Shown here piece by piece: positions 1 to 64,000 of a stretch of 64,000 bases of DNA (positions are counted from its first letter, which is position 1; every line of letters begins with the position of its first letter). The notes beneath the pieces are model-generated. The model saw only the letters and a list, made by a program, of their open reading frames with translations. It did not search any database and was not told the origin of the DNA. Position numbers and translations under genes: made by a program. The stretch is from Hyunsoonleella aquatilis. GTDB lineage: Bacteria; Bacteroidota; Bacteroidia; Flavobacteriales; Flavobacteriaceae. The stretch is from positions 1 to 64,000 of the forward strand of contig NZ_JACNMF010000003.1 of assembly GCF_014270105.1 (NCBI RefSeq). Reading direction: 5' to 3'.

Positions 1-2
1 TA

Positions 3-92
3 GCAGTGGCAAACAAGTTGTTGAAACAGGCCTTTGCCATAGCAAAATCAGGAAGGCCTTACGATGAAAACTTTGTTTCGAGATTGGTTTAA
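3..92 (+). CDS. IS110-family transposase, C-terminal end (partial)
   Basis: An open frame enters from the left edge and stops with TAA at 90-92, giving about 29 residues. The ending (AVANKLLKQAFAIAKSG, then RPYDENFVSRLV) resembles the C-terminus of IS110/IS1111-type (DEDD) transposases. This family assignment is from memory and rests on a short fragment. The gene ends about 30 bp from the conserved core of a partial attC site. Members of the IS1111-attC group are known to insert specifically into integron attC sites, so the position fits. The rest of the element lies outside the window. Confidence 0.55.
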   Translation, partial: AVANKLLKQAFAIAKSGRPYDENFVSRLV

Positions 93-117
93 AAAAGCTT
101 GTTTTTTAACTCAGTTC

Positions 118-127
118 TTTGTTAGGT
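118..127 (-). repeat. partial attC site (attC0), R'' core only
   Basis: The core GTTAGGT on the plus strand (ACCTAAC on the cassette strand, 121-127) lies 9 bp beyond the stop codon of the lipoprotein gene. It matches the start of that cassette (GTTAGGTATA at 698-704 and beyond). The inner attC motif seen elsewhere (TTATAC next to the core) is missing, and transposase-linked DNA follows. I read this as an attC interrupted by an insertion sequence. Confidence 0.6.
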
Positions 128-136
128 ATAGTTGTT

Positions 137-688
137 TTATTCAGAGCAATATACATATCCTACTTGTCCTCCTAAATACCCTTGCTCGTTCGTTGACAAA
201 CCAAGAAAATATTCAGCACTTAATCTTTCAGAAACTTTGTCAATGGTACATTCACACAATTTTTCACTATTCGGTCTTTTTGATAGAGCATAATTACAAA
301 TGTCTAAAAATTGCTTTTTTTCACTTTCAGTCCAAGGAATATCGTTCTGACTCTTTATATAAATATCCCATAATTTAAAAGCATCTGGTCGCCCTTTGCT
401 TTCAGCTTTTAGTTTACTCGCAACAGTTGAGTATTCCAAGAATGAAGGACATAGTTCGTGAAGCTTTCTTGAAATATTTTCTTCTTTTTCAGAATCGTAA
501 TTCACGAGTTTAATTTGAACGGTTTTTATATAAATCATTCGGTTACTTTGATAACTATTGTTTTTAGAATATTGTTTTGAGAACTCCTCACATAATTCCA
601 AAGCAATTTCCTTATCAGTTCTTGTGTCTTTTTGTTGCGCACAACCCAAGCTTGTTATTAAAAGAAAAAATATTAATGTGTGTTTCAT
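137..688 (-). CDS. cassette-encoded small lipoprotein of unknown function
   Basis: This encodes 183 residues from the ATG at 688; the longer open frame to 808 runs into the attC and has no better start. The N-terminus is a lipoprotein signal, with a hydrophobic stretch followed by SLGCAQQ in which the cysteine would be lipidated. The rest is charged and soluble, with cysteines scattered in the second half (ELCEEF, HELCPSF, LDICNY, KLCECT) that could form disulfides in the periplasm. I do not recognise the family. It is the eighth and last cassette, with its ATG 10 bp from the attC boundary, and it has no promoter I can point to. Transcription probably depends on read-through from upstream cassettes. 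Confidence 0.75.
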   Translation of the reverse strand: MKHTLIFFLLITSLGCAQQKDTRTDKEIALELCEEFSKQYSKNNSYQSNRMIYIKTVQIKLVNYDSEKEENISRKLHELCPSFLEYSTVASKLKAESKGRPDAFKLWDIYIKSQNDIPWTESEKKQFLDICNYALSKRPNSEKLCECTIDKVSERLSAEYFLGLSTNEQGYLGGQVGYVYCSE

Positions 689-697
689 ATCAATTAT

Positions 698-830
698 ACC
701 TAACGGCTCTGTATAAAGTTTGTTGCGTGATTTCAAGCTAAAAGTAAGCAAATTATTACTGATTAGAAAGTTCGCTAGAACTTTCGCAAGTAAGCAATTA
801 GCTAGCAATAAAATTTATACCTTGTTAGGC
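698..830 (-). repeat. attC1 (133 bp, type B)
   Basis: The cores are GCCTAAC (824-830, plus strand GTTAGGC) and GTTAGGT (698-704). The inner complementary pair GTATAAA/TTTATAC lies just inside. A central hairpin at 766-785 has 8-bp arms GAAAGTTC/GAACTTTC around a 4-nt loop. It separates the TrmH-like cassette from the lipoprotein cassette. Confidence 0.85.
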
Positions 831-837
831 ATAGTTA

Positions 838-1458
838 CTATTCTGCTATTATTTCAGGGTCAATTTTTCGACCTCTTTTGTTTTCGGCTTGATATTCTCT
901 CCTTTGCTTTGTTATTTCATAAAGTACAATTCCAGTACTTGTTGCTAGATTCATACTTTCAATAATTCCAGCCATTTGAATTTGGACACAGGCTTGACAA
1001 TTTTCAACCGCTAACTCACTAATTCCGCGAGCCTCATTTCCAAACCAAACTGCTAATCTTTTTTGAGTATAATTTCCATTCTGTAAATAAAGATTTGTTT
1101 TTCCTTTTGTGTGCGGTGAAGTTGCTATTGAAGTAAAACGCTTTTTTTCTAAATGTTCAATACATTCTTCTGTACTGGAAAAGGTTTTCACAAAACTCCA
1201 TTTTATTGCTGAAACTGATGGTTTTAAAAGTGATTTTCTCTCACGCATTTCCTCCCAACTTTCTGGCAACCTTTTCTTTCCGTCAATGATATAAAGTTTT
1301 TCAACTCCGAGTGCGTTTATATTCCTTACAACAGTTGCGATATTTTTAATATCAGTTGGTTCTTCGAGAACAGCGATAAGATTTTTACATCTTAAATCCT
1401 TGATTTCATCAGCCTTTTTTCTTAAACTGGACTTAGTATTTTCGTTCTGTTTATTCAA
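838..1458 (-). CDS. TrmH/SpoU-family RNA 2'-O-methyltransferase (cassette)
   Basis: This encodes a 206-residue SPOUT enzyme expected to transfer a methyl group from S-adenosylmethionine to a ribose 2'-OH of tRNA or rRNA. The three SpoU motifs are visible: NIATVVRNINALGVEKLYII (motif 1 with the conserved N and R), AVWFGNEARGIS (motif 2), and IQMAGIIESMNLATSTGIVL (motif 3 with the knotted SAM site). Length is close to bacterial TrmH (about 230 aa). No extra N-terminal substrate domain is present. The stop lies 8 bp from attC1. A housekeeping-type RNA methyltransferase is unusual integron cargo; it may change translation or protect an RNA target. The exact substrate cannot be told from sequence. 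Confidence 0.85.
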   Translation of the reverse strand: MNKQNENTKSSLRKKADEIKDLRCKNLIAVLEEPTDIKNIATVVRNINALGVEKLYIIDGKKRLPESWEEMRERKSLLKPSVSAIKWSFVKTFSSTEECIEHLEKKRFTSIATSPHTKGKTNLYLQNGNYTQKRLAVWFGNEARGISELAVENCQACVQIQMAGIIESMNLATSTGIVLYEITKQRREYQAENKRGRKIDPEIIAE

Positions 1459-1482
1459 TTGACGAATGTTGGTTTTAATTAT

Positions 1483-1615
1483 GCCTAACGGTCTCGTATA
1501 ACCGTCAGTTACGGGTTAATATGCGTTAATTTTTGGTTTAGCACTGACATTAGCAATTCCGAGTGGATTCGGACGCAGTCGAATCCGCCGTAATTGCGGT
1601 TATACATTGTTACCT
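1483..1615 (-). repeat. attC2 (133 bp, type A)
   Basis: The cores are at 1609-1615 and 1483-1489. Inner arms GTATAACCG/CGGTTATAC are perfectly complementary, and a central hairpin has GGATTCG/CGAATCC arms. It is nearly identical to attC4 and to the remote attC8. Confidence 0.88.
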
Positions 1616-1623
1616 GCTGGCTT

Positions 1624-2262
1624 TTATATTTTTTCATTTCCAAATTCGTTATTAAAATCCCTAACTCTTTTTTCTGGATATTCGTATTCTGCATTCATAA
1701 GCAAGTCTCTCCAATCAGTTCGAGTCAGTTCAATCATTTTTTCCAGATGATTTATGTCTTTGTTTCCAGAAAATATTAATGCTCGGACAATTCTGTGACT
1801 TCTAAATTCTTTATTGGATTTAATTAACTCTTGAATTTTCCTTTTCGCTTCTCCAGAGTTCTTTCCGTAATTAGATTCAAGTTTTTTTATGATGTCAGCA
1901 GGATATAAATTCAGATTAAGTGTTTTTCGGTCAGAATCCAGTTCCAATTTTAAATCAGGATTTATAATTTCAATTATTTTTCCATAACCTATAATTCGAC
2001 TTCCCTCGCAAAACTTAAATTCCAAATTTTCATAAAGTCGTTTTGAAAAGTATTCAGTCCCTAAAATTGCGATTTCAGCCTTTACCTTTTCTCCAGGTTC
2101 AACAATTTCTTTTCCGATATAAGTTTGATTTCCAGAAGTCAAATATTCAGGATAATTGTCGAATTCAATATGCGGTCTGTAATTCGAATGCGCAGGTGTT
2201 TTTCTGCCACCTTGTTCTGATGTCAGAAATTCTAATTCAGCTATGAAGTCAAGTTGTTTCAC
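1624..2262 (-). CDS. EF-Tu domain-like protein (cassette)
   Basis: This encodes 212 residues. The first ~110 resemble a C-terminal beta-barrel domain of elongation factor Tu: an opening strand (DFIAELEFLTSEQGG), RPHIEF in place of the RPQFYF-type strand, EPGEKVKAEIAI in place of the MPGD-NV strand, then FKFCEGSRIIGYGKIIEI corresponding to the REGGRTVGAG strand. No GTP-binding domain is present (no P-loop or NKxD). The C-terminal ~100 residues are helical and unknown. It could bind an EF-Tu partner, imitate EF-Tu, or be an independent small fold; the role is unproven. Start ATG is 18 bp inside the cassette boundary. Homologues are often labelled as EF-Tu-like proteins. Confidence 0.75.
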   Translation of the reverse strand: MKQLDFIAELEFLTSEQGGRKTPAHSNYRPHIEFDNYPEYLTSGNQTYIGKEIVEPGEKVKAEIAILGTEYFSKRLYENLEFKFCEGSRIIGYGKIIEIINPDLKLELDSDRKTLNLNLYPADIIKKLESNYGKNSGEAKRKIQELIKSNKEFRSHRIVRALIFSGNKDINHLEKMIELTRTDWRDLLMNAEYEYPEKRVRDFNNEFGNEKI

Positions 2263-2280
2263 GTAATTTTTTCAGCTTGC

Positions 2281-2411
2281 AGGTAACGGTCTAGGCTATG
2301 AGTAGTTGCGTGGTTTAGCATTAAATTTAGCAAGTACACACCAAACTGAAAATCTGCGAGGATTTTCAGAAGTAGGCGAGAACAAGCAATTACTTATAGC
2401 CATTGTTGTAA
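2281..2411 (-). repeat. attC3 (131 bp, type B)
   Basis: The cores are at 2405-2411 (plus GTTGTAA) and 2281-2287 (AGGTAAC). The central hairpin has arms CTGAAAATC/GATTTTCAG, differing from other type B sites by paired changes. Confidence 0.85.
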
Positions 2412-2422
2412 GCAGTATTTTT

Positions 2423-2950
2423 TTAGAAGTTAATTTCATCTCTTTTGCAATACCAATTCGGGTCACAACCTGTCGTCACACATCCACCAGTTTTATATTC
2501 TTTTTCTTTTTTCTCTTCTCTTTTTTTTGTTATTTCCGCAATAAGTCCGTAAGAAATTGGAATAACTTGGTCATCTTTTTTACAAACTGGGCAAGTTTTG
2601 TTTTCTTTTGATTGGTCATATTTACAAGACAATGAGTAAGGAATTTCTATTTCGACCGTTTCGTCAGGCTTCAAAAATCCGATTATGGTCAATTGTCGCA
2701 TATATGAGTGAGGTTCAGTCCTAATTCGGATTGAGTCAGACTCAAGATTATGAAATGAAAAATTCAGATTTTTGTCAACAATTGTAGTTTTTTCAATTCC
2801 GTTTATCTCAAGGATAACTTTAGTGTTTTCAGCAATCAATACCGCTTCTTCTGGAATTTCCGCAATTATTTTTCCGTTAATTACTCCGTTTTGAGCAATA
2901 CAGGATAAAAATCCGATTAAAATTAATATTGTAGAAAAGGTTTTTCTCAT
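2423..2950 (-). CDS. cassette-encoded secreted protein with CPVC motif
   Basis: This encodes 175 residues with an N-terminal signal sequence (hydrophobic ILILIGFLSC, then IAQN), possibly a lipoprotein with the cysteine at LSC. Residues ~20-110 look like a beta-rich domain. Near residue 120 is TCPVCKKDDQVIPISYG, a Cys-x2-Cys motif like short Bacteroidota proteins that carry a CPxC-x-K-D-x-V-P-I signature. A second cysteine pair follows near the end (GGCVTTGCDPNWYC). The function is unknown. The cysteines could bind metal or form disulfides. The stop lies 11 bp before attC3. It belongs with a group of small exported proteins encoded in this array (neighbours at 137, 3101 and 3694). Confidence 0.7.
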   Translation of the reverse strand: MRKTFSTILILIGFLSCIAQNGVINGKIIAEIPEEAVLIAENTKVILEINGIEKTTIVDKNLNFSFHNLESDSIRIRTEPHSYMRQLTIIGFLKPDETVEIEIPYSLSCKYDQSKENKTCPVCKKDDQVIPISYGLIAEITKKREEKKEKEYKTGGCVTTGCDPNWYCKRDEINF

Positions 2951-2955
2951 ATTGC

Positions 2956-3088
2956 TTACAACGGTCTCGTATAACCGTCAGTTACGGGTTTATATGCGTT
3001 AATTTTCGGTTTAGCACTGACGCTTGCAATTCCGAGTGGATTCGGACGTAGTCGAATCCGCCGTAATTGCGGTTATACATTGTTGTGT
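2956..3088 (-). repeat. attC4 (133 bp, type A)
   Basis: The cores are at 3082-3088 and 2956-2962. The body is almost identical to attC2, with the GGATTCG/CGAATCC hairpin and GTATAACCG/CGGTTATAC arms. Confidence 0.88.
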
Positions 3089-3100
3089 GTTCGTACTTTT

Positions 3101-3538
3101 TCATTCCAATGTCATTTTCAATACTAATTTCATTGGTTGATTCTTTCCGTCACTGTTTCGTTCCCAATAATAAAAATCGTATCGTTCACTTTTATTTTTT
3201 TGTCCAAATTCAATTAAATCCAAAAGTCCGAAAGATAACTTGTCCCAATATTCGTCAGATTCCGTTATTCTTAATTTCCGTTTTTTTTCATCACGAACGA
3301 ACAAAATGTATTTGCAATTTGGACATCGAGTATCTTTTCCATAGCGGATTGAAATTGTGTCAGATTCTTTGATTTCAGATTTGTTTATCTTGATATTTAA
3401 GTCATTAGAAACAGAATTAAATTTCGCGATTACTTTATCGTTCTTATAAACGTGCCAATAGTCCAAAGTATCCAATTCAGTACTAAATCCTTTGAAGGAC
3501 AAAGTCAGAAGTAATATGATAATTATTTTTCTCAGCAT
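3101..3538 (-). CDS. cassette-encoded small secreted protein with CPNC motif
   Basis: This encodes 145 residues. A signal peptide is clear: Lys-rich start (MLRK), hydrophobic core IIIILLLTL, then SFKGFS. The mature part is strongly charged. The motif RCPNCKYILFV around residue 72 is a Cys-x2-Cys pair, paralleling the CPVC motif of the adjacent cassette although the proteins do not otherwise look alike. The C-terminal half contains aromatic-rich YDFYYWERN. I do not recognise a family. Expected location is the periplasm or outer surface. The ATG is 17 bp from the cassette boundary, so there is no room for an own promoter downstream of the recombination point. Confidence 0.7.
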   Translation of the reverse strand: MLRKIIIILLLTLSFKGFSTELDTLDYWHVYKNDKVIAKFNSVSNDLNIKINKSEIKESDTISIRYGKDTRCPNCKYILFVRDEKKRKLRITESDEYWDKLSFGLLDLIEFGQKNKSERYDFYYWERNSDGKNQPMKLVLKMTLE

Positions 3539-3554
3539 TGTTTTCGGGTATGAC

Positions 3555-3686
3555 GCACAACGGTCTAGTGTATGATTTCGTTGCGTTTTTAAGCACTAAA
3601 GTTAACAAATAAATCACGAATAGAAAGTCCGCGAGGACTTTCGTAAGTAGGCTTTAACTAGCAATGAATTATACACATTGTTGTAA
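3555..3686 (-). repeat. attC5 (132 bp, type B)
   Basis: The cores are at 3680-3686 (plus GTTGTAA) and 3555-3561. The central hairpin has GAAAGTCC/GGACTTTC arms with a 4-nt loop. Confidence 0.85.
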
Positions 3687-3693
3687 AACGTTT

Positions 3694-4542
3694 TTATTTT
3701 TCTCGTTTAAAAATTATCGAGTTTTCTGAATCAAATTCAATTGGACGTTTTTCTTCAAAATTTATAGCAAATTCCATTGTATCATTATCAATAAATTTAG
3801 CAATACAAAGTAATTTTTTTTGTTTTCCACTTTCTAACATAGTCACTATTAAGTCAACTTTTATAGGATTTGTTTTACTATCTATTTCATAGGTCATATT
3901 GCCTTTTTTCCCTTTTTGAACAAATTCTTTTCCGCCCATAATTTGTCCCTGAACTTCGAAGTATGCATAACCTTCAGAATCAAAATTCAGATAACCAATT
4001 TCTTTTTCATCTTCTCCAGTCCATCTTCCAATGAATTTTGTTTTATCATTTTCAATGTTATTAAATTCTAATTTAGTCCATAATCGAGATTTAACAACCT
4101 TCTTTTTATATTTTGCTGGTCGGACTTTTATTTGTTCCGTTGCTTGCTTTATTATTTTATCAATTTCATTTGATTGTGGATATGATTTAACTTTTATGTC
4201 AATTATTTCCGCTTTTTCAGTTACAGTCAGATAAACATAAACATTACCTTTAAATTCCGTTTCAGAATTCAGTTTTTCGCTTATTAGTCCATTTAGAATT
4301 TTTTCTGCACAAGCAGTTTGTTCTTTTTCAGAAATTCCGCTTTCACAATCATTTTCAAATGGCAATTGCGTCAGAATTGCATAATGATAAATTCCATCTT
4401 TTTTCTGTTTGAAAGGTTTTAATTTATATCCTTTTTCAGTCGAATCGTCTGCGTCTAAAAAATGTCCTTTCGGAATTTGTCCAATCGCAAGCATTGGAAT
4501 CAGAAGTAAAATTGTCAGAAAGTTTAATTTGTATTTCTTCAT
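3694..4542 (-). CDS. cassette-encoded secreted protein with TonB-like C-terminal fold
   Basis: This encodes 282 residues starting with a signal peptide (KKYKLNFLTILLLIPMLAIG, cleavage after the glycine or so). Residues ~60-155 (NVYVYLTVTEKAEIIDIKV ... IIKQATEQIKVRPAKYKKK) resemble the TonB C-terminal / energy transducer module found in many Bacteroidota periplasmic proteins. The final ~110 residues (FIGRWTGEDEKEIGYLNFDS to the end) look like a lipocalin-like beta domain. Both assignments are by pattern only. No transmembrane anchor beyond the signal is visible, so it is probably periplasmic rather than a true TonB. The cassette boundary lies 22-28 bp upstream of the ATG. Confidence 0.65.
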   Translation of the reverse strand: MKKYKLNFLTILLLIPMLAIGQIPKGHFLDADDSTEKGYKLKPFKQKKDGIYHYAILTQLPFENDCESGISEKEQTACAEKILNGLISEKLNSETEFKGNVYVYLTVTEKAEIIDIKVKSYPQSNEIDKIIKQATEQIKVRPAKYKKKVVKSRLWTKLEFNNIENDKTKFIGRWTGEDEKEIGYLNFDSEGYAYFEVQGQIMGGKEFVQKGKKGNMTYEIDSKTNPIKVDLIVTMLESGKQKKLLCIAKFIDNDTMEFAINFEEKRPIEFDSENSIIFKREK

Positions 4543-4563
4543 TTTGTTGATTCGGTAAATGTT

Positions 4564-4694
4564 TTACAACGGGCTCGGCTATGAGTAGTTGCGTGGGTTA
4601 GCACTTAATTTTACAAGTACACACCAAGTTGGAAATTCCTGTGGAATTTCCAAAGTAGGCGATAACAAGCAATTACTTATAGCCATTGTTAGGC
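4564..4694 (-). repeat. attC6 (131 bp, type B)
   Basis: The cores are at 4688-4694 (plus GTTAGGC) and 4564-4570. The central hairpin has GGAAATTCC/GGAATTTCC arms. The last 22 bases of the neighbouring gene lie inside this site. Confidence 0.85.
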
Positions 4695-5395
4695 ATTGTT
4701 TTTATTTTTTCTATTCCAATTTCGACTATCACTTTTTTGTAGTCAATAAGATTGGAATCATTATCTAATATTTCTTGCTCTTCATCAGTCAGTTCATCAT
4801 AAGGTTTACTGTCAGATTTTCGGATTTCAATTTCTCTATCTGCAATAAAATCATCGTTGTCGTTCCATCCTTTAATTTCTCCAATATCTTGAATTCTTTT
4901 GAGTTCTTTATAAGGAAGTTTATCAGGGTTTTTGAAATCAAAAAAAACTACATCGTATGGGCAAGCCCAATAACATCCTTCAACTGCTAAAACTTGACTG
5001 TCTTTTGAGGGCATTGCATTTACCCAACAGAAACCGTGTCCGTCAAATCCTGACTCAGGAAAATAATTTTGGGTTATTCCCTTAGTCAGATTTACAACTG
5101 TTTGACCTTGATAATCTTCTCCGCACAGAAGGTATTCATTTCCGTTTGCGTGCTGAATCCAAGAATACCAAAAGTGAGAATAGTTTCGTTTCACATCTGC
5201 AATGACCTTATCATTTTTACTATTCTTTATAATTCCTCGTGAATATTCCCAAGTATTTTCCCCTGTTTTGTATGATGAGATTATCAGATAAAAATTCCCA
5301 GATGGTGAATAAATCTTTTCAGATTCATCAGTTCTATTTTTCGGTTTGAAAAAACCTAAAATTTCATCTCTCCATTCTTTGTATTTACTGTTCAT
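4673..5395 (-). CDS. cassette-encoded 240-aa protein, stop codon inside attC
   Basis: This encodes a soluble, acidic protein of 240 residues with no signal peptide. Residues 25-190 hold repeated beta-strand/aromatic patterns (SPSGNFYLIISSYKTG, YSHFWYSWIQHANGNEYLLCGEDYQG) that suggest a beta-propeller-like or WD-like fold, typical of uncharacterised cytosolic Bacteroidota proteins. The family is not identified. The reading frame continues through the attC core: the last residues MPNNGYK are encoded by GCCTAAC and the following attC bases, with the stop at 4673-4675. If this cassette were excised and joined elsewhere, its tail would still be encoded because the attC travels with it. Confidence 0.75.
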   Translation of the reverse strand: MNSKYKEWRDEILGFFKPKNRTDESEKIYSPSGNFYLIISSYKTGENTWEYSRGIIKNSKNDKVIADVKRNYSHFWYSWIQHANGNEYLLCGEDYQGQTVVNLTKGITQNYFPESGFDGHGFCWVNAMPSKDSQVLAVEGCYWACPYDVVFFDFKNPDKLPYKELKRIQDIGEIKGWNDNDDFIADREIEIRKSDSKPYDELTDEEQEILDNDSNLIDYKKVIVEIGIEKIKTMPNNGYK

Positions 5396-5405
5396 CTCAA
5401 ATAAT

Positions 5406-5536
5406 GCCTAACGTTTATGTATATGATTAGTGGCGTGTTTAAGCATTTAATTTAGCAAATAAAAACCGAATAGAAAATCCGCTAGGATTTTCGTAAGTAA
5501 GCTAAAACTAGCCATTAATTATATACTGTGTTGTGT
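5406..5536 (-). repeat. attC7 (131 bp, type B)
   Basis: The cores are at 5530-5536 (plus GTTGTGT) and 5406-5412 (GCCTAAC). The central hairpin has GAAAATCC/GGATTTTC arms with loop TAGC. Confidence 0.85.
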
Positions 5537-5554
5537 GTAGTTTTTTTATTCCGC

Positions 5555-5890
5555 TTATTGTTTTTCAAGGTTTTTCTTGATTCCGAGTTTTATTAAATTC
5601 AGAATTCCCAATGCTGGTAAATACATAAAAATTCCGATTATTAAATATGTATAAGTTGTTCCTGCAACAAAACTGTCAAATTTAAAGTCCGCTGAATTCC
5701 ATAACCAAGTCAGAAGTATTAAAATTAGTCCGATTACTCCTTGAATTATTAAGGCTTTATTAATTGTTTTTATCAGTCCGATAAAGTTGAAGGATTTCCA
5801 AAGTCCGTTTTTTCGAGCATTCCAAATTATTGGAAGTCCGAAAAATATTATGACTAATATTGTTACAATTTCTATATCAGGAACAATCAT
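5555..5890 (-). CDS. cassette-encoded small inner-membrane protein
   Basis: This encodes 111 residues with three probable membrane segments: ~5-24 (EIVTILVIIFFGLPIIW), ~47-65 (ALIIQGVIGLILILLTWLW), and ~78-100 (TYTYLIIGIFMYLPALGIL). A short basic loop (KNGLWKSFN) joins the first two. The C-terminal tail is basic (KKNLEKQ). The family is not recognised. It is the second gene of the first cassette, starting only 3 bp after the barstar-like gene, so both are translated from the same transcript and move as one unit. It could be a partner of the barstar-like protein, but that is only inferred from pairing. Confidence 0.7.
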   Translation of the reverse strand: MIVPDIEIVTILVIIFFGLPIIWNARKNGLWKSFNFIGLIKTINKALIIQGVIGLILILLTWLWNSADFKFDSFVAGTTYTYLIIGIFMYLPALGILNLIKLGIKKNLEKQ

Positions 5891-5893
5891 TTT

Positions 5894-6184
5894 TTAATCT
5901 ACTGCAATTATTAAATTCGGTTTTTCTCCTTGCTCTATTTTTCTATAATTGACAAAAGCTCCACACTCTAAAATAGCATTTAATAATTCACGTTTATTTT
6001 CTTTTAGAAACTTACCATTCTCAATTTGCAACAATGTTGGCTTTTCAGTCAATTCATCAACACAGTCAATCCAAGCATCCATATTTTCTCCGTAATAATC
6101 TGGAAAATTCAGTTCGGATTTAAATTCAGAGTGAAAAGAATTCCAATCAGTTAGTTTTTTACCATCGATTTTCAATGTTGTCAT
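5894..6184 (-). CDS. barstar-like ribonuclease inhibitor (first cassette)
   Basis: This encodes 96 residues matching the barstar fold in length and pattern: the first strand (LKIDGKKLTDWNSFHSEF), then the core LNFPDYYGENMDAWIDCVDEL, which corresponds to the conserved FP-x-Y-x-G-x-N-x-D/A-W helix, and a C-terminal strand (KPNLIIAVD). Barstars bind and block extracellular ribonucleases such as barnase. No ribonuclease gene is present nearby, so this would act as an orphan immunity protein. It is the cassette nearest attI, the position transcribed most strongly in known integrons. The ATG is about 20 bp from the recombination point. Confidence 0.85.
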   Translation of the reverse strand: MTTLKIDGKKLTDWNSFHSEFKSELNFPDYYGENMDAWIDCVDELTEKPTLLQIENGKFLKENKRELLNAILECGAFVNYRKIEQGEKPNLIIAVD

Positions 6185-6203
6185 TTCGTTTTTCTCAAAT
6201 TAC

Positions 6204-6284
6204 ACACAACACGTAAATATCTCTGTATTTTTACGTATCGTAAAAATAACATTAATTGTTAAAAAACCTACGTGTTTGTTAGGA
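6204..6284 (-). other. attI recombination site (attC-like architecture)
   Basis: The first cassette begins at the GTT of 6208-6210 (minus strand). Upstream, the arms CACGTA/TACGTG and a core TCCTAAC (6278-6284) mirror the layout of an attC, with the pair CCTACGTG/CACGTA flanking the centre. In between is a 10-bp-arm perfect hairpin (6226-6248, TATTTTTACG / CGTAAAAATA, 3-nt loop), and several TACGT direct or inverted copies that could be integrase-binding sites. That this is the array's entry site is inferred from its position beside the integrase. Confidence 0.7.
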
Positions 6285-6307
6285 AAATTTACTTTCTATA
6301 GTCATGC

Positions 6308-6354
6308 ATTTTGTATATCAAATTTAGTATTTTTACCAAAATGATATACAAAAT
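6308..6354. promoter_or_regulatory. inverted repeat before the integrase gene and predicted cassette promoter Pc
   Basis: A perfect 13-bp inverted repeat (ATTTTGTATATCA at 6308-6320, TGATATACAAAAT at 6342-6354, 21-nt spacer) ends 6 bp before the integrase ATG, suggesting operator control of integrase expression or an integrase-binding site. On the minus strand the same segment holds TTTG (6349-6352) and TAAATTTG (6319-6326) spaced 22 bp, fitting the Bacteroidota -33/-7 consensus and pointing toward the cassettes. This would be the cassette promoter. Confidence 0.55.
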
Positions 6355-6360
6355 ACCCGT

Positions 6361-7428
6361 ATGGATTTAAAGCGCTATACCTTTACACCAACAGTACATC
6401 GCCAAAAAAAAGTAATTTTAATTGGTTTCCCATATCATAATGATTTAAAACATGCTTTGCTAAAAAGATTTCCTTCTGCAAAGTGGAGTGCAACAAAAAA
6501 ATCCTGGTACCTGCCAGATTTGCCTTCAGTAAGGGAGGCGCTAAGTTTAAAAGCACAAAATACGGTTTTAGATAAGGCGGCCAATATCCACCCTGTTAAT
6601 CGGCAGGCTTATTTAGACTTAAACCAACAGCTTGCACTTAAACAGTATAGCCCTAATACCAAACGTGTCTATCTTTCAGAATTTTTGCATTTGCTCAATT
6701 TACTTGATGATTTTCCTGTTGCAGACCTATCGCCCAAACGTTTAAAAGATTATTTTCTCTATTGTATTAAAGGGGAAAAAATGAGCGAACGAAAACTTAA
6801 CGGAAAAATTAATGCCATAAAATTTTACTTCGAGCAGGTACTGCATCGGCCAAAAATGTTTTTTGACATCCCCCGACCCAAAAAACCACTAACCCTGCCC
6901 AAAATGTTAAGCAAATCTGAAGTGAAACGATTATTTGACGTTACTACAAATCTTAAACATAAAATTGCGTTAAAGTTATCTTATGGCATGGGGCTTAGGG
7001 TATCAGAGGTTGTAGGCCTAAAAATCACTGATATTGATAGTAAGCGCATGGTGGTGCATATAAAGGGTGCTAAAGGTAAAAAAGACCGCTATGTACCGTT
7101 ACCTGAAAGTGTGCTTCCCGATCTAAGGGAATACTATGTGGCTTACAGGCCAAAACTATTTCTTTTAGAGGGGCAATATGGCGGCGCGTATGCCAAATCA
7201 AGTTTGCAACAAGTATTTAAAAATGCAATGGTAAAGGCAGGGGTAAAAAAAGATATAGGCATACATGGGTTAAGACATTCTTACGCCACCCATTTATTGG
7301 AATCTGGAGCCGACATGCGATTTATTCAAGAGCTTTTAGGACATAATTCTATAAAAACTACCCAAGTGTACACAAAAGTTACACCCAGAAGCATTTCAAA
7401 AATCAAAAGCCCCCTGGATAATTTATAG
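6361..7428 (+). CDS. integron-associated tyrosine recombinase without the IntI-specific insert
   Basis: This encodes 355 residues. Catalytic residues are all present: Arg213 (GLRVSEVVGL), Lys238 (KGAKGKKDRYVPL), His302-x2-Arg305 (IHGLRHSYATHLL), His328 (LLGHNS) and Tyr337 (TTQVYTK). The spacing from the first Arg to the HxxR box is 89 residues, against 131 in IntI1 (Arg146 to His277), so the extra IntI domain that holds extrahelical attC bases is missing. Residues ~90-165 form a SAM-like core-binding domain. Residues 1-65 are an additional N-terminal module (FTPTVHRQKKVILIGFPYHN ... KWSATKKSWYLPD). The C-terminus ends SPLDNL, close to the SPLDAL of IntI1. The gene lies beside attI and diverges from the array, as in classical integrons. 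It may be a Xer-like enzyme adapted to folded attC sites. Confidence 0.9.
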   Translation: MDLKRYTFTPTVHRQKKVILIGFPYHNDLKHALLKRFPSAKWSATKKSWYLPDLPSVREALSLKAQNTVLDKAANIHPVNRQAYLDLNQQLALKQYSPNTKRVYLSEFLHLLNLLDDFPVADLSPKRLKDYFLYCIKGEKMSERKLNGKINAIKFYFEQVLHRPKMFFDIPRPKKPLTLPKMLSKSEVKRLFDVTTNLKHKIALKLSYGMGLRVSEVVGLKITDIDSKRMVVHIKGAKGKKDRYVPLPESVLPDLREYYVAYRPKLFLLEGQYGGAYAKSSLQQVFKNAMVKAGVKKDIGIHGLRHSYATHLLESGADMRFIQELLGHNSIKTTQVYTKVTPRSISKIKSPLDNL

Positions 7429-7446
7429 ATGGTTTAAAGTTTATTT

Positions 7447-7546
7447 TGGGCGTTCCCCCGACCGTAAGCGTCGGGGTCGCGCTTTTCATTGCAAGTTTTG
7501 CCTCGATGCGCGCCTCGGCAAAAGCTATCCATTACAATCGCTAACG
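7447..7546 (+). repeat. dispersed flavobacterial repeat, copy 1
   Basis: The skeleton starts TGGGCGTTCCCC, then GGGTCG-GCTTT, an internal hairpin-forming stretch, and ends near CTAACGC. Related copies are at 22902-23000 (inverted) and 40677-40781. It fills the gap between the integrase and photolyase genes. Confidence 0.6.
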
Positions 7547-7565
7547 CACGTGCCTGCCAAGTATA

Positions 7566-7592
7566 GGATAGCACTATGGTCTGGTGCTATCC
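7566..7592. terminator. hairpin between integrase and photolyase genes
   Basis: Perfect 9-bp arms GGATAGCAC and GTGCTATCC enclose a 9-nt loop. It stands between two convergent genes and could end transcription from either side. There is no long T-run, so confidence is moderate. Confidence 0.45.
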
Positions 7593-7632
7593 GTAAATAA
7601 ATGCTATTGAAAACCTTTTGAGGATGGCTCCA

Positions 7633-8937
7633 TTACGAAACAGCTGTCTTATAAACCTCCAAACATCGCTCCCGGGCAAATTTATGCTCCACGATAGGTT
7701 GCGGATAGGTCAGCTCCTGAAAATCGGGTACCCAGGTGTTGATGTACTCCAAATTTTTGTCAAACTTTTGTATTTGGGTAGTGGGATTAAAAATCCTAAA
7801 ATAGGGTGCAGCATCCACACCAGATCCTGCTACCCATTGCCAATTGCCAATGTTGCTGGCCATTTCGTAGTCGTGGAGTTTTTCGGCAAAATAGGCTTCG
7901 CCCCAGCGCCAATCTATCAACAAGTGTTTACACAAAAAACTACCTGTCAACATACGCACCCGGTTGTGCATAAAGCCCGTGGCGTTCAATTGACGCATAC
8001 CGGCATCTACCAAGGGGTAACCCGTTTTGCCCTCGCACCAAGCCTTAAACTCAGTTTCGTTATTGCGCCATTGGATACGGTCGTATTTTGGTTTAAAACT
8101 TTCATTTACCGTATGCGGAAAATGCCAGAGGATTTGCATAAAAAATTCACGCCAAATCAGTTCCTGCCAAAAGATTTCGTTTTGTTCAGCAATAGCTTTT
8201 TTCACCATTTTTCTAACGCTTACTGTACCGAAGCGTAAATGTGGCCCCAGCCGGGAGGTGGCATCTTTGGCAGGGAAATTCCTCGTAGCTTCGTAATTTT
8301 GAATCAATGTTGGGGTAATGGTGTATGGTGCAATCCTTTGACTAGAGGTTTTAAATCCAATGGCTTCCAAACTCACATTTGGTAAATCTTTATGTTTTAT
8401 CAGGTTGTTAAAATACGGAGTGGTATCGTAGGCCTTTACGTCAATCGACTTGAATTTGGCTTTCCAGGATTTCATATAGGGCGTGTACACTACATAGGGG
8501 GTGCCATCACTTTTGACTACCTCGTTCTTTTCAAAAATTACTTGGTCTTTAAACGTATGAAAGGCAACTTGCTGTTCTTCTAAAAATTGGTTTATTTCCT
8601 CATCCCGCGTTTTGGCATAAGGCTCGTAATCGTGGTTGGTATAAACGGCATGAATGTCATAGTCTTCAACTAAATTTTTATAAATGTCTAACGGCCTGCC
8701 ATAATATATTGCAACACTACTATTGTAATCTTCTTGAAGTGTGTTGCGCATAGTTTGAAGCGTCCCATAAATAAAGCTGACACGCGCATCATCTTCTGGC
8801 AGTTTCTCTAGAATTTCAGAGTCAAAAATAAAAATAGGGAGTACGGGGTAATCGCCTTTTAAGGCTTCAAAAAAGCCTTGGTTATCGTCCAATCTTAAAT
8901 CGCGTCGGAACCAGAAGATGTTTATGGGTTGTTTCAT
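7633..8937 (-). CDS. phrB: class I CPD photolyase
   Basis: This encodes 434 residues from the ATG at 8937, preceded by AAGGA; an upstream TTG at 8946 is too close to that ribosome site. It uses blue light and FAD to split cyclobutane pyrimidine dimers. The N-terminal photolyase domain opens with FWFRRDLRLDDN. The FAD-binding domain has IWREFFMQILWHFP, TGYPLVDAGMRQLNATGFMH and SGVDAAPYFRIFNP, all characteristic of Escherichia coli-type PhrB. The tryptophans of the electron-transfer chain are present (IDWRWGEAYF, GNWQWVAGSG). It is the last gene of the 13455-7633 half of the photoprotection cluster, which also contains folE, needed for the folate antenna of such enzymes. Confidence 0.93.
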   Translation of the reverse strand: MKQPINIFWFRRDLRLDDNQGFFEALKGDYPVLPIFIFDSEILEKLPEDDARVSFIYGTLQTMRNTLQEDYNSSVAIYYGRPLDIYKNLVEDYDIHAVYTNHDYEPYAKTRDEEINQFLEEQQVAFHTFKDQVIFEKNEVVKSDGTPYVVYTPYMKSWKAKFKSIDVKAYDTTPYFNNLIKHKDLPNVSLEAIGFKTSSQRIAPYTITPTLIQNYEATRNFPAKDATSRLGPHLRFGTVSVRKMVKKAIAEQNEIFWQELIWREFFMQILWHFPHTVNESFKPKYDRIQWRNNETEFKAWCEGKTGYPLVDAGMRQLNATGFMHNRVRMLTGSFLCKHLLIDWRWGEAYFAEKLHDYEMASNIGNWQWVAGSGVDAAPYFRIFNPTTQIQKFDKNLEYINTWVPDFQELTYPQPIVEHKFARERCLEVYKTAVS

Positions 8938-8954
8938 GTATATCAAATCCTTTT

Positions 8955-9075
8955 TGTCACGCTGAACTTGTTTCAGCGTCTCTCAGCTTATGCTTTACTT
9001 CCATTTTGAAAAGTTTCAAAATCAATAATAAAAGGCACTTCGTCCCGATAGTTATCGGGAGCGCTCAGTGTGACA
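8955..9075. repeat. MITE-like element with inverted ends
   Basis: The ends TGTCACGCTGA (8955-8965) and TCAGTGTGACA (9065-9075) are inverted repeats with one mismatch. The inside carries a GCTGAA/TTCAGC mini-hairpin and the palindrome TCCCGATAGTTATCGGGA (9043-9060). It has no coding capacity, and occupies the gap between photolyase and SRPBCC genes. Confidence 0.55.
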
Positions 9076-9082
9076 CAATTTT

Positions 9083-9544
9083 TTAATATTCACCAAAAAG
9101 TTCCTCTAACTTTTTAGTTCTGTAATTAAAGATTTCTTCCAATTTCGGTTTCACTAAAATAGGGTGCACCAACTGCCCAAGCCACCCAAAAGGCACTTTA
9201 TAATCGATAATATCCTCCATTTCCACTCCGCCGTCAATAGCCTTGATAAAATGCTTGTGGTGCCAAAGGGCATAAGGGCCAAAGCGCTGTTCGTCCACAA
9301 AATATTGCCTGTCGATAACATGGGTAATTTCAGTAACCCATTTGGTTTTAATACCCAGAACTGGGGTAACAATATACTGAATAATCTGTCCGGCAAACAT
9401 AGGCCGGTCTGCTCCCGACAAAATATTGAACCCCATATAATCGGGCGTAATGGTTTTTAGGTTTTTAGGATCGGACAGAAAATTCCAAGCATCTTCAACG
9501 GAGATGGGTAAGTTTTGTTTTTTATGTAGGGTGTATATTTTCAT
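9083..9544 (-). CDS. SRPBCC (START-like) ligand-binding protein
   Basis: This encodes 153 residues with the START/Bet v1 pattern: an N-terminal strand (YTLHKKQNLPISVEDAWNFL), then SDPKNLKTITPDYMGF, and a C-terminal helix (FNYRTKKLEELFG). Such proteins hold hydrophobic ligands in a cavity, and related members in photolyase clusters are annotated as cyclase/dehydrase-like. The substrate is unknown. It lies between TspO and photolyase with only 3 bp to the former, so it is surely co-transcribed. A role in handling a pigment or tetrapyrrole is possible given TspO next door, but that is only context. Confidence 0.8.
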   Translation of the reverse strand: MKIYTLHKKQNLPISVEDAWNFLSDPKNLKTITPDYMGFNILSGADRPMFAGQIIQYIVTPVLGIKTKWVTEITHVIDRQYFVDEQRFGPYALWHHKHFIKAIDGGVEMEDIIDYKVPFGWLGQLVHPILVKPKLEEIFNYRTKKLEELFGEY

Positions 9545-9547
9545 GGT

Positions 9548-10009
9548 TTAGTTGTTGAATAAGATATAGCCGTTCAGCGAGGTTGCTATGCACAACCAAA
9601 TGAAATAGGGGAGGACAAGTGCAGTTTTCCACTTCATTTTATGCATAAATGAAAAAGCAAAAATACCTACCACGGCCGTCAACATAAGGATTACGGTCAA
9701 TCCCAAACCAACAAAATGCTGATTAAAGAATATGTAGTTCCAAATTACATTTAGTACAAATTGAAGACTGAACAACACAAGAATTGAGGCATTCGAGATC
9801 AATTTATACAGGTATGCCATATAAATAGAGAAACAAATCATTATAGTAGTCCATGCGGCACCGAAGACCCAGCCTGGAGGTGTCCAAGGGGCTTTATTCA
9901 AATTGAGGTACCAATCGGTTTGAGGGCCATTGTCCATTAGCCAGCTACCAATGGCCAAGGCCCCGAAGTTTATCAGTAAAAATAATATGATGTATTTAAG
10001 CAACTTCAT
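9548..10009 (-). CDS. tspO: TspO/MBR-family tryptophan-rich sensory membrane protein
   Basis: This encodes 153 residues with five predicted transmembrane helices. The TspO signature WYLNLNKAPWTPPGWVFGA, with paired Trp-Pro residues, is present at residues ~32-50. TspO binds porphyrins and other tetrapyrroles in the membrane and is linked to photooxidative stress responses. The start ATG overlaps the end of the small Lacal_2735-type gene by 14 bp, and its stop is 3 bp before the SRPBCC gene, so it sits in a tight operon. Its presence beside photolyases and GPx fits a protective role against light-driven damage. Confidence 0.9.
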   Translation of the reverse strand: MKLLKYIILFLLINFGALAIGSWLMDNGPQTDWYLNLNKAPWTPPGWVFGAAWTTIMICFSIYMAYLYKLISNASILVLFSLQFVLNVIWNYIFFNQHFVGLGLTVILMLTAVVGIFAFSFMHKMKWKTALVLPYFIWLCIATSLNGYILFNN

Positions 10010-10172
10010 GTTTTAAAGCGCTCAACTGTTTTGCAATCAATTGCGCTTCAGCGTACTTATTATCACTGGCCGTCCTATTAATACTTGACAACTCGTGCCA
10101 TTCTTGCATTAGTTTTTTAAACTTGGCTTCTAATCTTTCTTTTTTTGATTTTCTTTTGAAGAAACTAAACAT
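9996..10172 (-). CDS. Lacal_2735-family small protein
   Basis: This is a 58-residue gene, easily overlooked. It begins MFSFFKRKSKKERLEAKF and continues with two amphipathic helices (KLMQEWHELSSIN, AEAQLIAKQLSALKHEV). The FSxFKRKS start and SxxNRxxSDxKxAEA middle match the Lacal_2735 family of short flavobacterial proteins. The role is unknown. The gene is 6 bp after the glutathione peroxidase gene and overlaps the TspO start by 14 bp, so translation is probably coupled. The sequence was translated by hand from the minus strand. Confidence 0.75.
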   Translation of the reverse strand: MFSFFKRKSKKERLEAKFKKLMQEWHELSSINRTASDNKYAEAQLIAKQLSALKHEVA

Positions 10173-10178
10173 AGCGAT

Positions 10179-10715
10179 TTATTTTAGGTGTTTAACAATT
10201 TTTGAACTAAGGGGATTGGTGGTGGAGAGGAAGTAATCTACAAATTCCCCCTCCGGTCCAATCAAATATTTTTGAAAATTCCATTTTACAGATGAATCCT
10301 TTACGCCATTATTTACTTTTTGGGTAAGCCAGGTGTAAAGCGGGTGCTGGTGCCTGCCTTTAACATCCACTTTTTCAGTCATAAGGAAACTTACACCGTA
10401 ATTGAACTCACAGAACATTTCAATGTCTTCGTGGCTTCCCGGTTCCTGCCCTCCAAATTGATTGCAGGGTACGCCGATAACTTGCAATTTTTCATTATAG
10501 GTGTCGTAAAGTTTTTGCAATTCTTTGTACTGTGGCGTAAAACCACATTTTGAGGCCACATTGACAAAAAGAAGGTGTTTGCCTTTAAATTCCGAAAGGT
10601 CAATTGGGGTTCCGTTTAGTGCATTTATCTGAATGTCATAAATAGAAGTCACATCCAATTTTTGAGTGTCGGCTTTTGTGCCTAAAGTAGCTACAAATGT
10701 TTTTATCAAATCCAT
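10179..10715 (-). CDS. glutathione peroxidase-family thiol peroxidase
   Basis: This encodes 178 residues that reduce hydroperoxides with thiols. The catalytic tetrad is visible: Cys57 in NVASKCGFTPQY, Gln90 in CNQFGGQEPG, Trp145 in VKWNFQKYLI, and Asn146. It has Cys rather than selenocysteine, so it probably uses thioredoxin instead of glutathione, as in most bacterial members. No signal peptide, thus cytoplasmic. It is 3 bp downstream of the SDR gene and 6 bp upstream of the Lacal_2735 gene. Its position in the photoprotection operon suggests removal of peroxides generated by light. Confidence 0.92.
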   Translation of the reverse strand: MDLIKTFVATLGTKADTQKLDVTSIYDIQINALNGTPIDLSEFKGKHLLFVNVASKCGFTPQYKELQKLYDTYNEKLQVIGVPCNQFGGQEPGSHEDIEMFCEFNYGVSFLMTEKVDVKGRHQHPLYTWLTQKVNNGVKDSSVKWNFQKYLIGPEGEFVDYFLSTTNPLSSKIVKHLK

Positions 10716-10718
10716 ACC

Positions 10719-11402
10719 TTAAATTTTAAAGCTTACGATGCCGCAATCCATTTCAAAAATTTGGCCCGAGACAGATGAAGCGTTATCCGATAATAAAAAC
10801 TCGGCCATGTCGGCCACTTCTTCTGGAGTTAGAAACTTTTTTAGGGGATGGCGTTCAGTGATATTTTCTATCATTTTATCATTGCGTAGCAACTTTGAAG
10901 CCAAGTCGGTGTCCGTTACCGTTGGGGCGATGGCATTTATGCGCATGCTTGGTGCCAGTTCTGCACCCAAGGATTTTACCAAACCTTCAATGCCAGATTT
11001 AGCCGTGGCAATACTAGCATGATAGGGCATGCCCAATTTTGCCGCTACAGTGCTAAATAGAACTATTGAGGGCGAACGTCCATCCTTTAGAATCGGAAGA
11101 TATTTTTGAATCACCTTTACGGCACCAAGCACATTGATTTCAAAATCATTTTTAAAATCATCGATGCTCAGCCTAGATATGGGTTTAAGGTTGATGCTTC
11201 CAGGACAGTACACCAGCCCGTCTGCAGTTTCTAATTCCGGTAAGTCATCTTGAAGTACATCGCATTTGTGGTGGGTTAAATTGTCATGCGATAGTTCTGG
11301 AACACTTCTACTTAGGTTAATAACCTTGCAGTAGTCTAATAGCTTTGTTACTAAAGCTTTTCCAATGCCCTTACTTCCACCAACTACTATTATTGTTTTC
11401 AT
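10719..11402 (-). CDS. short-chain dehydrogenase/reductase
   Basis: This encodes 227 residues with a classical SDR Rossmann fold: the NAD(P)-binding motif GGSKGIGKALV at residues ~8-18, the NLTHHKCDVLQDDLP second strand, the active-site-like stretch IVLFSTVAA followed by MPYHASIATAKSGIEG. The usual YxxxK catalytic tyrosine is in the expected place as YHASIATAK with a spacing a little different, so activity may be altered. The substrate is unknown. It is 3 bp upstream of the peroxidase gene and part of the folE-photolyase operon. No evidence for the exact substrate could be seen. Confidence 0.85.
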   Translation of the reverse strand: MKTIIVVGGSKGIGKALVTKLLDYCKVINLSRSVPELSHDNLTHHKCDVLQDDLPELETADGLVYCPGSINLKPISRLSIDDFKNDFEINVLGAVKVIQKYLPILKDGRSPSIVLFSTVAAKLGMPYHASIATAKSGIEGLVKSLGAELAPSMRINAIAPTVTDTDLASKLLRNDKMIENITERHPLKKFLTPEEVADMAEFLLSDNASSVSGQIFEMDCGIVSFKI

Positions 11403-11424
11403 GGGTTTCAGGGCATTTTTTTGT

Positions 11425-11640
11425 TTATGGCCTGCCCTTCAGCCGTTTTTCTATTTTTTGTTTGATGACCGTCAAACGTTTCATCAAATCCATAAGCTCG
11501 GGGTCTTTCTCCTTCTTATAGATATCGTTTATACTTAAAATTAAATTTTTTACTTCCCTTGAAGACTCGATGCGCTCACTTGTAGTTTTGAACGTGTGTT
11601 TACGCTGTTCGAATTCCAAAGCCTTGTGAATAATCTCCAT
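11425..11640 (-). CDS. small conserved flavobacterial protein, paralogue 1
   Basis: This encodes 71 residues, mostly helical and basic. It shares a clear pattern with the protein at 11786-12016: ALEFEQRK near the start, then SREVKNLILSINDIYKK, and the end KRLTVIKQKIEKRLKG. I do not recognise a named family. The two paralogues lie 145 bp apart within the photolyase regulon, and the intervening stretch contains only a small GCCTA/TAGGC hairpin (near 11668). It may be an accessory protein of the light response, inferred only from context. Confidence 0.7.
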   Translation of the reverse strand: MEIIHKALEFEQRKHTFKTTSERIESSREVKNLILSINDIYKKEKDPELMDLMKRLTVIKQKIEKRLKGRP

Positions 11641-11785
11641 AATTTATACCTAACTTTTAATAATGTGAAGTGCCTAGTTTTTAGGCGATTCGCAAGATAA
11701 TAAATTATGTAAGATTACCTATTTTTAAGTCAAAATATTAGATAAACTTTAATATTTCAAGCTGTTTTGACTACTTTTTTGATAG

Positions 11786-12016
11786 TTATATTGTTAGGGG
11801 TGCACCTTTTAATCGCTTTTCAACCTTTCTTTTTATGGCCGTTAAACGTTTCATGATATCCATGATTTTTTGATCCTTTTTGACCTTGTAGATTTGGTTT
11901 AAATCCAAGATTAGGGCTTTTGCCTCTCTTGAAATTTTTACCCTATCGCTTGTAGACAGCGATCTCATTTTCCTTTGCTCAAACTCTAAAGCTTTGTTTA
12001 TTAATTCCAATTCCAT
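11786..12016 (-). CDS. small conserved flavobacterial protein, paralogue 2
   Basis: This encodes 76 residues. The pattern matches its paralogue: KALEFEQRKMRSLS, SREAKALILDLNQIYKVKK, and IMKRLTAIKRKVEKRLKG. It reads as an amphipathic two-helix protein with no cysteines, signal or membrane segment. The gene starts 4 bp after folE ends, so it is translated from the folE transcript. It is not recognised. The duplication inside one operon suggests that the pair has a shared, perhaps non-redundant, job. Confidence 0.75.
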   Translation of the reverse strand: MELELINKALEFEQRKMRSLSTSDRVKISREAKALILDLNQIYKVKKDQKIMDIMKRLTAIKRKVEKRLKGAPLTI

Positions 12017-12020
12017 AGTA

Positions 12021-12716
12021 TTAACTGTTTAAATAATTCTGTAATTCCGTGATTTTCTCTGAAGTATTAAATTGTCCGCCGTAATACGCGGTTACCGTCG
12101 ATGAGGTATCATCTTTTATACCTCTTGAAGACACACAAAGGTGTTTTGCGTCAATAATGACGGCAACATCTTCTGTGTCCAGAATTGATTTTAATTCGTT
12201 AGCTATTTGGTTTGTTAATCGTTCTTGAACCTGTGGGCGCTTTGCATAATATTGAACAATTCGGTTCAATTTTGACAGCCCGATGACTTTTCCGGAAGAG
12301 ATGTATGCCACATGTGCTTTTCCGATGATGGGTACAAAATGATGCTCGCAGTTGGAGTAAAAGGTAATGTTCTTCTCCACCAACATCTGATTGTACTGAT
12401 ATTTGTTATCGAACAATGCTACTTTTGGCTTATTGTCGGGATTTAGACCCGAAAAAATTTCATCGATGTACATTTTGGCCACACGCTCCGGGGTGCCTTT
12501 AAGCGAGTCGTCCGTTAAGTCGAGCCCCATCACGTCCATTATCTCTTCGAATAGGATAGCAATTCGGGCTTTCTTTTCCGTATCACTTAGCTTAAAAGCA
12601 TCTTTTCGCATTGGGGTTTCTAACCCTGTATAAAGGTGGTCGTCCCCAATATCCTCAATGCTAAATCCGTTTAGTTTGTGTCCGTTTGTTTTCGATTTTA
12701 ATTTTTCTAATTGCAT
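12021..12716 (-). CDS. folE: GTP cyclohydrolase I
   Basis: This encodes 231 residues, FolE (EC 3.5.4.16), converting GTP to dihydroneopterin triphosphate, the first step of folate synthesis. The zinc ligands are visible: Cys123 and His126 in SNCEHHFVPIIGKAHVAYIS, and Cys194 in HLCVSSRGIKDDTSS. The dimer/active-site stretch VIGLSKLNRIVQYYAKRPQVQERL is well conserved. Folate provides the MTHF antenna of several photolyases, so placing folE in the same operon makes sense. The N-terminus (~40 residues) is longer than minimal FolE, as is common in Bacteroidota. It is likely co-transcribed with 12758-13030 upstream and the small protein downstream. Confidence 0.95.
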   Translation of the reverse strand: MQLEKLKSKTNGHKLNGFSIEDIGDDHLYTGLETPMRKDAFKLSDTEKKARIAILFEEIMDVMGLDLTDDSLKGTPERVAKMYIDEIFSGLNPDNKPKVALFDNKYQYNQMLVEKNITFYSNCEHHFVPIIGKAHVAYISSGKVIGLSKLNRIVQYYAKRPQVQERLTNQIANELKSILDTEDVAVIIDAKHLCVSSRGIKDDTSSTVTAYYGGQFNTSEKITELQNYLNS

Positions 12717-12757
12717 GTCTTCTTTTTTATGTGCTGTGCTATAATCGCCAAAGCACG

Positions 12758-13030
12758 TTAGCGTTTTGAAATTTTATTATTTGATATTTGCGTCTGTCTG
12801 CTACATTTAAAGCGTCCTTTTTCAAAAATTCTCAGTTTTTCATGTTTTGTTGACCGCCCTTGAACCCGTTTTCGCCACATTTTGAAACTGCTGGGTTTCA
12901 TTTCTCGTCGCATTAATTCTATAACGTCCTGTTCTTTCAATCCAAATTGGATCTGAATAGCTTCAAAAGTGGTGCGATCTTCCCAGGCCATTTCAACTAT
13001 TCTATCTACATCTTCCAAATCTAATTTCAC
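12758..13030 (-). CDS. TIGR03643/DUF2805-family protein
   Basis: This encodes 90 residues. The N-terminal part (LDLEDVDRIVEMAWEDRTTF, EAIQIQFGLKEQDVIELMRR, then EMKPSSFKMWRKRVQGR) matches the TIGR03643/DUF2805 family, found beside photolyases and cryptochromes in marine bacteria. The motif looks like a helix-turn-helix, which may bind DNA. The start is GTG at 13030-13028, and it overlaps the upstream gene's stop codon (GTGA junction), so translation is coupled. The C-terminal tail (KCSRQTQISNNKISKR) is basic. Function is not known; a light-response regulator is a guess. Confidence 0.85.
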   Translation of the reverse strand: MKLDLEDVDRIVEMAWEDRTTFEAIQIQFGLKEQDVIELMRREMKPSSFKMWRKRVQGRSTKHEKLRIFEKGRFKCSRQTQISNNKISKR

Positions 13031-13455
13031 ACACTCTGAAAGTTATATTTTTGGTCGTATTTGATTTTCTCATCTAACATCTTATCAAAGAAAGGCTTGT
13101 TTTCCCTAAACGTCTTAGTGTTTTTAAAGTGTATAAATTTACCTTGTGCATGGATACTGGCGCCGTTGGTTTTATATATAACCAATTGGTAATAGGGAAT
13201 AGCCCAAGTAAAGTTTTGAAGCCCTTTATTGATGAAAACAAGGATACCATTTCTGCGTAATTCAATGTTTGCATAATTGATATCAGATACCGTATTCATC
13301 AACTGCTGTAAACTAGGACTTACTTCGCCAATAATCATGCGTTTTGAACCAATACCTTTCAATCTTAAGGATTCAAAAAGTGTAAACGAACTACCCACCA
13401 AATCACTTAAAATTTGCTTGTGATCCTTGTTAAAATATGTTGTGTTTAAAACCAT
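13027..13455 (-). CDS. conserved 142-aa protein, first gene of the folE operon
   Basis: The chosen start is the ATG at 13455 (MVLNTTYFNKDHKQIL); an upstream TTG overlaps the predicted -7 promoter box and cannot be used. The protein is a single globular mix of strands and helices (SSFTLFESLRLKGIGSKRMI, NGILVFINKGLQNFTWAIPY, GKFIHFKNTKTF), with no signal peptide or membrane segment. I do not recognise the family, although similar genes accompany photolyases in related genomes. It follows directly after promoter P1 and overlaps the next gene by 4 bp, so it leads the operon. The promoter position is a strong argument that it belongs to the light-response set. Confidence 0.75.
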   Translation of the reverse strand: MVLNTTYFNKDHKQILSDLVGSSFTLFESLRLKGIGSKRMIIGEVSPSLQQLMNTVSDINYANIELRRNGILVFINKGLQNFTWAIPYYQLVIYKTNGASIHAQGKFIHFKNTKTFRENKPFFDKMLDEKIKYDQKYNFQSV

Positions 13456-13473
13456 TTTCCAAATCTTACATAC

Positions 13474-13516
13474 CAAAGATACAAAATGTTTAACATTTAA
13501 GTAAATAAGTTAAACA
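13474..13516 (-). promoter_or_regulatory. promoter P1 with inverted-repeat operator (photoprotection)
   Basis: Reading on the minus strand: TGTTTAAC (13509-13516), 14-bp spacer, GTTAAACA (13487-13494), five bases TTTTG, then the -7 box TATCTTTG (13474-13481). No TTTG -33 box is found at the usual distance, so an activator is probably needed. The same layout occurs at 22059-22101. Confidence 0.7.
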
Positions 13517-13585
13517 AAAAATTACATAGGACTATTGATAAAACTTATTAAGGGTATATATATGATAATGAGATTATTAAGAATT

Positions 13586-15058
13586 TTATAAACGATTACG
13601 AAGTGTATGCTTTCTCAGAATTCTTTGGCTTTCCGCCAAAACGGCCTTGTCTTTACGCAATTTCCAAAGGGCATCGCCTGCCTTTTTTCGTGAAGTCTCT
13701 AAATCCACAATTGGTTTTGGGTAGTCTTTCCCAAGTTTGAAATTGTAGAATTGTTGCTCCATTTCAGTCATCAAATAGGGCTGGTGTGCAAAAGGCGTAT
13801 CTAAATGACGGAGCTCTGGAACCCATTTTTTTATGAATGATGCTTCATGGTCATGCTCTAAACTATTTTTAATGGGATTGTAAATACGCAACATATTGAC
13901 TCCCGTTTCGCCAGCTTGCATTTGTAGTTGTGGAAAGTGAATGCCTGGTTCAAAATCCAAAAACATTTGGGAGAGATGCGTTGTGGCTTCCTGCCAAGGT
14001 TGCCAAAGATTGTGTGTGAAGAATGATACGAGCATGGCGCGCATCCTAAAGTTGAGGTATCCAGTTTCATTAAGGCATCGCATGCAGGCATCTACCAATG
14101 GATATCCTGTCTGTCCGGTTTTCCATGCTATTTGATATTGTTTTGAAACACTTTTTTTGAGTTTATGAAAGCCCCGGTTTACACTAGCTTCTTCCATAGT
14201 ATGCTCCATTTCAAACTTTTGGATAAAATGGGTTTGCCAGCGTAATCGCGACATAAAAGCTTCTAATGCTTTTTTATGTTTGGAAGTTTTCTTAAAGTGA
14301 TACGCTTGATGATATACTTCCCGAACTGATAGATTTCCCCAGGCCAGATATGGTGAAATCCTGCTACAGCTCGTTCTGGCCAATTCCGGTTTTGAAATAT
14401 GGAGCATATAATTGGGATAGCGTTCTTCCAAAAATGATTTTAAGTAATGTAACCCAGTGCTACGCCCTCCTTTTTGAAAAGGCGAAGTTTTGGGCGTTTC
14501 CAAATCAGGCAGATTGAAGTTTTTTTCCAATGTTTCGATGTCATCAATCGAAACAAACTGATTGGGGTTGGGTGAAAAGGGCAGTGGTTCCTTGGCGTAA
14601 AATGCATCTACTATTTCGTTCCATCCATCCCTGTTTTTTAAACCACGCTGTACGCCGTTATTAATATTTTCTTCCCATGTGATGAAATTATTTTTACAGA
14701 AGCGTTTAAAATTTTTATCACGTTCATAAGTGACTAAAATCCCAGTTTCTTGATGGGAAAACACTTTTGTAATTTGAAAGTGCGTCAACAATTGATTAAA
14801 CGAGGGAATGATATCCGATTGCACGGCCAGCACCTTAGTGTTGTACGCCTTCAATTCAATATTTAAATCGGCAATGGATTCCTTAATAAAATTCCAGTGG
14901 CGTTCGCTATAATGCGGGTCCTGCAATAGTAGGGGTTCAAAACTGTAGAGGAGGAGAATACGCATGCCACTTTTTAGAGCATTATAAATGGCTTCATTAT
15001 CGTGAAGGCGTAAATCGCGCTTTAGCCAAACCACATGTATTTGGGGTTTAGTATTCAT
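13586..15058 (-). CDS. divergent cryptochrome/photolyase-family protein
   Basis: This encodes 490 residues. The N-terminal domain opens with VVWLKRDLRLHDN, the alpha/beta photolyase antenna domain. The FAD-binding part contains ARTSCSRISPYLAWGNLSV, LRWQTHFIQKFEMEHTMEEA, QTGYPLVDACMRCLNETGYL, and the final MLRIYNPIKNS. It is related to the CPD photolyase at 7633 but differs in the region before RIYNP (PQLQMQAGETGVN instead of AAPYFRIFNP), so it forms another subfamily whose substrate is not known. It overlaps the FeS-type gene by 11 bp, so both are translated from one message. A repair enzyme or photoreceptor role are both possible. Confidence 0.88.
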   Translation of the reverse strand: MNTKPQIHVVWLKRDLRLHDNEAIYNALKSGMRILLLYSFEPLLLQDPHYSERHWNFIKESIADLNIELKAYNTKVLAVQSDIIPSFNQLLTHFQITKVFSHQETGILVTYERDKNFKRFCKNNFITWEENINNGVQRGLKNRDGWNEIVDAFYAKEPLPFSPNPNQFVSIDDIETLEKNFNLPDLETPKTSPFQKGGRSTGLHYLKSFLEERYPNYMLHISKPELARTSCSRISPYLAWGNLSVREVYHQAYHFKKTSKHKKALEAFMSRLRWQTHFIQKFEMEHTMEEASVNRGFHKLKKSVSKQYQIAWKTGQTGYPLVDACMRCLNETGYLNFRMRAMLVSFFTHNLWQPWQEATTHLSQMFLDFEPGIHFPQLQMQAGETGVNMLRIYNPIKNSLEHDHEASFIKKWVPELRHLDTPFAHQPYLMTEMEQQFYNFKLGKDYPKPIVDLETSRKKAGDALWKLRKDKAVLAESQRILRKHTLRNRL

Positions 15059-16580
15059 TTGGGTGTGCTATAATGTGTTGTGCTTTTTGCTTTAATTGTT
15101 CCAAATCCGAAGTTTTCATTTTATCCAAAAGGCTATACATCATTTTCATTCTAAAATTAATCCCCAATTGCTCACGCTTTTGATCCAGAAAATTCCAGTA
15201 TAAGCTGTTGAACGGGCAGGCATCGTCTTCGATTTTTTTATTTTTATTGTAATGGCAATGGTCACAATAATTACTCATTTTATGAATGTATGAGCCCGAG
15301 GACACATAGGGTTTAGTTGCAATTTTTCCGCCATCGGCATATTGGCTCATACCTCTGGTATTGGTAAGCTGCACCCATTCTATGGCATCCACATAAATAC
15401 CCAAATACCAAGCATCCACTTCATCCGGGTTGGTTTGGGTTAGCAATGCATAATTTCCCGTAATCATCAAACGTTGAATGTGATGTGCATACCCGTTGTC
15501 CAAAGAATTGGTGATGGCATGTTTCAGGCAGTTCATTTTAGTATTGCCTGTCCAAAAAAAGTCGGGAAGTGTATTGTGGTTTTGAAGTTCGTTTAGCGTT
15601 TTATACTTTGGCATAAAAGCCCAATACATCCCGCGCATGTATTCACGCCACCCGATAATTTGACGAACAAACCCTTCCACCTGGGAAATGTGAATGTGCG
15701 AACCATGGTTTCTATAGTAATTCAACACGGTTTGAACAACGTCCTTTGGTGAAATAAGTTTCAAATTCATTGAAAAAGAAAGCCTAGAATGAAACAAGTA
15801 AACTTCATACGTATGCATCGCATCCTGGTAATCGCCAAAATGGATCAACAAATGCTCGCAGAAATATTTTAGTTGATCCAAAGCTTGTATGCGTGTAATG
15901 GGGTAGGGAAAGGTTTGGGTTTCAAATTTGCCGATTGTTTTAATGCCAGCCTTTTCTATATCGGATACAACTTCATCTACATTGTTTTTAAACCATTTAT
16001 AAGCGGGGATTTCAACATCGCCTTTCCATTTATTGCGGTTGCTTTTGTCGTAGTTCCATTTGCCGCCTTCGGGTTGACCGGCCACCATCAAAATATCATG
16101 CTTTTTCCGCATATCCCGATAGAAATTTTCCATCAGATATTGCTTTTTACCTTTGAAAAAGTGCTTTAAATCATGACGCTCAGTATAAAAGTGTTCGGCA
16201 GAAACAGCTTTTGAGGTAATGGATAAATTTTGGCAAAATTTACGCAGTTGTTCATCTAGTCGATATTCATCGGAAAAGATATATTCAAAATGTTCAATGC
16301 TGTGTGCTTCAATCAGTTTTGAAAGGTTGTCAACTAGAATTTGAGTGTTGTCAGTATCATTTATATTGAAATAAATCACCTGATGTTTTTTCGATTTTAA
16401 GTCCTCTGCGAACTGTCGCATAGATGCGAAGAACCCAATTACTTTTTGAATGTGGTGGGTAACATAATCCGTTTCCTGGCGCATTTCGAACATGCAGTAC
16501 TGCACTTCGTCATCTACAGTTTTAAACCAAGAATGCTTTATGTTAAGCTGATCGCCTAATATGAGTCGAAGGGTTTTCAT
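15048..16580 (-). CDS. FeS-type bacterial cryptochrome/(6-4) photolyase
   Basis: This encodes 510 residues of the FeS-BCP group, which repair (6-4) photoproducts with FAD and a [4Fe-4S] cluster. The start LRLILGDQLNIKHSWF is typical. The four cysteines of the cluster are present: Cys351 (MNCLKHA), Cys439 and Cys442 (YCDHCHYN), and Cys455 (DACPFNSLYWNF); they align within one residue of the known positions 350/438/441/454 of Agrobacterium PhrB. The flavin-contacting helix ISQVEGFVRQIIGWREYMRG is conserved. It abuts the DASH gene (16581) and overlaps the next gene, so it is in the same operon. It likely uses a lumazine antenna rather than folate, as other members of this group do. Confidence 0.95.
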   Translation of the reverse strand: MKTLRLILGDQLNIKHSWFKTVDDEVQYCMFEMRQETDYVTHHIQKVIGFFASMRQFAEDLKSKKHQVIYFNINDTDNTQILVDNLSKLIEAHSIEHFEYIFSDEYRLDEQLRKFCQNLSITSKAVSAEHFYTERHDLKHFFKGKKQYLMENFYRDMRKKHDILMVAGQPEGGKWNYDKSNRNKWKGDVEIPAYKWFKNNVDEVVSDIEKAGIKTIGKFETQTFPYPITRIQALDQLKYFCEHLLIHFGDYQDAMHTYEVYLFHSRLSFSMNLKLISPKDVVQTVLNYYRNHGSHIHISQVEGFVRQIIGWREYMRGMYWAFMPKYKTLNELQNHNTLPDFFWTGNTKMNCLKHAITNSLDNGYAHHIQRLMITGNYALLTQTNPDEVDAWYLGIYVDAIEWVQLTNTRGMSQYADGGKIATKPYVSSGSYIHKMSNYCDHCHYNKNKKIEDDACPFNSLYWNFLDQKREQLGINFRMKMMYSLLDKMKTSDLEQLKQKAQHIIAHPNEY

Positions 16581-17891
16581 CTAAAAAAGTGTCGGTTGCA
16601 ACCATATATTCCTGAAAGTTCCTTTGGGGTCGTAACGTTCTGCCTGCATTTCTACATTAAACTTTCTGTTCCGCGGGTCGTTCCCAATACCAGCCACATA
16701 CATCCAATTGCCATAATTGCTGTGTACGTCATAATCAATCAAAAGCGATTCAAAATAAGATGCCCCGATCCTCCAATCCAAAAGCAGGTCTTTCGCAAAA
16801 AAGGATGCTACATTCTGCCGCCCCCTGTTGCTCATCCAGCCTGTCTTTTGGAGTTCGATCATATTGGCGTTTACAAATGCCGAATGGGTTTTGCCGTTTA
16901 TCCATTTTTGAACCATGGTTGCGTCAGATTTCCATTCGTAATCTTTATTCAGAATACCCCAAATTTTAAAAATAGTGTTGCCATGTTTCAGCGAAATATA
17001 TTTGAAATAATCTCTCCAAATCAATTCAAAAACCAACCAATAGGTAGATTGGTTCTTAAAATGCTCCTTTTCAAAAGCTTTTACATTCCAATATATAGTC
17101 CTTGCTGAAATACTGCCGTTGGCAAGCCATGGCGAAAACTTCGAACTAAAATCAGTACCTACCAATCCATTTCGGGTATTTTTATAAGCCCCAAGTTTTT
17201 TAGTTTTGAAAAAATAATCTTCCAGCCGTTCTAAAGCTGACGTTTCTCCCCCTTTAAACGGAAACGCCGAATTTGGGTGCGTTTCAAAATCCTCAAAACC
17301 CAAATCCTCTAAGGATGGGATATGTGTGGTGTTGCTAATTTCTGGATGAGTAGAGGCCGACGCGCTTTCAAAAGATGGTTTCACCTTGGATAGTTTTTCA
17401 ACCTGTTTTCTAAAGTTGGTAAATATTGATGGAATACTTGAATTTGCAAAAGGAATATCATCCGGATGATACAAAAATTGGTCGTAGTATTCGCAATAAT
17501 TTACCACTTGTTTGACGGATGCTTTTACATTATTGAACACGGTTTGTTCCTCGCTAGTCCATTCCTTTTGAAGAAAGATTGTGGATATATTGTAGGTTTT
17601 CACAAGTGCCGATATCACATCTTCAGGTTTGTTTTGAAAAACAAACAGTTCGACATTTAGGGCTTTTAAGTTTTTCCTTAAATCAGTAATACTTTCTATT
17701 AAAAATTTTGCCCTGAATTTTTCTGTTTTTTTGAATCCGACTACTGAAGTTTCATAATGTCGCGGATCAAAACAGTACAATGCAATAACTTTTTTATGGT
17801 ATTCAAGTGCTTGATTTAAAATGAAATTGTCCTGAACCCTCAGGTCATTCCTAAACCAAACTAAGCCAATGCTGTTTTGTTGCTTCTGCAT
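16581..17891 (-). CDS. DASH-type cryptochrome
   Basis: This encodes 436 residues. The N-terminal domain has [13 protein letters not shown]. The FAD-binding domain has [52 protein letters not shown], and [19 protein letters not shown] followed by QAERYDPKG. That last motif is diagnostic of the DASH subgroup, which repairs CPDs in single-stranded DNA and may have signalling roles. The start ATG lies inside the DUF2256 gene, overlapping by 31 bp. It is followed at 0 bp by the FeS-type gene. Length fits the family (about 430-500). Confidence 0.94.
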
Positions 17892-18013
17892 TTTTTACTG
17901 CAATAAACGACACTGTCCCAATTCTTTTCCCATTTTTTTCTCCACGCAAATGGGCGCTTACACGTTGGACACGTTTTCTGGGGTAAATACTGCTTTTTGT
18001 GACTCAACTTCAA
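17861..18013 (-). CDS. DUF2256 small zinc-ribbon protein (TTG start)
   Basis: This gene is easily missed because it starts with TTG and overlaps both neighbours. It encodes about 50 residues: [20 protein letters not shown] then [19 protein letters not shown] and [11 protein letters not shown], with two Cys pairs for zinc binding (CPTC, CSKKC). This is the DUF2256 pattern ([39 protein letters not shown]). Such proteins commonly lie next to DASH cryptochromes and photolyases. It overlaps the end of the SDR gene by 56 bp and the start of the DASH gene by 31 bp, so it is probably translationally coupled. A hand translation supports it. Confidence 0.85.
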
Positions 18014-19427
18014 CTAGTTTATTAATCATTCCTGAAAAGATAAAACCGTGGAATGGCAATACGGCATACCAATACAATCTGCCCCAAAGTCCTTTTGGCC
18101 TAAATGTAGCCGTCTGTTTTAGTTTATGATCTTCTATTTTGAACTCTAACCAAGCTTCACCTGGCAAGCGCATTTCGGCATAAAGCAATAATTTTTTCTT
18201 GTTTTTGTCTGCATAAATTACCCGCCAAAAATCCAATGCGTCACCGGCATCTAACTCGGTGGGGCTTGTACGTCCGCGTCTTAAACCGATACCCCCAAAA
18301 AGTTTATCGATATATCCTCGCACACGCCAAAGAATGGTACCATAGTACCACCCGTTGGTGCCGCCGATACTCCAGATTTTTTCTATGGTCTGATCTGCAT
18401 CAATGACCCAGCGTTCTTTATAGTCGCGGAAGCATCCAAATTTTGGAACGTTAACGTATTTATGGAGGCGATTGCCCAATCTGCCACTACTCACCATAGA
18501 ATCCTTCCAACTAGAAACAATACTATTCTGTTCAATTTTTTCAAAAGCTAATGCTACGGCTTCCTTGTAAGTAATGGGGTTAACACCTAAAATGGAATTG
18601 ATGTCGCTTGGTTTTCCAATGATTTGTACGCCCATACTGTCCACCAAAGTTGTGGCCAATTTATAGGATGTTGAAGTCACAAAATACAGCCAATAGGAAG
18701 ATAACTTTGGAGTCATTACGGGTACCGTAAGAATGTACCTTTTTAATTGGCGTACTTCTGCAAACTGCAGTAGCATGTCTTTGTAAGTGATGACCTCTGG
18801 GCCAAAAACATCGTAGGTTTTGTTGTAAACTTTCTCGTTTCCTGCGGATTTATACAAAAAGGCCAATACATCCCTAACCGCCAAAGGTTGCGTTTTGGTA
18901 TGCAACCATTTTGGCGCAACCATTATGGGGAGTTTTTCTACTAAATCCCTTATGATTTCAAACGAAGAACTCCCCGAACCAACAATAATGCCAGCCCTAA
19001 AAACGGTTAGTGCATATCGGTCAGAAGCCAAACAAGTTTCCACATTTTTTCTTGAACTAAGATGCTTTGATAGTTCATCTTCATTTGTGATACCGCTTAA
19101 ATAAATGACTTGTTTTGCCTCTGTAGTTTCAATATAATTCTTAAAATTTCTGGCACAACGTTCTTCCAGAGTTTCAAAATCCTTTGAGGAATTGGACATG
19201 GAATGAATCAAATAATATGCAACATCAATTTTTTTCGGAATGTTGTCCAGTGTTTCCGGATTTAAAAAATCGGCTTCGATAACGTAAACGTTGTCGTCCT
19301 CAAAATAACTTTTGTCTGCACGCAATCTATCGCGCACCACGCAAATTACCTTGTGCCCCTCATTTACTAAAAAGGGGACAAGACGTTTGCCAATATAGCC
19401 TGTGGCTCCTGTTACTAAAATGGTCAT
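17958..19427 (-). CDS. NAD(P)-binding SDR with C-terminal DUF2867 domain
   Basis: This encodes 489 residues. Residues 1-~290 form an extended (atypical) SDR with the nucleotide motif [15 protein letters not shown] at the start and YLIHSM in the middle. Residues ~330-480 match the DUF2867 domain ([44 protein letters not shown]-like stretches), often fused to SDRs. It is predicted to be a cytosolic reductase with unknown substrate. A pattern of SDR-DUF2867 genes beside cryptochromes is seen in many marine bacteria, and this one belongs to the P2 operon. The start overlaps the stop of the flavin-reductase gene by 4 bp. Confidence 0.88.
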
Positions 19428-20056
19428 AATTCCTGTGCTGTTAGTTTAGGTCGTTGATATCCAAAACGCGTTTTACTACTTGGAACAGCATAGCCGTCCA
19501 GTCCATTTATTGTTGCAATCTGAGCTTTCGAAAGGTTAATGAAACCATCCGATTCAATCAGGTTATCATTGAGGTAAAGGCCGTTAATTTTCCCAATGAC
19601 CAAAATGGTTTGATTTGCTTTAATAAAATATTCCTCCACATATTCCATCTCCAGTTGAATAGGCGCATTTTTTACAAAAGGTGCCGGGAAATCTGATTTA
19701 TACTCTGCTTCCAGATTGGTCATTTCAAACTCCGAAATGTCAGCATCATATTTAGCTGAAGTGTGATGCGCGTCTGAAATAATATCTTGATAAATAGGGT
19801 TAATGGTGTAAACGCCTGTAGCCTTAATGTTTTCGTAAGTATTGCGTAAAACAGTTGTCGGTCTTAGAAAGAATCCTAACATTGCTGGGTTAGAGCCAAT
19901 GTGCGTTACAGAACTAAATACCGCTACATTTTCCGCGCCATTTTTAGAGATTGAACCAATAAGGTTGGCCGATTTGTACCCAGAGCAACTATTAATCAGA
20001 TTGATTTTATAAATGTGATTGAGTTGCTGTATGTCCGTTGCACTAAAAAATTTCAC
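19424..20056 (-). CDS. flavin reductase-like (FMN-binding split barrel) protein
   Basis: This encodes 210 residues. Start pattern AATDIQQLNH is followed by SGYKSANLIGSISKNGAENVAV, SSVTHIGSNPAMLGFFLRP, and TGVYTINPIYQDII, a flavin reductase-like domain (FMN-binding split barrel). It may transfer electrons from NAD(P)H to flavin, which could help keep photolyase flavins reduced; this is inferred from the neighbourhood. The 4-bp overlap (ATGA) with the SDR gene and the 11-bp gap to the kinase gene place it in the P2 operon. No membrane or signal sequence is present. Confidence 0.88.
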   Translation of the reverse strand: MKFFSATDIQQLNHIYKINLINSCSGYKSANLIGSISKNGAENVAVFSSVTHIGSNPAMLGFFLRPTTVLRNTYENIKATGVYTINPIYQDIISDAHHTSAKYDADISEFEMTNLEAEYKSDFPAPFVKNAPIQLEMEYVEEYFIKANQTILVIGKINGLYLNDNLIESDGFINLSKAQIATINGLDGYAVPSSKTRFGYQRPKLTAQEL

Positions 20057-20067
20057 GCCGATTATAG

Positions 20068-21378
20068 TTATAGTCTTAAATAATTATTGATTTTGATGTT
20101 TTGCGCCTTTAAATCGAACATCAAATTATACAGACCGAAAAAAGTTCGGTTGATATAAATAAAATGTTTGGAACCACGGTTGCCATTCATTTTCCTTAAA
20201 TCCGTGTTTTTTGAATATTTTTCACCGAGTTCTGCAATTTTGCCAAAAAATATGCCATCTGAAAAGTCGAAAGTATCCTTTTGAAATGGTTGTGTAAAAA
20301 GACTTAGCATTTCATGAAACATTTCTGTAAAAAAGGCCAGTTCCTCTTTTGAATCTTCTTCCTTCAGAATTTCAAGCTCAAACAGTCGTTTTGTAAAAAA
20401 CTCCAGATTCATAATGTTTTCTTTTTTTGCGAGCTCGAAATAGGGTGCATAAAATTCCTGAGGGATGGATTTCATACACCCAAAATCAAGTGCTACTAAT
20501 TCTCCTTTTTCAGAAATTAGGAAATTCCCAGGGTGGGGGTCTGCGTGTACCTTTTTCAACTGGTGAATTTGGTACATGTAGAAATCCCAAAGGGCCTGTC
20601 CTAATCTATTTGCCTTTACCTGATCTGTATTGTGCGATGCGAATTCCGAAAGATGTTCACCATCCATGTAGTCCATCGTGATGATGCGTTCGGAAGAAAG
20701 AGCTTTATAATATTTTGGAAATCTCAAATTAGAAATGTGCCCGCAAGCCTTTGCAATTTCTTGGCTTTGCTCCACTTCCAAAATATAATTAGTTTCCTCA
20801 ATAAGCTTCTGTTCAACTTCTTTAAAATATTTATCTGAATCTTTTCCTTTGATATTGAACATGCTCATGGCCACAGGTTTTACCATGGCTAAATCTGAAG
20901 CAATACTCTCCGCAACTCCCGGATATTGGATTTTCACAGCAAGTTTTTTCCCATTCTTAGTTGCCAAATGCACCTGACCGATGCTGGCGGCGTTTACAGA
21001 AGTTGCGTTAAAAGTATCAAACAGTTCGTTAGGGTTTTTCCCAAAGTATTTTTTAAAGGTCTTGATGACCAACGGAGGGGACAATGGCGGTACTGAGAAC
21101 TGGGCCAATGAAAATTGTTCCACATAGGCCTGTGGTAGAATACTCTTTTCCATACTCAGCATTTGAGCCACTTTTAAAGCACTTCCCTTTAGTTGCTTTA
21201 AGCCATCATAAATGTCAGAAGCGTTGTTTTTATTCAATCGCTCCTTGGCTTCCTCGTCTGAATTGACGAGTTTATCCCCGTAGTATTTCAAATAATTTAC
21301 ACCAACTTTAGCCCCAGTGGAAACCAGTTTGGTGGCCCTTTGAATTTTTGAAGTTGGTATGGTATCGATAGTTTTCAT
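20068..21378 (-). CDS. ABC1/UbiB-family atypical kinase
   Basis: This encodes 436 residues of the ABC1/AarF/UbiB family. The KxGQ-type motif appears as QLKGSALKVAQMLSME near residue 60; the nucleotide-binding loop is ATSVNAASIGQVHLAT, followed by the catalytic Lys (KLAVKIQYPG), and the later HVHADPHPGNFLI stretch (as VHADPHPGNFLISE) and DFGCMK. These proteins act with quinone metabolism, but members encoded beside photolyases and carotenoid genes are common in Bacteroidota. The gene lies 6 bp after the TetR gene and 11 bp before the flavin reductase gene. It is the second gene of the P2 operon. Confidence 0.92.
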   Translation of the reverse strand: MKTIDTIPTSKIQRATKLVSTGAKVGVNYLKYYGDKLVNSDEEAKERLNKNNASDIYDGLKQLKGSALKVAQMLSMEKSILPQAYVEQFSLAQFSVPPLSPPLVIKTFKKYFGKNPNELFDTFNATSVNAASIGQVHLATKNGKKLAVKIQYPGVAESIASDLAMVKPVAMSMFNIKGKDSDKYFKEVEQKLIEETNYILEVEQSQEIAKACGHISNLRFPKYYKALSSERIITMDYMDGEHLSEFASHNTDQVKANRLGQALWDFYMYQIHQLKKVHADPHPGNFLISEKGELVALDFGCMKSIPQEFYAPYFELAKKENIMNLEFFTKRLFELEILKEEDSKEELAFFTEMFHEMLSLFTQPFQKDTFDFSDGIFFGKIAELGEKYSKNTDLRKMNGNRGSKHFIYINRTFFGLYNLMFDLKAQNIKINNYLRL

Positions 21379-21384
21379 TCAATT

Positions 21385-22041
21385 CTAATTCATTTGAAAT
21401 TTTTCTTTGAACAGAAATTTGCCCAAGTCTAAGACGCTTTTTATTGGAGCGATGTCCAGCACATCGAAAGTGGTATTGACCGATTTTTCGATGAAAATAT
21501 CTGTCTTTTCAAAGGAGGCTGAGGTGTCATCCAACCAAAATTTCATGGTCATTAATAATTGTAACCAGGCTGATTCTTTAAGAGCATTGTCCTGAAATTT
21601 CTCAATCTGCGCTTGTTTGATATCCAGCATTTGAATGCCCAATTCACTAACATATTTGGTAAAATGGGTTTTTAAACCGGTTAGAACTTTTAGACCCTTA
21701 AGGTCATTTTTGTACTTATCCAAAACATGCTTTACGTAGCTTCTGTTTGCTGTGATATTTTCAAAGAATGTGTAGTAAAAGCTCAATAATTTATTCCTTG
21801 CATCAAAAATTTTGTAATCATCATTTTTATTCAATGCATTGATTGAATTGGTAAAGAAGGCCTCAAAAATTCCTTTTTCAACGGCCTCAAAGGATGCAAA
21901 ATGTTGATAGAATAAACCTTCTTCAAAATTGTGAAGTTTAGCAAAAGCAAATACGGTTTTTGGATTTTCATCGTGCTCCAGCACATAATCCATGTACCAG
22001 CCGATAATATCTGTTTTTGAAATTGATTTTTTCTTAGCCAT
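21385..22041 (-). CDS. TetR-family transcriptional regulator
   Basis: This encodes 218 residues. The N-terminal region (SKTDIIGWYMDYVLEHDENP, KTVFAFAKLHNFEEGLFYQHFASFEAVEKGI) is the TetR helix-turn-helix with its typical YxHF-like turn (FYQHFASF). The C-terminal ligand-binding part is helical and not family-specific. It is the first gene after promoter P2 and may regulate its own operon. A MerR-type B12 light sensor is the more usual regulator for photolyase operons, and none is present here, so the TetR protein is a candidate for recognising the shared inverted repeat; this is inference. Confidence 0.85.
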   Translation of the reverse strand: MAKKKSISKTDIIGWYMDYVLEHDENPKTVFAFAKLHNFEEGLFYQHFASFEAVEKGIFEAFFTNSINALNKNDDYKIFDARNKLLSFYYTFFENITANRSYVKHVLDKYKNDLKGLKVLTGLKTHFTKYVSELGIQMLDIKQAQIEKFQDNALKESAWLQLLMTMKFWLDDTSASFEKTDIFIEKSVNTTFDVLDIAPIKSVLDLGKFLFKEKFQMN

Positions 22042-22058
22042 AATTCTGTTAATTACGG

Positions 22059-22101
22059 TAAAGGTACAAAATGTTTAACAAATATTAAAAAAAGTTAAAC
22101 A
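22059..22101 (-). promoter_or_regulatory. promoter P2 with inverted-repeat operator (photoprotection)
   Basis: On the minus strand: TGTTTAAC (22094-22101), 14-bp spacer, GTTAAACA (22072-22079), five bases TTTTG, then the -7 box TACCTTTA (22059-22066). This is the same as promoter P1 in both arms, spacer length and distance to the -7 box. It leads into the TetR gene and the 22041-13586 half of the cluster. Confidence 0.7.
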
Positions 22102-22139
22102 AAAAGAATTATGGGAGTATCAGATTTTCCTATAGAGAC

Positions 22140-22799
22140 CTAACAACACTGCTCATCCTTAACCAGTTTACAGCTGGAAACGGCCACAATTGCTCCGAGA
22201 ATGGGAGCTAAAATATATAGCCATAAGTCTTGAAAATTTCCCGTAAATAGGGCAGGGGCGATAGAACGTACAGGGTTCATAGAAGCTTTGGTCATGGGAC
22301 CTGCAAACATAGCTTCCAACAAAATTACACCGCCAACAGCAATGGCGGCCATTGTGCCTATTTCTTTGCTTCCCGTGGACACATTTATAATGACTACCAT
22401 CAAAAAGAAAGTGAGTAGAAATTCTAAAATAGCGGCTTTATAAGCTGGAAAGCCCTCGGCAGGAACGGTTTCGCCCAAGGTCTGGCTTTCAGGAAACAAA
22501 AACCAGAGAAGAAAAATGGCCAGAATACCTCCAATGGCTTGGGCCAAAATATATTTGGGCACTTTTGGCCACGGGAATTTTTTTGCGAAGGCAAACCCAA
22601 TGGTTACCGCCGGATTAAAATGCGCCCCGGAAGTTTCTCCAAAGGCATAGATCATAGCCATAACGATGAGCCCCCATGTTCCGGCCACACCGACATGGGA
22701 AATGCTACCTCCTATAATTTCGTTGATGGTCATGGCGCCGCAACCACAAAATATCATGGCGAAGGTTCCGATGCTTTCTGATATGTATTGTTTCATCAT
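22140..22799 (-). CDS. aquaporin (MIP family)
   Basis: This encodes 219 residues with six transmembrane helices. The first pore motif is HFNPAVTIG (Asn62-Pro-Ala), and the second is MNPVRSIAPA with Asn175-Pro-Val in place of NPA. The substitution is found in some bacterial aquaporins. The protein starts MMKQYISESIGTFAMIF and ends with a KDEQCC tail. It transports water or small neutral solutes across the inner membrane. It is a separate transcription unit from the P2 operon, in the same orientation, with the promoter region in the 313-bp gap upstream. Confidence 0.9.
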   Translation of the reverse strand: MMKQYISESIGTFAMIFCGCGAMTINEIIGGSISHVGVAGTWGLIVMAMIYAFGETSGAHFNPAVTIGFAFAKKFPWPKVPKYILAQAIGGILAIFLLWFLFPESQTLGETVPAEGFPAYKAAILEFLLTFFLMVVIINVSTGSKEIGTMAAIAVGGVILLEAMFAGPMTKASMNPVRSIAPALFTGNFQDLWLYILAPILGAIVAVSSCKLVKDEQCC

Positions 22800-22901
22800 G
22801 TTTAAGTTCCAAATTTCAAATTCAAAATTCCAAGTTTCGGGCTCAACTACTGTAGGGAAGCATAGACTTCCTCTTTTGCAACTGGTTGGCAGGACATCCC
22901 C

Positions 22902-23000
22902 GCGTTAGGGATTGAACGGCCTGTTTGAAATCCCCGACGCAGGAGGGATTGAGTAGTGAAAGCCCGACCCTCCCGATAGCTATCGGGAGGGGAACGCCCA
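22902..23000 (-). repeat. dispersed flavobacterial repeat, copy 2
   Basis: On the minus strand it begins TGGGCGTTCCCC, carries the palindrome TCCCGATAGCTATCGGGA (22971-22988), then GGTCGGGCTTTCACTAC, and ends ATCCCTAACGC. It occupies most of the gap between the aquaporin and DUF2911 genes. Confidence 0.6.
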
Positions 23001-23112
23001 AATTAATATGAGGCAAATATACAACGTCCTATTTTAAGCTTTTGTTAACAATAAGCGGTTTTAGATTGGTTAATTTTAGGGTTTAAAAACCTAATTATTA
23101 AAGCTTACAACT

Positions 23113-23961
23113 ATGAAAAAATTACTATTGCTGTTTATGGCGTGCGCCACAACGTTTGCGGTGCAAGCGCAATTGCAAACTCCTCAGCCAAGTCCATTAG
23201 GGAAGTTGGTGCAGAAGGTGGGCCTGACGGATGTTACTATTGAATATTCCAGACCGGGTGTTAAGGGACGAAAGATTTTTGGTGGATTGGTGCCTTACGG
23301 TGAGATGTGGAGAACGGGAGCCAATAAAAATACCATGGTTACTTTTAGCACGGATGCAACTGTTGATGGGCAGACCTTAAAAGCAGGGTCTTATGCCATT
23401 TTTACCAAGCCTGGTGAGGAATCTTGGGACGTGTATTTTTACTCAGACACCAATAACTGGGGCGTGCCACAAAAGTGGGACGAGAGTAAAGTAGCGGCGA
23501 AAACTACCGTAAAAGCCTATCCAATTCCTTTTAGTGTAGAAACCTTTGCTATGGATATTGGTCAGATTTCAAATAACGGTGGGCAGTTGGAATTGATTTG
23601 GGACAAGACCTATGTTGGTGTTCCTTTTACCGTACCCACGGATAATGTCGTCTTGAAGAGTATCAACAACGTAATGAGTGGCCCAAGCGTAAACGATTAT
23701 TATTCTGCGGCGGTATACTATTTACAGGAAAATAAGGATATGACCACGGCAATGGAGTGGATTGATAAAGCCGTTGAAATGACGAAAGAAGACCCACAAT
23801 TTTGGATTTTGAGACAGCAATCTTTAATTCATGCGAAGGCGGGCGATAAAAAAGGTGCTATTGCGGCGGCAAAATCATCTTTGGAACTTGCTGAAAAAAA
23901 AGGAGCTAAAGGCTATGTTAAAATGAATACCGATTCCCTAAAAGAGTGGGGGGCGTTATAA
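23113..23961 (+). CDS. DUF2911 secreted protein with C-terminal TPR-like part
   Basis: This encodes 282 residues. A signal peptide is present (MKKLLLLFMACATTFAVQAQ). The DUF2911 region follows (SPLGKLVQKVGLTDVTIEYSRPGVKGRKIFGG, LVPYGEMWRTGANKNTMVTF), with the characteristic YSRPxxKGRxIFG and GxxWRTGAN motifs. The last 80 residues are helical and TPR-like (AAVYYLQENKDMTTAMEWID, FWILRQQSLIHAKAGDKKGA). DUF2911 is widespread in Bacteroidota and its activity is unknown. It is probably periplasmic. A hairpin terminator follows 37 bp downstream. Confidence 0.93.
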   Translation: MKKLLLLFMACATTFAVQAQLQTPQPSPLGKLVQKVGLTDVTIEYSRPGVKGRKIFGGLVPYGEMWRTGANKNTMVTFSTDATVDGQTLKAGSYAIFTKPGEESWDVYFYSDTNNWGVPQKWDESKVAAKTTVKAYPIPFSVETFAMDIGQISNNGGQLELIWDKTYVGVPFTVPTDNVVLKSINNVMSGPSVNDYYSAAVYYLQENKDMTTAMEWIDKAVEMTKEDPQFWILRQQSLIHAKAGDKKGAIAAAKSSLELAEKKGAKGYVKMNTDSLKEWGAL

Positions 23962-23997
23962 ACGACTTATTAGATATTTAGATTTCTATAAAATTAG

Positions 23998-24027
23998 AAA
24001 GCGCAACTTTAACAGTTGCGCTTTTTT
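23998..24027 (+). terminator. rho-independent terminator after DUF2911 gene
   Basis: Arms GCGCAAC (24001-24007) and GTTGCGC (24015-24021) enclose a 7-nt loop and are followed by a run of six T. Confidence 0.85.
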
Positions 24028-24168
24028 CATTCCGTTTTGTGGATTATTTATGAAATCAAATCAAGTATTAAAATGCCTTTATTTTTGAATTCATTTAAAT
24101 ACGTTGTCTCTTTATTCTGTATATTAGTAGTGCAATAGAAAAACGCCAATCTAAAATCGATTCCTTAA

Positions 24169-26106
24169 ATGTCTGACCAAAACTCTCTTGACGAATCATT
24201 TTTAAAAAAGGTAGAAGATGTCATCGAAGCCAACTTGGAGAATGAGCAGTTTGGCGTCAATGAACTGTCTGACACGCTTGGCATGAGCCGTTCGAAACTA
24301 CATAGAAAATTGAACGCTCTTACTGGAAAATCTACCAGCCAGTTCATCAGGGAATATCGTTTGGAAAAGGCTATGGTTATGTTGCAGGACAATGAGGCTA
24401 CGGCATCTGAAATAGCTTATCGTGTGGGTTTTAGTAGCCCCACGTATTTCAACACCCGATTTAGCGAATATTTTGGTTATCCGCCGGGGGAGGTGAAATA
24501 TCGCAGTTCGTCGTCATCAAGACAGGCTGATTTAAAAGGCTCAAAGTACCAAAAGGGGCGTACGCCCAAATCTTCACGTCAAAAAAATATTGTTATCGCT
24601 CTTTTAAGCTTGATTCTCATGATAGCTTTGGCCTATTTCGTATTTAACTGGCCAAAAGAAAACGGTAATGACACTTTGGGAATTGCCGAAAAAATGGATA
24701 AGTCCATCGCGGTACTGCCATTTAAAAACCTAAGCGATGATAAGGACAACCAGTATTTTGCCGATGGTGTGCGCGAGGATATTATCAATCAGTTGTCAAA
24801 AATTGGAAGTGTTTCGGTAAAATCCAAACAGTCTTCCGATAGGTTTTATGGTGACAATCTTTCTGGAGAGGAGATGGGGGAGGCGCTAAATGTTGACTAC
24901 CTAATTAATGGCAGTGTTCAAAAGCATCAAGACCGCATTCGTATTATTGTGCATTTGGTGAATGCCAAGGACGATACCCATCTGTGGTCCAAGGATTTCG
25001 ATCGTGAATTTGAGGATATTTTCAATTTGGAAAAAGAGATTTCAACCGATATTGCCAAGGAATTGGATATTGTTTTATCGCCGTCTGAGCTGGATCGCAT
25101 TGGCAGAATACCCACCCAAAATCTTGAGGCATATAATCTTTATCTTAAGGGCAGGCATTTTTTGTATCAATTTGACCAGGAAGATTTCAAGCGTGCAGAA
25201 AGATATTTTAACCAGAGTATTGCACTCGATCCTCTTTTTGCCTTACCATATTCGGGGCTTGCGGAGGTAATTATGTTTAGAAACTGGCCAAGGGTGCCTA
25301 AAGATGATTATTTAAAAGCCAAGAAGTATGCCTTAAGGGCTATAGAGCTTGATGATGAGCTATCTTATCCGCATAGGGTTTTGGCCAATATTAGTTTGGA
25401 GTATGAATGGAATTGGGAGGAATCCAATAAAGAGTTCCAAATAGCCCTTGAGAAAGAGCCGGATAATGCCGTAATTTATTGGCTCTATGCCCGTAATTTT
25501 ATGTTCGTCAATGGAGATTTCGATAAAGGTTTGGACTATGCTGATAAGGCTATTCAGCTAAATCCTGTTTTTCTGTACTCACATATCCTAAAAGCAGAGT
25601 GCTATTTATATTTAAAAGAATATGACCTAGCTTTACAGGAGGCCAATAAAGCTATTGAAATTAATGAACGCGATTTATGGGCATCTTGGATTATTTTTTT
25701 AGCCAATGTAGAACAAGGCAAAAACGATTTGGCGGTACAGGAATTGGAAAGAGGCTGGCGCTTGGACCCAGCCGGCCAAGTAAATGTAGAGCCTATGCTA
25801 AAGGTTTATAAAAAGGACGGTATCCAAGGTATTTTTAGATGGTTGAACGACTTGGATATCAACCATGAAGGTGAAGACCATGTGTACCACAGTGCTTATT
25901 GGATTGCCCAAAAATTCGCTTTTCTTGGTGAGCACGACAAAGCGTTGGAATGGTTGGAAATCGCCTTTGAAAGAAGGAATGCCGAACTGTACAGGATAAA
26001 GTACGATCACTTTTTTAAAGGAATGCAGGAACATCCTAAATTTCTAAGCATCCTGAACAGAATGAATTTGGGCGACTACGGTCACGAACGTCCGTTTAAA
26101 GACTAA
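24169..26106 (+). CDS. AraC-type HTH, transmembrane, TolB-like and TPR regulator
   Basis: This encodes 645 residues. Residues 1-110 are an AraC/XylS double helix-turn-helix (LSDTLGMSRSKLHRKLNALT, YRVGFSSPTYFNTRFSEYFG). A single membrane segment lies at ~141-163 (IVIALLSLILMIALAYFVFN). Next is a TolB-like N-terminal domain (IAVLPFKNLSDDKDNQYFAD, then GVREDIINQLSKIG), and then TPR repeats to the end (LYLKGRHFLYQFDQEDFKRA, AIQLNPVFLYSHILKAECYL). It is a one-component transmembrane regulator: the DNA-binding part in the cytoplasm, the sensor part outside. It resembles regulators near carbohydrate or stress genes in Bacteroidota. The gene stands alone, in the same direction as DUF2911. Confidence 0.9.
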   Translation: MSDQNSLDESFLKKVEDVIEANLENEQFGVNELSDTLGMSRSKLHRKLNALTGKSTSQFIREYRLEKAMVMLQDNEATASEIAYRVGFSSPTYFNTRFSEYFGYPPGEVKYRSSSSSRQADLKGSKYQKGRTPKSSRQKNIVIALLSLILMIALAYFVFNWPKENGNDTLGIAEKMDKSIAVLPFKNLSDDKDNQYFADGVREDIINQLSKIGSVSVKSKQSSDRFYGDNLSGEEMGEALNVDYLINGSVQKHQDRIRIIVHLVNAKDDTHLWSKDFDREFEDIFNLEKEISTDIAKELDIVLSPSELDRIGRIPTQNLEAYNLYLKGRHFLYQFDQEDFKRAERYFNQSIALDPLFALPYSGLAEVIMFRNWPRVPKDDYLKAKKYALRAIELDDELSYPHRVLANISLEYEWNWEESNKEFQIALEKEPDNAVIYWLYARNFMFVNGDFDKGLDYADKAIQLNPVFLYSHILKAECYLYLKEYDLALQEANKAIEINERDLWASWIIFLANVEQGKNDLAVQELERGWRLDPAGQVNVEPMLKVYKKDGIQGIFRWLNDLDINHEGEDHVYHSAYWIAQKFAFLGEHDKALEWLEIAFERRNAELYRIKYDHFFKGMQEHPKFLSILNRMNLGDYGHERPFKD

Positions 26107-26434
26107 TACCATTTTTACCTTAAAATTACCTGCTAAAAATTGTTCTTTTTCGTTTATACTTCAACATAAAATGTAACCGTAGTTTGCGCTATGCTTGTAT
26201 TTTCTTTTTCGTCTAAATAAAAATACCTGGTTCTTACCCAAGTAATCTTAAAGCAAAAAAGGTATAAATGACACAAAAATTTCCCGTTTGCAACATAATT
26301 TAAACACTTTAAATTATGTGCATCAGCCTTTAATTAAAACTTTGAATTTTTTGATACATAGCTGTTATCCCTTGCTATTGCTAATGTTTCATCTTTGTGT
26401 AAATCATTTTTCATTCACTTAAACTCACAAAATC
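26107..26434. other. 328-bp gap without a gene
   Basis: This AT-rich interval follows the regulator gene. It contains the 27-bp palindrome at 26293-26319 and a weak CATCTTTG that resembles a -7 box near 26392. No open frame worth annotating was seen. Confidence 0.6.
26293..26319. promoter_or_regulatory. 12-bp-arm palindrome upstream of secreted-protein gene
   Basis: Arms ACATAATTTAAA and TTTAAATTATGT with a CAC centre form a perfect inverted repeat, 115 bp upstream of the 26435 gene. It is a possible operator for a dimeric regulator. Bound factor unknown. Confidence 0.4.
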
Positions 26435-26977
26435 ATGAAAACATTAACATTAATTCTAGCCGTGTCCCTTTTGACCTTTTCTGTTTCTTCTCAAGACAAT
26501 AACGCACAATTAATGGCCTATAATTCAGAAAAAATTTCTGACGTTGAAACTGTAAAACCAATTCCTAAAGTATTAAATCAAAAGTACCTGGATGAGGTTT
26601 ATGATTCCAAAATGGCCATCCATGTTCGCTCCATAGTAAAGAATATTTCCAAGTATAATGTATCCAAAGCTAAGGGCTATACCGGGAAAGCAAAGCCATT
26701 TAAAACTGCTTTTAAAACCGATAAGGCCTATGTGGAGGTGTCCTATGACAAGCAGGGGAAAATTATCAGCACCAAAGAACGCTACGAGGACGTAAAACTG
26801 CCCGAAGCTCTTCGAGAAAAAATCTTCTCAAAGCACAACGATTGGGCGTTGCTGAAGGTAGATTATGATGTGGATTATAACGCTGATCGCGCTCAGAAAA
26901 TCTATCATGTAAAAATTAGAAGTGGCAAAACCAAAAAGAAAATCAAGATCGATGCCGATGGGAATTTCATCAATTAA
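26435..26977 (+). CDS. secreted hypothetical protein
   Basis: This encodes 180 residues. A signal peptide is present (MKTLTLILAVSLLTFSVSSQ). The mature part holds SAYVEVSYDKQGKIISTKER-like segments with beta-strand pattern (KAYVEVSYDKQGKIISTKER at ~105-125, DYNADRAQKIYHVKIRSGKT later). I do not recognise a family. It resembles small secreted flavobacterial proteins of about this length. It is a single gene, ending just before a strong hairpin at 26997-27053. Confidence 0.75.
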   Translation: MKTLTLILAVSLLTFSVSSQDNNAQLMAYNSEKISDVETVKPIPKVLNQKYLDEVYDSKMAIHVRSIVKNISKYNVSKAKGYTGKAKPFKTAFKTDKAYVEVSYDKQGKIISTKERYEDVKLPEALREKIFSKHNDWALLKVDYDVDYNADRAQKIYHVKIRSGKTKKKIKIDADGNFIN

Positions 26978-26996
26978 ATTTAACATCAATTATGCT

Positions 26997-27053
26997 AGAC
27001 CTCACAGGTTTTTCTCGTGCCGAGCGCAGTCGAAGTGAAAACCTGTGAGGTCT
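26997..27053. terminator. bidirectional terminator hairpin
   Basis: Perfect 16-bp arms AGACCTCACAGGTTTT and AAAACCTGTGAGGTCT enclose a 25-nt loop. It lies between a plus-strand and a minus-strand gene, so it can end both. The loop contains GAGCGCAGTCGAAG, a sequence common in flavobacterial intergenic repeats. Confidence 0.8.
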
Positions 27054-27060
27054 TTTCGTT

Positions 27061-28041
27061 TTATGAATAATCAAGATTAATAATCTTTCGGACGGCATCC
27101 AAAGTGGCAATCAATTCCTCGCTAAACGCAAAAGTCATCACATCACTTTCGGTTTTGCCTTCGCGTAATAAATTATTGAAGTGTTCGATTTCGAAACTAT
27201 ATCCGATAGTTTTGTATCCGAAATCTATAGTTTCCTCAGTTCCCTCATTAGGAATTAAGGTTACAGTCGAAGGAGAAAACCAACCACCATTTATTTTGAT
27301 ACTACCTTTTTCGCAGTAAAAGATAGCCTCGGTTGGTGTGTCCTCTAAAAGGGTGCTTTTTAAATGTGCTTTTACGCCGTTTTCATATTCAAATTCCATG
27401 GTGCAGGTGGAATCCGCTCCGTTTTCAAAAAAAGTAGCACTAGCTTCAATGGATGTAGGTGTTCCCAAAGTGGATAACCCCGAAAAAATAGGATAGATGC
27501 CAATATCCAATAGGCTGCCTCCGCCTAAGGATTTGTTGAACAATCTTTTGGAATTATCAAATGCTCTGTAAAAGCCGAAATCGGCTTCCAGTTTTAAAAC
27601 CTGTCCATAGATTTTATCTTGCAATGCTTTTAGGACGTATTGATAATGTGGCAAAAAATAGGTCCATAAAGCTTCCATTAACAATACATTTTCCTCTTTT
27701 GCTTTTGCAACCATTTCGGCCACTTCTTCCGAGTTCATGGCGAATGGCTTTTCGCATAACACGGCAATACCCTGATCCAGACATAGTAAGGTGTTTTCTT
27801 TGTGCAGCGCATGTGGTGTCGCGATATAAACGGCATCAATGTTTTTATCCTTGGCTAAAGCTTCATAACTATCGTAAGCTTTTTGAGCATTAAATTTTGA
27901 AGCAAATTTGTCCGCCTTTTGCTGGTTTCTTGAAGCCACGGCATATAGATTTACGCTCTTAACCGTTAAAAGGTCGGTCGCGAATTTGTGGGCAATATTG
28001 CCTAGCCCGATGATGCCCCAGTTGATGGTTTTCTTTGTCAT
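27061..28041 (-). CDS. Gfo/Idh/MocA-family oxidoreductase
   Basis: This encodes 326 residues. It begins with a Rossmann motif (NWGIIGLGNIAHKFATDLL), then an EKPFAMNSEE stretch (CEKPFAMNSEEVAEMV) that holds the conserved EKP lysine, and the C-terminal alpha/beta domain (SLGGGSLLDIGIYPIF). These enzymes oxidise or reduce sugars and related compounds with NAD(P). It follows the symporter gene by 7 bp, so it is the last gene of an operon with the PIG-L deacetylase, the small membrane protein and the symporter. The substrate is not shown by the sequence; the operon suggests a glycan or amino-sugar. Confidence 0.93.
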   Translation of the reverse strand: MTKKTINWGIIGLGNIAHKFATDLLTVKSVNLYAVASRNQQKADKFASKFNAQKAYDSYEALAKDKNIDAVYIATPHALHKENTLLCLDQGIAVLCEKPFAMNSEEVAEMVAKAKEENVLLMEALWTYFLPHYQYVLKALQDKIYGQVLKLEADFGFYRAFDNSKRLFNKSLGGGSLLDIGIYPIFSGLSTLGTPTSIEASATFFENGADSTCTMEFEYENGVKAHLKSTLLEDTPTEAIFYCEKGSIKINGGWFSPSTVTLIPNEGTEETIDFGYKTIGYSFEIEHFNNLLREGKTESDVMTFAFSEELIATLDAVRKIINLDYS

Positions 28042-28048
28042 TATTGAA

Positions 28049-29827
28049 TTAAATCAGGTTTGAATTTCGTAAAATCAAATAACTGAAGTAAAGTAGAATT
28101 AGAATTAATAAACCCAGAATACTTTTATCAATTTTTGAAATTCTTTTGAAATCTATGCTTAAAGACATTATAAGAACAAAAATACAACCAACAAAATTTA
28201 GCCATAAAAATGGAAGGTTGATATATTCGTATTCATCGAGAAAATAAAGCCCAATAACAACAGCCTGCGTAATTAAAGCTGCAATAAATACAGCATTTCC
28301 TTTTACGAACTTGAAAAAGAAGGCCAATAGAAATATGCCCAGTACGTTTCCATAAAAAATGGAGCCAATGATGTTAACCAGTTGAATTAAATTCTCAGCC
28401 AGATTGGCCACACAGGCCACAGCAATAGCAATAATGCCCCATAAAAAGGTAAACCATCTGGAGGCATTAACCATTTCCGATTCTGTTTTTGGGCTGGTAT
28501 TTCTTTTGTATAAATCCATTGCGGTGGTGGAGCCCAGGGCATTCAACTCACTCGCCGTACTGGACATGGCCGCGCTCAAAATTACAGCCAACAACAGCCC
28601 AATCAGTCCACGAGGTAGATTATTCAAAATAAAATGAATAAACACATAATCTTTATCGTTGCTTTCTACTTTTATATCCAGCACTTCTCCGGCCTTATCA
28701 ATCAAATCCCGAGCTTCTTGGCGGACATCTTCGTTTGAAGCATTCGCGGCAGCAATGTATTGCCCAGCATCTCGGTGCGTACCATTCACGTAGGCATCAA
28801 TTATAATCTGCTTGTCCCTAAATATTTGATGTTGTTCTTCCTGTAAAGCTTTAAAGTCATCCGCGTATTCAGAGTTTAAAACCACCTCCGTTGCCGTTGG
28901 ATTAAAGTTAATGGGGGCTTCATTGAATTGATAGAACACAAATACCATCACACCTACTAACAAAATGAAAAACTGCATGGGGATTTTTAAAAGGCCATTG
29001 AAAATTAATCCCAATTGCATTTCCTTTACTGATTTACCCGATAGGTAACGCTGAACCTGACTTTGGTCCGTGCCAAAATAGGATAACATCAAAAACGTAC
29101 CACCGATAATCCCGCTCCAAAAAGTGTAGCGATTATTCAAATTGAAAGAGAAATCCAAAACTTCCATTTTGCCGCTTGCCCCTGCAATTTCTAATGCTTT
29201 TGTGAAGGTGATGTCCTGAGGTAATTTGTCCACTATCAAAAAGAACGCGACCAACATTCCGATAAAGATGACGATCATTTGATGTTTCTGGGTGACGTTC
29301 ACAGCTCTGGTGCCTCCCGAAACCGTATAAATAATAACCAAAAACCCAATAGCAATATTTAGGGTCAACAAATCCCAACCCAACACCACAGACAAAATAA
29401 TGGCAGGTGCGAAAATGGTAATTCCTGCGGCCAAACCACGTTGAATTAAAAACAAAATGGCGGCCAGGGTTCTCGTTTTTAAATCGAATCTATTTTCTAA
29501 AAACTCATAAGCCGTATAAACCTTTAGGCGATGGTACAGTGGAATAAACACCATACAAATCACAATCATAGCAATGGGCAACCCAAAGTAAAATTGCACG
29601 AAGCCCATACCGTCATTAAATGCCTGCCCGGGAGTGGATAAAAAGGTAATTGCACTGGCCTGAGTGGCCATTACTGACAGTCCAATGGTCCACCATTTTG
29701 AGGTGTTGCCTCCGCGGAGATAATCCTTTACATTTTTACTTCCTCGTGTCTGCCAGGTGCCATAGGCCACAATCGCAATAAGCGTTATAGCGAGCACCAA
29801 CCAGTCTACCCAATTCAGCATTTGCAT
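28049..29827 (-). CDS. sodium:solute symporter (SSS family)
   Basis: This encodes 592 residues with about 13-14 transmembrane segments. The SSS sodium-site features are visible (SVMATQASAITFLSTPGQA, GGTRAVNVTQKHQMIVIFIG, LSAAMSSTASELNALGSTTA). A hydrophilic insert of ~90 residues occurs in the middle (FNPTATEVVLNSEYADDFKA to VESNDKDYVFIHFILN). It takes up an organic solute with sodium. It is 3 bp downstream of a 35-aa small membrane protein gene and 7 bp upstream of the oxidoreductase gene. Solute not known; operon partners hint at a sugar derivative. Confidence 0.93.
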   Translation of the reverse strand: MQMLNWVDWLVLAITLIAIVAYGTWQTRGSKNVKDYLRGGNTSKWWTIGLSVMATQASAITFLSTPGQAFNDGMGFVQFYFGLPIAMIVICMVFIPLYHRLKVYTAYEFLENRFDLKTRTLAAILFLIQRGLAAGITIFAPAIILSVVLGWDLLTLNIAIGFLVIIYTVSGGTRAVNVTQKHQMIVIFIGMLVAFFLIVDKLPQDITFTKALEIAGASGKMEVLDFSFNLNNRYTFWSGIIGGTFLMLSYFGTDQSQVQRYLSGKSVKEMQLGLIFNGLLKIPMQFFILLVGVMVFVFYQFNEAPINFNPTATEVVLNSEYADDFKALQEEQHQIFRDKQIIIDAYVNGTHRDAGQYIAAANASNEDVRQEARDLIDKAGEVLDIKVESNDKDYVFIHFILNNLPRGLIGLLLAVILSAAMSSTASELNALGSTTAMDLYKRNTSPKTESEMVNASRWFTFLWGIIAIAVACVANLAENLIQLVNIIGSIFYGNVLGIFLLAFFFKFVKGNAVFIAALITQAVVIGLYFLDEYEYINLPFLWLNFVGCIFVLIMSLSIDFKRISKIDKSILGLLILILLYFSYLILRNSNLI

Positions 29828-29830
29828 GTT

Positions 29831-29938
29831 TTAAAAGGCTTTAGTGATGATATAAAAGATGACAAAATAGAGGATGTTTGCCACCAAAACGATGGTGTAC
29901 AGTTTATTCCATTGCTGTTTTGGAGCCTCTTCTTTCAT
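29831..29938 (-). CDS. 35-aa single-pass membrane protein beside the symporter
   Basis: This is a tiny gene: MKEEAPKQQWNKLYTIVLVA then NILYFVIFYIITKAF. It has one hydrophobic segment (about residues 13-33) and no clear signal peptide. It fits exactly between the PIG-L gene (2 bp after its stop codon) and the symporter gene (3 bp before its start), which argues for a real, translated partner. It is not recognised as a family. A small subunit that supports the symporter, as seen in other transporter systems, is the obvious guess. Confidence 0.65.
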   Translation of the reverse strand: MKEEAPKQQWNKLYTIVLVANILYFVIFYIITKAF

Positions 29939-29940
29939 GA

Positions 29941-32466
29941 TTAATCGGTAAGTTTTAAGGATTCTCGAATGTCATCTTTTCCTAAAGACAGCATATTGGC
30001 AAACAGGCGATAGGCGCCAGAAACACCGGCAGGAAATTCCCTAAAAAAGCTTAACCCGGTATAGATGTAGTAGCCTTTGCCGTGTTTGGCTACCAGCAAG
30101 CTTCCTTCCTTGGCAGACTCACCTTTATCGTTCATGGATAGTACAGGAGTGAATTCCTTGCCCCAACTGTTGGCAAAATATAACCCGCGTTCCTGTGTCC
30201 AGCCTTCAAAATCTTTTTGGGTGATTGTATTTGGGAAATTTAAAACATCATGCTCTGGGGCCAAGAACCGGACTTCGGCATTCTCATCAGTCACCCGATC
30301 GTGGGATAAGGTAATATCATAAGGTGCAATCTTGTCTGTTTTTAGGCGGTATGAGGTGCTGTACTGCACAATCATATTACCGCCGTTGGCCACAAAATCG
30401 AACAGTTGCTGTTGTTTAAATTCTATATTGTCCAAGGTATTGTAAGCTCTAATGCCCACCACAACCGCATCAAAATTGCTCAAAGTCTCAGGGTTGATGT
30501 CGTCCAAGGTCAAAACGCGAACATTATAACCTATTTGCTCTAAACTTTCAGGAACTGCATCACCAGCACCTTGAATATAAGCGATATTTTCGCCTCGTTT
30601 TTGAATATCTAAACGTACCACTTTGCTTTCACTTGGCAACAATACGGTTTGAAACGGAATATGTTCATAGTTGATTTCTATCAATTCTTTGGTATAGTCT
30701 TGGTCTCCAATATGCACAATAGGGCCAATTAAGCCTTCACTTTGATTGTTAGGTGGGATGACGGTAAATACCAAAGTTTGTGTTTCGCCTTTATGGCCAA
30801 TTTCTACCTTTTGCTTTTTCGGATAAATTTGCCAATCGTTAGGGTGACATACCTCTACGTTGCCTTCCAAATTGTCGCGCCCAGCTTTTACAACCACAGT
30901 GATATCCTGCTGTTTCGAATCGTTAAATATGATGACTTTTTCCTTAATTTTAGCAGAAGCTTCTGGAATGATTTCAAACGGACGATAGAGTTCGCCTTTA
31001 TCAGGTTTGGAATACCGCTGGATAACAGGTTTTGTAATTTTTATGGGGGTGTTGTCAATTAACAAATTAAAATCTATGGTATAAGTGCGTGGGGTTTCCG
31101 GCTTGCCGATAAGCATTTTGTCATCTACTTGATACATACCCAATGTACCTTTTTTGTCCAACCAATATGGGGTGGTGGGCTGTGTATCGGCCTTTACTTT
31201 AAGCGCCTCTTTAAAGGTGAATCTAATATTGTTTTTTAATTCGATTTGCTTTGAAATATGCAAACCACTAGCGTTCTCATAACTCACCAAAGTGATAGGC
31301 GCATCACTCCGATTCAATACCTCAATATTCAAGTTTATAGACTCTCCGGGTGTTGCCCAATTGGTCTCTGCGGAGGCCACCATATAAAGGCCCGCGCACA
31401 TTTCTATAATCGCTTTGAGCTCCTTTGTTTTTTGAGTTTTCCAATGCTGGTTTTCAACATTTTGAAGCAATTTATAGGCTTTTATCAAGTCCGGAATATG
31501 TACTGACGGATTTTTAAAGTTGAAATTTTCCTCAATCCCATTGAGAATATTACCAATGGGGTTGCCTCCTTCAATACGGTTCCAGGAGGTATCTATGCCA
31601 GCAAAGACATTGGTCTCGCCATTTAGCGGGTCACCTTTTAAAAACTCAATAAACTCGTCTTGAGACCCGTGAGAGAGCAGACGACCAAACCCTTGGCATA
31701 AATGTTGACTGCTGGCCAATGAGGCAATTTCGTTGTTGGACATCCCTTTTAAGGGATAATAGGTGCCGATATCTACGGAAATCATATTGCTTTTATCGAT
31801 TTTGTCAAAAGCTTCTTTACTGCCGTAGCGCCACCAGCTCGTGTTGTAAAACAAACGTGAAGGTAGCCAAGTACTGGTTTGTTGCAACTGTTCGGGAAAG
31901 CTATTTTTGTCATTTGCCAAATCAAAGGCTTCCATGCTCAACATTGCGGAAGCGGTGTGATGACCGTGCGTACGGCCTGCGCGGCGATGGTCAAATCTAT
32001 TGATGATAATGTCCGGTTTAAATTGTCGGATGGCTAACACCACATCGCTCAACACTTGGTCTTTGTCCCAAATTTCCAGAGTTTCATTGGGGTGTTTGGA
32101 ATAGCCGAAATCGTTGGCACGGGTAAACAGTTGCTCACCACCGTCCACTCTGCGTGCCGCCAATAATTCCTGGGTACGGATGACCCCTAAGAGTTCACGA
32201 AGTTCTGGGCCGATAAGGTTTTGTCCACCATCGCCTCGGGTTAGGGATAAATAAGCCGTCCGCGCTTTAACGTGATTGCTCATGTATGAAATCAATCGCG
32301 TGTTTTCGTCATCTGGGTGGGCGGCTATATACAATACCGAACCCAAAAAGTTTAACTTTTGAATGGATTCATAGATTTCTGCCGATGAAGGTGTTGTGGG
32401 TTTTTGCGCTTGAACAAAGGACAGCCAGAAGAAAGCCATCCATAGGTAAAGTAGTTGTTTTTGCAT
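29941..32466 (-). CDS. secreted PIG-L family deacetylase
   Basis: This encodes 841 residues. The signal peptide spans about 1-20 (LLYLWMAFFWLSFVQA). The PIG-L catalytic motif is present: AHPDDE at residues ~48-53 (VLYIAAHPDDENTRLI), and the later zinc ligand region (GRTHGHHTASAML). These enzymes remove acetyl groups from N-acetylated sugars. After the ~300-residue catalytic part are beta-rich domains (ALGMYQVDD, PITLVSYENASGL) and a C-terminal glutamine-amidotransferase-like region (VVVGIRAYNTLDNI, GGNMIVQYSTSYRL). Length is well above a minimal PIG-L. It heads an operon with the small membrane protein, symporter and oxidoreductase, suggesting a role in sugar breakdown outside the cytoplasm. 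Confidence 0.88.
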   Translation of the reverse strand: MQKQLLYLWMAFFWLSFVQAQKPTTPSSAEIYESIQKLNFLGSVLYIAAHPDDENTRLISYMSNHVKARTAYLSLTRGDGGQNLIGPELRELLGVIRTQELLAARRVDGGEQLFTRANDFGYSKHPNETLEIWDKDQVLSDVVLAIRQFKPDIIINRFDHRRAGRTHGHHTASAMLSMEAFDLANDKNSFPEQLQQTSTWLPSRLFYNTSWWRYGSKEAFDKIDKSNMISVDIGTYYPLKGMSNNEIASLASSQHLCQGFGRLLSHGSQDEFIEFLKGDPLNGETNVFAGIDTSWNRIEGGNPIGNILNGIEENFNFKNPSVHIPDLIKAYKLLQNVENQHWKTQKTKELKAIIEMCAGLYMVASAETNWATPGESINLNIEVLNRSDAPITLVSYENASGLHISKQIELKNNIRFTFKEALKVKADTQPTTPYWLDKKGTLGMYQVDDKMLIGKPETPRTYTIDFNLLIDNTPIKITKPVIQRYSKPDKGELYRPFEIIPEASAKIKEKVIIFNDSKQQDITVVVKAGRDNLEGNVEVCHPNDWQIYPKKQKVEIGHKGETQTLVFTVIPPNNQSEGLIGPIVHIGDQDYTKELIEINYEHIPFQTVLLPSESKVVRLDIQKRGENIAYIQGAGDAVPESLEQIGYNVRVLTLDDINPETLSNFDAVVVGIRAYNTLDNIEFKQQQLFDFVANGGNMIVQYSTSYRLKTDKIAPYDITLSHDRVTDENAEVRFLAPEHDVLNFPNTITQKDFEGWTQERGLYFANSWGKEFTPVLSMNDKGESAKEGSLLVAKHGKGYYIYTGLSFFREFPAGVSGAYRLFANMLSLGKDDIRESLKLTD

Positions 32467-32570
32467 AACTCGCGGTTAGTGATGCGCCAAATATAACCAA
32501 AGAAACCAGCGGGTGTGCTGGTTTTAAATTTTATTTAACGGTATCAAAATATCACCTTATTGTATATTCG

Positions 32571-32654
32571 TGTCATTTCGAACGTAGAGAGAAATCTCAT
32601 TATTTATATGGTGTCACAACAACTTATGTGATGTCTCCTATCGTCGACATGACT
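32571..32654. repeat. MITE-like element with inverted ends
   Basis: The ends TGTCATTTCGA (32571-32581) and TCGACATGACT (32644-32654) are inverted repeats with two mismatches. It is 84 bp long and non-coding, in the gap upstream of the PIG-L gene. Same end type as at 8955 and 34287. Confidence 0.5.
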
Positions 32655-32662
32655 GAAGGCAT

Positions 32663-33145
32663 TTAAATCTGCCTCATATTTTTCAATTTACCTTTCTTGT
32701 CCTCAGGCTCCGGTGGGATAATCATGTGCTGGCGGTCATCAAAAAAGAGTTGCTGGATGGAATCCATGCGCTTCATCATCTGCTCGATTTGTTTGTTGTG
32801 GTTCATAAACCCACGTTGGAAGAAATTATCAGGGTAGAACCCACCGCCCAAGGTAGAGTCCTTTCCGAAAAAATCATCAAAAAAGGAATCCCCGAAAAAG
32901 GAGTGATTGTTAAAATGCTTTTCGAATTGGAGTTTTAGGCTATCGCTTAATTTGCCATTGGAAGAATAGCTGTAGGAATAAATGGAATCGTAACGTTTTA
33001 GGTTGCCAAACTCGTCGTACTCCTTGTTTACGCTAATGTTTTCATCAGGTTTGATGGCGTTGTCTTCGGCCTTTTGTGTTTTGTCTTGTCCTGAACAATT
33101 AAAAAATAACAGACAAAACAAGGCCATGAGTTGCACTGTTTTCAT
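32663..33145 (-). CDS. secreted hypothetical protein with methionine-rich C-terminus
   Basis: This encodes 160 residues. It starts MKTVQLMALFCLLFFNCSGQ, a signal with a lipobox-like NCSGQ, so probably a lipoprotein. The middle part repeats Phe/Asp-rich runs (HFNNHSFFGDSFFDDFFG) and the C-terminal region is charged and rich in methionine (QIEQMMKRMDSIQQLFFDDR). The family is not recognised. It stands alone with an 84-bp MITE-like element downstream, between its end and the PIG-L gene. Confidence 0.65.
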   Translation of the reverse strand: MKTVQLMALFCLLFFNCSGQDKTQKAEDNAIKPDENISVNKEYDEFGNLKRYDSIYSYSYSSNGKLSDSLKLQFEKHFNNHSFFGDSFFDDFFGKDSTLGGGFYPDNFFQRGFMNHNKQIEQMMKRMDSIQQLFFDDRQHMIIPPEPEDKKGKLKNMRQI

Positions 33146-33380
33146 CGTGGTTTATTTTTGAATTATACTTTAAAACACATAAAGATTTTCAAAAAATGTG
33201 CCAATTGGAGTTGTGGTTGTGTTGGTGGGTTTTTAAGTGTCAGATTGACAGAATGAGGTTTGTTTTGGAATATGTTTTTGGCCACCACTTGTTACAAACG
33301 AGCGGTAGCGTTCGGCTTTATCGGCTTCTCTGCAAAAGCGTTTGCACAAACAGTACCGATTTCTCAGTGCCAATGGGTAA

Positions 33381-34279
33381 ACCAAAGATTTGATCGATAT
33401 TTTTGACGATGCCCAAGTGCCACCTCCCGCGGGTTCGGGGGAATGTGCGGCACCGAAGTTGTTTCAATATGCTTATGAAAACAATTTAAAGCCCATTGCG
33501 ATGGCAGAGTTTTGGTGGGGAGCCTCGCCAAAATCTGAAGTTCGAAAACATAAACAGTTTTATCCCTCGTGCCACAGTAAATGCGAACCTATTTTGGGCC
33601 ATATGATGCGGGGCCTGGTTGTTGAAGACAATCCGATTGAAAGCGTTGCCGAACATGACGCACCTTTGGAAATCGTTTATGAGGATGACTATTTGCTTTT
33701 GGTCAATAAACCTCATGAGTTTTTGTCCGTGACAGGAAAGCACATTCAAGAATCGGTATTGACCCGAATGCGTCGCTATTTACCAAAAGCCAAAGGGCCT
33801 TTGTTGATGCACCGTTTGGATATGTCCACTTAGGGATTATTATTGGTGGCCAAAAACGAAAAAACGCATAAAAACCTGCAAAAACAGTTTATTGACCGCA
33901 CCGTAAAAAAGAGATATGTCGCTTTGTTGGATGGAGAAATCACTCAAAAAGAAGGCGTCATCGATTTACCTCTCCGCGTGGATTTGGATAACCGTCCGCG
34001 ACAGTTGGTGTGCTATGAACACGGTAAACCTGCTAAAACTAAATTTGAAGTGGTTGAAGTGAAACACGGCAAAACACGGATTCATTTTTACCCTATTACA
34101 GGGCGTACCCACCAATTACGGGTGCATGCGGCACATGTTGATGGGCTAAACACACCAATTGTTGGGGATGACTTGTATGGCAAAAGAGGGGGCGATTGTG
34201 TTTGCATGCGGAGCGAACTGAATTCACGCATCCTGTGACTCAGGAGGTTTTGGAGGTGGTTTGTGGGGTGTCTTTTTAA
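33381..34279 (+). pseudogene. decayed RluA-family pseudouridine synthase
   Basis: The reading frame begins inside a RluA-type gene, with the N-terminal part gone. The motifs PAGSGECAAPKLFQYAYEN, LAEFWWGASPKSE-like (MAEFWWGASPKSEVRKHKQF) and VNKPHEFLSVTGKH are present. The catalytic motif HRLDMST is followed by an in-frame TAG (33833-33835 region) where a serine codon is expected (T-S-G-L-L-L-V). After it the frame continues (LLLVAKNEKTHKNLQKQF), then a one-base slip near 34186-34194 separates LYGKRGG from the natural end (LCLHAERTEFTHPVTQEVL). So three lesions exist. It was a tRNA/rRNA pseudouridine synthase and is now broken. It is directly beside the solitary integron cassette. Confidence 0.85.
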
Positions 34280-34286
34280 CCCAATC

Positions 34287-34413
34287 TGTCATTCTGAACT
34301 TGATTCAGGATCTAATTTTGTCAATATAGCACTAGATGTTGTGTGAAGTAATCTATAATCTTTCGTTTTTACATTGACAAGATTACTTCGGTCGTACCTT
34401 CCTCGTAATGACG
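34287..34413. repeat. MITE-like element with inverted ends
   Basis: The ends TGTCATTCTGA (34287-34297) and TCGTAATGACG (34403-34413) are imperfect inverted repeats. The inside has CTTGATTCAGG (hairpin-forming) and no gene. It lies between the RluA pseudogene and the orphan cassette. Confidence 0.5.
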
Positions 34414-34570
34414 GTTTTGTTTATAAATACTGATAAGTTTGTATTGATTTTTTGATAGTAAAATTTGAACTTCGCATGTCGAACGACATAGTTCATTAAA
34501 ACGCAATCATATCTAAGCGTTATGTGTTATTTATACTCAACAATACAAATAGTAACAAACCAAAACAATA

Positions 34571-35806
34571 ATGAAAAAACAATTTTTATTCTTTTTAATA
34601 ACAATTTTAAGTCTTAATTGCTATTCACAAATCACTTTTGAAAAAGGATATTACATTAATAATTCAAATCAAAAAATTAATTGTTTAATCAAAAATATTG
34701 ACTGGAAAAGTAATCCAACCGAATTTGAATATAAACTATCCGAAAATGGCAGACTACAATTGGCAAATATAAATTCGGTTAAAGAATTTGGTATTAACAA
34801 TATCTCAAAATATGTAAGAAATAATGTAAATATTGATAGGTCTAGTAAAAACCTCAGTAATCTAAGTAATCACAAAACACCAATATTTAAAGAAGAAGAG
34901 CTTTTTTTAAAAGTATTAGTTGAAGGTAAGGCATCTTTATATCAATACGTCGACGGCAACTTAATACGATACTTTTATGATAATAGCAGTAAATCTAATA
35001 TTGAACAATTAATCTTTAAATTCTATAAAACCTCAGTAAATAAAGTTGGTAAAAATAATAGATTTAGACAACAACTCTGGAGTAATTTAAAATGTCCAAG
35101 CTTTAAAATAAGTAAAGTTGAAAGTCTAAATTATAAAAAAAATGATTTGGTTGATTTTTTTGTAGAATATAACAACTGTAATAATCAGGAATATATCCAT
35201 TTTGAAGAAAAACAAGAAAGAGATTTATTCAATTTAACCATAAGACCTCGCTTAAATAGTTCTTCATTAAGCACGCAAAGTTCTCTTTCATATATAAGAG
35301 ACATTGAATTTGAAAATAAAATAGGGTTTGGAATCGGATTAGAAGCTGAAGTTATATTGCCTTTTAATAAGAATAAATGGTCAATTGTAATTGAGCCAAC
35401 TTACAGAACAAATTATAAATCTATAAAAAAATCTATAATAAATAATGTTTCTGAAGGCACATTAATAGCTGAAGTTGATTACAGTTCTATTGAAGTAGCG
35501 TTAGGTTTAAGACATTATTTCTTTCTTAATAATGCCTCAAAAATATTTGTGAATGCCTCCATTATTTTTGATTCAAGTTCAGATTCATCAATAGATTTTA
35601 CTGGAGATACTGGTAGTGCAGGAAATATAAGTTCATTAGAAATTAAATCTGAAAGTTCGTTAGGTATTGGAGTTGGCTATAAACAAAATGATAGATATAG
35701 TTTAGAGATTAGATATTTAACGAATAGAGAAATTTTGAGAAATATTGGAGCTTGGAGCTCAGACTATAAAACATTATCAATAATACTTGGATATTCAATA
35801 TTCTAA
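34571..35806 (+). CDS. orphan cassette gene: secreted, outer-membrane-like protein
   Basis: This encodes 411 residues, AT-rich like the array genes. A signal peptide is clear (MKKQFLFFLITILSLNCYSQ). The N-terminal ~180 residues are a mixed soluble part (LVEGKASLYQYVDGNLIRYF). The C-terminal ~180 residues are amphipathic beta-strands (IGFGIGLEAEVILPFNKNKW, VALGLRHYFFLNNASKIFVN) and the last residue is Phe after ILGYSI, as in outer-membrane beta-barrels. The family is not named. Function unknown; it resembles small porin-like proteins of Bacteroidota. Its ATG is 52 bp from the recombination point, and a promoter was not found in it. Confidence 0.75.
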   Translation: MKKQFLFFLITILSLNCYSQITFEKGYYINNSNQKINCLIKNIDWKSNPTEFEYKLSENGRLQLANINSVKEFGINNISKYVRNNVNIDRSSKNLSNLSNHKTPIFKEEELFLKVLVEGKASLYQYVDGNLIRYFYDNSSKSNIEQLIFKFYKTSVNKVGKNNRFRQQLWSNLKCPSFKISKVESLNYKKNDLVDFFVEYNNCNNQEYIHFEEKQERDLFNLTIRPRLNSSSLSTQSSLSYIRDIEFENKIGFGIGLEAEVILPFNKNKWSIVIEPTYRTNYKSIKKSIINNVSEGTLIAEVDYSSIEVALGLRHYFFLNNASKIFVNASIIFDSSSDSSIDFTGDTGSAGNISSLEIKSESSLGIGVGYKQNDRYSLEIRYLTNREILRNIGAWSSDYKTLSIILGYSIF

Positions 35807-35815
35807 AAAAACAAC

Positions 35816-35946
35816 ACATAACAAAGTATCCGCAATTACGGCGGATTCGTCTACGTCCGAATCCACCCGGAATTGCTAACGTCTGTGCCAAACCGAAAAT
35901 TAACGCATATTAACCCGTAACAGGCGGTTATACGAGACCGATAAGC
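35816..35946 (+). repeat. attC8 of the orphan cassette (131 bp, type A)
   Basis: The body matches attC2 and attC4, including ACGGCGGATTCG and the paired CCGAATCC. The distal core reads GATAAGC rather than GTTRRRY, so that site is mutated. Confidence 0.88.
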
Positions 35947-35954
35947 GCACCACT

Positions 35955-35984
35955 AAAAAAACTCCCATACTGTGGGAGTTTTTT
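35955..35984. terminator. bidirectional terminator
   Basis: A-rich side, arms ACTCCCA and TGGGAGT around a 5-nt loop, then a T-rich side. It lies between the orphan attC and a convergent lipoprotein gene. Confidence 0.85.
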
Positions 35985-35992
35985 AATTCATC

Positions 35993-37180
35993 CTAAATCC
36001 CAGCCACCGCAACGGCCGTGGAATTAATAATCTGTTTCAACTGCAGTTTTAAATCTTCGCTAGTATCATAAATCATTTGTTCTTCTGTAGGGAAGGGGAC
36101 GGCACGGCGTTCCAAAAATGGAATTAAACTGGTTTCCAAGGCACGTCTATCGCCTCGCGAGGTGGCATAAATGTGTTCAAACCTAAATTCACTGCTGATG
36201 GGGAACGAATCGATCAATTGGTTGTTGCGCAAATCAACGTATTCCACATTTCCCGTTATTTGTGAGGCCTTAAATTGGGTAAACTCGTAGTATTCGCAAC
36301 GTACGGTTTTCATACGGTCCACTTTTATGGCATTGCCCAAACTGTCCTTTACCACTTTCCCGTCTTCTATCAGTTCCTCTTTTCCATCGGCAATTTGCTT
36401 TTCCTTGATAATCTGGCGTTCCTTGATTTGCTCGGGCGAAATATTGATGCCTCTTAGGTTCACTCTTAAATTAAAATCGTAGTTCACATTCTCCTCCGGC
36501 GTACCGTGATATTGCATCCAAAAGTTATTGAGGCCGTAACTGCTAAAATTCAATAGGTCGTTTTCCAAACGTACTGGAATGATTTTCCCAGAATCGTTAA
36601 CCATATCCACCAAAACAAAATCCGTTCCCCTTTGGTGAGCTACCTGCATAAGGGTTCTCGTATCCTTGAAATTTGGGTTGATGCTTTCAATTTTACTTAA
36701 TTGATCATATGCCGCCCTGATATCCAATTTATTATTTGAATTCAGAAGTGCTTGGGCATTATTATACAGGCGTTGCGACGCTCCATTTTTATAAAATATT
36801 AGTTCATCAGAATAATCTTGAAGCTGGAAATTTACTGGCCTGCCTTGCACCTGCAACGGTAACAATGGTTTTAGCTTTTCCTGACGATTGTCCAGGCTAA
36901 CGTAGCCATTAAAAATTCTTAGGTAGTTTTCCGGATTGTTGTCCTTTTTTAAAAGGTTTATGTCATTCAAATCTCTATCTACGGCTTTATTGTAGGCCTC
37001 TTCCAATAGCATAATAATATCTGCTTTTCCACGTCGATCTTTATTAATGCTTAGTTTGCCAATGGCATCGTTTATGGCTCGGTCGTAGTTGCCGTAGCTT
37101 ATGGTTTTTTCCATTTGTCGTCTAGTACTGCACGACAAAATAAAGGCCAATAGTAATGAGGTAAGTAAAATTCTTTTCAT
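35993..37180 (-). CDS. conserved lipoprotein
   Basis: This encodes 395 residues. The signal ends with LAFILSCSTRRQ, a lipobox with cysteine 17. The protein is mixed alpha/beta with an N-terminal TPR-like helical part (RAINDAIGKLSINKDRRGKA, LNDINLLKKDN) and a C-terminal beta-rich part (GTDFVLVDMVNDSGKIIPV, QYHGTPEENVNYDFNLRVNL). The family is not named here. It is a conserved outer- or inner-membrane lipoprotein found widely in flavobacteria. Gene stands alone, convergent to the orphan cassette. Confidence 0.8.
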   Translation of the reverse strand: MKRILLTSLLLAFILSCSTRRQMEKTISYGNYDRAINDAIGKLSINKDRRGKADIIMLLEEAYNKAVDRDLNDINLLKKDNNPENYLRIFNGYVSLDNRQEKLKPLLPLQVQGRPVNFQLQDYSDELIFYKNGASQRLYNNAQALLNSNNKLDIRAAYDQLSKIESINPNFKDTRTLMQVAHQRGTDFVLVDMVNDSGKIIPVRLENDLLNFSSYGLNNFWMQYHGTPEENVNYDFNLRVNLRGINISPEQIKERQIIKEKQIADGKEELIEDGKVVKDSLGNAIKVDRMKTVRCEYYEFTQFKASQITGNVEYVDLRNNQLIDSFPISSEFRFEHIYATSRGDRRALETSLIPFLERRAVPFPTEEQMIYDTSEDLKLQLKQIINSTAVAVAGI

Positions 37181-37334
37181 GGGTTAAGGTTTATAGGTTT
37201 GGGGTTACCTTTCCAAATGTGGTGCCAAAATAATAATAAAACCTACGAAATGCTAATAAATCAGATGAAATGCAGGTGTACATCTAAATACGTAAGTTTA
37301 TAACTACTAAATATAGCAAGCTGTAATCTAAAAC

Positions 37335-37601
37335 TTAATCAGATTTCAAGCTGAAATGGGTATAAAGAAAATAGGCATTTACCAGAATCCCTAAGACGTT
37401 TATTGAAATCACAATGAAACTACTGATTAAAGCCCCAATTATAATACAGGCCAAACAAAGAGCTATTAGTATAATGTTCAATATCGGTGGATTTTCGTTG
37501 GCCCATGGATTGGTGTAATAGTGCACCACTTTTTCTATAGCTACAAGAAATGTAAAAAAGGCTGGTAAAAGATTGATAATGATAGCAGTAATTCCTTCCA
37601 T
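37335..37601 (-). CDS. small membrane protein
   Basis: This encodes 88 residues with two or three hydrophobic helices (ITAIIINLLPAFFTFLVAI, NIILIALCLACIIIGALISS, FIVISINVLGILVNAYFLY). No motif or family is recognised. It stands alone between the lipoprotein and fahA. Real expression is likely but unproved. Confidence 0.55.
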   Translation of the reverse strand: MEGITAIIINLLPAFFTFLVAIEKVVHYYTNPWANENPPILNIILIALCLACIIIGALISSFIVISINVLGILVNAYFLYTHFSLKSD

Positions 37602-37837
37602 TCAATTTTTTTGAGAGTGAAACAACAATGTTGTCAAAATTTATGGAAGTGGACTTGGGGTGTCTCTATACTTACTCAAGTTGAAGTATTAAAATTACGG
37701 CTAAAAACTTTAATTCTCAAAGCCAGATTTGAGAATATTCTGAAAGTTATTAACACCTCAGAATATTGAAAATTTCAATGACCTAAAAACTCCGATATAT
37801 TTTCAGGCTGGAGTTGGGTTCCCTCCCCCATGGGGAG

Positions 37838-37855
37838 TCCCGATAGTTATCGGGA
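37838..37855. repeat. 18-bp palindrome TCCCGATAGTTATCGGGA
   Basis: The same palindrome occurs at 9043-9060 and (with GCTA) at 22971-22988. It lies just after the fahA stop codon and could act as a terminator or a dispersed element. Confidence 0.6.
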
Positions 37856-37864
37856 AGGAGGGGC

Positions 37865-39151
37865 TTATTTCTTCTTCTTAAAAACCGGCAATAATTTGGT
37901 GGAAACCTCACCAAAACCAATACGGGTGCCATCCTTTTCGCAGTAGCCCCGCATAATTACGGTATCATTGTCGTTGATAAATTTGCGTTCGGAACCATCG
38001 GCCATTTTTAGTGGTTTTTCCCCTTTCCAGGTGAGTTCCAGCATGGAGCCGTAACTGTCCTCCGTCGGCCCCGAAATTGTACCGCTACCCATCATATCAC
38101 CAGAGTTTACAGGGCAACCGTTTACGGTATGGTGTGCCAATTGTTGCGCCATATTCCAGTACATATATTTGAAATTGGACTTGCTTACTGTAGTTTCCTT
38201 TGAGCCTTGGGGTTGAATAGCTACTTCTAAGTTGATATCAAAACTTTTTGGGCCTTTGGACTGTAAATAGGGTAGTTGTTTTTTCTTTGGTTTTGGCCCA
38301 TCAACACGATAAGGCTCCAATGCATCCAAAGTGATAATCCAAGGTGAAATGGACGAAGCAAAATTTTTAGCCAAGAATGGTCCTAAAGGCACATACTCCC
38401 ATTTCTGAATATCGCGAGCGCTCCAATCGTTAAGCAACACCAAACCAAAGATGTATTCCTCGGCCTCTTCAATGGGAATGGGTTCGCCTAAGTCGTTGGC
38501 ATCGGTTGTGATAAAGGCCATTTCCAATTCAAAATCAACTAATTTACTAGGCCCGAAAACGGGCTCTTTTGCATCTCCGGGAAGTGTTTGTCCCTGCGGG
38601 CGATGCACCGGTATTCCCGACGGAATAATGGACGAGCTCCTGCCATGATACCCTACTGGTATATGCAACCAGTTGGGCAATAATGCATTTTCTGGGTCGC
38701 GGAACATACTTCCAACATTGGTGGCATGTTCAATACTGGAATAAAAATCGGTGTAGTCGCCAACATCCACGGGTAACTTCATTTCAATTTCATCCAATCG
38801 AAACAATACAATTTCCTTATGTTTTTTATTCCCTTTTAAAATGGGGTTTTCAGCATCAAATATTTCAGCAATACGATTTCTCACTGAGCGCCAGGTCTTT
38901 CGACCATCAGCAATAAAATCATTTAACGAATCTTGTAAAAAGATGTCATCAGTCAATGCTATTCCGTCAAAGTAGCCCAGTTGGTGCAGAGCACCCAAAT
39001 CGATGGCCGTATCCCCAATACGCGTCCCGATGGTGATGATGTCATCACGGGTTAAAAACACACCAAAAGGGATATTCTGTATGGGGAAATCGGAGTTTTT
39101 ATCGACGTGCAACCACGACGTTCTATCTGGGTTATTGGCTGACAAAGGCAT
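37865..39151 (-). CDS. fahA: fumarylacetoacetase
   Basis: This encodes 428 residues. It splits fumarylacetoacetate to fumarate and acetoacetate in tyrosine breakdown. Metal and catalytic residues align with the mouse enzyme: Asp135 (DYTDFYSS), His142 (SSIEHATNVGSMF), Glu208 and Glu210 (VDFELEMAFI) and Asp242 (LLNDWSARDIQKW), each with the expected spacing. Length agrees with the family. Promoter TAGGTTTG (39175-39182) lies 24 bp upstream. No other tyrosine-pathway gene is near. Confidence 0.96.
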   Translation of the reverse strand: MPLSANNPDRTSWLHVDKNSDFPIQNIPFGVFLTRDDIITIGTRIGDTAIDLGALHQLGYFDGIALTDDIFLQDSLNDFIADGRKTWRSVRNRIAEIFDAENPILKGNKKHKEIVLFRLDEIEMKLPVDVGDYTDFYSSIEHATNVGSMFRDPENALLPNWLHIPVGYHGRSSSIIPSGIPVHRPQGQTLPGDAKEPVFGPSKLVDFELEMAFITTDANDLGEPIPIEEAEEYIFGLVLLNDWSARDIQKWEYVPLGPFLAKNFASSISPWIITLDALEPYRVDGPKPKKKQLPYLQSKGPKSFDINLEVAIQPQGSKETTVSKSNFKYMYWNMAQQLAHHTVNGCPVNSGDMMGSGTISGPTEDSYGSMLELTWKGEKPLKMADGSERKFINDNDTVIMRGYCEKDGTRIGFGEVSTKLLPVFKKKK

Positions 39152-39174
39152 AGCGTTTTGTTTTTAGTCTATTC

Positions 39175-39182
39175 CAAACCTA
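39175..39182 (-). promoter_or_regulatory. fahA -7 box
   Basis: TAGGTTTG on the minus strand fits the Bacteroidota TAnnTTTG consensus, 24 bp before the fahA start. A matching TTTG -33 box was not found. Confidence 0.45.
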
Positions 39183-39280
39183 CATAATTTTTTCATTTAA
39201 ATGATAAAAAAAACGACAAAATCTAAGTTTGAGATTAGGGTTAATAAATCGTGCATAACTTAGGAAGTAATTCTACCCTT

Positions 39281-39315
39281 TTTGATGTTTTTAACTATTC
39301 TATTTGTTACTTTTG
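39281..39315 (+). promoter_or_regulatory. glyA promoter
   Basis: TTTG (39281-39284) and TACTTTTG (39308-39315) are spaced 23 bp, close to the -33/-7 Bacteroidota consensus. It lies 28 bp before the glyA start. Confidence 0.6.
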
Positions 39316-39343
39316 CCGAATTATTAAACGACACGTAAAAGTT

Positions 39344-40618
39344 ATGCAACGCGACGAACAAATTTTTGAATTGATTCAGGCCGAGAAAGAGCGCCAATTA
39401 CATGGTATTGAACTTATCGCTTCGGAGAATTTTGTAAGCCAACAGGTGATGGAGGCGGCAGGTTCCGTTTTAACCAATAAATATGCCGAGGGTTACCCTG
39501 GCAAACGCTATTATGGAGGCTGTGAGGTAGTTGATGAAATTGAGCAAATCGCCATCGATAGGGCAAAAGCGTTGTTTGGCGCGGCTTACGTTAACGTTCA
39601 ACCACATTCTGGAAGTCAAGCCAATACCGCAGTGTTTGCCGCTTGCTTAAAACCTGGAGATAAAATCTTAGGTTTCGATTTGTCGCATGGCGGACATTTG
39701 ACCCACGGGTCGCCAGTTAACTTTTCAGGAAAATTGTACAACCCTGCGTTCTACGGAGTTGAGGAAGAGACCGGGGTTTTAAACTACGATAAAATACAGG
39801 AGATAGCAACGGCAGAACAACCTAAATTAATCATTTGTGGTGCCTCTGCATATTCTCGTGATATTGATTTCAAGCGTTTTAGAGAAATTGCAGATAGTGT
39901 TGGTGCCATTTTGTTGGCGGACATATCTCACCCAGCAGGTTTAATAGCCAAGGGCATTTTAAATGACCCGTTACCGCATTGTCATATTGTAACCACGACC
40001 ACTCATAAGACTTTAAGAGGACCAAGAGGAGGATTGATTATGATGGGTCAGGATTTTGAAAACCCATTCGGAATCACCTTAAAGAGTGGAAAATTAAGAA
40101 AGATGTCTTCTTTATTGGATTCTGCTGTTTTCCCAGGAAATCAAGGGGGACCTTTAGAGCATATCATTGCGGCTAAAGCCATCGCTTTTGGGGAAGCCTT
40201 GACGGATGAGTTTTTACAGTACCAGTTACAGGTAAAAAAGAATGCGGCTACTTTGGCCCAAGCTTTGGTGGACAAAGATTACAAGATCATCTCCGGAGGT
40301 ACCGACAACCATTGCATGTTGATTGACCTGCGCAACAAAAGCGTTTCGGGAAAAGAAGCGGAAGAAGCCTTGGTAAAAGCGGATATCACAGTGAACAAAA
40401 ACATGGTGCCATTTGATGACAAATCACCATTTGTAACCTCAGGGATACGCTTGGGTGTTGCCGCCGTTACAACACGTGGCCTAAAAGAGGATGCCATGGC
40501 CGGTATAGCCGACCTGATTGATGAAGTGGTGAGCAACCATGAGGATGAAGTAATTATTGAAGGTGTAAAGAACAAGGTGAATGCCATGATGGCCGACAAA
40601 CCATTGTTCGTGGCCTAA
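39344..40618 (+). CDS. glyA: serine hydroxymethyltransferase
   Basis: This encodes 424 residues. The start is [20 protein letters not shown]; the longer frame upstream is not used because the promoter lies inside it. It interconverts serine and glycine with tetrahydrofolate and pyridoxal phosphate. The PLP lysine is Lys222 in [14 protein letters not shown]. The start ASENF motif ([10 protein letters not shown]) and YPGKRYYGG are conserved. Length agrees with the bacterial enzyme. A terminator follows at 40643. Confidence 0.97.
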
Positions 40619-40642
40619 AGTCAATACACAGCATATATTTTA

Positions 40643-40671
40643 AAGCCTGGGTTCAATATTCAGGCTTTTTT
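40643..40671 (+). terminator. terminator after glyA
   Basis: Arms GCCTG and CAGGC with an 11-nt loop, followed by TTTTTTCTTTTT. Confidence 0.75.
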
Positions 40672-40676
40672 CTTTT

Positions 40677-40781
40677 TGGGCGCCTGCCTGCCGGCAGGCA
40701 GGTTACCCACAAGGGGTCAGGCTATCCGCTATATCTTTTTTGCGGAAAGGCAAAAAAGGATGCCGCTTCTATCCTTAACGC
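40677..40781 (+). repeat. dispersed flavobacterial repeat, copy 3
   Basis: It begins TGGGCG, carries a 20-bp palindrome (40683-40702, CCTGCCTGCC and its complement), then AAGGGGTCAGGCTATCCGCT and an AT-rich hairpin, and ends ATCCTTAACGC. It is between glyA and the TfoX-like gene. Confidence 0.6.
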
Positions 40782-40896
40782 CAAAGCAGGCATGTACATT
40801 TTAAATCTTGCTAAGCCAGTTTCATTTTTTAAGATTTCTTTTAGGCAATCAAGTTTGATAAGTCTTATATTTAAAGTCATAATCAATCCAAAGAAC

Positions 40897-41220
40897 ATGT
40901 GGGAAGAAAAACTAAAGATTTACGACGCCATTGTAGACAAATGCCCCAGATTTGAGCGCAAAGGAAAATCCATGATTTATACCTCGGCCAACGGGCATAT
41001 GTTTACATTGCTCAACAAAGCTGGGGAGATAGGAGTGCGGTTCTCCAAGGAGGTGCAAGAAAAATACATTTCTGAATTTAATTCTTCGCTCTACAAATCC
41101 TATGGAGCAGTTATGAAAGGCTATGTGTTGATACCTGTAGCTATGCTTGAGGATTTGGATAAAATGGCCAAATTATTTAACGAAAGCTATGACTTTGTCA
41201 TGAGCTTGGATCCCAAATAA
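40897..41220 (+). CDS. TfoX N-terminal-domain-like protein
   Basis: This encodes 107 residues from the ATG at 40897 (MWEEKLKIYDAIVDKCPRF); the frame extends further upstream without a good start. The core KGKSMIYTSANGHMFTLLNK followed by IGVRFSKEVQEKYI and YGAVMKGYVLIP resembles the TfoX N-terminal fold (beta-alpha). Such proteins have regulatory or unknown roles. Only the fold similarity is seen. It lies 4 bp before the DinB-like gene, so they form a pair. Confidence 0.65.
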   Translation: MWEEKLKIYDAIVDKCPRFERKGKSMIYTSANGHMFTLLNKAGEIGVRFSKEVQEKYISEFNSSLYKSYGAVMKGYVLIPVAMLEDLDKMAKLFNESYDFVMSLDPK

Positions 41221-41224
41221 CAAA

Positions 41225-41782
41225 ATGATGAAACTAAGATTAGTACTAATTTCCCTTTTAATCTCCTCAAATTTTATGGCACAGGAAAACACAAAATTAC
41301 CCTATTCCGAAATACCAAAACATGCAGAGAGGTATACAGCAGGAACTGTCGCGTCAAGAATGGTGGATGGTTTGGGGTTTCGTTACTATTGGGCCACCGA
41401 AGGCTTACGGTCAGAGGATTTGTCGTATAAACCCAGTGATTCAGGACGAACTTCAGCAGAAACCATTGCCCATATTTTGGGTCTTTCTAATTTCATATTG
41501 TCGTCCATTTCGAAAGATTTTAAATCTGTTGATACCGAAAATATGAGTTTTGAGCAGATGCGGAAACAAACATTGCTCAATTTTGAGTCAGCTTCAGATA
41601 TTCTAAAAGCCTCTGAAAATTTAGTCGAATTCGACAACGACAAATATTCATTTTGGAACATAATCAATGGCCCCATAGCCGATGCACTTTGGCATTGTGG
41701 ACAAGTAGTAATGTTGCGCCGGGCCTCCGGAAATCCTTTTAATTCCAAAGCCAGTGTGTTTTGGGGGAAGCTGAGGGATTAA
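41225..41782 (+). CDS. DinB-like secreted protein
   Basis: This encodes 185 residues. A signal peptide is present (KLRLVLISLLISSNFMAQE). The region RMVDGLGFRYYWATEGLRSED and TIAHILGLSNFI, ending with ADALWHCGQVVMLRR, resembles the DinB four-helix fold, in which histidines bind a metal (His in IAHILG, His in WHCGQ). Members are thought to be thiol- or metal-dependent hydrolases or transferases. The secreted form is unusual but present in Bacteroidota. It is 4 bp after the TfoX-like gene. Confidence 0.75.
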   Translation: MMKLRLVLISLLISSNFMAQENTKLPYSEIPKHAERYTAGTVASRMVDGLGFRYYWATEGLRSEDLSYKPSDSGRTSAETIAHILGLSNFILSSISKDFKSVDTENMSFEQMRKQTLLNFESASDILKASENLVEFDNDKYSFWNIINGPIADALWHCGQVVMLRRASGNPFNSKASVFWGKLRD

Positions 41783-41803
41783 TTTAAGCCTAAGTTCCCA
41801 AAA

Positions 41804-42685
41804 CTATTTCGCTATCACATCGGCAATCCCTTTAGTGTCCGCATATTGTTGAAAAGAAATGATTTTACCATCTTTAAATGTCCAGAGATGTGCCATTTGC
41901 AAATCCAATTTAGCACCATTCTTTTTGTATTTGCCGTCATACCTGCCTTCAACCAAAACTTTATTGTTGGTCATTTCGTGAAACTTCAAATCCGTAAGAT
42001 TCCAGTATTCCCATTCTGACATAATTCTTGAGAATACACCATCTAAAACGGCCTTAAAGCCTTTATAGGGGTTGCCATCGGCTAATGGGAAATTTTCGGC
42101 TTCGTTCCATATTAGGTTTTCATCCATCACGGCACCAACTGCTTCAATATTTCCGTTGGCAAAATCGTTATACAATTGCCTGACCGTATTGACATTATTA
42201 GGATTTAAAAAAGGATCGATGCCCAATTGTCCCATAAACACAATATTGTCCATAAAATCCTGTTCCTGAATAATTTTACCGTCCTTCATTTTTGCAATAG
42301 TCACACCTGTTAGATCCACAGATTTTCCCGAGGCGGGCATGCCGAAAAACTCCCCCGTATGCTTTCCTTTAAAACGCCAATGTTTTACGAGCTGATCACC
42401 ATGGCCAAAAATATTTTCGATGGTAAACTCAATTTCAGAGAATCCTGTGGTGAAGTTTGAATAGTAGGCTTTAAAATCCTCAATACCCACCACATTTTCA
42501 GGATTGGAAACCAAGGTAATGTTTGTGTCGAAGTTGGAGTTGTTGATTAAATCGATGTTGGCGTCGTTAATAATTTTGTCCCAAACGTCGGAGTACATAG
42601 TGATGTTTTTTTTCACTTGTGCGTCTTCACAGGACATGGCACAAAAAAGCAATAGGCAAAACAATAGTTTTAAGGAAGTTTTCAT
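41804..42685 (-). CDS. SnoaL-like lipoprotein (two NTF2-like domains)
   Basis: This encodes 293 residues. The signal ends LLFCAMSCEDAQ, a lipobox. The mature protein has two NTF2-like halves: ~30-150 (KAYYSNFTTGFSEIEFTI, HWRFKGKHTGEFFGMPASGK) and ~165-290 (LYNDFANGNIEAVGAVMDEN, NKVLVEGRYDGKYKKNG). The half with FFGMPASGKSVDLTG matches the SnoaL/ester-cyclase type. It may bind a small hydrophobic ligand. No substrate is known. It is convergent with the DinB-like gene and separate from the gene upstream. Confidence 0.8.
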   Translation of the reverse strand: MKTSLKLLFCLLLFCAMSCEDAQVKKNITMYSDVWDKIINDANIDLINNSNFDTNITLVSNPENVVGIEDFKAYYSNFTTGFSEIEFTIENIFGHGDQLVKHWRFKGKHTGEFFGMPASGKSVDLTGVTIAKMKDGKIIQEQDFMDNIVFMGQLGIDPFLNPNNVNTVRQLYNDFANGNIEAVGAVMDENLIWNEAENFPLADGNPYKGFKAVLDGVFSRIMSEWEYWNLTDLKFHEMTNNKVLVEGRYDGKYKKNGAKLDLQMAHLWTFKDGKIISFQQYADTKGIADVIAK

Positions 42686-42734
42686 AATTAATGGGTTAGT
42701 GGTTGGACTTTTTTGAAAAGAAATAGTTATACAT

Positions 42735-42766
42735 AAAAGCCCATCAAACCTGACGGACTTTTATGC
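42735..42766 (-). terminator. hairpin after the 241-aa secreted-protein gene
   Basis: Imperfect arms ATAAAAGTCCGTCA and TGATGGGCTTTTAT (minus strand) around a short loop, followed by T-rich DNA. It stands between the genes ending at 42782 and starting at 42685. Confidence 0.55.
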
Positions 42767-42781
42767 ATACAATCTATAAAT

Positions 42782-43507
42782 CTAATTAGAAAGTTCTTTT
42801 TTAAGCGTATAGATGAAAGCCCAGTCTTTCGATACCGCCTTTCTGAACTTTTCCCTCAAGGCTTCGGTCTTTTCCTTGCCATGTTCTTTTTCATAAACTT
42901 TCCATACACCATCACGTTCTACATCCAATTCGGCAAAATTCTTGAATGGAATACTGATAAAATAATCCGCTACATAAGGGGCACCTCCCATCAATGAATA
43001 CCAATAGCCTCTTCCATCACCTTCTGCTTTCTTTATGGCCGAGGATATTGCTTTAACGCACTCCATAAAGCTGGAATAGTTCTTCGTTTTTACATTATAC
43101 ACCCAAACCAAGCCCGTATCCGCAGAAAATGGAGCTGTTCTGCTCACGTCCGGCATAGAACGGGCTATATTAAAATGAAAGCTTTTTACATGGGGCATAA
43201 TTTCATCAAGGACTACCTTTTGACAGGCTTTTCCAGCTGGGTCGTCCTCTTCGTCCATTTCGGCCCAGTTGGACATTCTGCCAGTAAATGTGTACACATT
43301 GCCCTCGCCTTGCAGGCGCTTCCATGTATTCCATTTTTCCTCGCCTTCGTTTTCCAAATAACATGTTTTATAGGATTTTAAGGCCTCTATAAATTGGGCG
43401 TCGTGGCCAGGTTTGACGGTAACCTCAGAGAGGGTGAGCAGGAAGGAGTCGTTCTGCGAAATAGCAAGTAGGGGCAAGCATAGAAAAAGAAATAATAGTT
43501 TTTTCAT
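42782..43507 (-). CDS. secreted hypothetical protein
   Basis: This encodes 241 residues. It starts MKKLLFLFLCLPLLAISQND, a signal peptide. The mature part has two similar halves with strand-helix pattern (LTLSEVTVKPGHDAQFIEAL; VWVYNVKTKNYSSFMECVKA), which looks like a dimeric alpha/beta barrel of monooxygenase-like type. The family is not recognised for certain. It is a single gene with a hairpin after it. Confidence 0.7.
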   Translation of the reverse strand: MKKLLFLFLCLPLLAISQNDSFLLTLSEVTVKPGHDAQFIEALKSYKTCYLENEGEEKWNTWKRLQGEGNVYTFTGRMSNWAEMDEEDDPAGKACQKVVLDEIMPHVKSFHFNIARSMPDVSRTAPFSADTGLVWVYNVKTKNYSSFMECVKAISSAIKKAEGDGRGYWYSLMGGAPYVADYFISIPFKNFAELDVERDGVWKVYEKEHGKEKTEALREKFRKAVSKDWAFIYTLKKELSN

Positions 43508-43703
43508 TTTAGTTGGTTTTAAATTAATATATGAGCTGTTGGATCGATTCCAACTTAATTTTTAATATTAATCTAGGGCTATGCTATTCTAAATCAACTA
43601 CAGAATGGGGAGAAAACGTACTATCGCAATAGAATTTACTTTCTAAAGATAGTTTTTTTTGAATGAAATATAAGGAGTATGTAAAATGTTTTTTCGGAAA
43701 GGG

Positions 43704-45125
43704 TTAATTCAAACCAACTTTGCCATGAACCGATTCAAATAGCTTTTTGGAGTCGAAACCGATTCCATCCTTAAAAACGATTTCCATGTTACGGATGTTT
43801 TTGATGTCGGTTCTTAAGTCTCCATCGATTAAAACAAGGTCGGCTGTTTTTCCAACTTCTAATGTGCCGATGTCATCTTGTTGTTCTAAATATGTAGCAC
43901 CATTAAGTGTGCATATTTTTATGACGTCTACTAATGGGAATCCTGCCTCGGACAAAATTTCAATGGTGCGCCTATTGCCGTATCCCGCCACGGTTCTTCC
44001 AGCCCCTGTGGGATCAGTTCCCGCCACCAATTTGCCTCCCTTGTCGTAAAACCGTTTCAGCCAAGCGAGGTTTTTGTTAAATCGAACCAGATATAAGGAA
44101 TCTTTGCCGGACGCACCATCATATATTTCTTTTACATCCTTTAAAACCTCTGGAGTTACCGCTTTTTCGCCTCCCCCGGGAATCATCTCCCTATCCGTCC
44201 AAGGCTCAAAAACATTGGGAGTGGTAGTAATCGTTGTTCCATTTTTAATTAAAATATCAATAAGCCGATTGATTTTTTCGCCGTCAATGGGTTCGTCCGT
44301 AATGGAGTTTCTCGCCGAAAACGGATCGCAAATATTTTCTTCTTTATCGTCCATAAAATCGGAAGCCGCCATAAATCCATGCTCCAAGTTATCGATGCCC
44401 AAATTAGAAGCTTCTTCGTAAGTGACTGAACATAAATGCCCGGTAACTTTCATGCCCCGATTATGTGCTTCTTCAATACAAACTTTCATGTCTTCCTTTG
44501 TAATATTATTGTACAATTTGAAAGACGTTACGCCTCGGTTTGCCCAAAAGTTGACAATTTCAGAAACCTCCTTGGTATCCTTTATAAATCCCAATTCCGC
44601 AATTGGCAGGCCTTCGCGTTCAATAAAAGGACTGGTTACGTCCATTTTTGGCCCTGTCATTTTGCCTTCGATAATCCATTGTTTCACATTCAGGTCTGAT
44701 TGTGGTTGGATGCTTCCGGCGGTGCGCATTGTTGTAACCCCGCCGGCTAAATATAATCGTGGAAATGAAAACGTCATTTGGCCCACACTGAACCAATTTT
44801 CGAAGAATTTGGTGTAAAATAAATGCTCATGTAGCATCACCAATCCAGGGATGACAGTTTTGTTGGTACCATCAATAATTAAGGCATTTTCGGGTATTTC
44901 AATGTTATTTCCCTTTCCGATGGCAACAATTTTGTCCTTTTTTAAAACAATGGTCTGTCCATCCAAAATACTAGTTCCTTTGCCATCGATCAGCCCAACA
45001 TTTTTGATGGCAACCACAGTTGTGTCTATTGCTATAAATCTTTTTACTTCGTCTGTAAATTCCTGAGCTGTGATTTGTTGGATGGCTAATAAGCTCAGGA
45101 ATAGAATAATGCGTCTTTTTAACAT
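43704..45125 (-). CDS. secreted metal-dependent amidohydrolase
   Basis: This encodes 473 residues. A signal peptide is present (LFLSLLAIQQITAQ). The amidohydrolase start is IVLKKDKIVAIGKGNNIEIP, then VIPGLVMLHEHLFYTKFFEN with the HxH-type metal motif, TGHLCSVTYEEA, and NLEHGFMAA, and finally the GTDPTGAG metal Asp. Enzymes of this type cleave C-N bonds of cyclic amides, nucleosides or peptides. The substrate is not clear. It is a single gene, with a promoter region in the 45126-45284 gap shared with the opposite gene. Confidence 0.88.
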   Translation of the reverse strand: MLKRRIILFLSLLAIQQITAQEFTDEVKRFIAIDTTVVAIKNVGLIDGKGTSILDGQTIVLKKDKIVAIGKGNNIEIPENALIIDGTNKTVIPGLVMLHEHLFYTKFFENWFSVGQMTFSFPRLYLAGGVTTMRTAGSIQPQSDLNVKQWIIEGKMTGPKMDVTSPFIEREGLPIAELGFIKDTKEVSEIVNFWANRGVTSFKLYNNITKEDMKVCIEEAHNRGMKVTGHLCSVTYEEASNLGIDNLEHGFMAASDFMDDKEENICDPFSARNSITDEPIDGEKINRLIDILIKNGTTITTTPNVFEPWTDREMIPGGGEKAVTPEVLKDVKEIYDGASGKDSLYLVRFNKNLAWLKRFYDKGGKLVAGTDPTGAGRTVAGYGNRRTIEILSEAGFPLVDVIKICTLNGATYLEQQDDIGTLEVGKTADLVLIDGDLRTDIKNIRNMEIVFKDGIGFDSKKLFESVHGKVGLN

Positions 45126-45284
45126 GGGAGTGGTTTTTTTAGAATGTTATAAATTAGGTAAACTGTATGCCAACAACAAATTTTTTAATTAAAAAACTCA
45201 TTTCAGCCATTTATTTAGCGTTTCATATAGAAATGTTACAAAAAGAGAACTAGAATTATATTTTTGTTTCAAAATCTATCTGAT

Positions 45285-46301
45285 ATGAAAACACATCTAC
45301 TCTTGCCATTATTTTTAGGAACTTTTTTTAGTTTTTCTCAAGGAACTGATATAGAACAATTTCAAAGTGCTACGGCTTCCATGTATGCCGTGGTGGAATC
45401 TACTCCCGCCTTAGATCAAAGTACGGCAGGCGCGGACGTTACATGGTCCTTTAATACATTGAATAAAACAGGGGATTCATCAGATGCCCATGCTACTCCT
45501 ACCGCTGGAGAAATGACTACTTTCCCGGGAACAACATTGGTATCGACCACCACTGTTGTCGGAGGGTCTGTGAATAAAATATATTTAAAAGATAGCGCGG
45601 GTGAGGCATCATTTACTGGATTGCTGGCGGAAGGATTGGAGCTAAATTACAACTCGGACAACGGATTGATAGGGACTTTCCCACTGAGTTATACGGATAC
45701 TAATGGAACAGATGCTGTTGCAGGTAGTTTTAACCTAAGCGGCTCTACACCGGCTTCGGGTACGTTTACTGGTACGATTACAGTTGAGGTAGATGCGTAT
45801 GGAACATTGAACCTTAATGATGTTGGTGCCGGCGCTTATAACGGGCAAGTAACTCGATTGAAAATAGTGCAAAGCCTATCCTTAATGGCTGTTACCCCAT
45901 TACCTATAACAGCAGCAGCAACGCAAACGTCTTATTTTTACTATGATGCCAGTAACGCCGATTTGGTGTTTAGGACTGCCAGAATTGAGGTGCCATTATT
46001 AAGTGTTGACGAAACGGTAATGGAGAGTTTGTTGTCTAGTACACTTAGTGCTAAAAGTTCTGAAAGAGACTTAAATACCATGCGGATTTTTCCTAATCCA
46101 GTTAAAGAAACATTAAATTTTGACTTGTCTTCAGACGTAGCGATAAAAGCCATAACCGTTTCTGATGTTACTGGTAGAAAAGTTTTGAGTATAAGCACCA
46201 CCAGCAGTACTTTGAACGTAAACGGACTTACGGCTGGAATTTACATAGCCACTTTAGAAACTTCAAAAGGAGCAGTTTCAAGGAAGTTTGTAAAAGAATA
46301 A
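45285..46301 (+). CDS. secreted protein with T9SS type A sorting domain
   Basis: This encodes 338 residues from the ATG at 45285, with -7 box TATTTTTG at 45259-45266. A signal peptide is present (LLLPLFLGTFFSFSQG). The middle is beta-rich with no known domain. The last ~75 residues are a T9SS type A sorting domain (MRIFPNPVKETLNFDLSSDV, AIKAITVSDVTGRKVLS, NVNGLTAGIYIATLET). It is exported through the type IX system. Cargo function unknown. A perfect palindrome terminator follows. Confidence 0.85.
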   Translation: MKTHLLLPLFLGTFFSFSQGTDIEQFQSATASMYAVVESTPALDQSTAGADVTWSFNTLNKTGDSSDAHATPTAGEMTTFPGTTLVSTTTVVGGSVNKIYLKDSAGEASFTGLLAEGLELNYNSDNGLIGTFPLSYTDTNGTDAVAGSFNLSGSTPASGTFTGTITVEVDAYGTLNLNDVGAGAYNGQVTRLKIVQSLSLMAVTPLPITAAATQTSYFYYDASNADLVFRTARIEVPLLSVDETVMESLLSSTLSAKSSERDLNTMRIFPNPVKETLNFDLSSDVAIKAITVSDVTGRKVLSISTTSSTLNVNGLTAGIYIATLETSKGAVSRKFVKE

Positions 46302-46327
46302 ACATATTTTGTAATTGCAAGAACCAA

Positions 46328-46357
46328 AAAAAGCGTTTCGATATCGAAACGCTTTTT
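46328..46357. terminator. bidirectional terminator (perfect 30-bp palindrome)
   Basis: AAAAAGCGTTTCGAT followed by its exact complement forms a perfect palindrome with A- and T-runs at the two ends. It lies between convergent genes and ends both. Confidence 0.9.
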
Positions 46358-46361
46358 CGGT

Positions 46362-47597
46362 TTATATTGAACTTGCTTTTTCTTTTTTTACCGAAAAATC
46401 AACTTCAATTTGATTTTTGATAATGTCATCAAACGTTTCACGTTTTCTAACCAGATGCGCTTTGTTGTTGTACCACAACACTTCCGCCGGTCTGTATCTT
46501 GAATTATAGTTGCTGGCCATGGAGAAGCAATAGGCTCCTGCATTTTTAAATCGCAAAATATCACCTTCATTAATTTCATTGATACGTCGGTTATTGCCAA
46601 AAGTGTCCGTTTCGCAAATGTAGCCTACAACAGAATAAAAACGTTCACGCCCTTTAGGGTTTGAAATATTGTCAATATCGTGATGCGACCCATAAAACAT
46701 TGGGCGCACCAAATGATTAAAACCTGAATCCACTTGCGCAAAAACCGTGGAAGTAGTTTGTTTTACAGCGTTTACCTTGGTCAAAAAATGTCCGGCCTCG
46801 CTCACCAAAAATTTACCCGGCTCAAAGGCTAAGGTTAAATCTTTGCCGTAGGATTTGCAAAAGCTATTAAACTTTGCAGATAGTTTTTTTCCAAGCTCCT
46901 CTATATTGGTTTCTATATCACCTACTTTATAAGGTACTTTAAAACCTGAACCGAAATCGATAAATTCTAAATCCTTAAACTGTTTAGCAGTTTCAAACAG
47001 TATTTCACTGGCATATAAAAATACATCAATATCCAAAATATCGCTACCCGTGTGCATATGGATCCCATTAATACGCATTTTGGTGTTTTCTACAATACGC
47101 AATAAATGCGGAATTTGATGAATGGAAATACCAAATTTTGAATCAATATGCCCCACAGAAATATTGCTGTTGCCACCGGCCATCACATGGGGATTGATAC
47201 GGATACAAACTGGCGTAGTAGGATGCTTTGTTCCAAACTGTTCCAAAATGGAAAGATTGTCAATATTAATTTGAACCCCCAATTTGGCAGCTTTTTCAAT
47301 TTCATCTAATGACACACCGTTTGGGGTGAAAATAATTTGCTCTGCAGAAAATCCTGCGGCCAATCCCAGCTGTACTTCCTGAATGGAAACTGTATCAATT
47401 CCAGCCCCAAGGGATTTGAACAGCTTAAGAATGGATATGTTGGATAAAGCCTTTACAGCATAGTTTATTTTTAGTTGCTTTACCGATTTAAAAGCACCTG
47501 TCAATCGCTTATATTGCGATTCAATTTTGTGGGCATCATAAACATAAACGGGACTCCCGAATTCCTTTGCAATCTGAACTAATTGGGTATTTTCCAT
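46362..47597 (-). CDS. lysA: diaminopimelate decarboxylase
   Basis: This encodes 411 residues. It makes lysine from meso-diaminopimelate with PLP. The PLP lysine is Lys49 (LKINYAVKALSNI). Other typical motifs: INPHVMAGGNSNISVG, GIHMHTGSDILD, EFIDFGSGFKVPY, and EPGKFLVSEAGH. C-terminal active-site residues are CETDTFGNNR. The length agrees with the family. The gene stands alone, convergent with the T9SS gene. Confidence 0.95.
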   Translation of the reverse strand: MENTQLVQIAKEFGSPVYVYDAHKIESQYKRLTGAFKSVKQLKINYAVKALSNISILKLFKSLGAGIDTVSIQEVQLGLAAGFSAEQIIFTPNGVSLDEIEKAAKLGVQINIDNLSILEQFGTKHPTTPVCIRINPHVMAGGNSNISVGHIDSKFGISIHQIPHLLRIVENTKMRINGIHMHTGSDILDIDVFLYASEILFETAKQFKDLEFIDFGSGFKVPYKVGDIETNIEELGKKLSAKFNSFCKSYGKDLTLAFEPGKFLVSEAGHFLTKVNAVKQTTSTVFAQVDSGFNHLVRPMFYGSHHDIDNISNPKGRERFYSVVGYICETDTFGNNRRINEINEGDILRFKNAGAYCFSMASNYNSRYRPAEVLWYNNKAHLVRKRETFDDIIKNQIEVDFSVKKEKASSI

Positions 47598-47771
47598 TAT
47601 GGAATTTTTTAATTTGGCGACAAAGATATTTTTTTAGGCCGAAAAAAAAACAAATACTCAAAAATTATACAAATTAAACATTATGTTAATTATTTAACAA
47701 AATGATAATTAGGTTTTTTGGAATTCCAAAGAAACCCTATTTAAATATTAGATTTATTAGTTGTGATTATT

Positions 47772-47779
47772 TACATTTG
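47772..47779 (+). promoter_or_regulatory. sucC -7 box
   Basis: TACATTTG fits TAnnTTTG and is 27 bp before the sucC start. The -33 TTTG was not clear. Confidence 0.5.
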
Positions 47780-47806
47780 TTCTTCTTAAAAACGATTGAG
47801 CAAACT

Positions 47807-48997
47807 ATGAATTTACACGAATATCAAGGCAAGGAAATTTTAAGCACTTTTGGAGTACGCATTCAACGTGGCATTGTGGCACAAAACGCTAACGAAGCTG
47901 TAGCAGCGGCAAAACAATTAACCTCTGAAACGGGCACAAGTTGGTATGTAATCAAAGCGCAAGTACATGCTGGTGGGCGTGGTAAAGGAGGCGGTGTAAA
48001 ATTGGCCAAAAATTTACAGGAAGTTGAGGAAATTGCAGGACAAATTATCGGGATGAACTTGATAACACCTCAAACCTCAGCGGAAGGAAAGAAGGTACAC
48101 CAAGTGTTGGTTGCGGAAGATGTGTATTATCCAGGGGAAACTGAAACGGATGAATTTTACATGTCTGTTTTGTTAAATCGTGGTAACGGAAGAAACATGA
48201 TTATGTATTCTACTGAAGGCGGTATGGATATTGAAACCGTTGCTGAGGAAACACCACATCTCATATTTACTGAAGAAATAGACCCAGCCATTGGTTTGAT
48301 GCCTTTCCAGGCTAGAAGGGTAGCTTTCAATTTAGGTTTATCTGGATTGGCATTTAAGGAAATGACCAAGTTTGTTTCAGCACTGTATACAGCTTACGTG
48401 AAATCCGATGCATCATTATTCGAAATCAATCCGGTATTAAAAACTAGTGATAATAAAATTATGGCAGTGGATGCGAAAGTAACCATTGACGATAACGCTC
48501 TTTATAGACATAAAGATTATGTGAATTTACGCGATTTGCGTGAAGAGAACCCTATTGAAGTTGAGGCCAAGGAAGTAGGCTTAAACTATGTGGACCTTGA
48601 CGGAAATGTAGGTTGTATGGTAAACGGTGCAGGTTTGGCCATGGCTACAATGGATTTGATTAAGCAGGCAGGAGGGGAGCCAGCCAACTTCTTGGACGTT
48701 GGGGGTACTGCAGACGCTGCTCGGGTAGAAGCAGCATTCAAAATTATATTGAAAGACCCTGCGGTGAAGGCTATCCTTATTAATATTTTTGGTGGTATTG
48801 TACGTTGCGATCGCGTAGCCCAAGGTGTTATTGACGCTTATAAAAACATGGGTAATATCAATGTGCCAATTATAGTAAGATTACAAGGTACTAATGCAGA
48901 TATTGCTAAAGAATTGATTGACAATTCAGGGTTGGATGTACTTAGTGCTACTGAATTTCAGGAAGCGGCCGATAAAGTACAAGAGGTTTTGGGCTAG
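47807..48997 (+). CDS. sucC: succinyl-CoA ligase, beta subunit
   Basis: This encodes 396 residues from the ATG at 47807 (MNLHEYQGKEILSTFGVRIQ); the longer frame upstream contains the promoter. It is the beta subunit of succinate-CoA ligase in the citric acid cycle. The ATP-grasp parts are seen (VIKAQVHAGGRGKGGGVKLA; FLDVGGTADAARVEAAFKII), and CoA-binding GGIVRCDRVAQGVIDAYKN. The sucD gene is not next to it here. A terminator follows. Confidence 0.96.
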   Translation: MNLHEYQGKEILSTFGVRIQRGIVAQNANEAVAAAKQLTSETGTSWYVIKAQVHAGGRGKGGGVKLAKNLQEVEEIAGQIIGMNLITPQTSAEGKKVHQVLVAEDVYYPGETETDEFYMSVLLNRGNGRNMIMYSTEGGMDIETVAEETPHLIFTEEIDPAIGLMPFQARRVAFNLGLSGLAFKEMTKFVSALYTAYVKSDASLFEINPVLKTSDNKIMAVDAKVTIDDNALYRHKDYVNLRDLREENPIEVEAKEVGLNYVDLDGNVGCMVNGAGLAMATMDLIKQAGGEPANFLDVGGTADAARVEAAFKIILKDPAVKAILINIFGGIVRCDRVAQGVIDAYKNMGNINVPIIVRLQGTNADIAKELIDNSGLDVLSATEFQEAADKVQEVLG

Positions 48998-49017
48998 TAT
49001 TTATCGAATAATATTTG

Positions 49018-49050
49018 AAAGGGCATCATTTTTAATGTTGCCCTTTTTTT
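49018..49050 (+). terminator. terminator after sucC
   Basis: Arms GGGCA-x-CATT and AATG-x-TGCCC form a hairpin followed by a run of seven T. It overlaps the end of the DUF1456 gene. Confidence 0.75.
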
Positions 49051-49286
49051 GTGGATTTTTGTTTCTGAGGCATTGGTCCCCTAAGGTGTATTACCAAACC
49101 ATTTAAGAAGTTCCGGAGTATTTGATCCCCACATTCTTTATACTTTGGGTGGTCTTCCTTTCTAAAGAAAGCGCCCAATTCACTTTTGGAGATTCTAAAA
49201 TCAACCAATTTTAAAATTTCAACAATTTCATCATCTCTCAATTTTAGGGCCACCCTTAATTTCTTTAAAATATCATTGTTTGTCAT
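49032..49286 (-). CDS. DUF1456 (YehS-like) protein
   Basis: This encodes 84 residues. It begins MTNNDILKKLRVALKLRDDE and IVEILKLVDFRISKSELGAF, matching the DUF1456 repeat, which is a helical region with a Phe-Arg-Lys ending (FFRKEDHPKYKECGDQILRN). Family members bind RNA or protein but are not well defined. It is half the length of typical members (two repeats of ~75 residues), so it may be a one-repeat version. Transcribed in the opposite direction to sucC. Confidence 0.85.
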   Translation of the reverse strand: MTNNDILKKLRVALKLRDDEIVEILKLVDFRISKSELGAFFRKEDHPKYKECGDQILRNFLNGLVIHLRGPMPQKQKSTKKGQH

Positions 49287-49658
49287 AGTAATACTAAAAT
49301 TTCCTATTTACGCATGCATTTCATCGATTTTGCATTTTAGCACCTCCGATTTTGACGTTTTAATAACATTTGTAAAGATACCTCAAAATATGGTAAAAGA
49401 ATTGCTAAATATTAAATTGAATTTTATGTGTTAAAACATTGATAATGATATTGTTATTAAGTTTTTTGGTAAAAAACAATTTAAATATTCCCATTGATAA
49501 ACTGCACTTATTTTTGGATTAAAAATACCCTTGATTGATAAAGTCAATAAAATCGACGATAAAAGGCACCTGCTTTTTCGATAAGAGACATTATATACAC
49601 GATAACAACCTGCCCTTTCTACTTACCTTTATATTGAAGTTAAATTAAACCCTCAAGA
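49287..49658. other. 372-bp gap without a gene
   Basis: An AT-rich interval between the DUF1456 gene (minus) and the TerB-like gene (plus), so it should hold divergent promoters. The only candidate seen is TACCTTTA near 49625, similar to the -7 box of P2 but without the inverted repeat. No RNA gene or repeat was noticed. Confidence 0.5.
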
Positions 49659-50072
49659 ATGATAAATAGAGTAGAAAAATTAAGTCTTTTATCTGAAATG
49701 ATTGCTTTTGCAAAATATGATAAGGATATACAGGATATAGAATATAATTTTTTGCTGGGTGTAGCGAAACAATTGGATATTTCGCGAGAGGATTTCGATT
49801 ATCTTATCAAACATCCTGTGCATTATACCCATTTAAAGTCCCACAGTGAGCGTATCGTGCAGTTCCACAGACTTGTGCTCTTAATGAATATTGAACAGGA
49901 GCATGGTAACGGGAACAGCTCTGCTGGGGTTATAAAATTATATAATTTTGGATTAAGAATGGGCTTGAGCCATGAGTCCATTTCCAAGGTACTTTACCTT
50001 ATGGAGAGTTTCCCTAACAAAATTGTACCACCGGATGTTTTAATAGATATTTTTAAAACTCAGTACAATTAG
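49659..50072 (+). CDS. TerB-like protein next to uvrB
   Basis: This encodes 137 residues. A helical fold resembling TerB is seen (LSLLSEMIAFAKYDKDIQDI, EYNFLLGVAKQLDISREDFD, and VIKLYNFGLRMGLSHESI). Members are often called TerB-like or mis-called UvrB because of the neighbour. No metal-binding residues are certain. It is convergent with uvrB and shares its terminator. Confidence 0.7.
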   Translation: MINRVEKLSLLSEMIAFAKYDKDIQDIEYNFLLGVAKQLDISREDFDYLIKHPVHYTHLKSHSERIVQFHRLVLLMNIEQEHGNGNSSAGVIKLYNFGLRMGLSHESISKVLYLMESFPNKIVPPDVLIDIFKTQYN

Positions 50073-50117
50073 CATTAGTGTTGACAACTAGTAAGTTGCT
50101 ATTCGGCTATATTTTTC

Positions 50118-50152
50118 AGAAAAGCTAAAAGTGTTACACTTTTAGCTTTTCT
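50118..50152. terminator. terminator shared by TerB-like gene and uvrB, overlapping uvrB end
   Basis: Perfect 16-bp arms AGAAAAGCTAAAAGTG and CACTTTTAGCTTTTCT around a TTA loop. The loop is the uvrB stop codon, so one arm encodes the last residues of UvrB (KLEKLKV). Confidence 0.85.
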
Positions 50153-52137
50153 AATTTTTCCTGGTAAGATTTAATGTCGTCCCTCAATTGGGCGGCAACG
50201 ATAAAGTCCAAAGCTTTTGCGGCTTCTTCCATTAATTTTCGTTTTTCGCGAATTTTCTTTTCCAGTTCAGGCTTGCTTAAATATTCACTTTCAGGCTCGG
50301 CTGCTCTTGCCGCTTCCAATTCATATTTATAAGTACTAACAGAATTTTTGGCGAGAGCGTTGTCTAAACTTTTGTTCAATGCCTTCGGCGTAATATTGTG
50401 CTTAGTATTGTAGGCTATCTGCTTTTCGCGACGATAATTGGTTTCATCAATGGTTTTTTGCATACTGTTGGTAATCTTGTCAGCGTACATAATGGCTTTT
50501 CCGTTTAGGTTTCTTGCAGCGCGCCCAACGGTTTGGGTCAACGATCGGTTGGAACGCAGAAACCCTTCCTTGTCAGCGTCCAAAATAGCAACTAGGGACA
50601 CTTCGGGTAAATCTAGGCCTTCCCGCAATAAATTCACCCCAACCAGCACATCAAAAAGCCCTTTTCTCAAATCTTGCATAATTTCGACGCGCTCCAAAGT
50701 ATCCACATCACTATGGATATAACGACATCGGATTTGAATGCGCTCCAAATATTTCGTCAACTCCTCTGCCATTCTTTTGGTAAGGGTAGTTACTAAGGTA
50801 CGTTCGTCCTTTTCCACACGAAGCTGAATTTCCTCAATTAAATCATCTATTTGGTTTAAACTAGGACGCACCTCAATCACAGGATCTAAGAGTCCAGTTG
50901 GCCGAATGACCTGCTCTACATAAATACCTCCTGTTTTTTGAAGTTCATAATCTGCTGGGGTGGCACTCACATAAATTACCTGATTTTGCAAGGATTCAAA
51001 TTCTTCAAATTTTAAAGGCCGATTATCCATTGCCGCTGGTAGTCTAAAACCGTATTCCACCAAATTTTCCTTTCGGCTTCTATCCCCCCCGTACATGGCG
51101 TGTACCTGAGAAATGGTCACATGGCTTTCGTCCACCACCATTAAATAATCCTCTGGAAAATAATCCAAAAGACAGAAAGGGCGAGAGCCCGGCAATCTTC
51201 CATCCAAATAACGTGAGTAATTCTCAATACCGGAGCAGTACCCTAATTCCCGAATCATTTCTAGGTCAAACTCGGTACGTTCTTTTAATCGTTTCGCTTC
51301 TAAATGTTTACCAATTTCCTTAAAATAGTCATGTTGTTTTACTAGATCGTCCTGAATATCCTTTATGGCATTTTGAAGGATTTCAGGCGAGGTTACAAAC
51401 ATATTTGCTGGATAAATATTAAGCCTGTCGTATTTTTCAATGACCTGATTTGTTTGAATGTTGAACGACTCAATATCTTCTATTTCATCTCCAAAGAAAT
51501 GGATGCGATAGGCATCATCCGCATAACTTGGAAAAATATCTACGGTGTCTCCTTTAATTCTAAAATTACCATGTCGGAAATCCGCTTCTGTTCTTGAGTA
51601 TAGACTTTGCACCAATTGATGCAACAACGCAGTGCGCGAAATGACTTGATCCCGTTTTACTGTTATCACATTTTTTTGAAATTCAATAGGATTGCCAATA
51701 CCGTAAAGACAGGACACGGAAGCCACAACCAATACATCCCGTCGCCCCGAAAGCAGGGAAGAGGTAGTGCTCAATCGCATTTTTTCTATTTCTTCGTTGA
51801 TAGATAAATCCTTTTCAATATATACCCCCGAAACCGGAATATAGGCCTCGGGCTGGTAATAATCGTAATAGGATACGAAATACTCTACTGCATTGTTCGG
51901 GAAAAACTGCTTGAATTCCGAATACAGTTGCGCGGCCAGTGTTTTATTGTGAGCCAAAACCAAGGTAGGGCGTTGCACTTCCTCAATTACATTGGCAACA
52001 GTAAAGGTTTTTCCCGAGCCCGTCACCCCTAAAAGGGTTTGGTACTTTTCACCTGAAGAAATACCATCAGCCAATTGTCCGATAGCTTCGGGTTGATCAC
52101 CGGTTGGACTGAATTCAGATTCAATTGTGAATTTCAT
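50134..52137 (-). CDS. uvrB: excinuclease ABC subunit B
   Basis: This encodes 667 residues. It is the helicase-like damage-verification subunit of nucleotide excision repair. Walker A is LLGVTGSGKTFTVANV (Lys43). The beta-hairpin is YYDYYQPEAYIP. DEAD-like and helicase motifs are present: VDESHVTISQVHAMYGGDRS, and QTVGRAARNLNGK. The C-terminal UVR motif that contacts UvrC is in KRKLMEEAAKALDFIVAAQL. Length agrees with the family. Nearby TerB-like gene is convergent. DNA repair fits with the photolyases, but there is no link in the sequence. Confidence 0.98.
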   Translation of the reverse strand: MKFTIESEFSPTGDQPEAIGQLADGISSGEKYQTLLGVTGSGKTFTVANVIEEVQRPTLVLAHNKTLAAQLYSEFKQFFPNNAVEYFVSYYDYYQPEAYIPVSGVYIEKDLSINEEIEKMRLSTTSSLLSGRRDVLVVASVSCLYGIGNPIEFQKNVITVKRDQVISRTALLHQLVQSLYSRTEADFRHGNFRIKGDTVDIFPSYADDAYRIHFFGDEIEDIESFNIQTNQVIEKYDRLNIYPANMFVTSPEILQNAIKDIQDDLVKQHDYFKEIGKHLEAKRLKERTEFDLEMIRELGYCSGIENYSRYLDGRLPGSRPFCLLDYFPEDYLMVVDESHVTISQVHAMYGGDRSRKENLVEYGFRLPAAMDNRPLKFEEFESLQNQVIYVSATPADYELQKTGGIYVEQVIRPTGLLDPVIEVRPSLNQIDDLIEEIQLRVEKDERTLVTTLTKRMAEELTKYLERIQIRCRYIHSDVDTLERVEIMQDLRKGLFDVLVGVNLLREGLDLPEVSLVAILDADKEGFLRSNRSLTQTVGRAARNLNGKAIMYADKITNSMQKTIDETNYRREKQIAYNTKHNITPKALNKSLDNALAKNSVSTYKYELEAARAAEPESEYLSKPELEKKIREKRKLMEEAAKALDFIVAAQLRDDIKSYQEKLEKLKV

Positions 52138-52218
52138 AGTAATTGAAGCCTAAAAATTAGGAATGCCTAAATTACTGAAAGTCCTTGTAATTCGGAATTG
52201 AAGTAATGAAAAATTAAC

Positions 52219-55200
52219 TTATCTTTTTAGTGCAAAATGCCCCATAAAAGTACGCCCATCCTGCAGATAGACCTTAAACCAATAATCATCCGTAGGCATC
52301 AATTGCCCATTGAATGTGCCGTCCCACCCCCTCTCTGAAGGACTCAGTTGCTTGATAAGCTTACCATAACGATCAAATATCTGAATGATACTGTTGGGTT
52401 GATTGGTGGCACTTATGCCTTTTATTTGCCAATAGGGGTTATAAGCATCACCATTTGGAGTGAAAAACTGAGGATAGCCGATAATGGCCAAATCTAAGGT
52501 AGTAGGCTGGCATATTTGACCACTGTCAATGGCATATAAAGTATAAAATCCCGGAGGGATATTTCTAAACACAGGCGAGCTCTGAAATGAAAGCGAAGTA
52601 TTGTCTCCTTCTTTTTGCAATGCGAATTCATAGTCGTCCAAACCCAAAAGCGAAAGATCAATAATCTCGACGGTATGTGAATATGATGGATTGGATACAC
52701 GTACATTTGTATCTTCCAGCACAGGAGATTGCGAGCCTTCCACTAATACTTCCCTAGATCTTGAACACCCCGTACCGTCAGTTTTTGTTAGGGTGATTTT
52801 ATAAGTACCTGGAGTAGAAACAGTCAAGACCCTATCATTAGTTATTAGTTGATCAACGACCGTGCCGTTGGAGTTTGTCCAACGCCATTCATAGGTGAAT
52901 ATTTCAGTAGGATCGGCTTCATTGGGTGTCAGGTCTATGCTAAAAGTGGGATCAGAAGAGCAAATCCGTTCGTTCGTATTAATATCAAAATCAGGTAAAG
53001 GATTTACAGTGAGTTCGATAGTTGTGTTAGCTGAACAACTCGCATCTAGTGGATTTACCACTTCTGCCGTAATAGTTTGGCTTACGGAAAATAATGGATT
53101 GGGCAATGCTGGAGCGTCTGTAATAGTTACTCCGTTTTCATCAATATAGTCAAAGAAAATATCCATATTAGTTTGCGTGCCCAAAATTGTGCTAGCAAAG
53201 GTTGAGGTATCAAATTCAAAATTACCGTCGTCATCAATATCCCCGGCATCGCCATCGCATACAATTTGTGGAGAGACAGTATTGGCAATCGGCTGTTCGT
53301 AAATCACAAAATCAATAGTGGTTTCGTCAAAACATGGGCCGTCTGGGTCCGAAGTGTTATTGTTTGTTAATCTCACGGTGATGGTTTGGTTTTCCGTAAG
53401 AAAAGGGTCGGGCAAATTAGTTGTTGTGACTTGCGTCCCTGTCTGATCTAAATATGTGTAGCTAACCGTAACATTTGCAAGTGATTGCCCGTTAAGAACG
53501 TCACTTTCAATTTGGCTAGTATCAAAAGGGAATGAGAGTATGGCATCAGTGGTGTCAAAATCACATTCTGCGCCAATTGAAACTTGAAAGGCCTCCGGAA
53601 GCGCCTCAACATTCAGTAGATTTGGAAATTCTTCCAAACCAAGACAATCATTGCCCAAATCACTTTTAACGCGTACCCAAATAGCTTGAACATTTGGGCT
53701 ATTGGTGTTTTCATGTGCCGAAATATCTGGAATTTCATTGTTTTCCAATTCAGCATCTATTTGACTCTCATAAAAATGAACCGTTACGTTAATGGTGGGG
53801 AATATAATATTTGAAATTTCATCCCTTATATCGGTTAAATCAAAAGTTGCCACGCCGTCCCTAACGTCAGTGCCGTCATCACACTCGTATTTTGGCGAGG
53901 GGTTATATGACGCCAAAGCCGCACTGCTGGGGTTTACTTCTAAGTTTATTGGTACAACTCTAAAGCAAGCATTTGGGTTTTCCACACGAATCCAAATGGT
54001 CTCGGGTGTAAAGCCTGTCGCATCCTGATAGGCATCTGGATTCGGAATTGGGTTTTTTGCATTTTCAGCTTCCAGTTGTGTTTCGTAATAAGTGAATACA
54101 AGCCCCTCTGTAAGGTGGTCGGTATTTATTTCTTCTTTTATATCATCCAAGGTAAGATTGAAGAGTGCCTGGCCGTCATTACTGTCGTCATCACACTGCG
54201 CGTAGGTATTTGGTGTATTGACAACTGGCAATTCAAAAACTTCGATCTGGAAGGACGTATCGGTATAACAGTCCGAAAATAAATTGTTCGTTACCCTCAC
54301 ATAGATGGTCTGTCCTCCAGAAATAGTGTTGTCAAAGGACGTTGGCGCTCCAATCTGTGAAATGTAAGTGGTATCTTCAAAATAGGTTACTGAAAAATCT
54401 GAAGAAGATTGCCCATTAAAGATTTCTGTTTCCCTTTGGGTAAGATCAAATGTGATACGCCCATCTATATCTGTTCCCACTGTTGTATTATCGCATTCCT
54501 GTATTGGGGCAATAGCTGAAGCATCAGCAGGAAAGGCAGATTCGTACACTTCTAATTCAAAATTGGACGTGTCAAAACATGAGGTGTTGTTGGTATTTTC
54601 GACCCTCGCATAAATTGTAGTATTACTGCTTTCAAATGGGCTGGTTATCGGATTCGTATTTGAGTCAGCATCAGCCTGGGAAGCATGGTAGCTGATGCTC
54701 ATATCAGGTTGTGAGGTGATATTATTATTTTGCAAGGTGAAATCAAAAGGCATGGTGCCATTGTTGTCGTCATCACACAACCTCATGGTGGGTGCAGTAT
54801 TCGCCACAGGCTGTAAATCGACCTCTAAGTCTATTTCATCTGAATATAAGCCACAAGTATTGCCATTTCTGTCAAGTTTTACCCTGTATTGATACCCGTT
54901 GAAAACTAAAGGAGTAGAGGAAATCAATAAATCTGCTGATAACGCCCCGGAATATGTGACGTCATTTACTATAGGATTCCAATTAATGCCATCGGTACTG
55001 ATCTCCCATTGGTAAGTTTCTGCTTCAGGCGAAACAACAGATAGCACAGCATTCGAATTTTCGCAAACGATGGTATCGATAGGCTGTGTGGTAATATTAA
55101 TTGGAGCACCGTCCAAATAATCTGCATCCGGAAGGGTATAGCCGTCAGCGGCATTGATTACCTTCCCGAGTGTATCAACCACAGGGATATCATCGCCCAA

Positions 55201-57957
55201 ATAATCGTCGACGTTGGCATCCGAAAAACCGGCTTCGGTAACATCGCTACAACTGTCCCCATCGCTATCAGCATCGATATAACTAAAGATAGTGTCGTTG
55301 TCAGCATCATTGGGGTTATAGCCTATTTCATTACTGTCAGGTGTGGTTTCTGCAGCGTCTGTCCAGCCATTTGCTCCGTAAGTCGGGCCGTCTTCAATGC
55401 CATCCAAATCTGTGTCAGATAATGTGCCCAACTGACCTGTTTCAAGTAAATCCGTAATCCCGTCGTTGTCGCTATCCAAATCGTACATACCCCAAATCCC
55501 GTCGGAATCTGTATCGATTGGAGTTACATTGATATCGTATATATCGTCTAATCCGTTTAAGTCCGCATCGATTCCTGACAGCGGTGTTAATGTGCCTTGG
55601 TTTTCAACAAAATCTGGAAGTCCATCATTATCACTATCCAAATCGAATTCGTCCTTCACACCATCGGAATCATTATCTTTTTTGAAACAAGTTAATGATA
55701 GAATGGCTGTAATATCGGAATCCGTAGTTGTATTCTCGGAGTGGTGCTCAAAAACAAAGCCGTCCACTTGGTTTGCAAAAAACTGGTATGGCGTGCTGCC
55801 ATTGGGCGTGTCGTTAAATTGAAAATGAATTTCCGAACCCGACATCTGGGTAATGCCACTTTCAAAAAGCCCATCAAAATTAGAGTCGATCAACAGACGG
55901 TCATCTGGGTCTACTAGTGTTATGTTTTTGTTCACGGGAAGAATGCGCACTACAAAATATTCATCCGCTATACGAGTTGTTCCTACAGAAGGATCTTCTT
56001 CAACTTTTATATTTACAGGCTCAGTAAAATTCAGTGTATAGGCGCTCTCGCCCAGTGTTGTTGCAGGGATATTGCTTGTAAAACTGCCTATAGCATTCCC
56101 TATTAGGGTATTTGTGCCAGAACTGTTGGTTTCAGAAAAACTGGCAGATACAATTGCGCTATTTGTGGTGCCGTCTTGAAATACTAACTCAGGAGAAACG
56201 CTATTGGAAAGATTTATAACAACATCGCCACGCGATTCTACGCAGTTTAGAACACCATCGTTATCGTTGTCGATGTCAATATTATCAATAATACCATCGT
56301 TGTCCCTGTCGTCCGGGCAGATACTTATAGGCACTTCTGCAGATTCTAGTGTTTCCAAGGTGCAGGTAATAATTCCGATAAGTTTGTATTTTCCAGGAAC
56401 GGTAGGGGTAAAGGAAGGTACATTTGATGCCACAACATTAAAAGTCCCATTGCCGTCATCAAAAAGCCACTCATAACTATCGAAGTTTTGAGTGTTTGCC
56501 GCCTCAAGGGTGATGTTCGGTATACAGTTGCCCAATGTTACAAACTGAGCGTCAAAAATGATTTCTGGTGGCGATGGGAATCCAGAGTAAAAGCTTCCAG
56601 AGGTAGCGGCACCGTTATAGTTGAAGTAGGCACAATACAATTCATCTGTACTGGTAACGGCAATATTACCATTTAGTCCCTTCACTTTATAGGTAACATA
56701 ATCGGTTTTCCCGGTTACAGGACTAGGTCCCAACGGGTTGAAGCTTGCAATTGGGGTGCCATTAAGGGTTACAGTCGCACCTGCCTTAGTGACCACCGTA
56801 ATACCACCATCAAAATTTCTAGTGCCAATATTGTTGATATTAGCAATATTATTGAGGTTTCCTCTTGTTTCACAACTTAAGGGGGGTACGAAAAACATAC
56901 CTTGATTAGCCTCGCTCGGAGTACCGCCGTTTCCCAAGCCACCTACACCTTGATATGCAAAGGCAGGTTGAGAGGTTTCCACATACATATTTCCACTGGT
57001 GCTAAATTGGTTACCCTCAATCACAACATGTTCGCCTGCATTTAGAGTGGCTATTGGCGCATTTCCGTTAACGCTAACAGAGGTATTGTCAGAATGGGCT
57101 ACAATAAGAACATTTTCCCATTCATTTGAGCCATCACCTCTCACAAAAACATATTCGGTACCTACTTTGCTCGCACCAACAATTTGGTCTATTCCATAAT
57201 CTCGTCCGTTACCAGCGCCGAAGCTACCATTGGCTGAGCCACAGTTTACCACAATTGGCTTATCAGATTGGATTAAACACCCTATCAATCCTGTCCTGTT
57301 AACCAGTGTATCAAAGCTATTTAGGGCAATTGTATAACTTTCCCCTTCATCCAGAGTGGTATTTATTGGGGTGGCTCCAGCATAGTTTCTAATAATTAAT
57401 CCGGCTGGTAGATTACTAAAGTTAACTTGGGTGTTATCCTCCGTGGCCATTACTGAAACAAAATTCAAATAGTTGTCCTGCGGATTGGCATTTGTATAAG
57501 TGCCCACCCTAAACTGAGTATCCAATGCTGAAGCCCCTTTACTAACCAAAGCTCCTGCTTGGGCATTGTTACCGGCGTTCATCCTAACGGAAACATAAAT
57601 TGGCGCTGCAGCCTCAATGATATAGCCTTTATTGTCGACTACTGCACTCGTTTGGATGGACGGAATAAAGAGTTGAGTGTTGCCACTTCCTATGGAAATC
57701 TGGTCTGGGTTGGCGTTGGATACCGTTCCGTTTATGTAGTTAGTGGCAGGTTGCCCAACTGGGACAATGGTATATGGAACATTGGCATTACTAGGTGTTG
57801 ATATATAAATGTACTGATCTTCAGGATTGGCATTGCCATTTGCCGCATAAGTCAAAGGCGGAATATGGTGGGTTTTGCTTAATTGAGAAAACCCTTTAAA
57901 ACTAAGTAGTAGTAGCAATAATACTGCTAAATTCGTTGTCCGATTGCTAAAACACAT
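52219..57957 (-). CDS. giant T9SS type B surface protein with IgGFc-binding and TSP3 repeats
   Basis: This encodes 1912 residues. A signal peptide is present (LAVLLLLLLSFKGFSQ). Residues ~100-440 match the IgGFc-binding domain (YGIDQIVGASKVGTEYVFVR, NVLIVAHSDNTSVSVNG). Next, ~540-950 contains thrombospondin type 3-like calcium motifs (CPDDRDNDGIIDNIDIDNDN, DGLPDFVENQG, DSDGIWGMYDLDSDNDGITD). About 1050-1650 has six repeats of ~100 residues, each with a CD-x-D-x-x-D motif (LCDDDNNGTMPFDFTLQNN, QCDDDSNDGQALFNLTLDD). The end is a gliding-motility T9SS type B sorting domain (FFTPNGDAYNPYWQIKGI, ERGWDGTFNGQLMPTDDYWF). It is probably a surface adhesin. Neighbour of two paralogues. Confidence 0.93.
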   Translation of the reverse strand: MCFSNRTTNLAVLLLLLLSFKGFSQLSKTHHIPPLTYAANGNANPEDQYIYISTPSNANVPYTIVPVGQPATNYINGTVSNANPDQISIGSGNTQLFIPSIQTSAVVDNKGYIIEAAAPIYVSVRMNAGNNAQAGALVSKGASALDTQFRVGTYTNANPQDNYLNFVSVMATEDNTQVNFSNLPAGLIIRNYAGATPINTTLDEGESYTIALNSFDTLVNRTGLIGCLIQSDKPIVVNCGSANGSFGAGNGRDYGIDQIVGASKVGTEYVFVRGDGSNEWENVLIVAHSDNTSVSVNGNAPIATLNAGEHVVIEGNQFSTSGNMYVETSQPAFAYQGVGGLGNGGTPSEANQGMFFVPPLSCETRGNLNNIANINNIGTRNFDGGITVVTKAGATVTLNGTPIASFNPLGPSPVTGKTDYVTYKVKGLNGNIAVTSTDELYCAYFNYNGAATSGSFYSGFPSPPEIIFDAQFVTLGNCIPNITLEAANTQNFDSYEWLFDDGNGTFNVVASNVPSFTPTVPGKYKLIGIITCTLETLESAEVPISICPDDRDNDGIIDNIDIDNDNDGVLNCVESRGDVVINLSNSVSPELVFQDGTTNSAIVSASFSETNSSGTNTLIGNAIGSFTSNIPATTLGESAYTLNFTEPVNIKVEEDPSVGTTRIADEYFVVRILPVNKNITLVDPDDRLLIDSNFDGLFESGITQMSGSEIHFQFNDTPNGSTPYQFFANQVDGFVFEHHSENTTTDSDITAILSLTCFKKDNDSDGVKDEFDLDSDNDGLPDFVENQGTLTPLSGIDADLNGLDDIYDINVTPIDTDSDGIWGMYDLDSDNDGITDLLETGQLGTLSDTDLDGIEDGPTYGANGWTDAAETTPDSNEIGYNPNDADNDTIFSYIDADSDGDSCSDVTEAGFSDANVDDYLGDDIPVVDTLGKVINAADGYTLPDADYLDGAPINITTQPIDTIVCENSNAVLSVVSPEAETYQWEISTDGINWNPIVNDVTYSGALSADLLISSTPLVFNGYQYRVKLDRNGNTCGLYSDEIDLEVDLQPVANTAPTMRLCDDDNNGTMPFDFTLQNNNITSQPDMSISYHASQADADSNTNPITSPFESSNTTIYARVENTNNTSCFDTSNFELEVYESAFPADASAIAPIQECDNTTVGTDIDGRITFDLTQRETEIFNGQSSSDFSVTYFEDTTYISQIGAPTSFDNTISGGQTIYVRVTNNLFSDCYTDTSFQIEVFELPVVNTPNTYAQCDDDSNDGQALFNLTLDDIKEEINTDHLTEGLVFTYYETQLEAENAKNPIPNPDAYQDATGFTPETIWIRVENPNACFRVVPINLEVNPSSAALASYNPSPKYECDDGTDVRDGVATFDLTDIRDEISNIIFPTINVTVHFYESQIDAELENNEIPDISAHENTNSPNVQAIWVRVKSDLGNDCLGLEEFPNLLNVEALPEAFQVSIGAECDFDTTDAILSFPFDTSQIESDVLNGQSLANVTVSYTYLDQTGTQVTTTNLPDPFLTENQTITVRLTNNNTSDPDGPCFDETTIDFVIYEQPIANTVSPQIVCDGDAGDIDDDGNFEFDTSTFASTILGTQTNMDIFFDYIDENGVTITDAPALPNPLFSVSQTITAEVVNPLDASCSANTTIELTVNPLPDFDINTNERICSSDPTFSIDLTPNEADPTEIFTYEWRWTNSNGTVVDQLITNDRVLTVSTPGTYKITLTKTDGTGCSRSREVLVEGSQSPVLEDTNVRVSNPSYSHTVEIIDLSLLGLDDYEFALQKEGDNTSLSFQSSPVFRNIPPGFYTLYAIDSGQICQPTTLDLAIIGYPQFFTPNGDAYNPYWQIKGISATNQPNSIIQIFDRYGKLIKQLSPSERGWDGTFNGQLMPTDDYWFKVYLQDGRTFMGHFALKR

Positions 57958-58123
57958 CTATATAATTATAAGCACAAGTTAAAGTACAAATGAAGCCAAG
58001 GCCTAAAATATCACTTTTAATTGTATTTGACTTATAAAAACTTTGAAGGTTTAAAATTTGGGGTAAAATGCGTTTGGTATCCTTAAATTCTATTGATATT
58101 CTGAAATCGAATAGATCATTAAC

Positions 58124-61100
58124 TTAGCGTTTCAGGGCAAAATGTCCTCGAATATTAAAGGATTCCCCGTTTTGGACAATGTCCGCCGAGAACCAATAAT
58201 CATCCGCAGGCATGTTAGACCCATTAAAAGTGCCATCCCAACCTGGGGAGTTGTGGGCTAACATTTTCAAAAGTTTACCATGGCGGTTATAAATGTAAAC
58301 CAACGAACCGGGGAGCATATTTGCACCAACAATATGCCAAGTGTCAAAATCGCCATCACCATTTGGAGTTACAAATTTTGGAATATCAATTATGAAAACT
58401 TCCGTTTCTGCCGTGGCACAACCATTTAGGTCATCAACATAAATTGTGTTCTCGCCAAGTGGTACATTTAAAAATACGTTGGAAGTTTGCGGCTCCCCCT
58501 CATTCAATCGGTAAACATAATTACCGATACCATTTACATTTACAACAACTGAATTTGGGTCGGAAAAATTGACGATTTCAGGTTCGGCAAAAATAGCTTG
58601 TTGCGAATCGATGACAGTGATAGTTTCTGAATCCACGCAACTTTCGGCATTGGCATGCGGCCTTGTTACTTCCACAGTATAATCGCCAACTTGGGAAATA
58701 TTGGTCAATGTGATTTGGGAACCCGTAAAGCCGTTTACAGCAGGATTTACGTTTGTCGACCAAAGATAAGTATCATTTGGGTTTCCTGTGTAGGCATCAA
58801 TAATAAGAGGCAAGTCGTCTATGCACAGAGGAACATCCTCAATGGGTATGATAGGTAGCGGGTTGATCATTGTTGCAAATTGCGTGGCATCATAACAGCC
58901 CGTATTCCCGTTTTCCAACCTAGCATATATGATTTCGCCATCGGTAGCTTGGTAGGATGAGGAAATCCTGTTGGTATCCATTTCGGCATCGTCAAATGTA
59001 TTGTAGAACGTGATATTATGGTCGCTTGCGGGTTGCGTCCCCAATATATCGGCATTCGCTTCAGTAAGATTGAAAACCAGTAAACCATCATCGTCATCAT
59101 CACATTTTATCAAATTCTGAGGTGCATTGGCAATGGGGTTAGGGTTAATTTGAAGCGTAAAATTGCCGTAGGTGATGCACTGTGTTGATAAACTTTCGAT
59201 ACGTGTATAAATGGTATGGCTGCTTGCTGAATATGAATAAGTATCGCTTAAGGCCCCCATATTGTTTTGGGCGTCCGTCGGGTTATTAAAATAGTTGATG
59301 ATCACGGCATTGACATCATCTACCAACATGTCATCTACCGTGGACAAGTCAAAAGTATTCGTATTATTCTCGCATATTGGAATAACACCGTTAAAATTGA
59401 TATTGGGCAAAGCTATAACTTCCAATGTTAACGGTATTACAGTGAAACAAGTTGTTTGGTTATTGGTAACTTTGATATAAACAGTTCCGGAACCCGACAT
59501 ATAGCTGTTCGGATTTGGAATGGCCAGATTATCATCCTCAACGTCCGCCATATTTTCAAAGTAATGTACAGAAATATCCGTTTGAAACCTGTCGAAGTTT
59601 TCGTATTCAGCATCATCAAGATTGAAGGGTACCAGACCATCGTAATCGTCGTCGCATTGCGAGAACACTTCGGCTTGCGATAGGTCGGGGGAGGCCACCA
59701 CATTGATACCGAACTCCTCTATTACAGTACAGTCGGAACCGTTATTTTCTATTCGTGCATAAAGCTGTTCCGGATTTTGGGTGTTAGTGTACTGTAGGTC
59801 AATTGGGTTAACATTGTCAAGGGCATTTTGCTCGTCATTAAAAAAGCTAATGATTAAGTCGCTCGGTGAACCCTGTGAGATTTCATCAATTTTTCGTTGA
59901 AGATCGAATGTTTCAACCCCATCGTTAGAAGCGTCATCACATACCAAAAAGGAGCCAGGAACGTTATAAACGGGATTGGCGCCAACTTCAATAAAAAAGG
60001 ATGTTTCTGCCATACATGAGGTATCTGTAATATTTTCTACCCTTACATAAATGGTTTGTGGGCTCGAGGTATTTGTATACAGAGTGTTTTTGTCAATTGG
60101 GTTTGTGTATCCTGCATCTTCAAAATAAAGCACCTCCTTACCCGTTTGGCCGTTCAGGATTTCGGCATCCCAATCTGAAAATAAAAACTCAGCTTGATTG
60201 TCGCCATCGTCCTCGCAAATTTGAAAGTTAGTTATTGAAGAAAACACGGGAATTGTATTCACATAAACTTCAAGCTCGGCAATATCGTAACATCTGGAAA
60301 CTGTGGTGTTGCTGGTGACTCGGACATATATGGTTTGCGTACCGGTTTCGTAATTGGTTGGGGTAGCTATAGGGTTGCTATCATTAATGGCATCGTTTTC
60401 ATCAGTAAAAAACGAAATATCAAGCCCTGTGGTATCAGGAACAATTTCGGGAATTTTATCCTCCAGATTTAAAATGGTCAAGCCATCTTGGTCGTCGTCA
60501 CAAATGGTAAAAGGCGTTGGCGTTGTAACACCAGGTGCAGCAACCACTTCAATTTCAAATTCGTTAACGGTGTAACAGCCAGTGCCATCGCTTTCAATTC
60601 TTGCATAAATAGTCTCCTGTGGTTGTGAATTGGTGTAAAACGGTGGTAACGGATTAAAGTTGGTATCCGCATCCGCCTGAGAGGCAAAATAAGATACTAT
60701 AAAGTCCGTATTACCATTAAGGATTAATTCGTCAAAGGAAGATAAATCTATGCTTACAATACCATCATCATCGTCGTCGCAGTAGGGTACTGGGTCAAAA
60801 GGATCGAAAATCAATACTGGGTTTACAATTAGATTGATTTCAGAAACTTCGGTACACGAACCATTTTCGATTTCAATGAATAAAGTGGTAGGGTTGGAAG
60901 CTGGATAAAGATTATTTTTGTCTATAGGATTATTGGCATTGTATTCTGCTTCCGATTCGTAAAATGTGACTGTAACGTTGTCAATGTCGTCCGCAATAAA
61001 TGTTTCGACAATAAACAGATTAAAATCAATTATGCCATCGTTAGACGGGTCGTCACAAAGCGCGAAATCCCCAGTATCAGTACCAGTAAGCAACAGGTTG

Positions 61101-63007
61101 GTGTGTATTTCCAATGGTGCGATAGAGGCACAGCCCGTAGCGTTATCCTCTACACGAACATAAACTACTTGTACCTCAGGTGCTATATTTTGATAGTTGG
61201 TTTCATTAGCAATGGCATCAGTGTTATTTACGGCGTCATCGTTACTTTCATGGAACGAAACTGTAACATCTGAAAGGGGCAGGCCGTCTAAAACATCAGA
61301 TATGGCTTGAGTTAAATCAAATGTATCAAAACCGTCATGATCTGTATCGCAACCATCTAATGGTGTGGGCTCCCTATTGATAACTGGCCCCCTGGTTATA
61401 TCAATTGTCAACGGGGCCGAAGTATTATAACATCCTGATACAGAATTGACCACCCTGACATAAACCGTTTCGTTTGGTGTATTATTGTTAACATAGGGAG
61501 TAGGAATGGGATTGTCGCCATTGTCCGCATCAAGTGCATTGTAATGATAACTTACCGTAAGTGATGTGTCTCCCATGGTAATTTCGTCATCCTTTACTGT
61601 TAAATCTATGGCTGTAAAACCATCACTTGGATCATTGTCGGTATCGCATATTTCCAGAATTGTGGGGTCCATAATATCCGGAATGGGGTTTACTACTAAA
61701 TTGAATGTGGAATAGGCAATACACCCTGTGTCCATATCGTCTATTCGGATAAAAATAGGTTGCGTTAACGATGTGTTTTGAATTGGCGTGGTGATAGGAT
61801 TTGCACTATTTCTAGCGTCAGCATCTGACAAATGGTATGAAAAAGTGGTATTTGTAAATGTGGACGGAAAGATGCCCATAACCTCTGTGTTCTTTATAGA
61901 GAGATCAAACGTTTCAACTTCATCGCCACTAAGGTCGTCACAGAGCATATAGTCCGAAATTGGAGAAAGGGTGATTTCGGTTTGAATGTTAACCACAATT
62001 TCGTCCTCTTCCACACAGGCTGTGCTATTAAGAGTATTGGTAATTTCAACGCGATAGGTGCCACTTTGGGTAACATCTAATGTTGGGTTTGTTTCTCCGG
62101 AAATTAGGACATTATCAAGAAACCAGGCGTAAGTGGCACTGGGACTCTGAATATCTCCATCCAGTGTAATGGATTGGGCGCAAGTATCAATATCGTCTCC
62201 TAAATCCAGAATTTTGAAACTATCTCCTTCGATAAATACTGCAGAATCAAATTCATTATCAAACCCATCCGCAATTACCAATTTGATATGGTATGTTACG
62301 AATGGGGTAATTGTAGTCGATGCAGTGAATACTTCGGTTCTTCCATTATAGTTGGTGTCGCCAATATTGTAGCCATCAAAATATTGCTCGTTTTGGGCGG
62401 CACACACACCTACAATTTCGTCATGCACGGTATTTGTATTTACCGGAGTTGTCGTGCCAGGAACCAAGGCAATATTTTGATAGGGCAACCCGCTACCAGC
62501 TTCTCGTATCAGGAATGCAAATCCATCAGATACGTTACAGGGGTTGATACCTGAATACTCTTCCGAGGCCAGTAAATAATTGAACTGTACTCTATTAGAA
62601 ATGGAAACAAAGTCGAATTCTATGGAGGTTGCATTAAGGGTATTGGTAATACCAAGTGCGGCTTCTAAATCAGGGTCGGTGCCCCAAACATCTGAGCCTT
62701 CGCTTAAGGTGGTTGTGGTAACCGCATTTCCAGCAGATTCGGCTGCCCCTGTGGATAACATGATACCGTTCTCAAAAGGAAAATTGGAGCTTCCCCTGCT
62801 AAATTCCGCATAGCTCCTAAAGCCAGTGCTATTACCATTAACTGTAGAGGTGATGTTGGATACTTCAACACAACCGTCTACTAAATTATCTTCTATAAGC
62901 TGCTGAACGGTTACGTTTCCATTTACAGTAATTTGCTGGGAAACCGCTGAGTTAATTGCAAAGACTAATGCAATTAGCAATAGACAAACATGTAGGCTCT
63001 TTTTCAA
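58124..63007 (-). CDS. giant T9SS type B surface protein with choice-of-anchor L domain
   Basis: This encodes 1627 residues. A signal peptide is present (VCLLLIALVFAINSAVSQ). Residues ~40-270 match the choice-of-anchor L domain (FPFENGIMLSTGAAESAGNA, FNYLLASEEYSGINPCNVSD). About 350-1430 holds eleven tandem repeats of ~95 residues, each with a CDDDxDG-like motif (LCDDLSGDEVETFDLSI, YCDDDDDGIVSIDLSSFDEL, ICDDDQDGLTILNLEDK) and a following IYARIES/YVRV strand. The end is a T9SS type B domain (FVTPNGDGDFDTWHIVGANM, GWDGTFNGSNMPADDYWF). The proteins are likely adhesins on the cell surface, linked to gliding. It is upstream of 52219 in the same direction. Confidence 0.93.
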   Translation of the reverse strand: MKKSLHVCLLLIALVFAINSAVSQQITVNGNVTVQQLIEDNLVDGCVEVSNITSTVNGNSTGFRSYAEFSRGSSNFPFENGIMLSTGAAESAGNAVTTTTLSEGSDVWGTDPDLEAALGITNTLNATSIEFDFVSISNRVQFNYLLASEEYSGINPCNVSDGFAFLIREAGSGLPYQNIALVPGTTTPVNTNTVHDEIVGVCAAQNEQYFDGYNIGDTNYNGRTEVFTASTTITPFVTYHIKLVIADGFDNEFDSAVFIEGDSFKILDLGDDIDTCAQSITLDGDIQSPSATYAWFLDNVLISGETNPTLDVTQSGTYRVEITNTLNSTACVEEDEIVVNIQTEITLSPISDYMLCDDLSGDEVETFDLSIKNTEVMGIFPSTFTNTTFSYHLSDADARNSANPITTPIQNTSLTQPIFIRIDDMDTGCIAYSTFNLVVNPIPDIMDPTILEICDTDNDPSDGFTAIDLTVKDDEITMGDTSLTVSYHYNALDADNGDNPIPTPYVNNNTPNETVYVRVVNSVSGCYNTSAPLTIDITRGPVINREPTPLDGCDTDHDGFDTFDLTQAISDVLDGLPLSDVTVSFHESNDDAVNNTDAIANETNYQNIAPEVQVVYVRVEDNATGCASIAPLEIHTNLLLTGTDTGDFALCDDPSNDGIIDFNLFIVETFIADDIDNVTVTFYESEAEYNANNPIDKNNLYPASNPTTLFIEIENGSCTEVSEINLIVNPVLIFDPFDPVPYCDDDDDGIVSIDLSSFDELILNGNTDFIVSYFASQADADTNFNPLPPFYTNSQPQETIYARIESDGTGCYTVNEFEIEVVAAPGVTTPTPFTICDDDQDGLTILNLEDKIPEIVPDTTGLDISFFTDENDAINDSNPIATPTNYETGTQTIYVRVTSNTTVSRCYDIAELEVYVNTIPVFSSITNFQICEDDGDNQAEFLFSDWDAEILNGQTGKEVLYFEDAGYTNPIDKNTLYTNTSSPQTIYVRVENITDTSCMAETSFFIEVGANPVYNVPGSFLVCDDASNDGVETFDLQRKIDEISQGSPSDLIISFFNDEQNALDNVNPIDLQYTNTQNPEQLYARIENNGSDCTVIEEFGINVVASPDLSQAEVFSQCDDDYDGLVPFNLDDAEYENFDRFQTDISVHYFENMADVEDDNLAIPNPNSYMSGSGTVYIKVTNNQTTCFTVIPLTLEVIALPNINFNGVIPICENNTNTFDLSTVDDMLVDDVNAVIINYFNNPTDAQNNMGALSDTYSYSASSHTIYTRIESLSTQCITYGNFTLQINPNPIANAPQNLIKCDDDDDGLLVFNLTEANADILGTQPASDHNITFYNTFDDAEMDTNRISSSYQATDGEIIYARLENGNTGCYDATQFATMINPLPIIPIEDVPLCIDDLPLIIDAYTGNPNDTYLWSTNVNPAVNGFTGSQITLTNISQVGDYTVEVTRPHANAESCVDSETITVIDSQQAIFAEPEIVNFSDPNSVVVNVNGIGNYVYRLNEGEPQTSNVFLNVPLGENTIYVDDLNGCATAETEVFIIDIPKFVTPNGDGDFDTWHIVGANMLPGSLVYIYNRHGKLLKMLAHNSPGWDGTFNGSNMPADDYWFSADIVQNGESFNIRGHFALKR

Positions 63008-63137
63008 TTTGTAACATTTGGGTGAAACAATATCTTTTTTGAGGGCTTATTTAGGCATCGAAAGTAACTATATTTTAGACGAAATGCAAAAAAAATCCGA
63101 TGAAATGCAATTAAATTGGTTTTATTCTCATAATGCC

Positions 63138-64000
63138 TTAATATTTTAGTGTAAAATGGTTCTTAAACACCCTGCCATCCTGGAGGGTTACAAAGAACCA
63201 ATAGTCGTCGGTTGGCAATCTCAAACCATTCAGTGTACCGTCCCAACCGGTGCCAAGTGGATCTAGTTGTTTTACCAATTTACCGTACCTATTATAAATT
63301 TTAACCTTGGTATTAGGCTGGAACATTTCAGAAACACCTAAAACATTCCAAGTATCGCTAGATCCGTCGTTATTTGGTGTGAAATACTTTGGAAAACCTA
63401 TTATGGAGACATCGTCCGATACTGTACCGCAATTGTTTTTCACATCTCTCACATAAACCGTATAAATACCGGGTTTTATATTAACGAATGTATCGCTGTT
63501 TTGGTATGGTGCCACCATGTTGCCGTCGCTATCTTCCAGCTGAAATTGATAGGTGCCATCTCCCGAAACGATAACTGCGACAGGAATATTGTTGTAAGTA
63601 TTGTTATCGTTAAAATCAAAGCCTTCAATTTTGGCGATATTTGATGGTTCAACTTCAATAGTTTTTACTTTGGAACATCCGGTGATTTTATCTATTACAT
63701 TTGCTTGGTAGGTTCCTGTTTGGTTCACTATAATTGTTGGGCTTTGTGAGATAAGCGTTCCTGTATTATCTGTCCATTCATATCTGAAATTAGAAATATC
63801 CGATGTGAATACTCCGGCTTCCAAAGTGATTGGTTCTGGGAAAAAATTAGTGCAGTAGTAGGCCGTGGTACTTGCACTATCGATCTCCGGAAGAGGGTAA
63901 ACCGTTAATTTGATTTCGCCAATGCCGTAACAGTTATTCTCGTTTTCAACCCTTGCATAAACAGTTTGGCTATAGGCAGTTGTATTGGTATATTGTTCTG
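63138..64000 (-). CDS. third T9SS type B surface protein (partial, continues past the window)
   Basis: The frame is open to the right edge, so the start is missing. It gives about 287 residues. The first visible part is the same repeat (TNTTAYSQTVYARVENENNC, YGIGEIKLTVYPLPEIDS). Next is a PKD/Ig-like region (RYEWTDNTGTLISQSP). The end is a T9SS type B sorting domain (YFTPNNDGSSDTWNVLGVSE, GWDGTLNGLRLPTDDYWF). It is the third paralogue in tandem, 130 bp from the next gene. Total length cannot be known. Confidence 0.9.
   Translation of the reverse strand, partial: EQYTNTTAYSQTVYARVENENNCYGIGEIKLTVYPLPEIDSASTTAYYCTNFFPEPITLEAGVFTSDISNFRYEWTDNTGTLISQSPTIIVNQTGTYQANVIDKITGCSKVKTIEVEPSNIAKIEGFDFNDNNTYNNIPVAVIVSGDGTYQFQLEDSDGNMVAPYQNSDTFVNIKPGIYTVYVRDVKNNCGTVSDDVSIIGFPKYFTPNNDGSSDTWNVLGVSEMFQPNTKVKIYNRYGKLVKQLDPLGTGWDGTLNGLRLPTDDYWFFVTLQDGRVFKNHFTLKY

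Follow-up and report, generated by a model that had tools for sequence, protein, structure and literature searches.

Classical integrons are built around the integrase IntI and its I2 helix. Passages of one study (PMC7790495) state that cassette capture requires this helix, that it confers single-strand recombination and that it has been found in no other protein. According to the same passages, I2 docks the extrahelical bases of attC, and direct causal proof of its role is unavailable since deletion of I2 kills IntI1. In an excerpt of PMC2727003, the extrahelical bases of a classical attC site are two or three partnerless bases on the R''-L'' arm. Two integron studies select on the IntI-specific part of the protein (portions of PMC9668308 and PMC2426708), so that a class of integron lacking I2 would be missed by design.

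Here we analyse the 64 kb at the start of contig C15 of Hyunsoonleella aquatilis (genome of 3.93 Mb in 21 contigs), referred to below as the window. Like chromosomal (sedentary) integrons with IntI, such as the Vibrio cholerae superintegron, the window holds an R''-L''-L'-R' cassette array with a G/TT boundary, a divergent integrase gene and an attI-like site, and the whole predicted model of its integrase is closest to the IntI4 structure 2a3v, followed by archaeal Xer proteins. Unlike these integrons, it has an integrase with no I2 and with an extra N-terminal module, its sites mostly carry no extra bases on the L'' arm, and its R boxes are looser than the classical consensus RYYYAAC/GTTRRRY. 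The enzyme resembles XerC/XerD and archaeal XerA in fold, in catalytic residues and in having no I2, and NCBIfam NF040815 is among its best-scoring models. XerC and XerD differ from it in forming a separate clade and in acting on dif, not on cassette arrays. The IS91-associated tyrosine recombinases on plasmids of Leisingera and Sphingomonas have a related catalytic domain (35-41% identity); they adjoin an IS91 transposase gene and, judged by length, have no N-terminal module. No match to our attC model, R2, was found in the fetched flanks of these recombinases, and no IS91 transposase was found by Pfam among the nine window cassette proteins, neighbouring ORFs being judged by eye only. As in CALIN elements, the attC cluster is accompanied by no detectable IntI. 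Unlike a CALIN, it adjoins an integrase, one that would be missed by a tool requiring the IntI-specific domain (part of PMC9668308).

Identity of the integrase

The gene beside the array is intact and encodes a tyrosine recombinase of 355 aa (Table 1). Direct reading of the translation confirmed the original prediction that the six catalytic residues R213, K238, H302, R305, H328 and Y337 are all present. The six residues are aligned in 12 of the 13 members of clade A, which consists of the window integrase and 12 close relatives; the remaining row, a broken copy that ends early, misses the last two. R213 and H302 are 89 residues apart. In an alignment of 101 recombinases this spacing was 89 in all 13 clade-A members, and 89-90 in all 21 members of clade B (more distant members of the family). 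It ranged from 89 to 94 among 26 phylum-level relatives and from 92 to 96 among 21 XerC/D-type proteins, and it was 131 in every one of 20 IntI, so the predicted shortfall of 42 residues relative to IntI1 is exact. The IntI set in this alignment comprised 19 of 20 IntI loci and a plasmid IntI1, one over-long ORF being excluded. ORFs above 470 aa (L175, L209) were left out, L201 had no usable ORF, and 26 of the 28 phylum-level loci entered.

The integron integrase model TIGR02249 matched the window integrase at 187.9 bits, below its cutoff of 265 bits. In the own-genome search the match was split into profile positions 5-177 and 239-315, which indicates that the IntI-specific stretch between the two pieces is absent. 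The spacing and the split, sub-cutoff match both bear out the predicted lack of the IntI-specific additional domain (I2). The protein also scores under the curated cutoffs of XerC and XerD.

The cassette array and the attI-like site

Seven complete attC-like sites of 135-137 bp lie to the left of the integrase gene on the opposite strand, and an eighth is cut by the contig end (Table 1). When the ends of each cassette are joined as a circle, the end bases are complementary at 6/6 positions in six of the seven complete cassettes and at 5/6 in the other one, and these complementary R'/R'' bases vary from cassette to cassette. Together with the stem pairing described below, this places the attC-like sites that had been proposed far beyond chance. 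The first cassette carries a barstar-family gene at 5894-6184; a Pfam scan of the eight other cassette proteins of the window returned nothing of the barnase type.

Contig C20 is full of further attC-type sites, and others are located close to the ends of C1, C12 and C18, on the small contigs C2-C5 and inside other contigs, so that the array is probably longer than seen and broken by the assembly. On C20, one cassette is present as exact 890-bp copies in tandem, and another as exact 937-bp copies with one cassette between them, in each case from G/TT to G/TT. Such identical copies suggest recent movement; they could also be an effect of the assembly.

A block resembling ATATTTACGTGTT marks the boundary of the first cassette in the upstream regions of the 13 clade-A members; it varies, with GAT instead of GTT in L082 and a diverged sequence in L087. 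Past the GTT these sequences largely differ, L081 and L085 sharing one start. A scan of 44 upstream regions, among them those of 31 of the 80 named loci, found the strict attI-like motif in 24, at 144-171 nt before the gene, versus 0.14% of shuffled sequences; the motif was absent from 20. Across the 44 regions, information falls after the GTT save for an A eleven bases further. Each of the 13 aligned clade-A upstream regions contains a version of the inverted repeat TTTTGTATATCA..TGATATACAAAA, which is probably an operator.

Several loci outside the array were also noted. At L082/L230 (Pseudozobellia thermophila), a clade-A integrase whose attI position reads GAT, not GTT, has no attC match; this is perhaps an empty platform, and a contig end lies 1.7 kb away. 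A lone cassette on contig C17 (L031:5496-6934) starts with GTTGTGTGTAATTTGAG and ends in a matching attC, as expected for an off-target insertion. It carries a 426-aa recombinase-like gene whose HxxR motif appears degraded by eye, and a recombinase-like gene of equal length (426 aa) lies among attC sites in genome G014 (L135). In the window itself, a single attC-type match (84.9 bits) at 35814-35948, just past a 411-aa ORF (34571-35806) and far from the array, is perhaps another stray cassette.

Table 1. Features of the integrase locus and the cassette array (window coordinates).
Feature	Positions	Strand	Content or basis
I2-less integrase gene, 355 aa	6361..7428	+	ORF, domain matches, residues, alignment spacing
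N-terminal module, residues 1-62, predicted bbabb-a fold	6361..6546	+	Structure prediction; weak DUF5710-like matches
Core-binding SAM-like domain Phage_int_SAM_4, residues 87-164	6619..6852	+	Domain match
Catalytic domain Phage_integrase, residues 182-341, without I2 insert	6904..7383	+	Domain match and alignment
Inverted repeat TTTTGTATATCA..TGATATACAAAA, directly upstream of integrase (probable operator)	6309..6353		Clade-A upstream alignment
attI-like core ATATTTACGTGTT; crossover inferred at G/TT, G at 6210	6208..6220	-	Upstream conservation
attC 1	5404..5538	-	
attC 2	4562..4696	-	
attC 3	3553..3688	-	
attC 4	2954..3090	-	
attC 5	2279..2413	-	
attC 6	1481..1617	-	
attC 7	696..832	-	
attC 8, R'' side only, rest cut by contig end	1..131	-	R'' against the cassette's R' 6/6
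Cassette 1	5413..6210	-	Barstar-family protein and 111-aa protein; R'/R'' 6/6
Cassette 2	4571..5412	-	240-aa protein; R'/R'' 6/6
Cassette 3	3562..4570	-	282-aa protein; R'/R'' 6/6
Cassette 4	2963..3561	-	145-aa protein; R'/R'' 5/6
Cassette 5	2288..2962	-	175-aa protein; R'/R'' 6/6
Cassette 6	1490..2287	-	212-aa protein, sub-cutoff EF-Tu D3 match; R'/R'' 6/6
Cassette 7	705..1489	-	SpoU-family methylase; R'/R'' 6/6
Cassette 8, incomplete	1..704	-	223-aa protein

Structure of the attC-like sites

A model-free alignment of 24 sites from the own genome showed compensatory change in 8 of 12 predicted stem pairs. Among 134 model-fitted sites, 95.9% of stem cells were paired, and double changes numbered 326, compared with 91 in shuffled controls and no more than 57 after sliding of the partners. 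Three of these sites were dropped from the scoring of extra bases and mismatches. Of the 131 scorable family sites, 2 had an extra base on the L'' arm, 54 had extra bases on the L' arm and 75 had neither. The extrahelical bases that IntI-type attC sites carry on the R''-L'' arm are thus mostly missing here. Of the 272 stem mismatches in the same sites, 219 have A on L'' facing G on the reversed L', which puts an A·C mismatch on the top strand and a T·G pair on the bottom one. The central spacer is unequal, with ~3 nt on the R'' side and ~6 nt on the R' side.

As a comparison, family and IntI-type sites were collected with the same model-free detector, which reads away from the integrase and demands chained R'/R''. 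The detector is strand-aware; a strand-blind version, which scored palindromes on either strand, was discarded. Extra L''-arm bases were present in 16 of 17 IntI-type sites, 6 of 34 clade-A sites, 4 of 37 clade-B sites, 2 of 21 other own-contig sites and 3 of 27 named-locus sites. The bottom strand was the more stable one in 29/34, 36/37, 20/21 and 27/27 of these four family sets, which share some genomes, and in 8/17 IntI-type sites. Input to the detector included the window with 11 of the 12 other clade-A loci and 16 of the 21 clade-B loci; family sites came from 6 of 12 clade-A, 8 of 16 clade-B, 4 of 6 own-contig and 9 of 40 named loci. The IntI-type controls came from 3 of 16 flanks (both flanks of eight IntI genes), and two of the 17, both at L308, are doubtful because R2 places sites on the opposite strand at this locus; they may be a family-type site read backwards and were kept in the counts. 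These results add a new point: not only the enzyme but also the sites differ from the IntI type, in their few extra L''-arm bases and their one-sided A/G mismatches.

Linkage of attC-type sites to the integrase family

No IntI above the curated TIGR02249 cutoff was found in the own genome or in 38 closed genomes of the host family, Flavobacteriaceae. Across the phylum, 84 of 296 sampled genomes have an IntI above the cutoff, and none of those 84 is of the host family. In a sample of 60 tyrosine recombinases from ten closed genomes, attC-type matches lay within 6 kb of 8/8 recombinases of the integrase family versus 3/52 others (Fisher p 6.4e-8), with labels that were not fully blind since the arrays near the G113 and G068 recombinases were already known. 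One of the three non-family cases is a 426-aa recombinase-like gene among attC sites.

R2 matches with E up to 0.01 flank 11 of the 12 other clade-A integrases and 16 of 18 clade-B integrases. With E up to 0.001 they are found at 27 of 40 named loci (22 of the 23 that have 2 kb or more of upstream sequence) and in just 11 of the other 40 named loci, and with E up to 0.1 in 11 of 28 phylum-level relatives, for which the flanks were short. One locus with 10 kb upstream, L242, has no R2 match. In clade A the array is located upstream and on the opposite strand; at 40 named loci, 2 of 99 R2 matches are downstream (L237). With the exception of L106, clade-B loci with matches have the array on the downstream side, running in the same direction; the match is downstream as well in L187 and L188, which the tree places beside clade A.

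At the level of genomes, attC-type matches occur in 224 of 249 from the host family versus close integrase relatives (E 1e-60) in 83 of 249, and closed host-family genomes also show more distant integrase relatives. A Chryseobacterium sp. plasmid (NZ_CP041688.1, L312) carries a family integrase with three attC-type matches downstream. In genome G253, a true IntI gene (L308) has family-type attC matches upstream, at a distance of a few kb, and this genome also has a family integrase.

The original prediction held that the window integrase serves the attC-like sites. Based on the linkage, the attI-like core and the lack of an IntI above the cutoff, the array is very probably served by this integrase, as far as sequence can tell. 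No other recombinase found in the genome outscores it on the IntI model.

The N-terminal module

The predicted addition of an N-terminal module of ~65 residues held up. Residues 1 to ~62 form a confidently predicted domain (pLDDT ~90) of two strands, a helix, two strands and a helix. Foldseek matched no solved fold to it (best E 0.42), and a profile of the module found nothing below E 0.1 among PDB sequences. In a Pfam search of 32 module sequences with E up to 1, weak matches were obtained to DUF5710 in 18 (best 1e-5), to DTC in 9 (best 0.00096) and to HARP in 1 (0.074). A HARP identity was considered and not supported, given that single match in 32, the profile result and the lack of a Foldseek match under E 0.4; a search of the open-access literature, preprints aside, found no paper pairing 'HARP domain' with 'tyrosine recombinase'. 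Conserved F, S, W/Y, D and R positions were seen in an analysis of 31 sequences taken from the 75 of alignment A4, which holds 75 of 80 loci (out are L226, L264, L285 and L294, with stop codons, and L223, untranslated).

All 13 clade-A integrases and 18 of the 21 in clade B have the module, as counted with a profile built from most of the same integrases (L119, L121 and L123 were outside it). The module is lacking from the array-linked integrases L106 (genome G215) and L096/L103, which are identical copies in genome G159. Because G159 also carries a longer family member, L106 is the cleaner case. Array-linked integrases commonly have the module, though not all do, with L106 at least as an exception.

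Phylogeny of the integrase

In a careful tree of 34 rows, support was 93/94 for the integrase family, 100/100 for IntI and 100/99 for Xer (XerC/D), and a grouping of IntI with six rows, four from clade A plus two sister rows of these, was rejected (p-AU 0.0014); the 34 rows were picked from 105 after quick trees had been seen. The quick trees, with more rows, did not reject IntI with the window integrase (p-AU 0.292), IntI with clade A (0.521), Xer with clade A (0.781) or IntI with the IS91 type (0.734). These searches were poor and missed better trees, and our conclusions rest on the careful tree. There, the window integrase lies outside the IntI clade and apart from the Xer clade, and the firm grouping with ordinary XerC/D that would have spoken against the original prediction does not appear. 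The family, IntI and the IS91-associated recombinases form a fork without a resolved order, which fits one origin of cassette recombination before I2 as well as two origins.

Discussion

At the level of sequence, the window shares with IntI-type integrons an attC array with R'/R'' complementarity and an L'/L'' stem, and an attI-like site beside the integrase. Given this platform anatomy, the G/TT cassette boundary, paired stems with compensatory changes, exact duplications and the linkage to the enzyme, we consider it likely that this is a chromosomal integron with an integrase of an I2-less lineage, in which cassettes would be captured and released via the attI-like core and attC hairpins. 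The integrase would recombine the core, ~150 bp upstream of its own gene, with these hairpins. The substrate would be the folded single bottom strand of attC because this strand folds more stably in nearly all scored sites. The site counts suggest that the strand is chosen by T·G wobbles (A·C on the top strand) rather than by extrahelical bases, possibly aided by the unequal central spacer. With the strand chosen in this way, no I2 helix would be needed.

Other explanations of the locus have to be weighed against this. The array could be moved in trans by a classical IntI, as a CALIN with the neighbouring recombinase as a bystander. attC clusters without an integrase are well known (parts of PMC8618304 and PMC9668308), true IntI is common elsewhere in the phylum, and genome G071 has attC-type matches yet none of its three listed recombinases belongs to the family. 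We nevertheless regard this as very improbable given that IntI above the cutoff is missing from the own genome and the 38 closed host-family genomes, that the attI-like core keeps a near-fixed distance from window-type integrases and that family recombinases are so much more often linked to sites. Also, the sites are unlike the IntI type, and R2 has no matches in L299 and L300, where IntI-type sites chained. A relic of a formerly active array has some precedent in the family, where the G050 copy is broken by two TAA, the G025 copy is broken as well, and 4 of 79 related coding stretches carry a stop, but the window integrase is intact and the identical cassette copies suggest recent movement, which makes a defunct system extremely unlikely here.

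A different question is how the sites are recognised. Double-stranded recombination of attC and attI, as by an ordinary Xer-type recombinase and with the hairpins as incidental palindromes, would suit an enzyme that is I2-less like Xer and the IS91-associated recombinases. It is hard to reconcile with an L stem maintained by compensatory changes, with mismatches that are so strongly one-sided and with R'/R'' complementarity renewed cassette by cassette, and we judge it distinctly unlikely. The original prediction favoured a folded site and took the N-terminal module as a possible second, separately evolved hairpin reader in place of I2. The presence of the module in most clade-A and clade-B integrases, its conserved positions and its weak DUF5710, DTC and HARP matches are in line with that. 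However, array-linked members lack it, it resembles no solved fold or PDB sequence, and sites mostly without the extra bases that I2 holds call for no substitute holder. A replacement of I2 by the module is therefore unlikely, and an integrase without I2 acting on sites mostly without what I2 holds appears to be the better-supported reading. The module is probably an accessory DNA-binding domain, not an essential hairpin reader.

We found no earlier description of an I2-less integron system in the open-access literature (preprints aside), and none appears in the consulted portions of PMC9024848, PMC8618304, PMC9668308, PMC2727003, PMC7790495, PMC8352920, PMC10963911 and PMC2426708. As a comparison, a 2022 IntegronFinder survey names, in the portion seen, one Bacteroidetes species with a complete integron (PMC9024848), whereas at least one attC-type match is carried by 224 of the 249 host-family genomes. 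An I2-less family that serves cassette arrays makes the claim that I2 is necessary testable. The broader proposal, for which we see about even chances, is that the window represents a second class of integron, widespread in Flavobacteriaceae and beyond in Bacteroidota, with single-strand recombination that uses neither I2 nor extrahelical bases on the L'' arm and with a choice of strand by wobble polarity. Intermediates from before I2 are said to be lacking (a passage of eLife 2020), and I2-less integrons may preserve such a pre-I2 state. The plasmid relative with its three attC-type matches suggests that the system may move between hosts. A second class of this kind would mean a large, unseen pool of cassettes and a second solution to the choice of single-strand sites.
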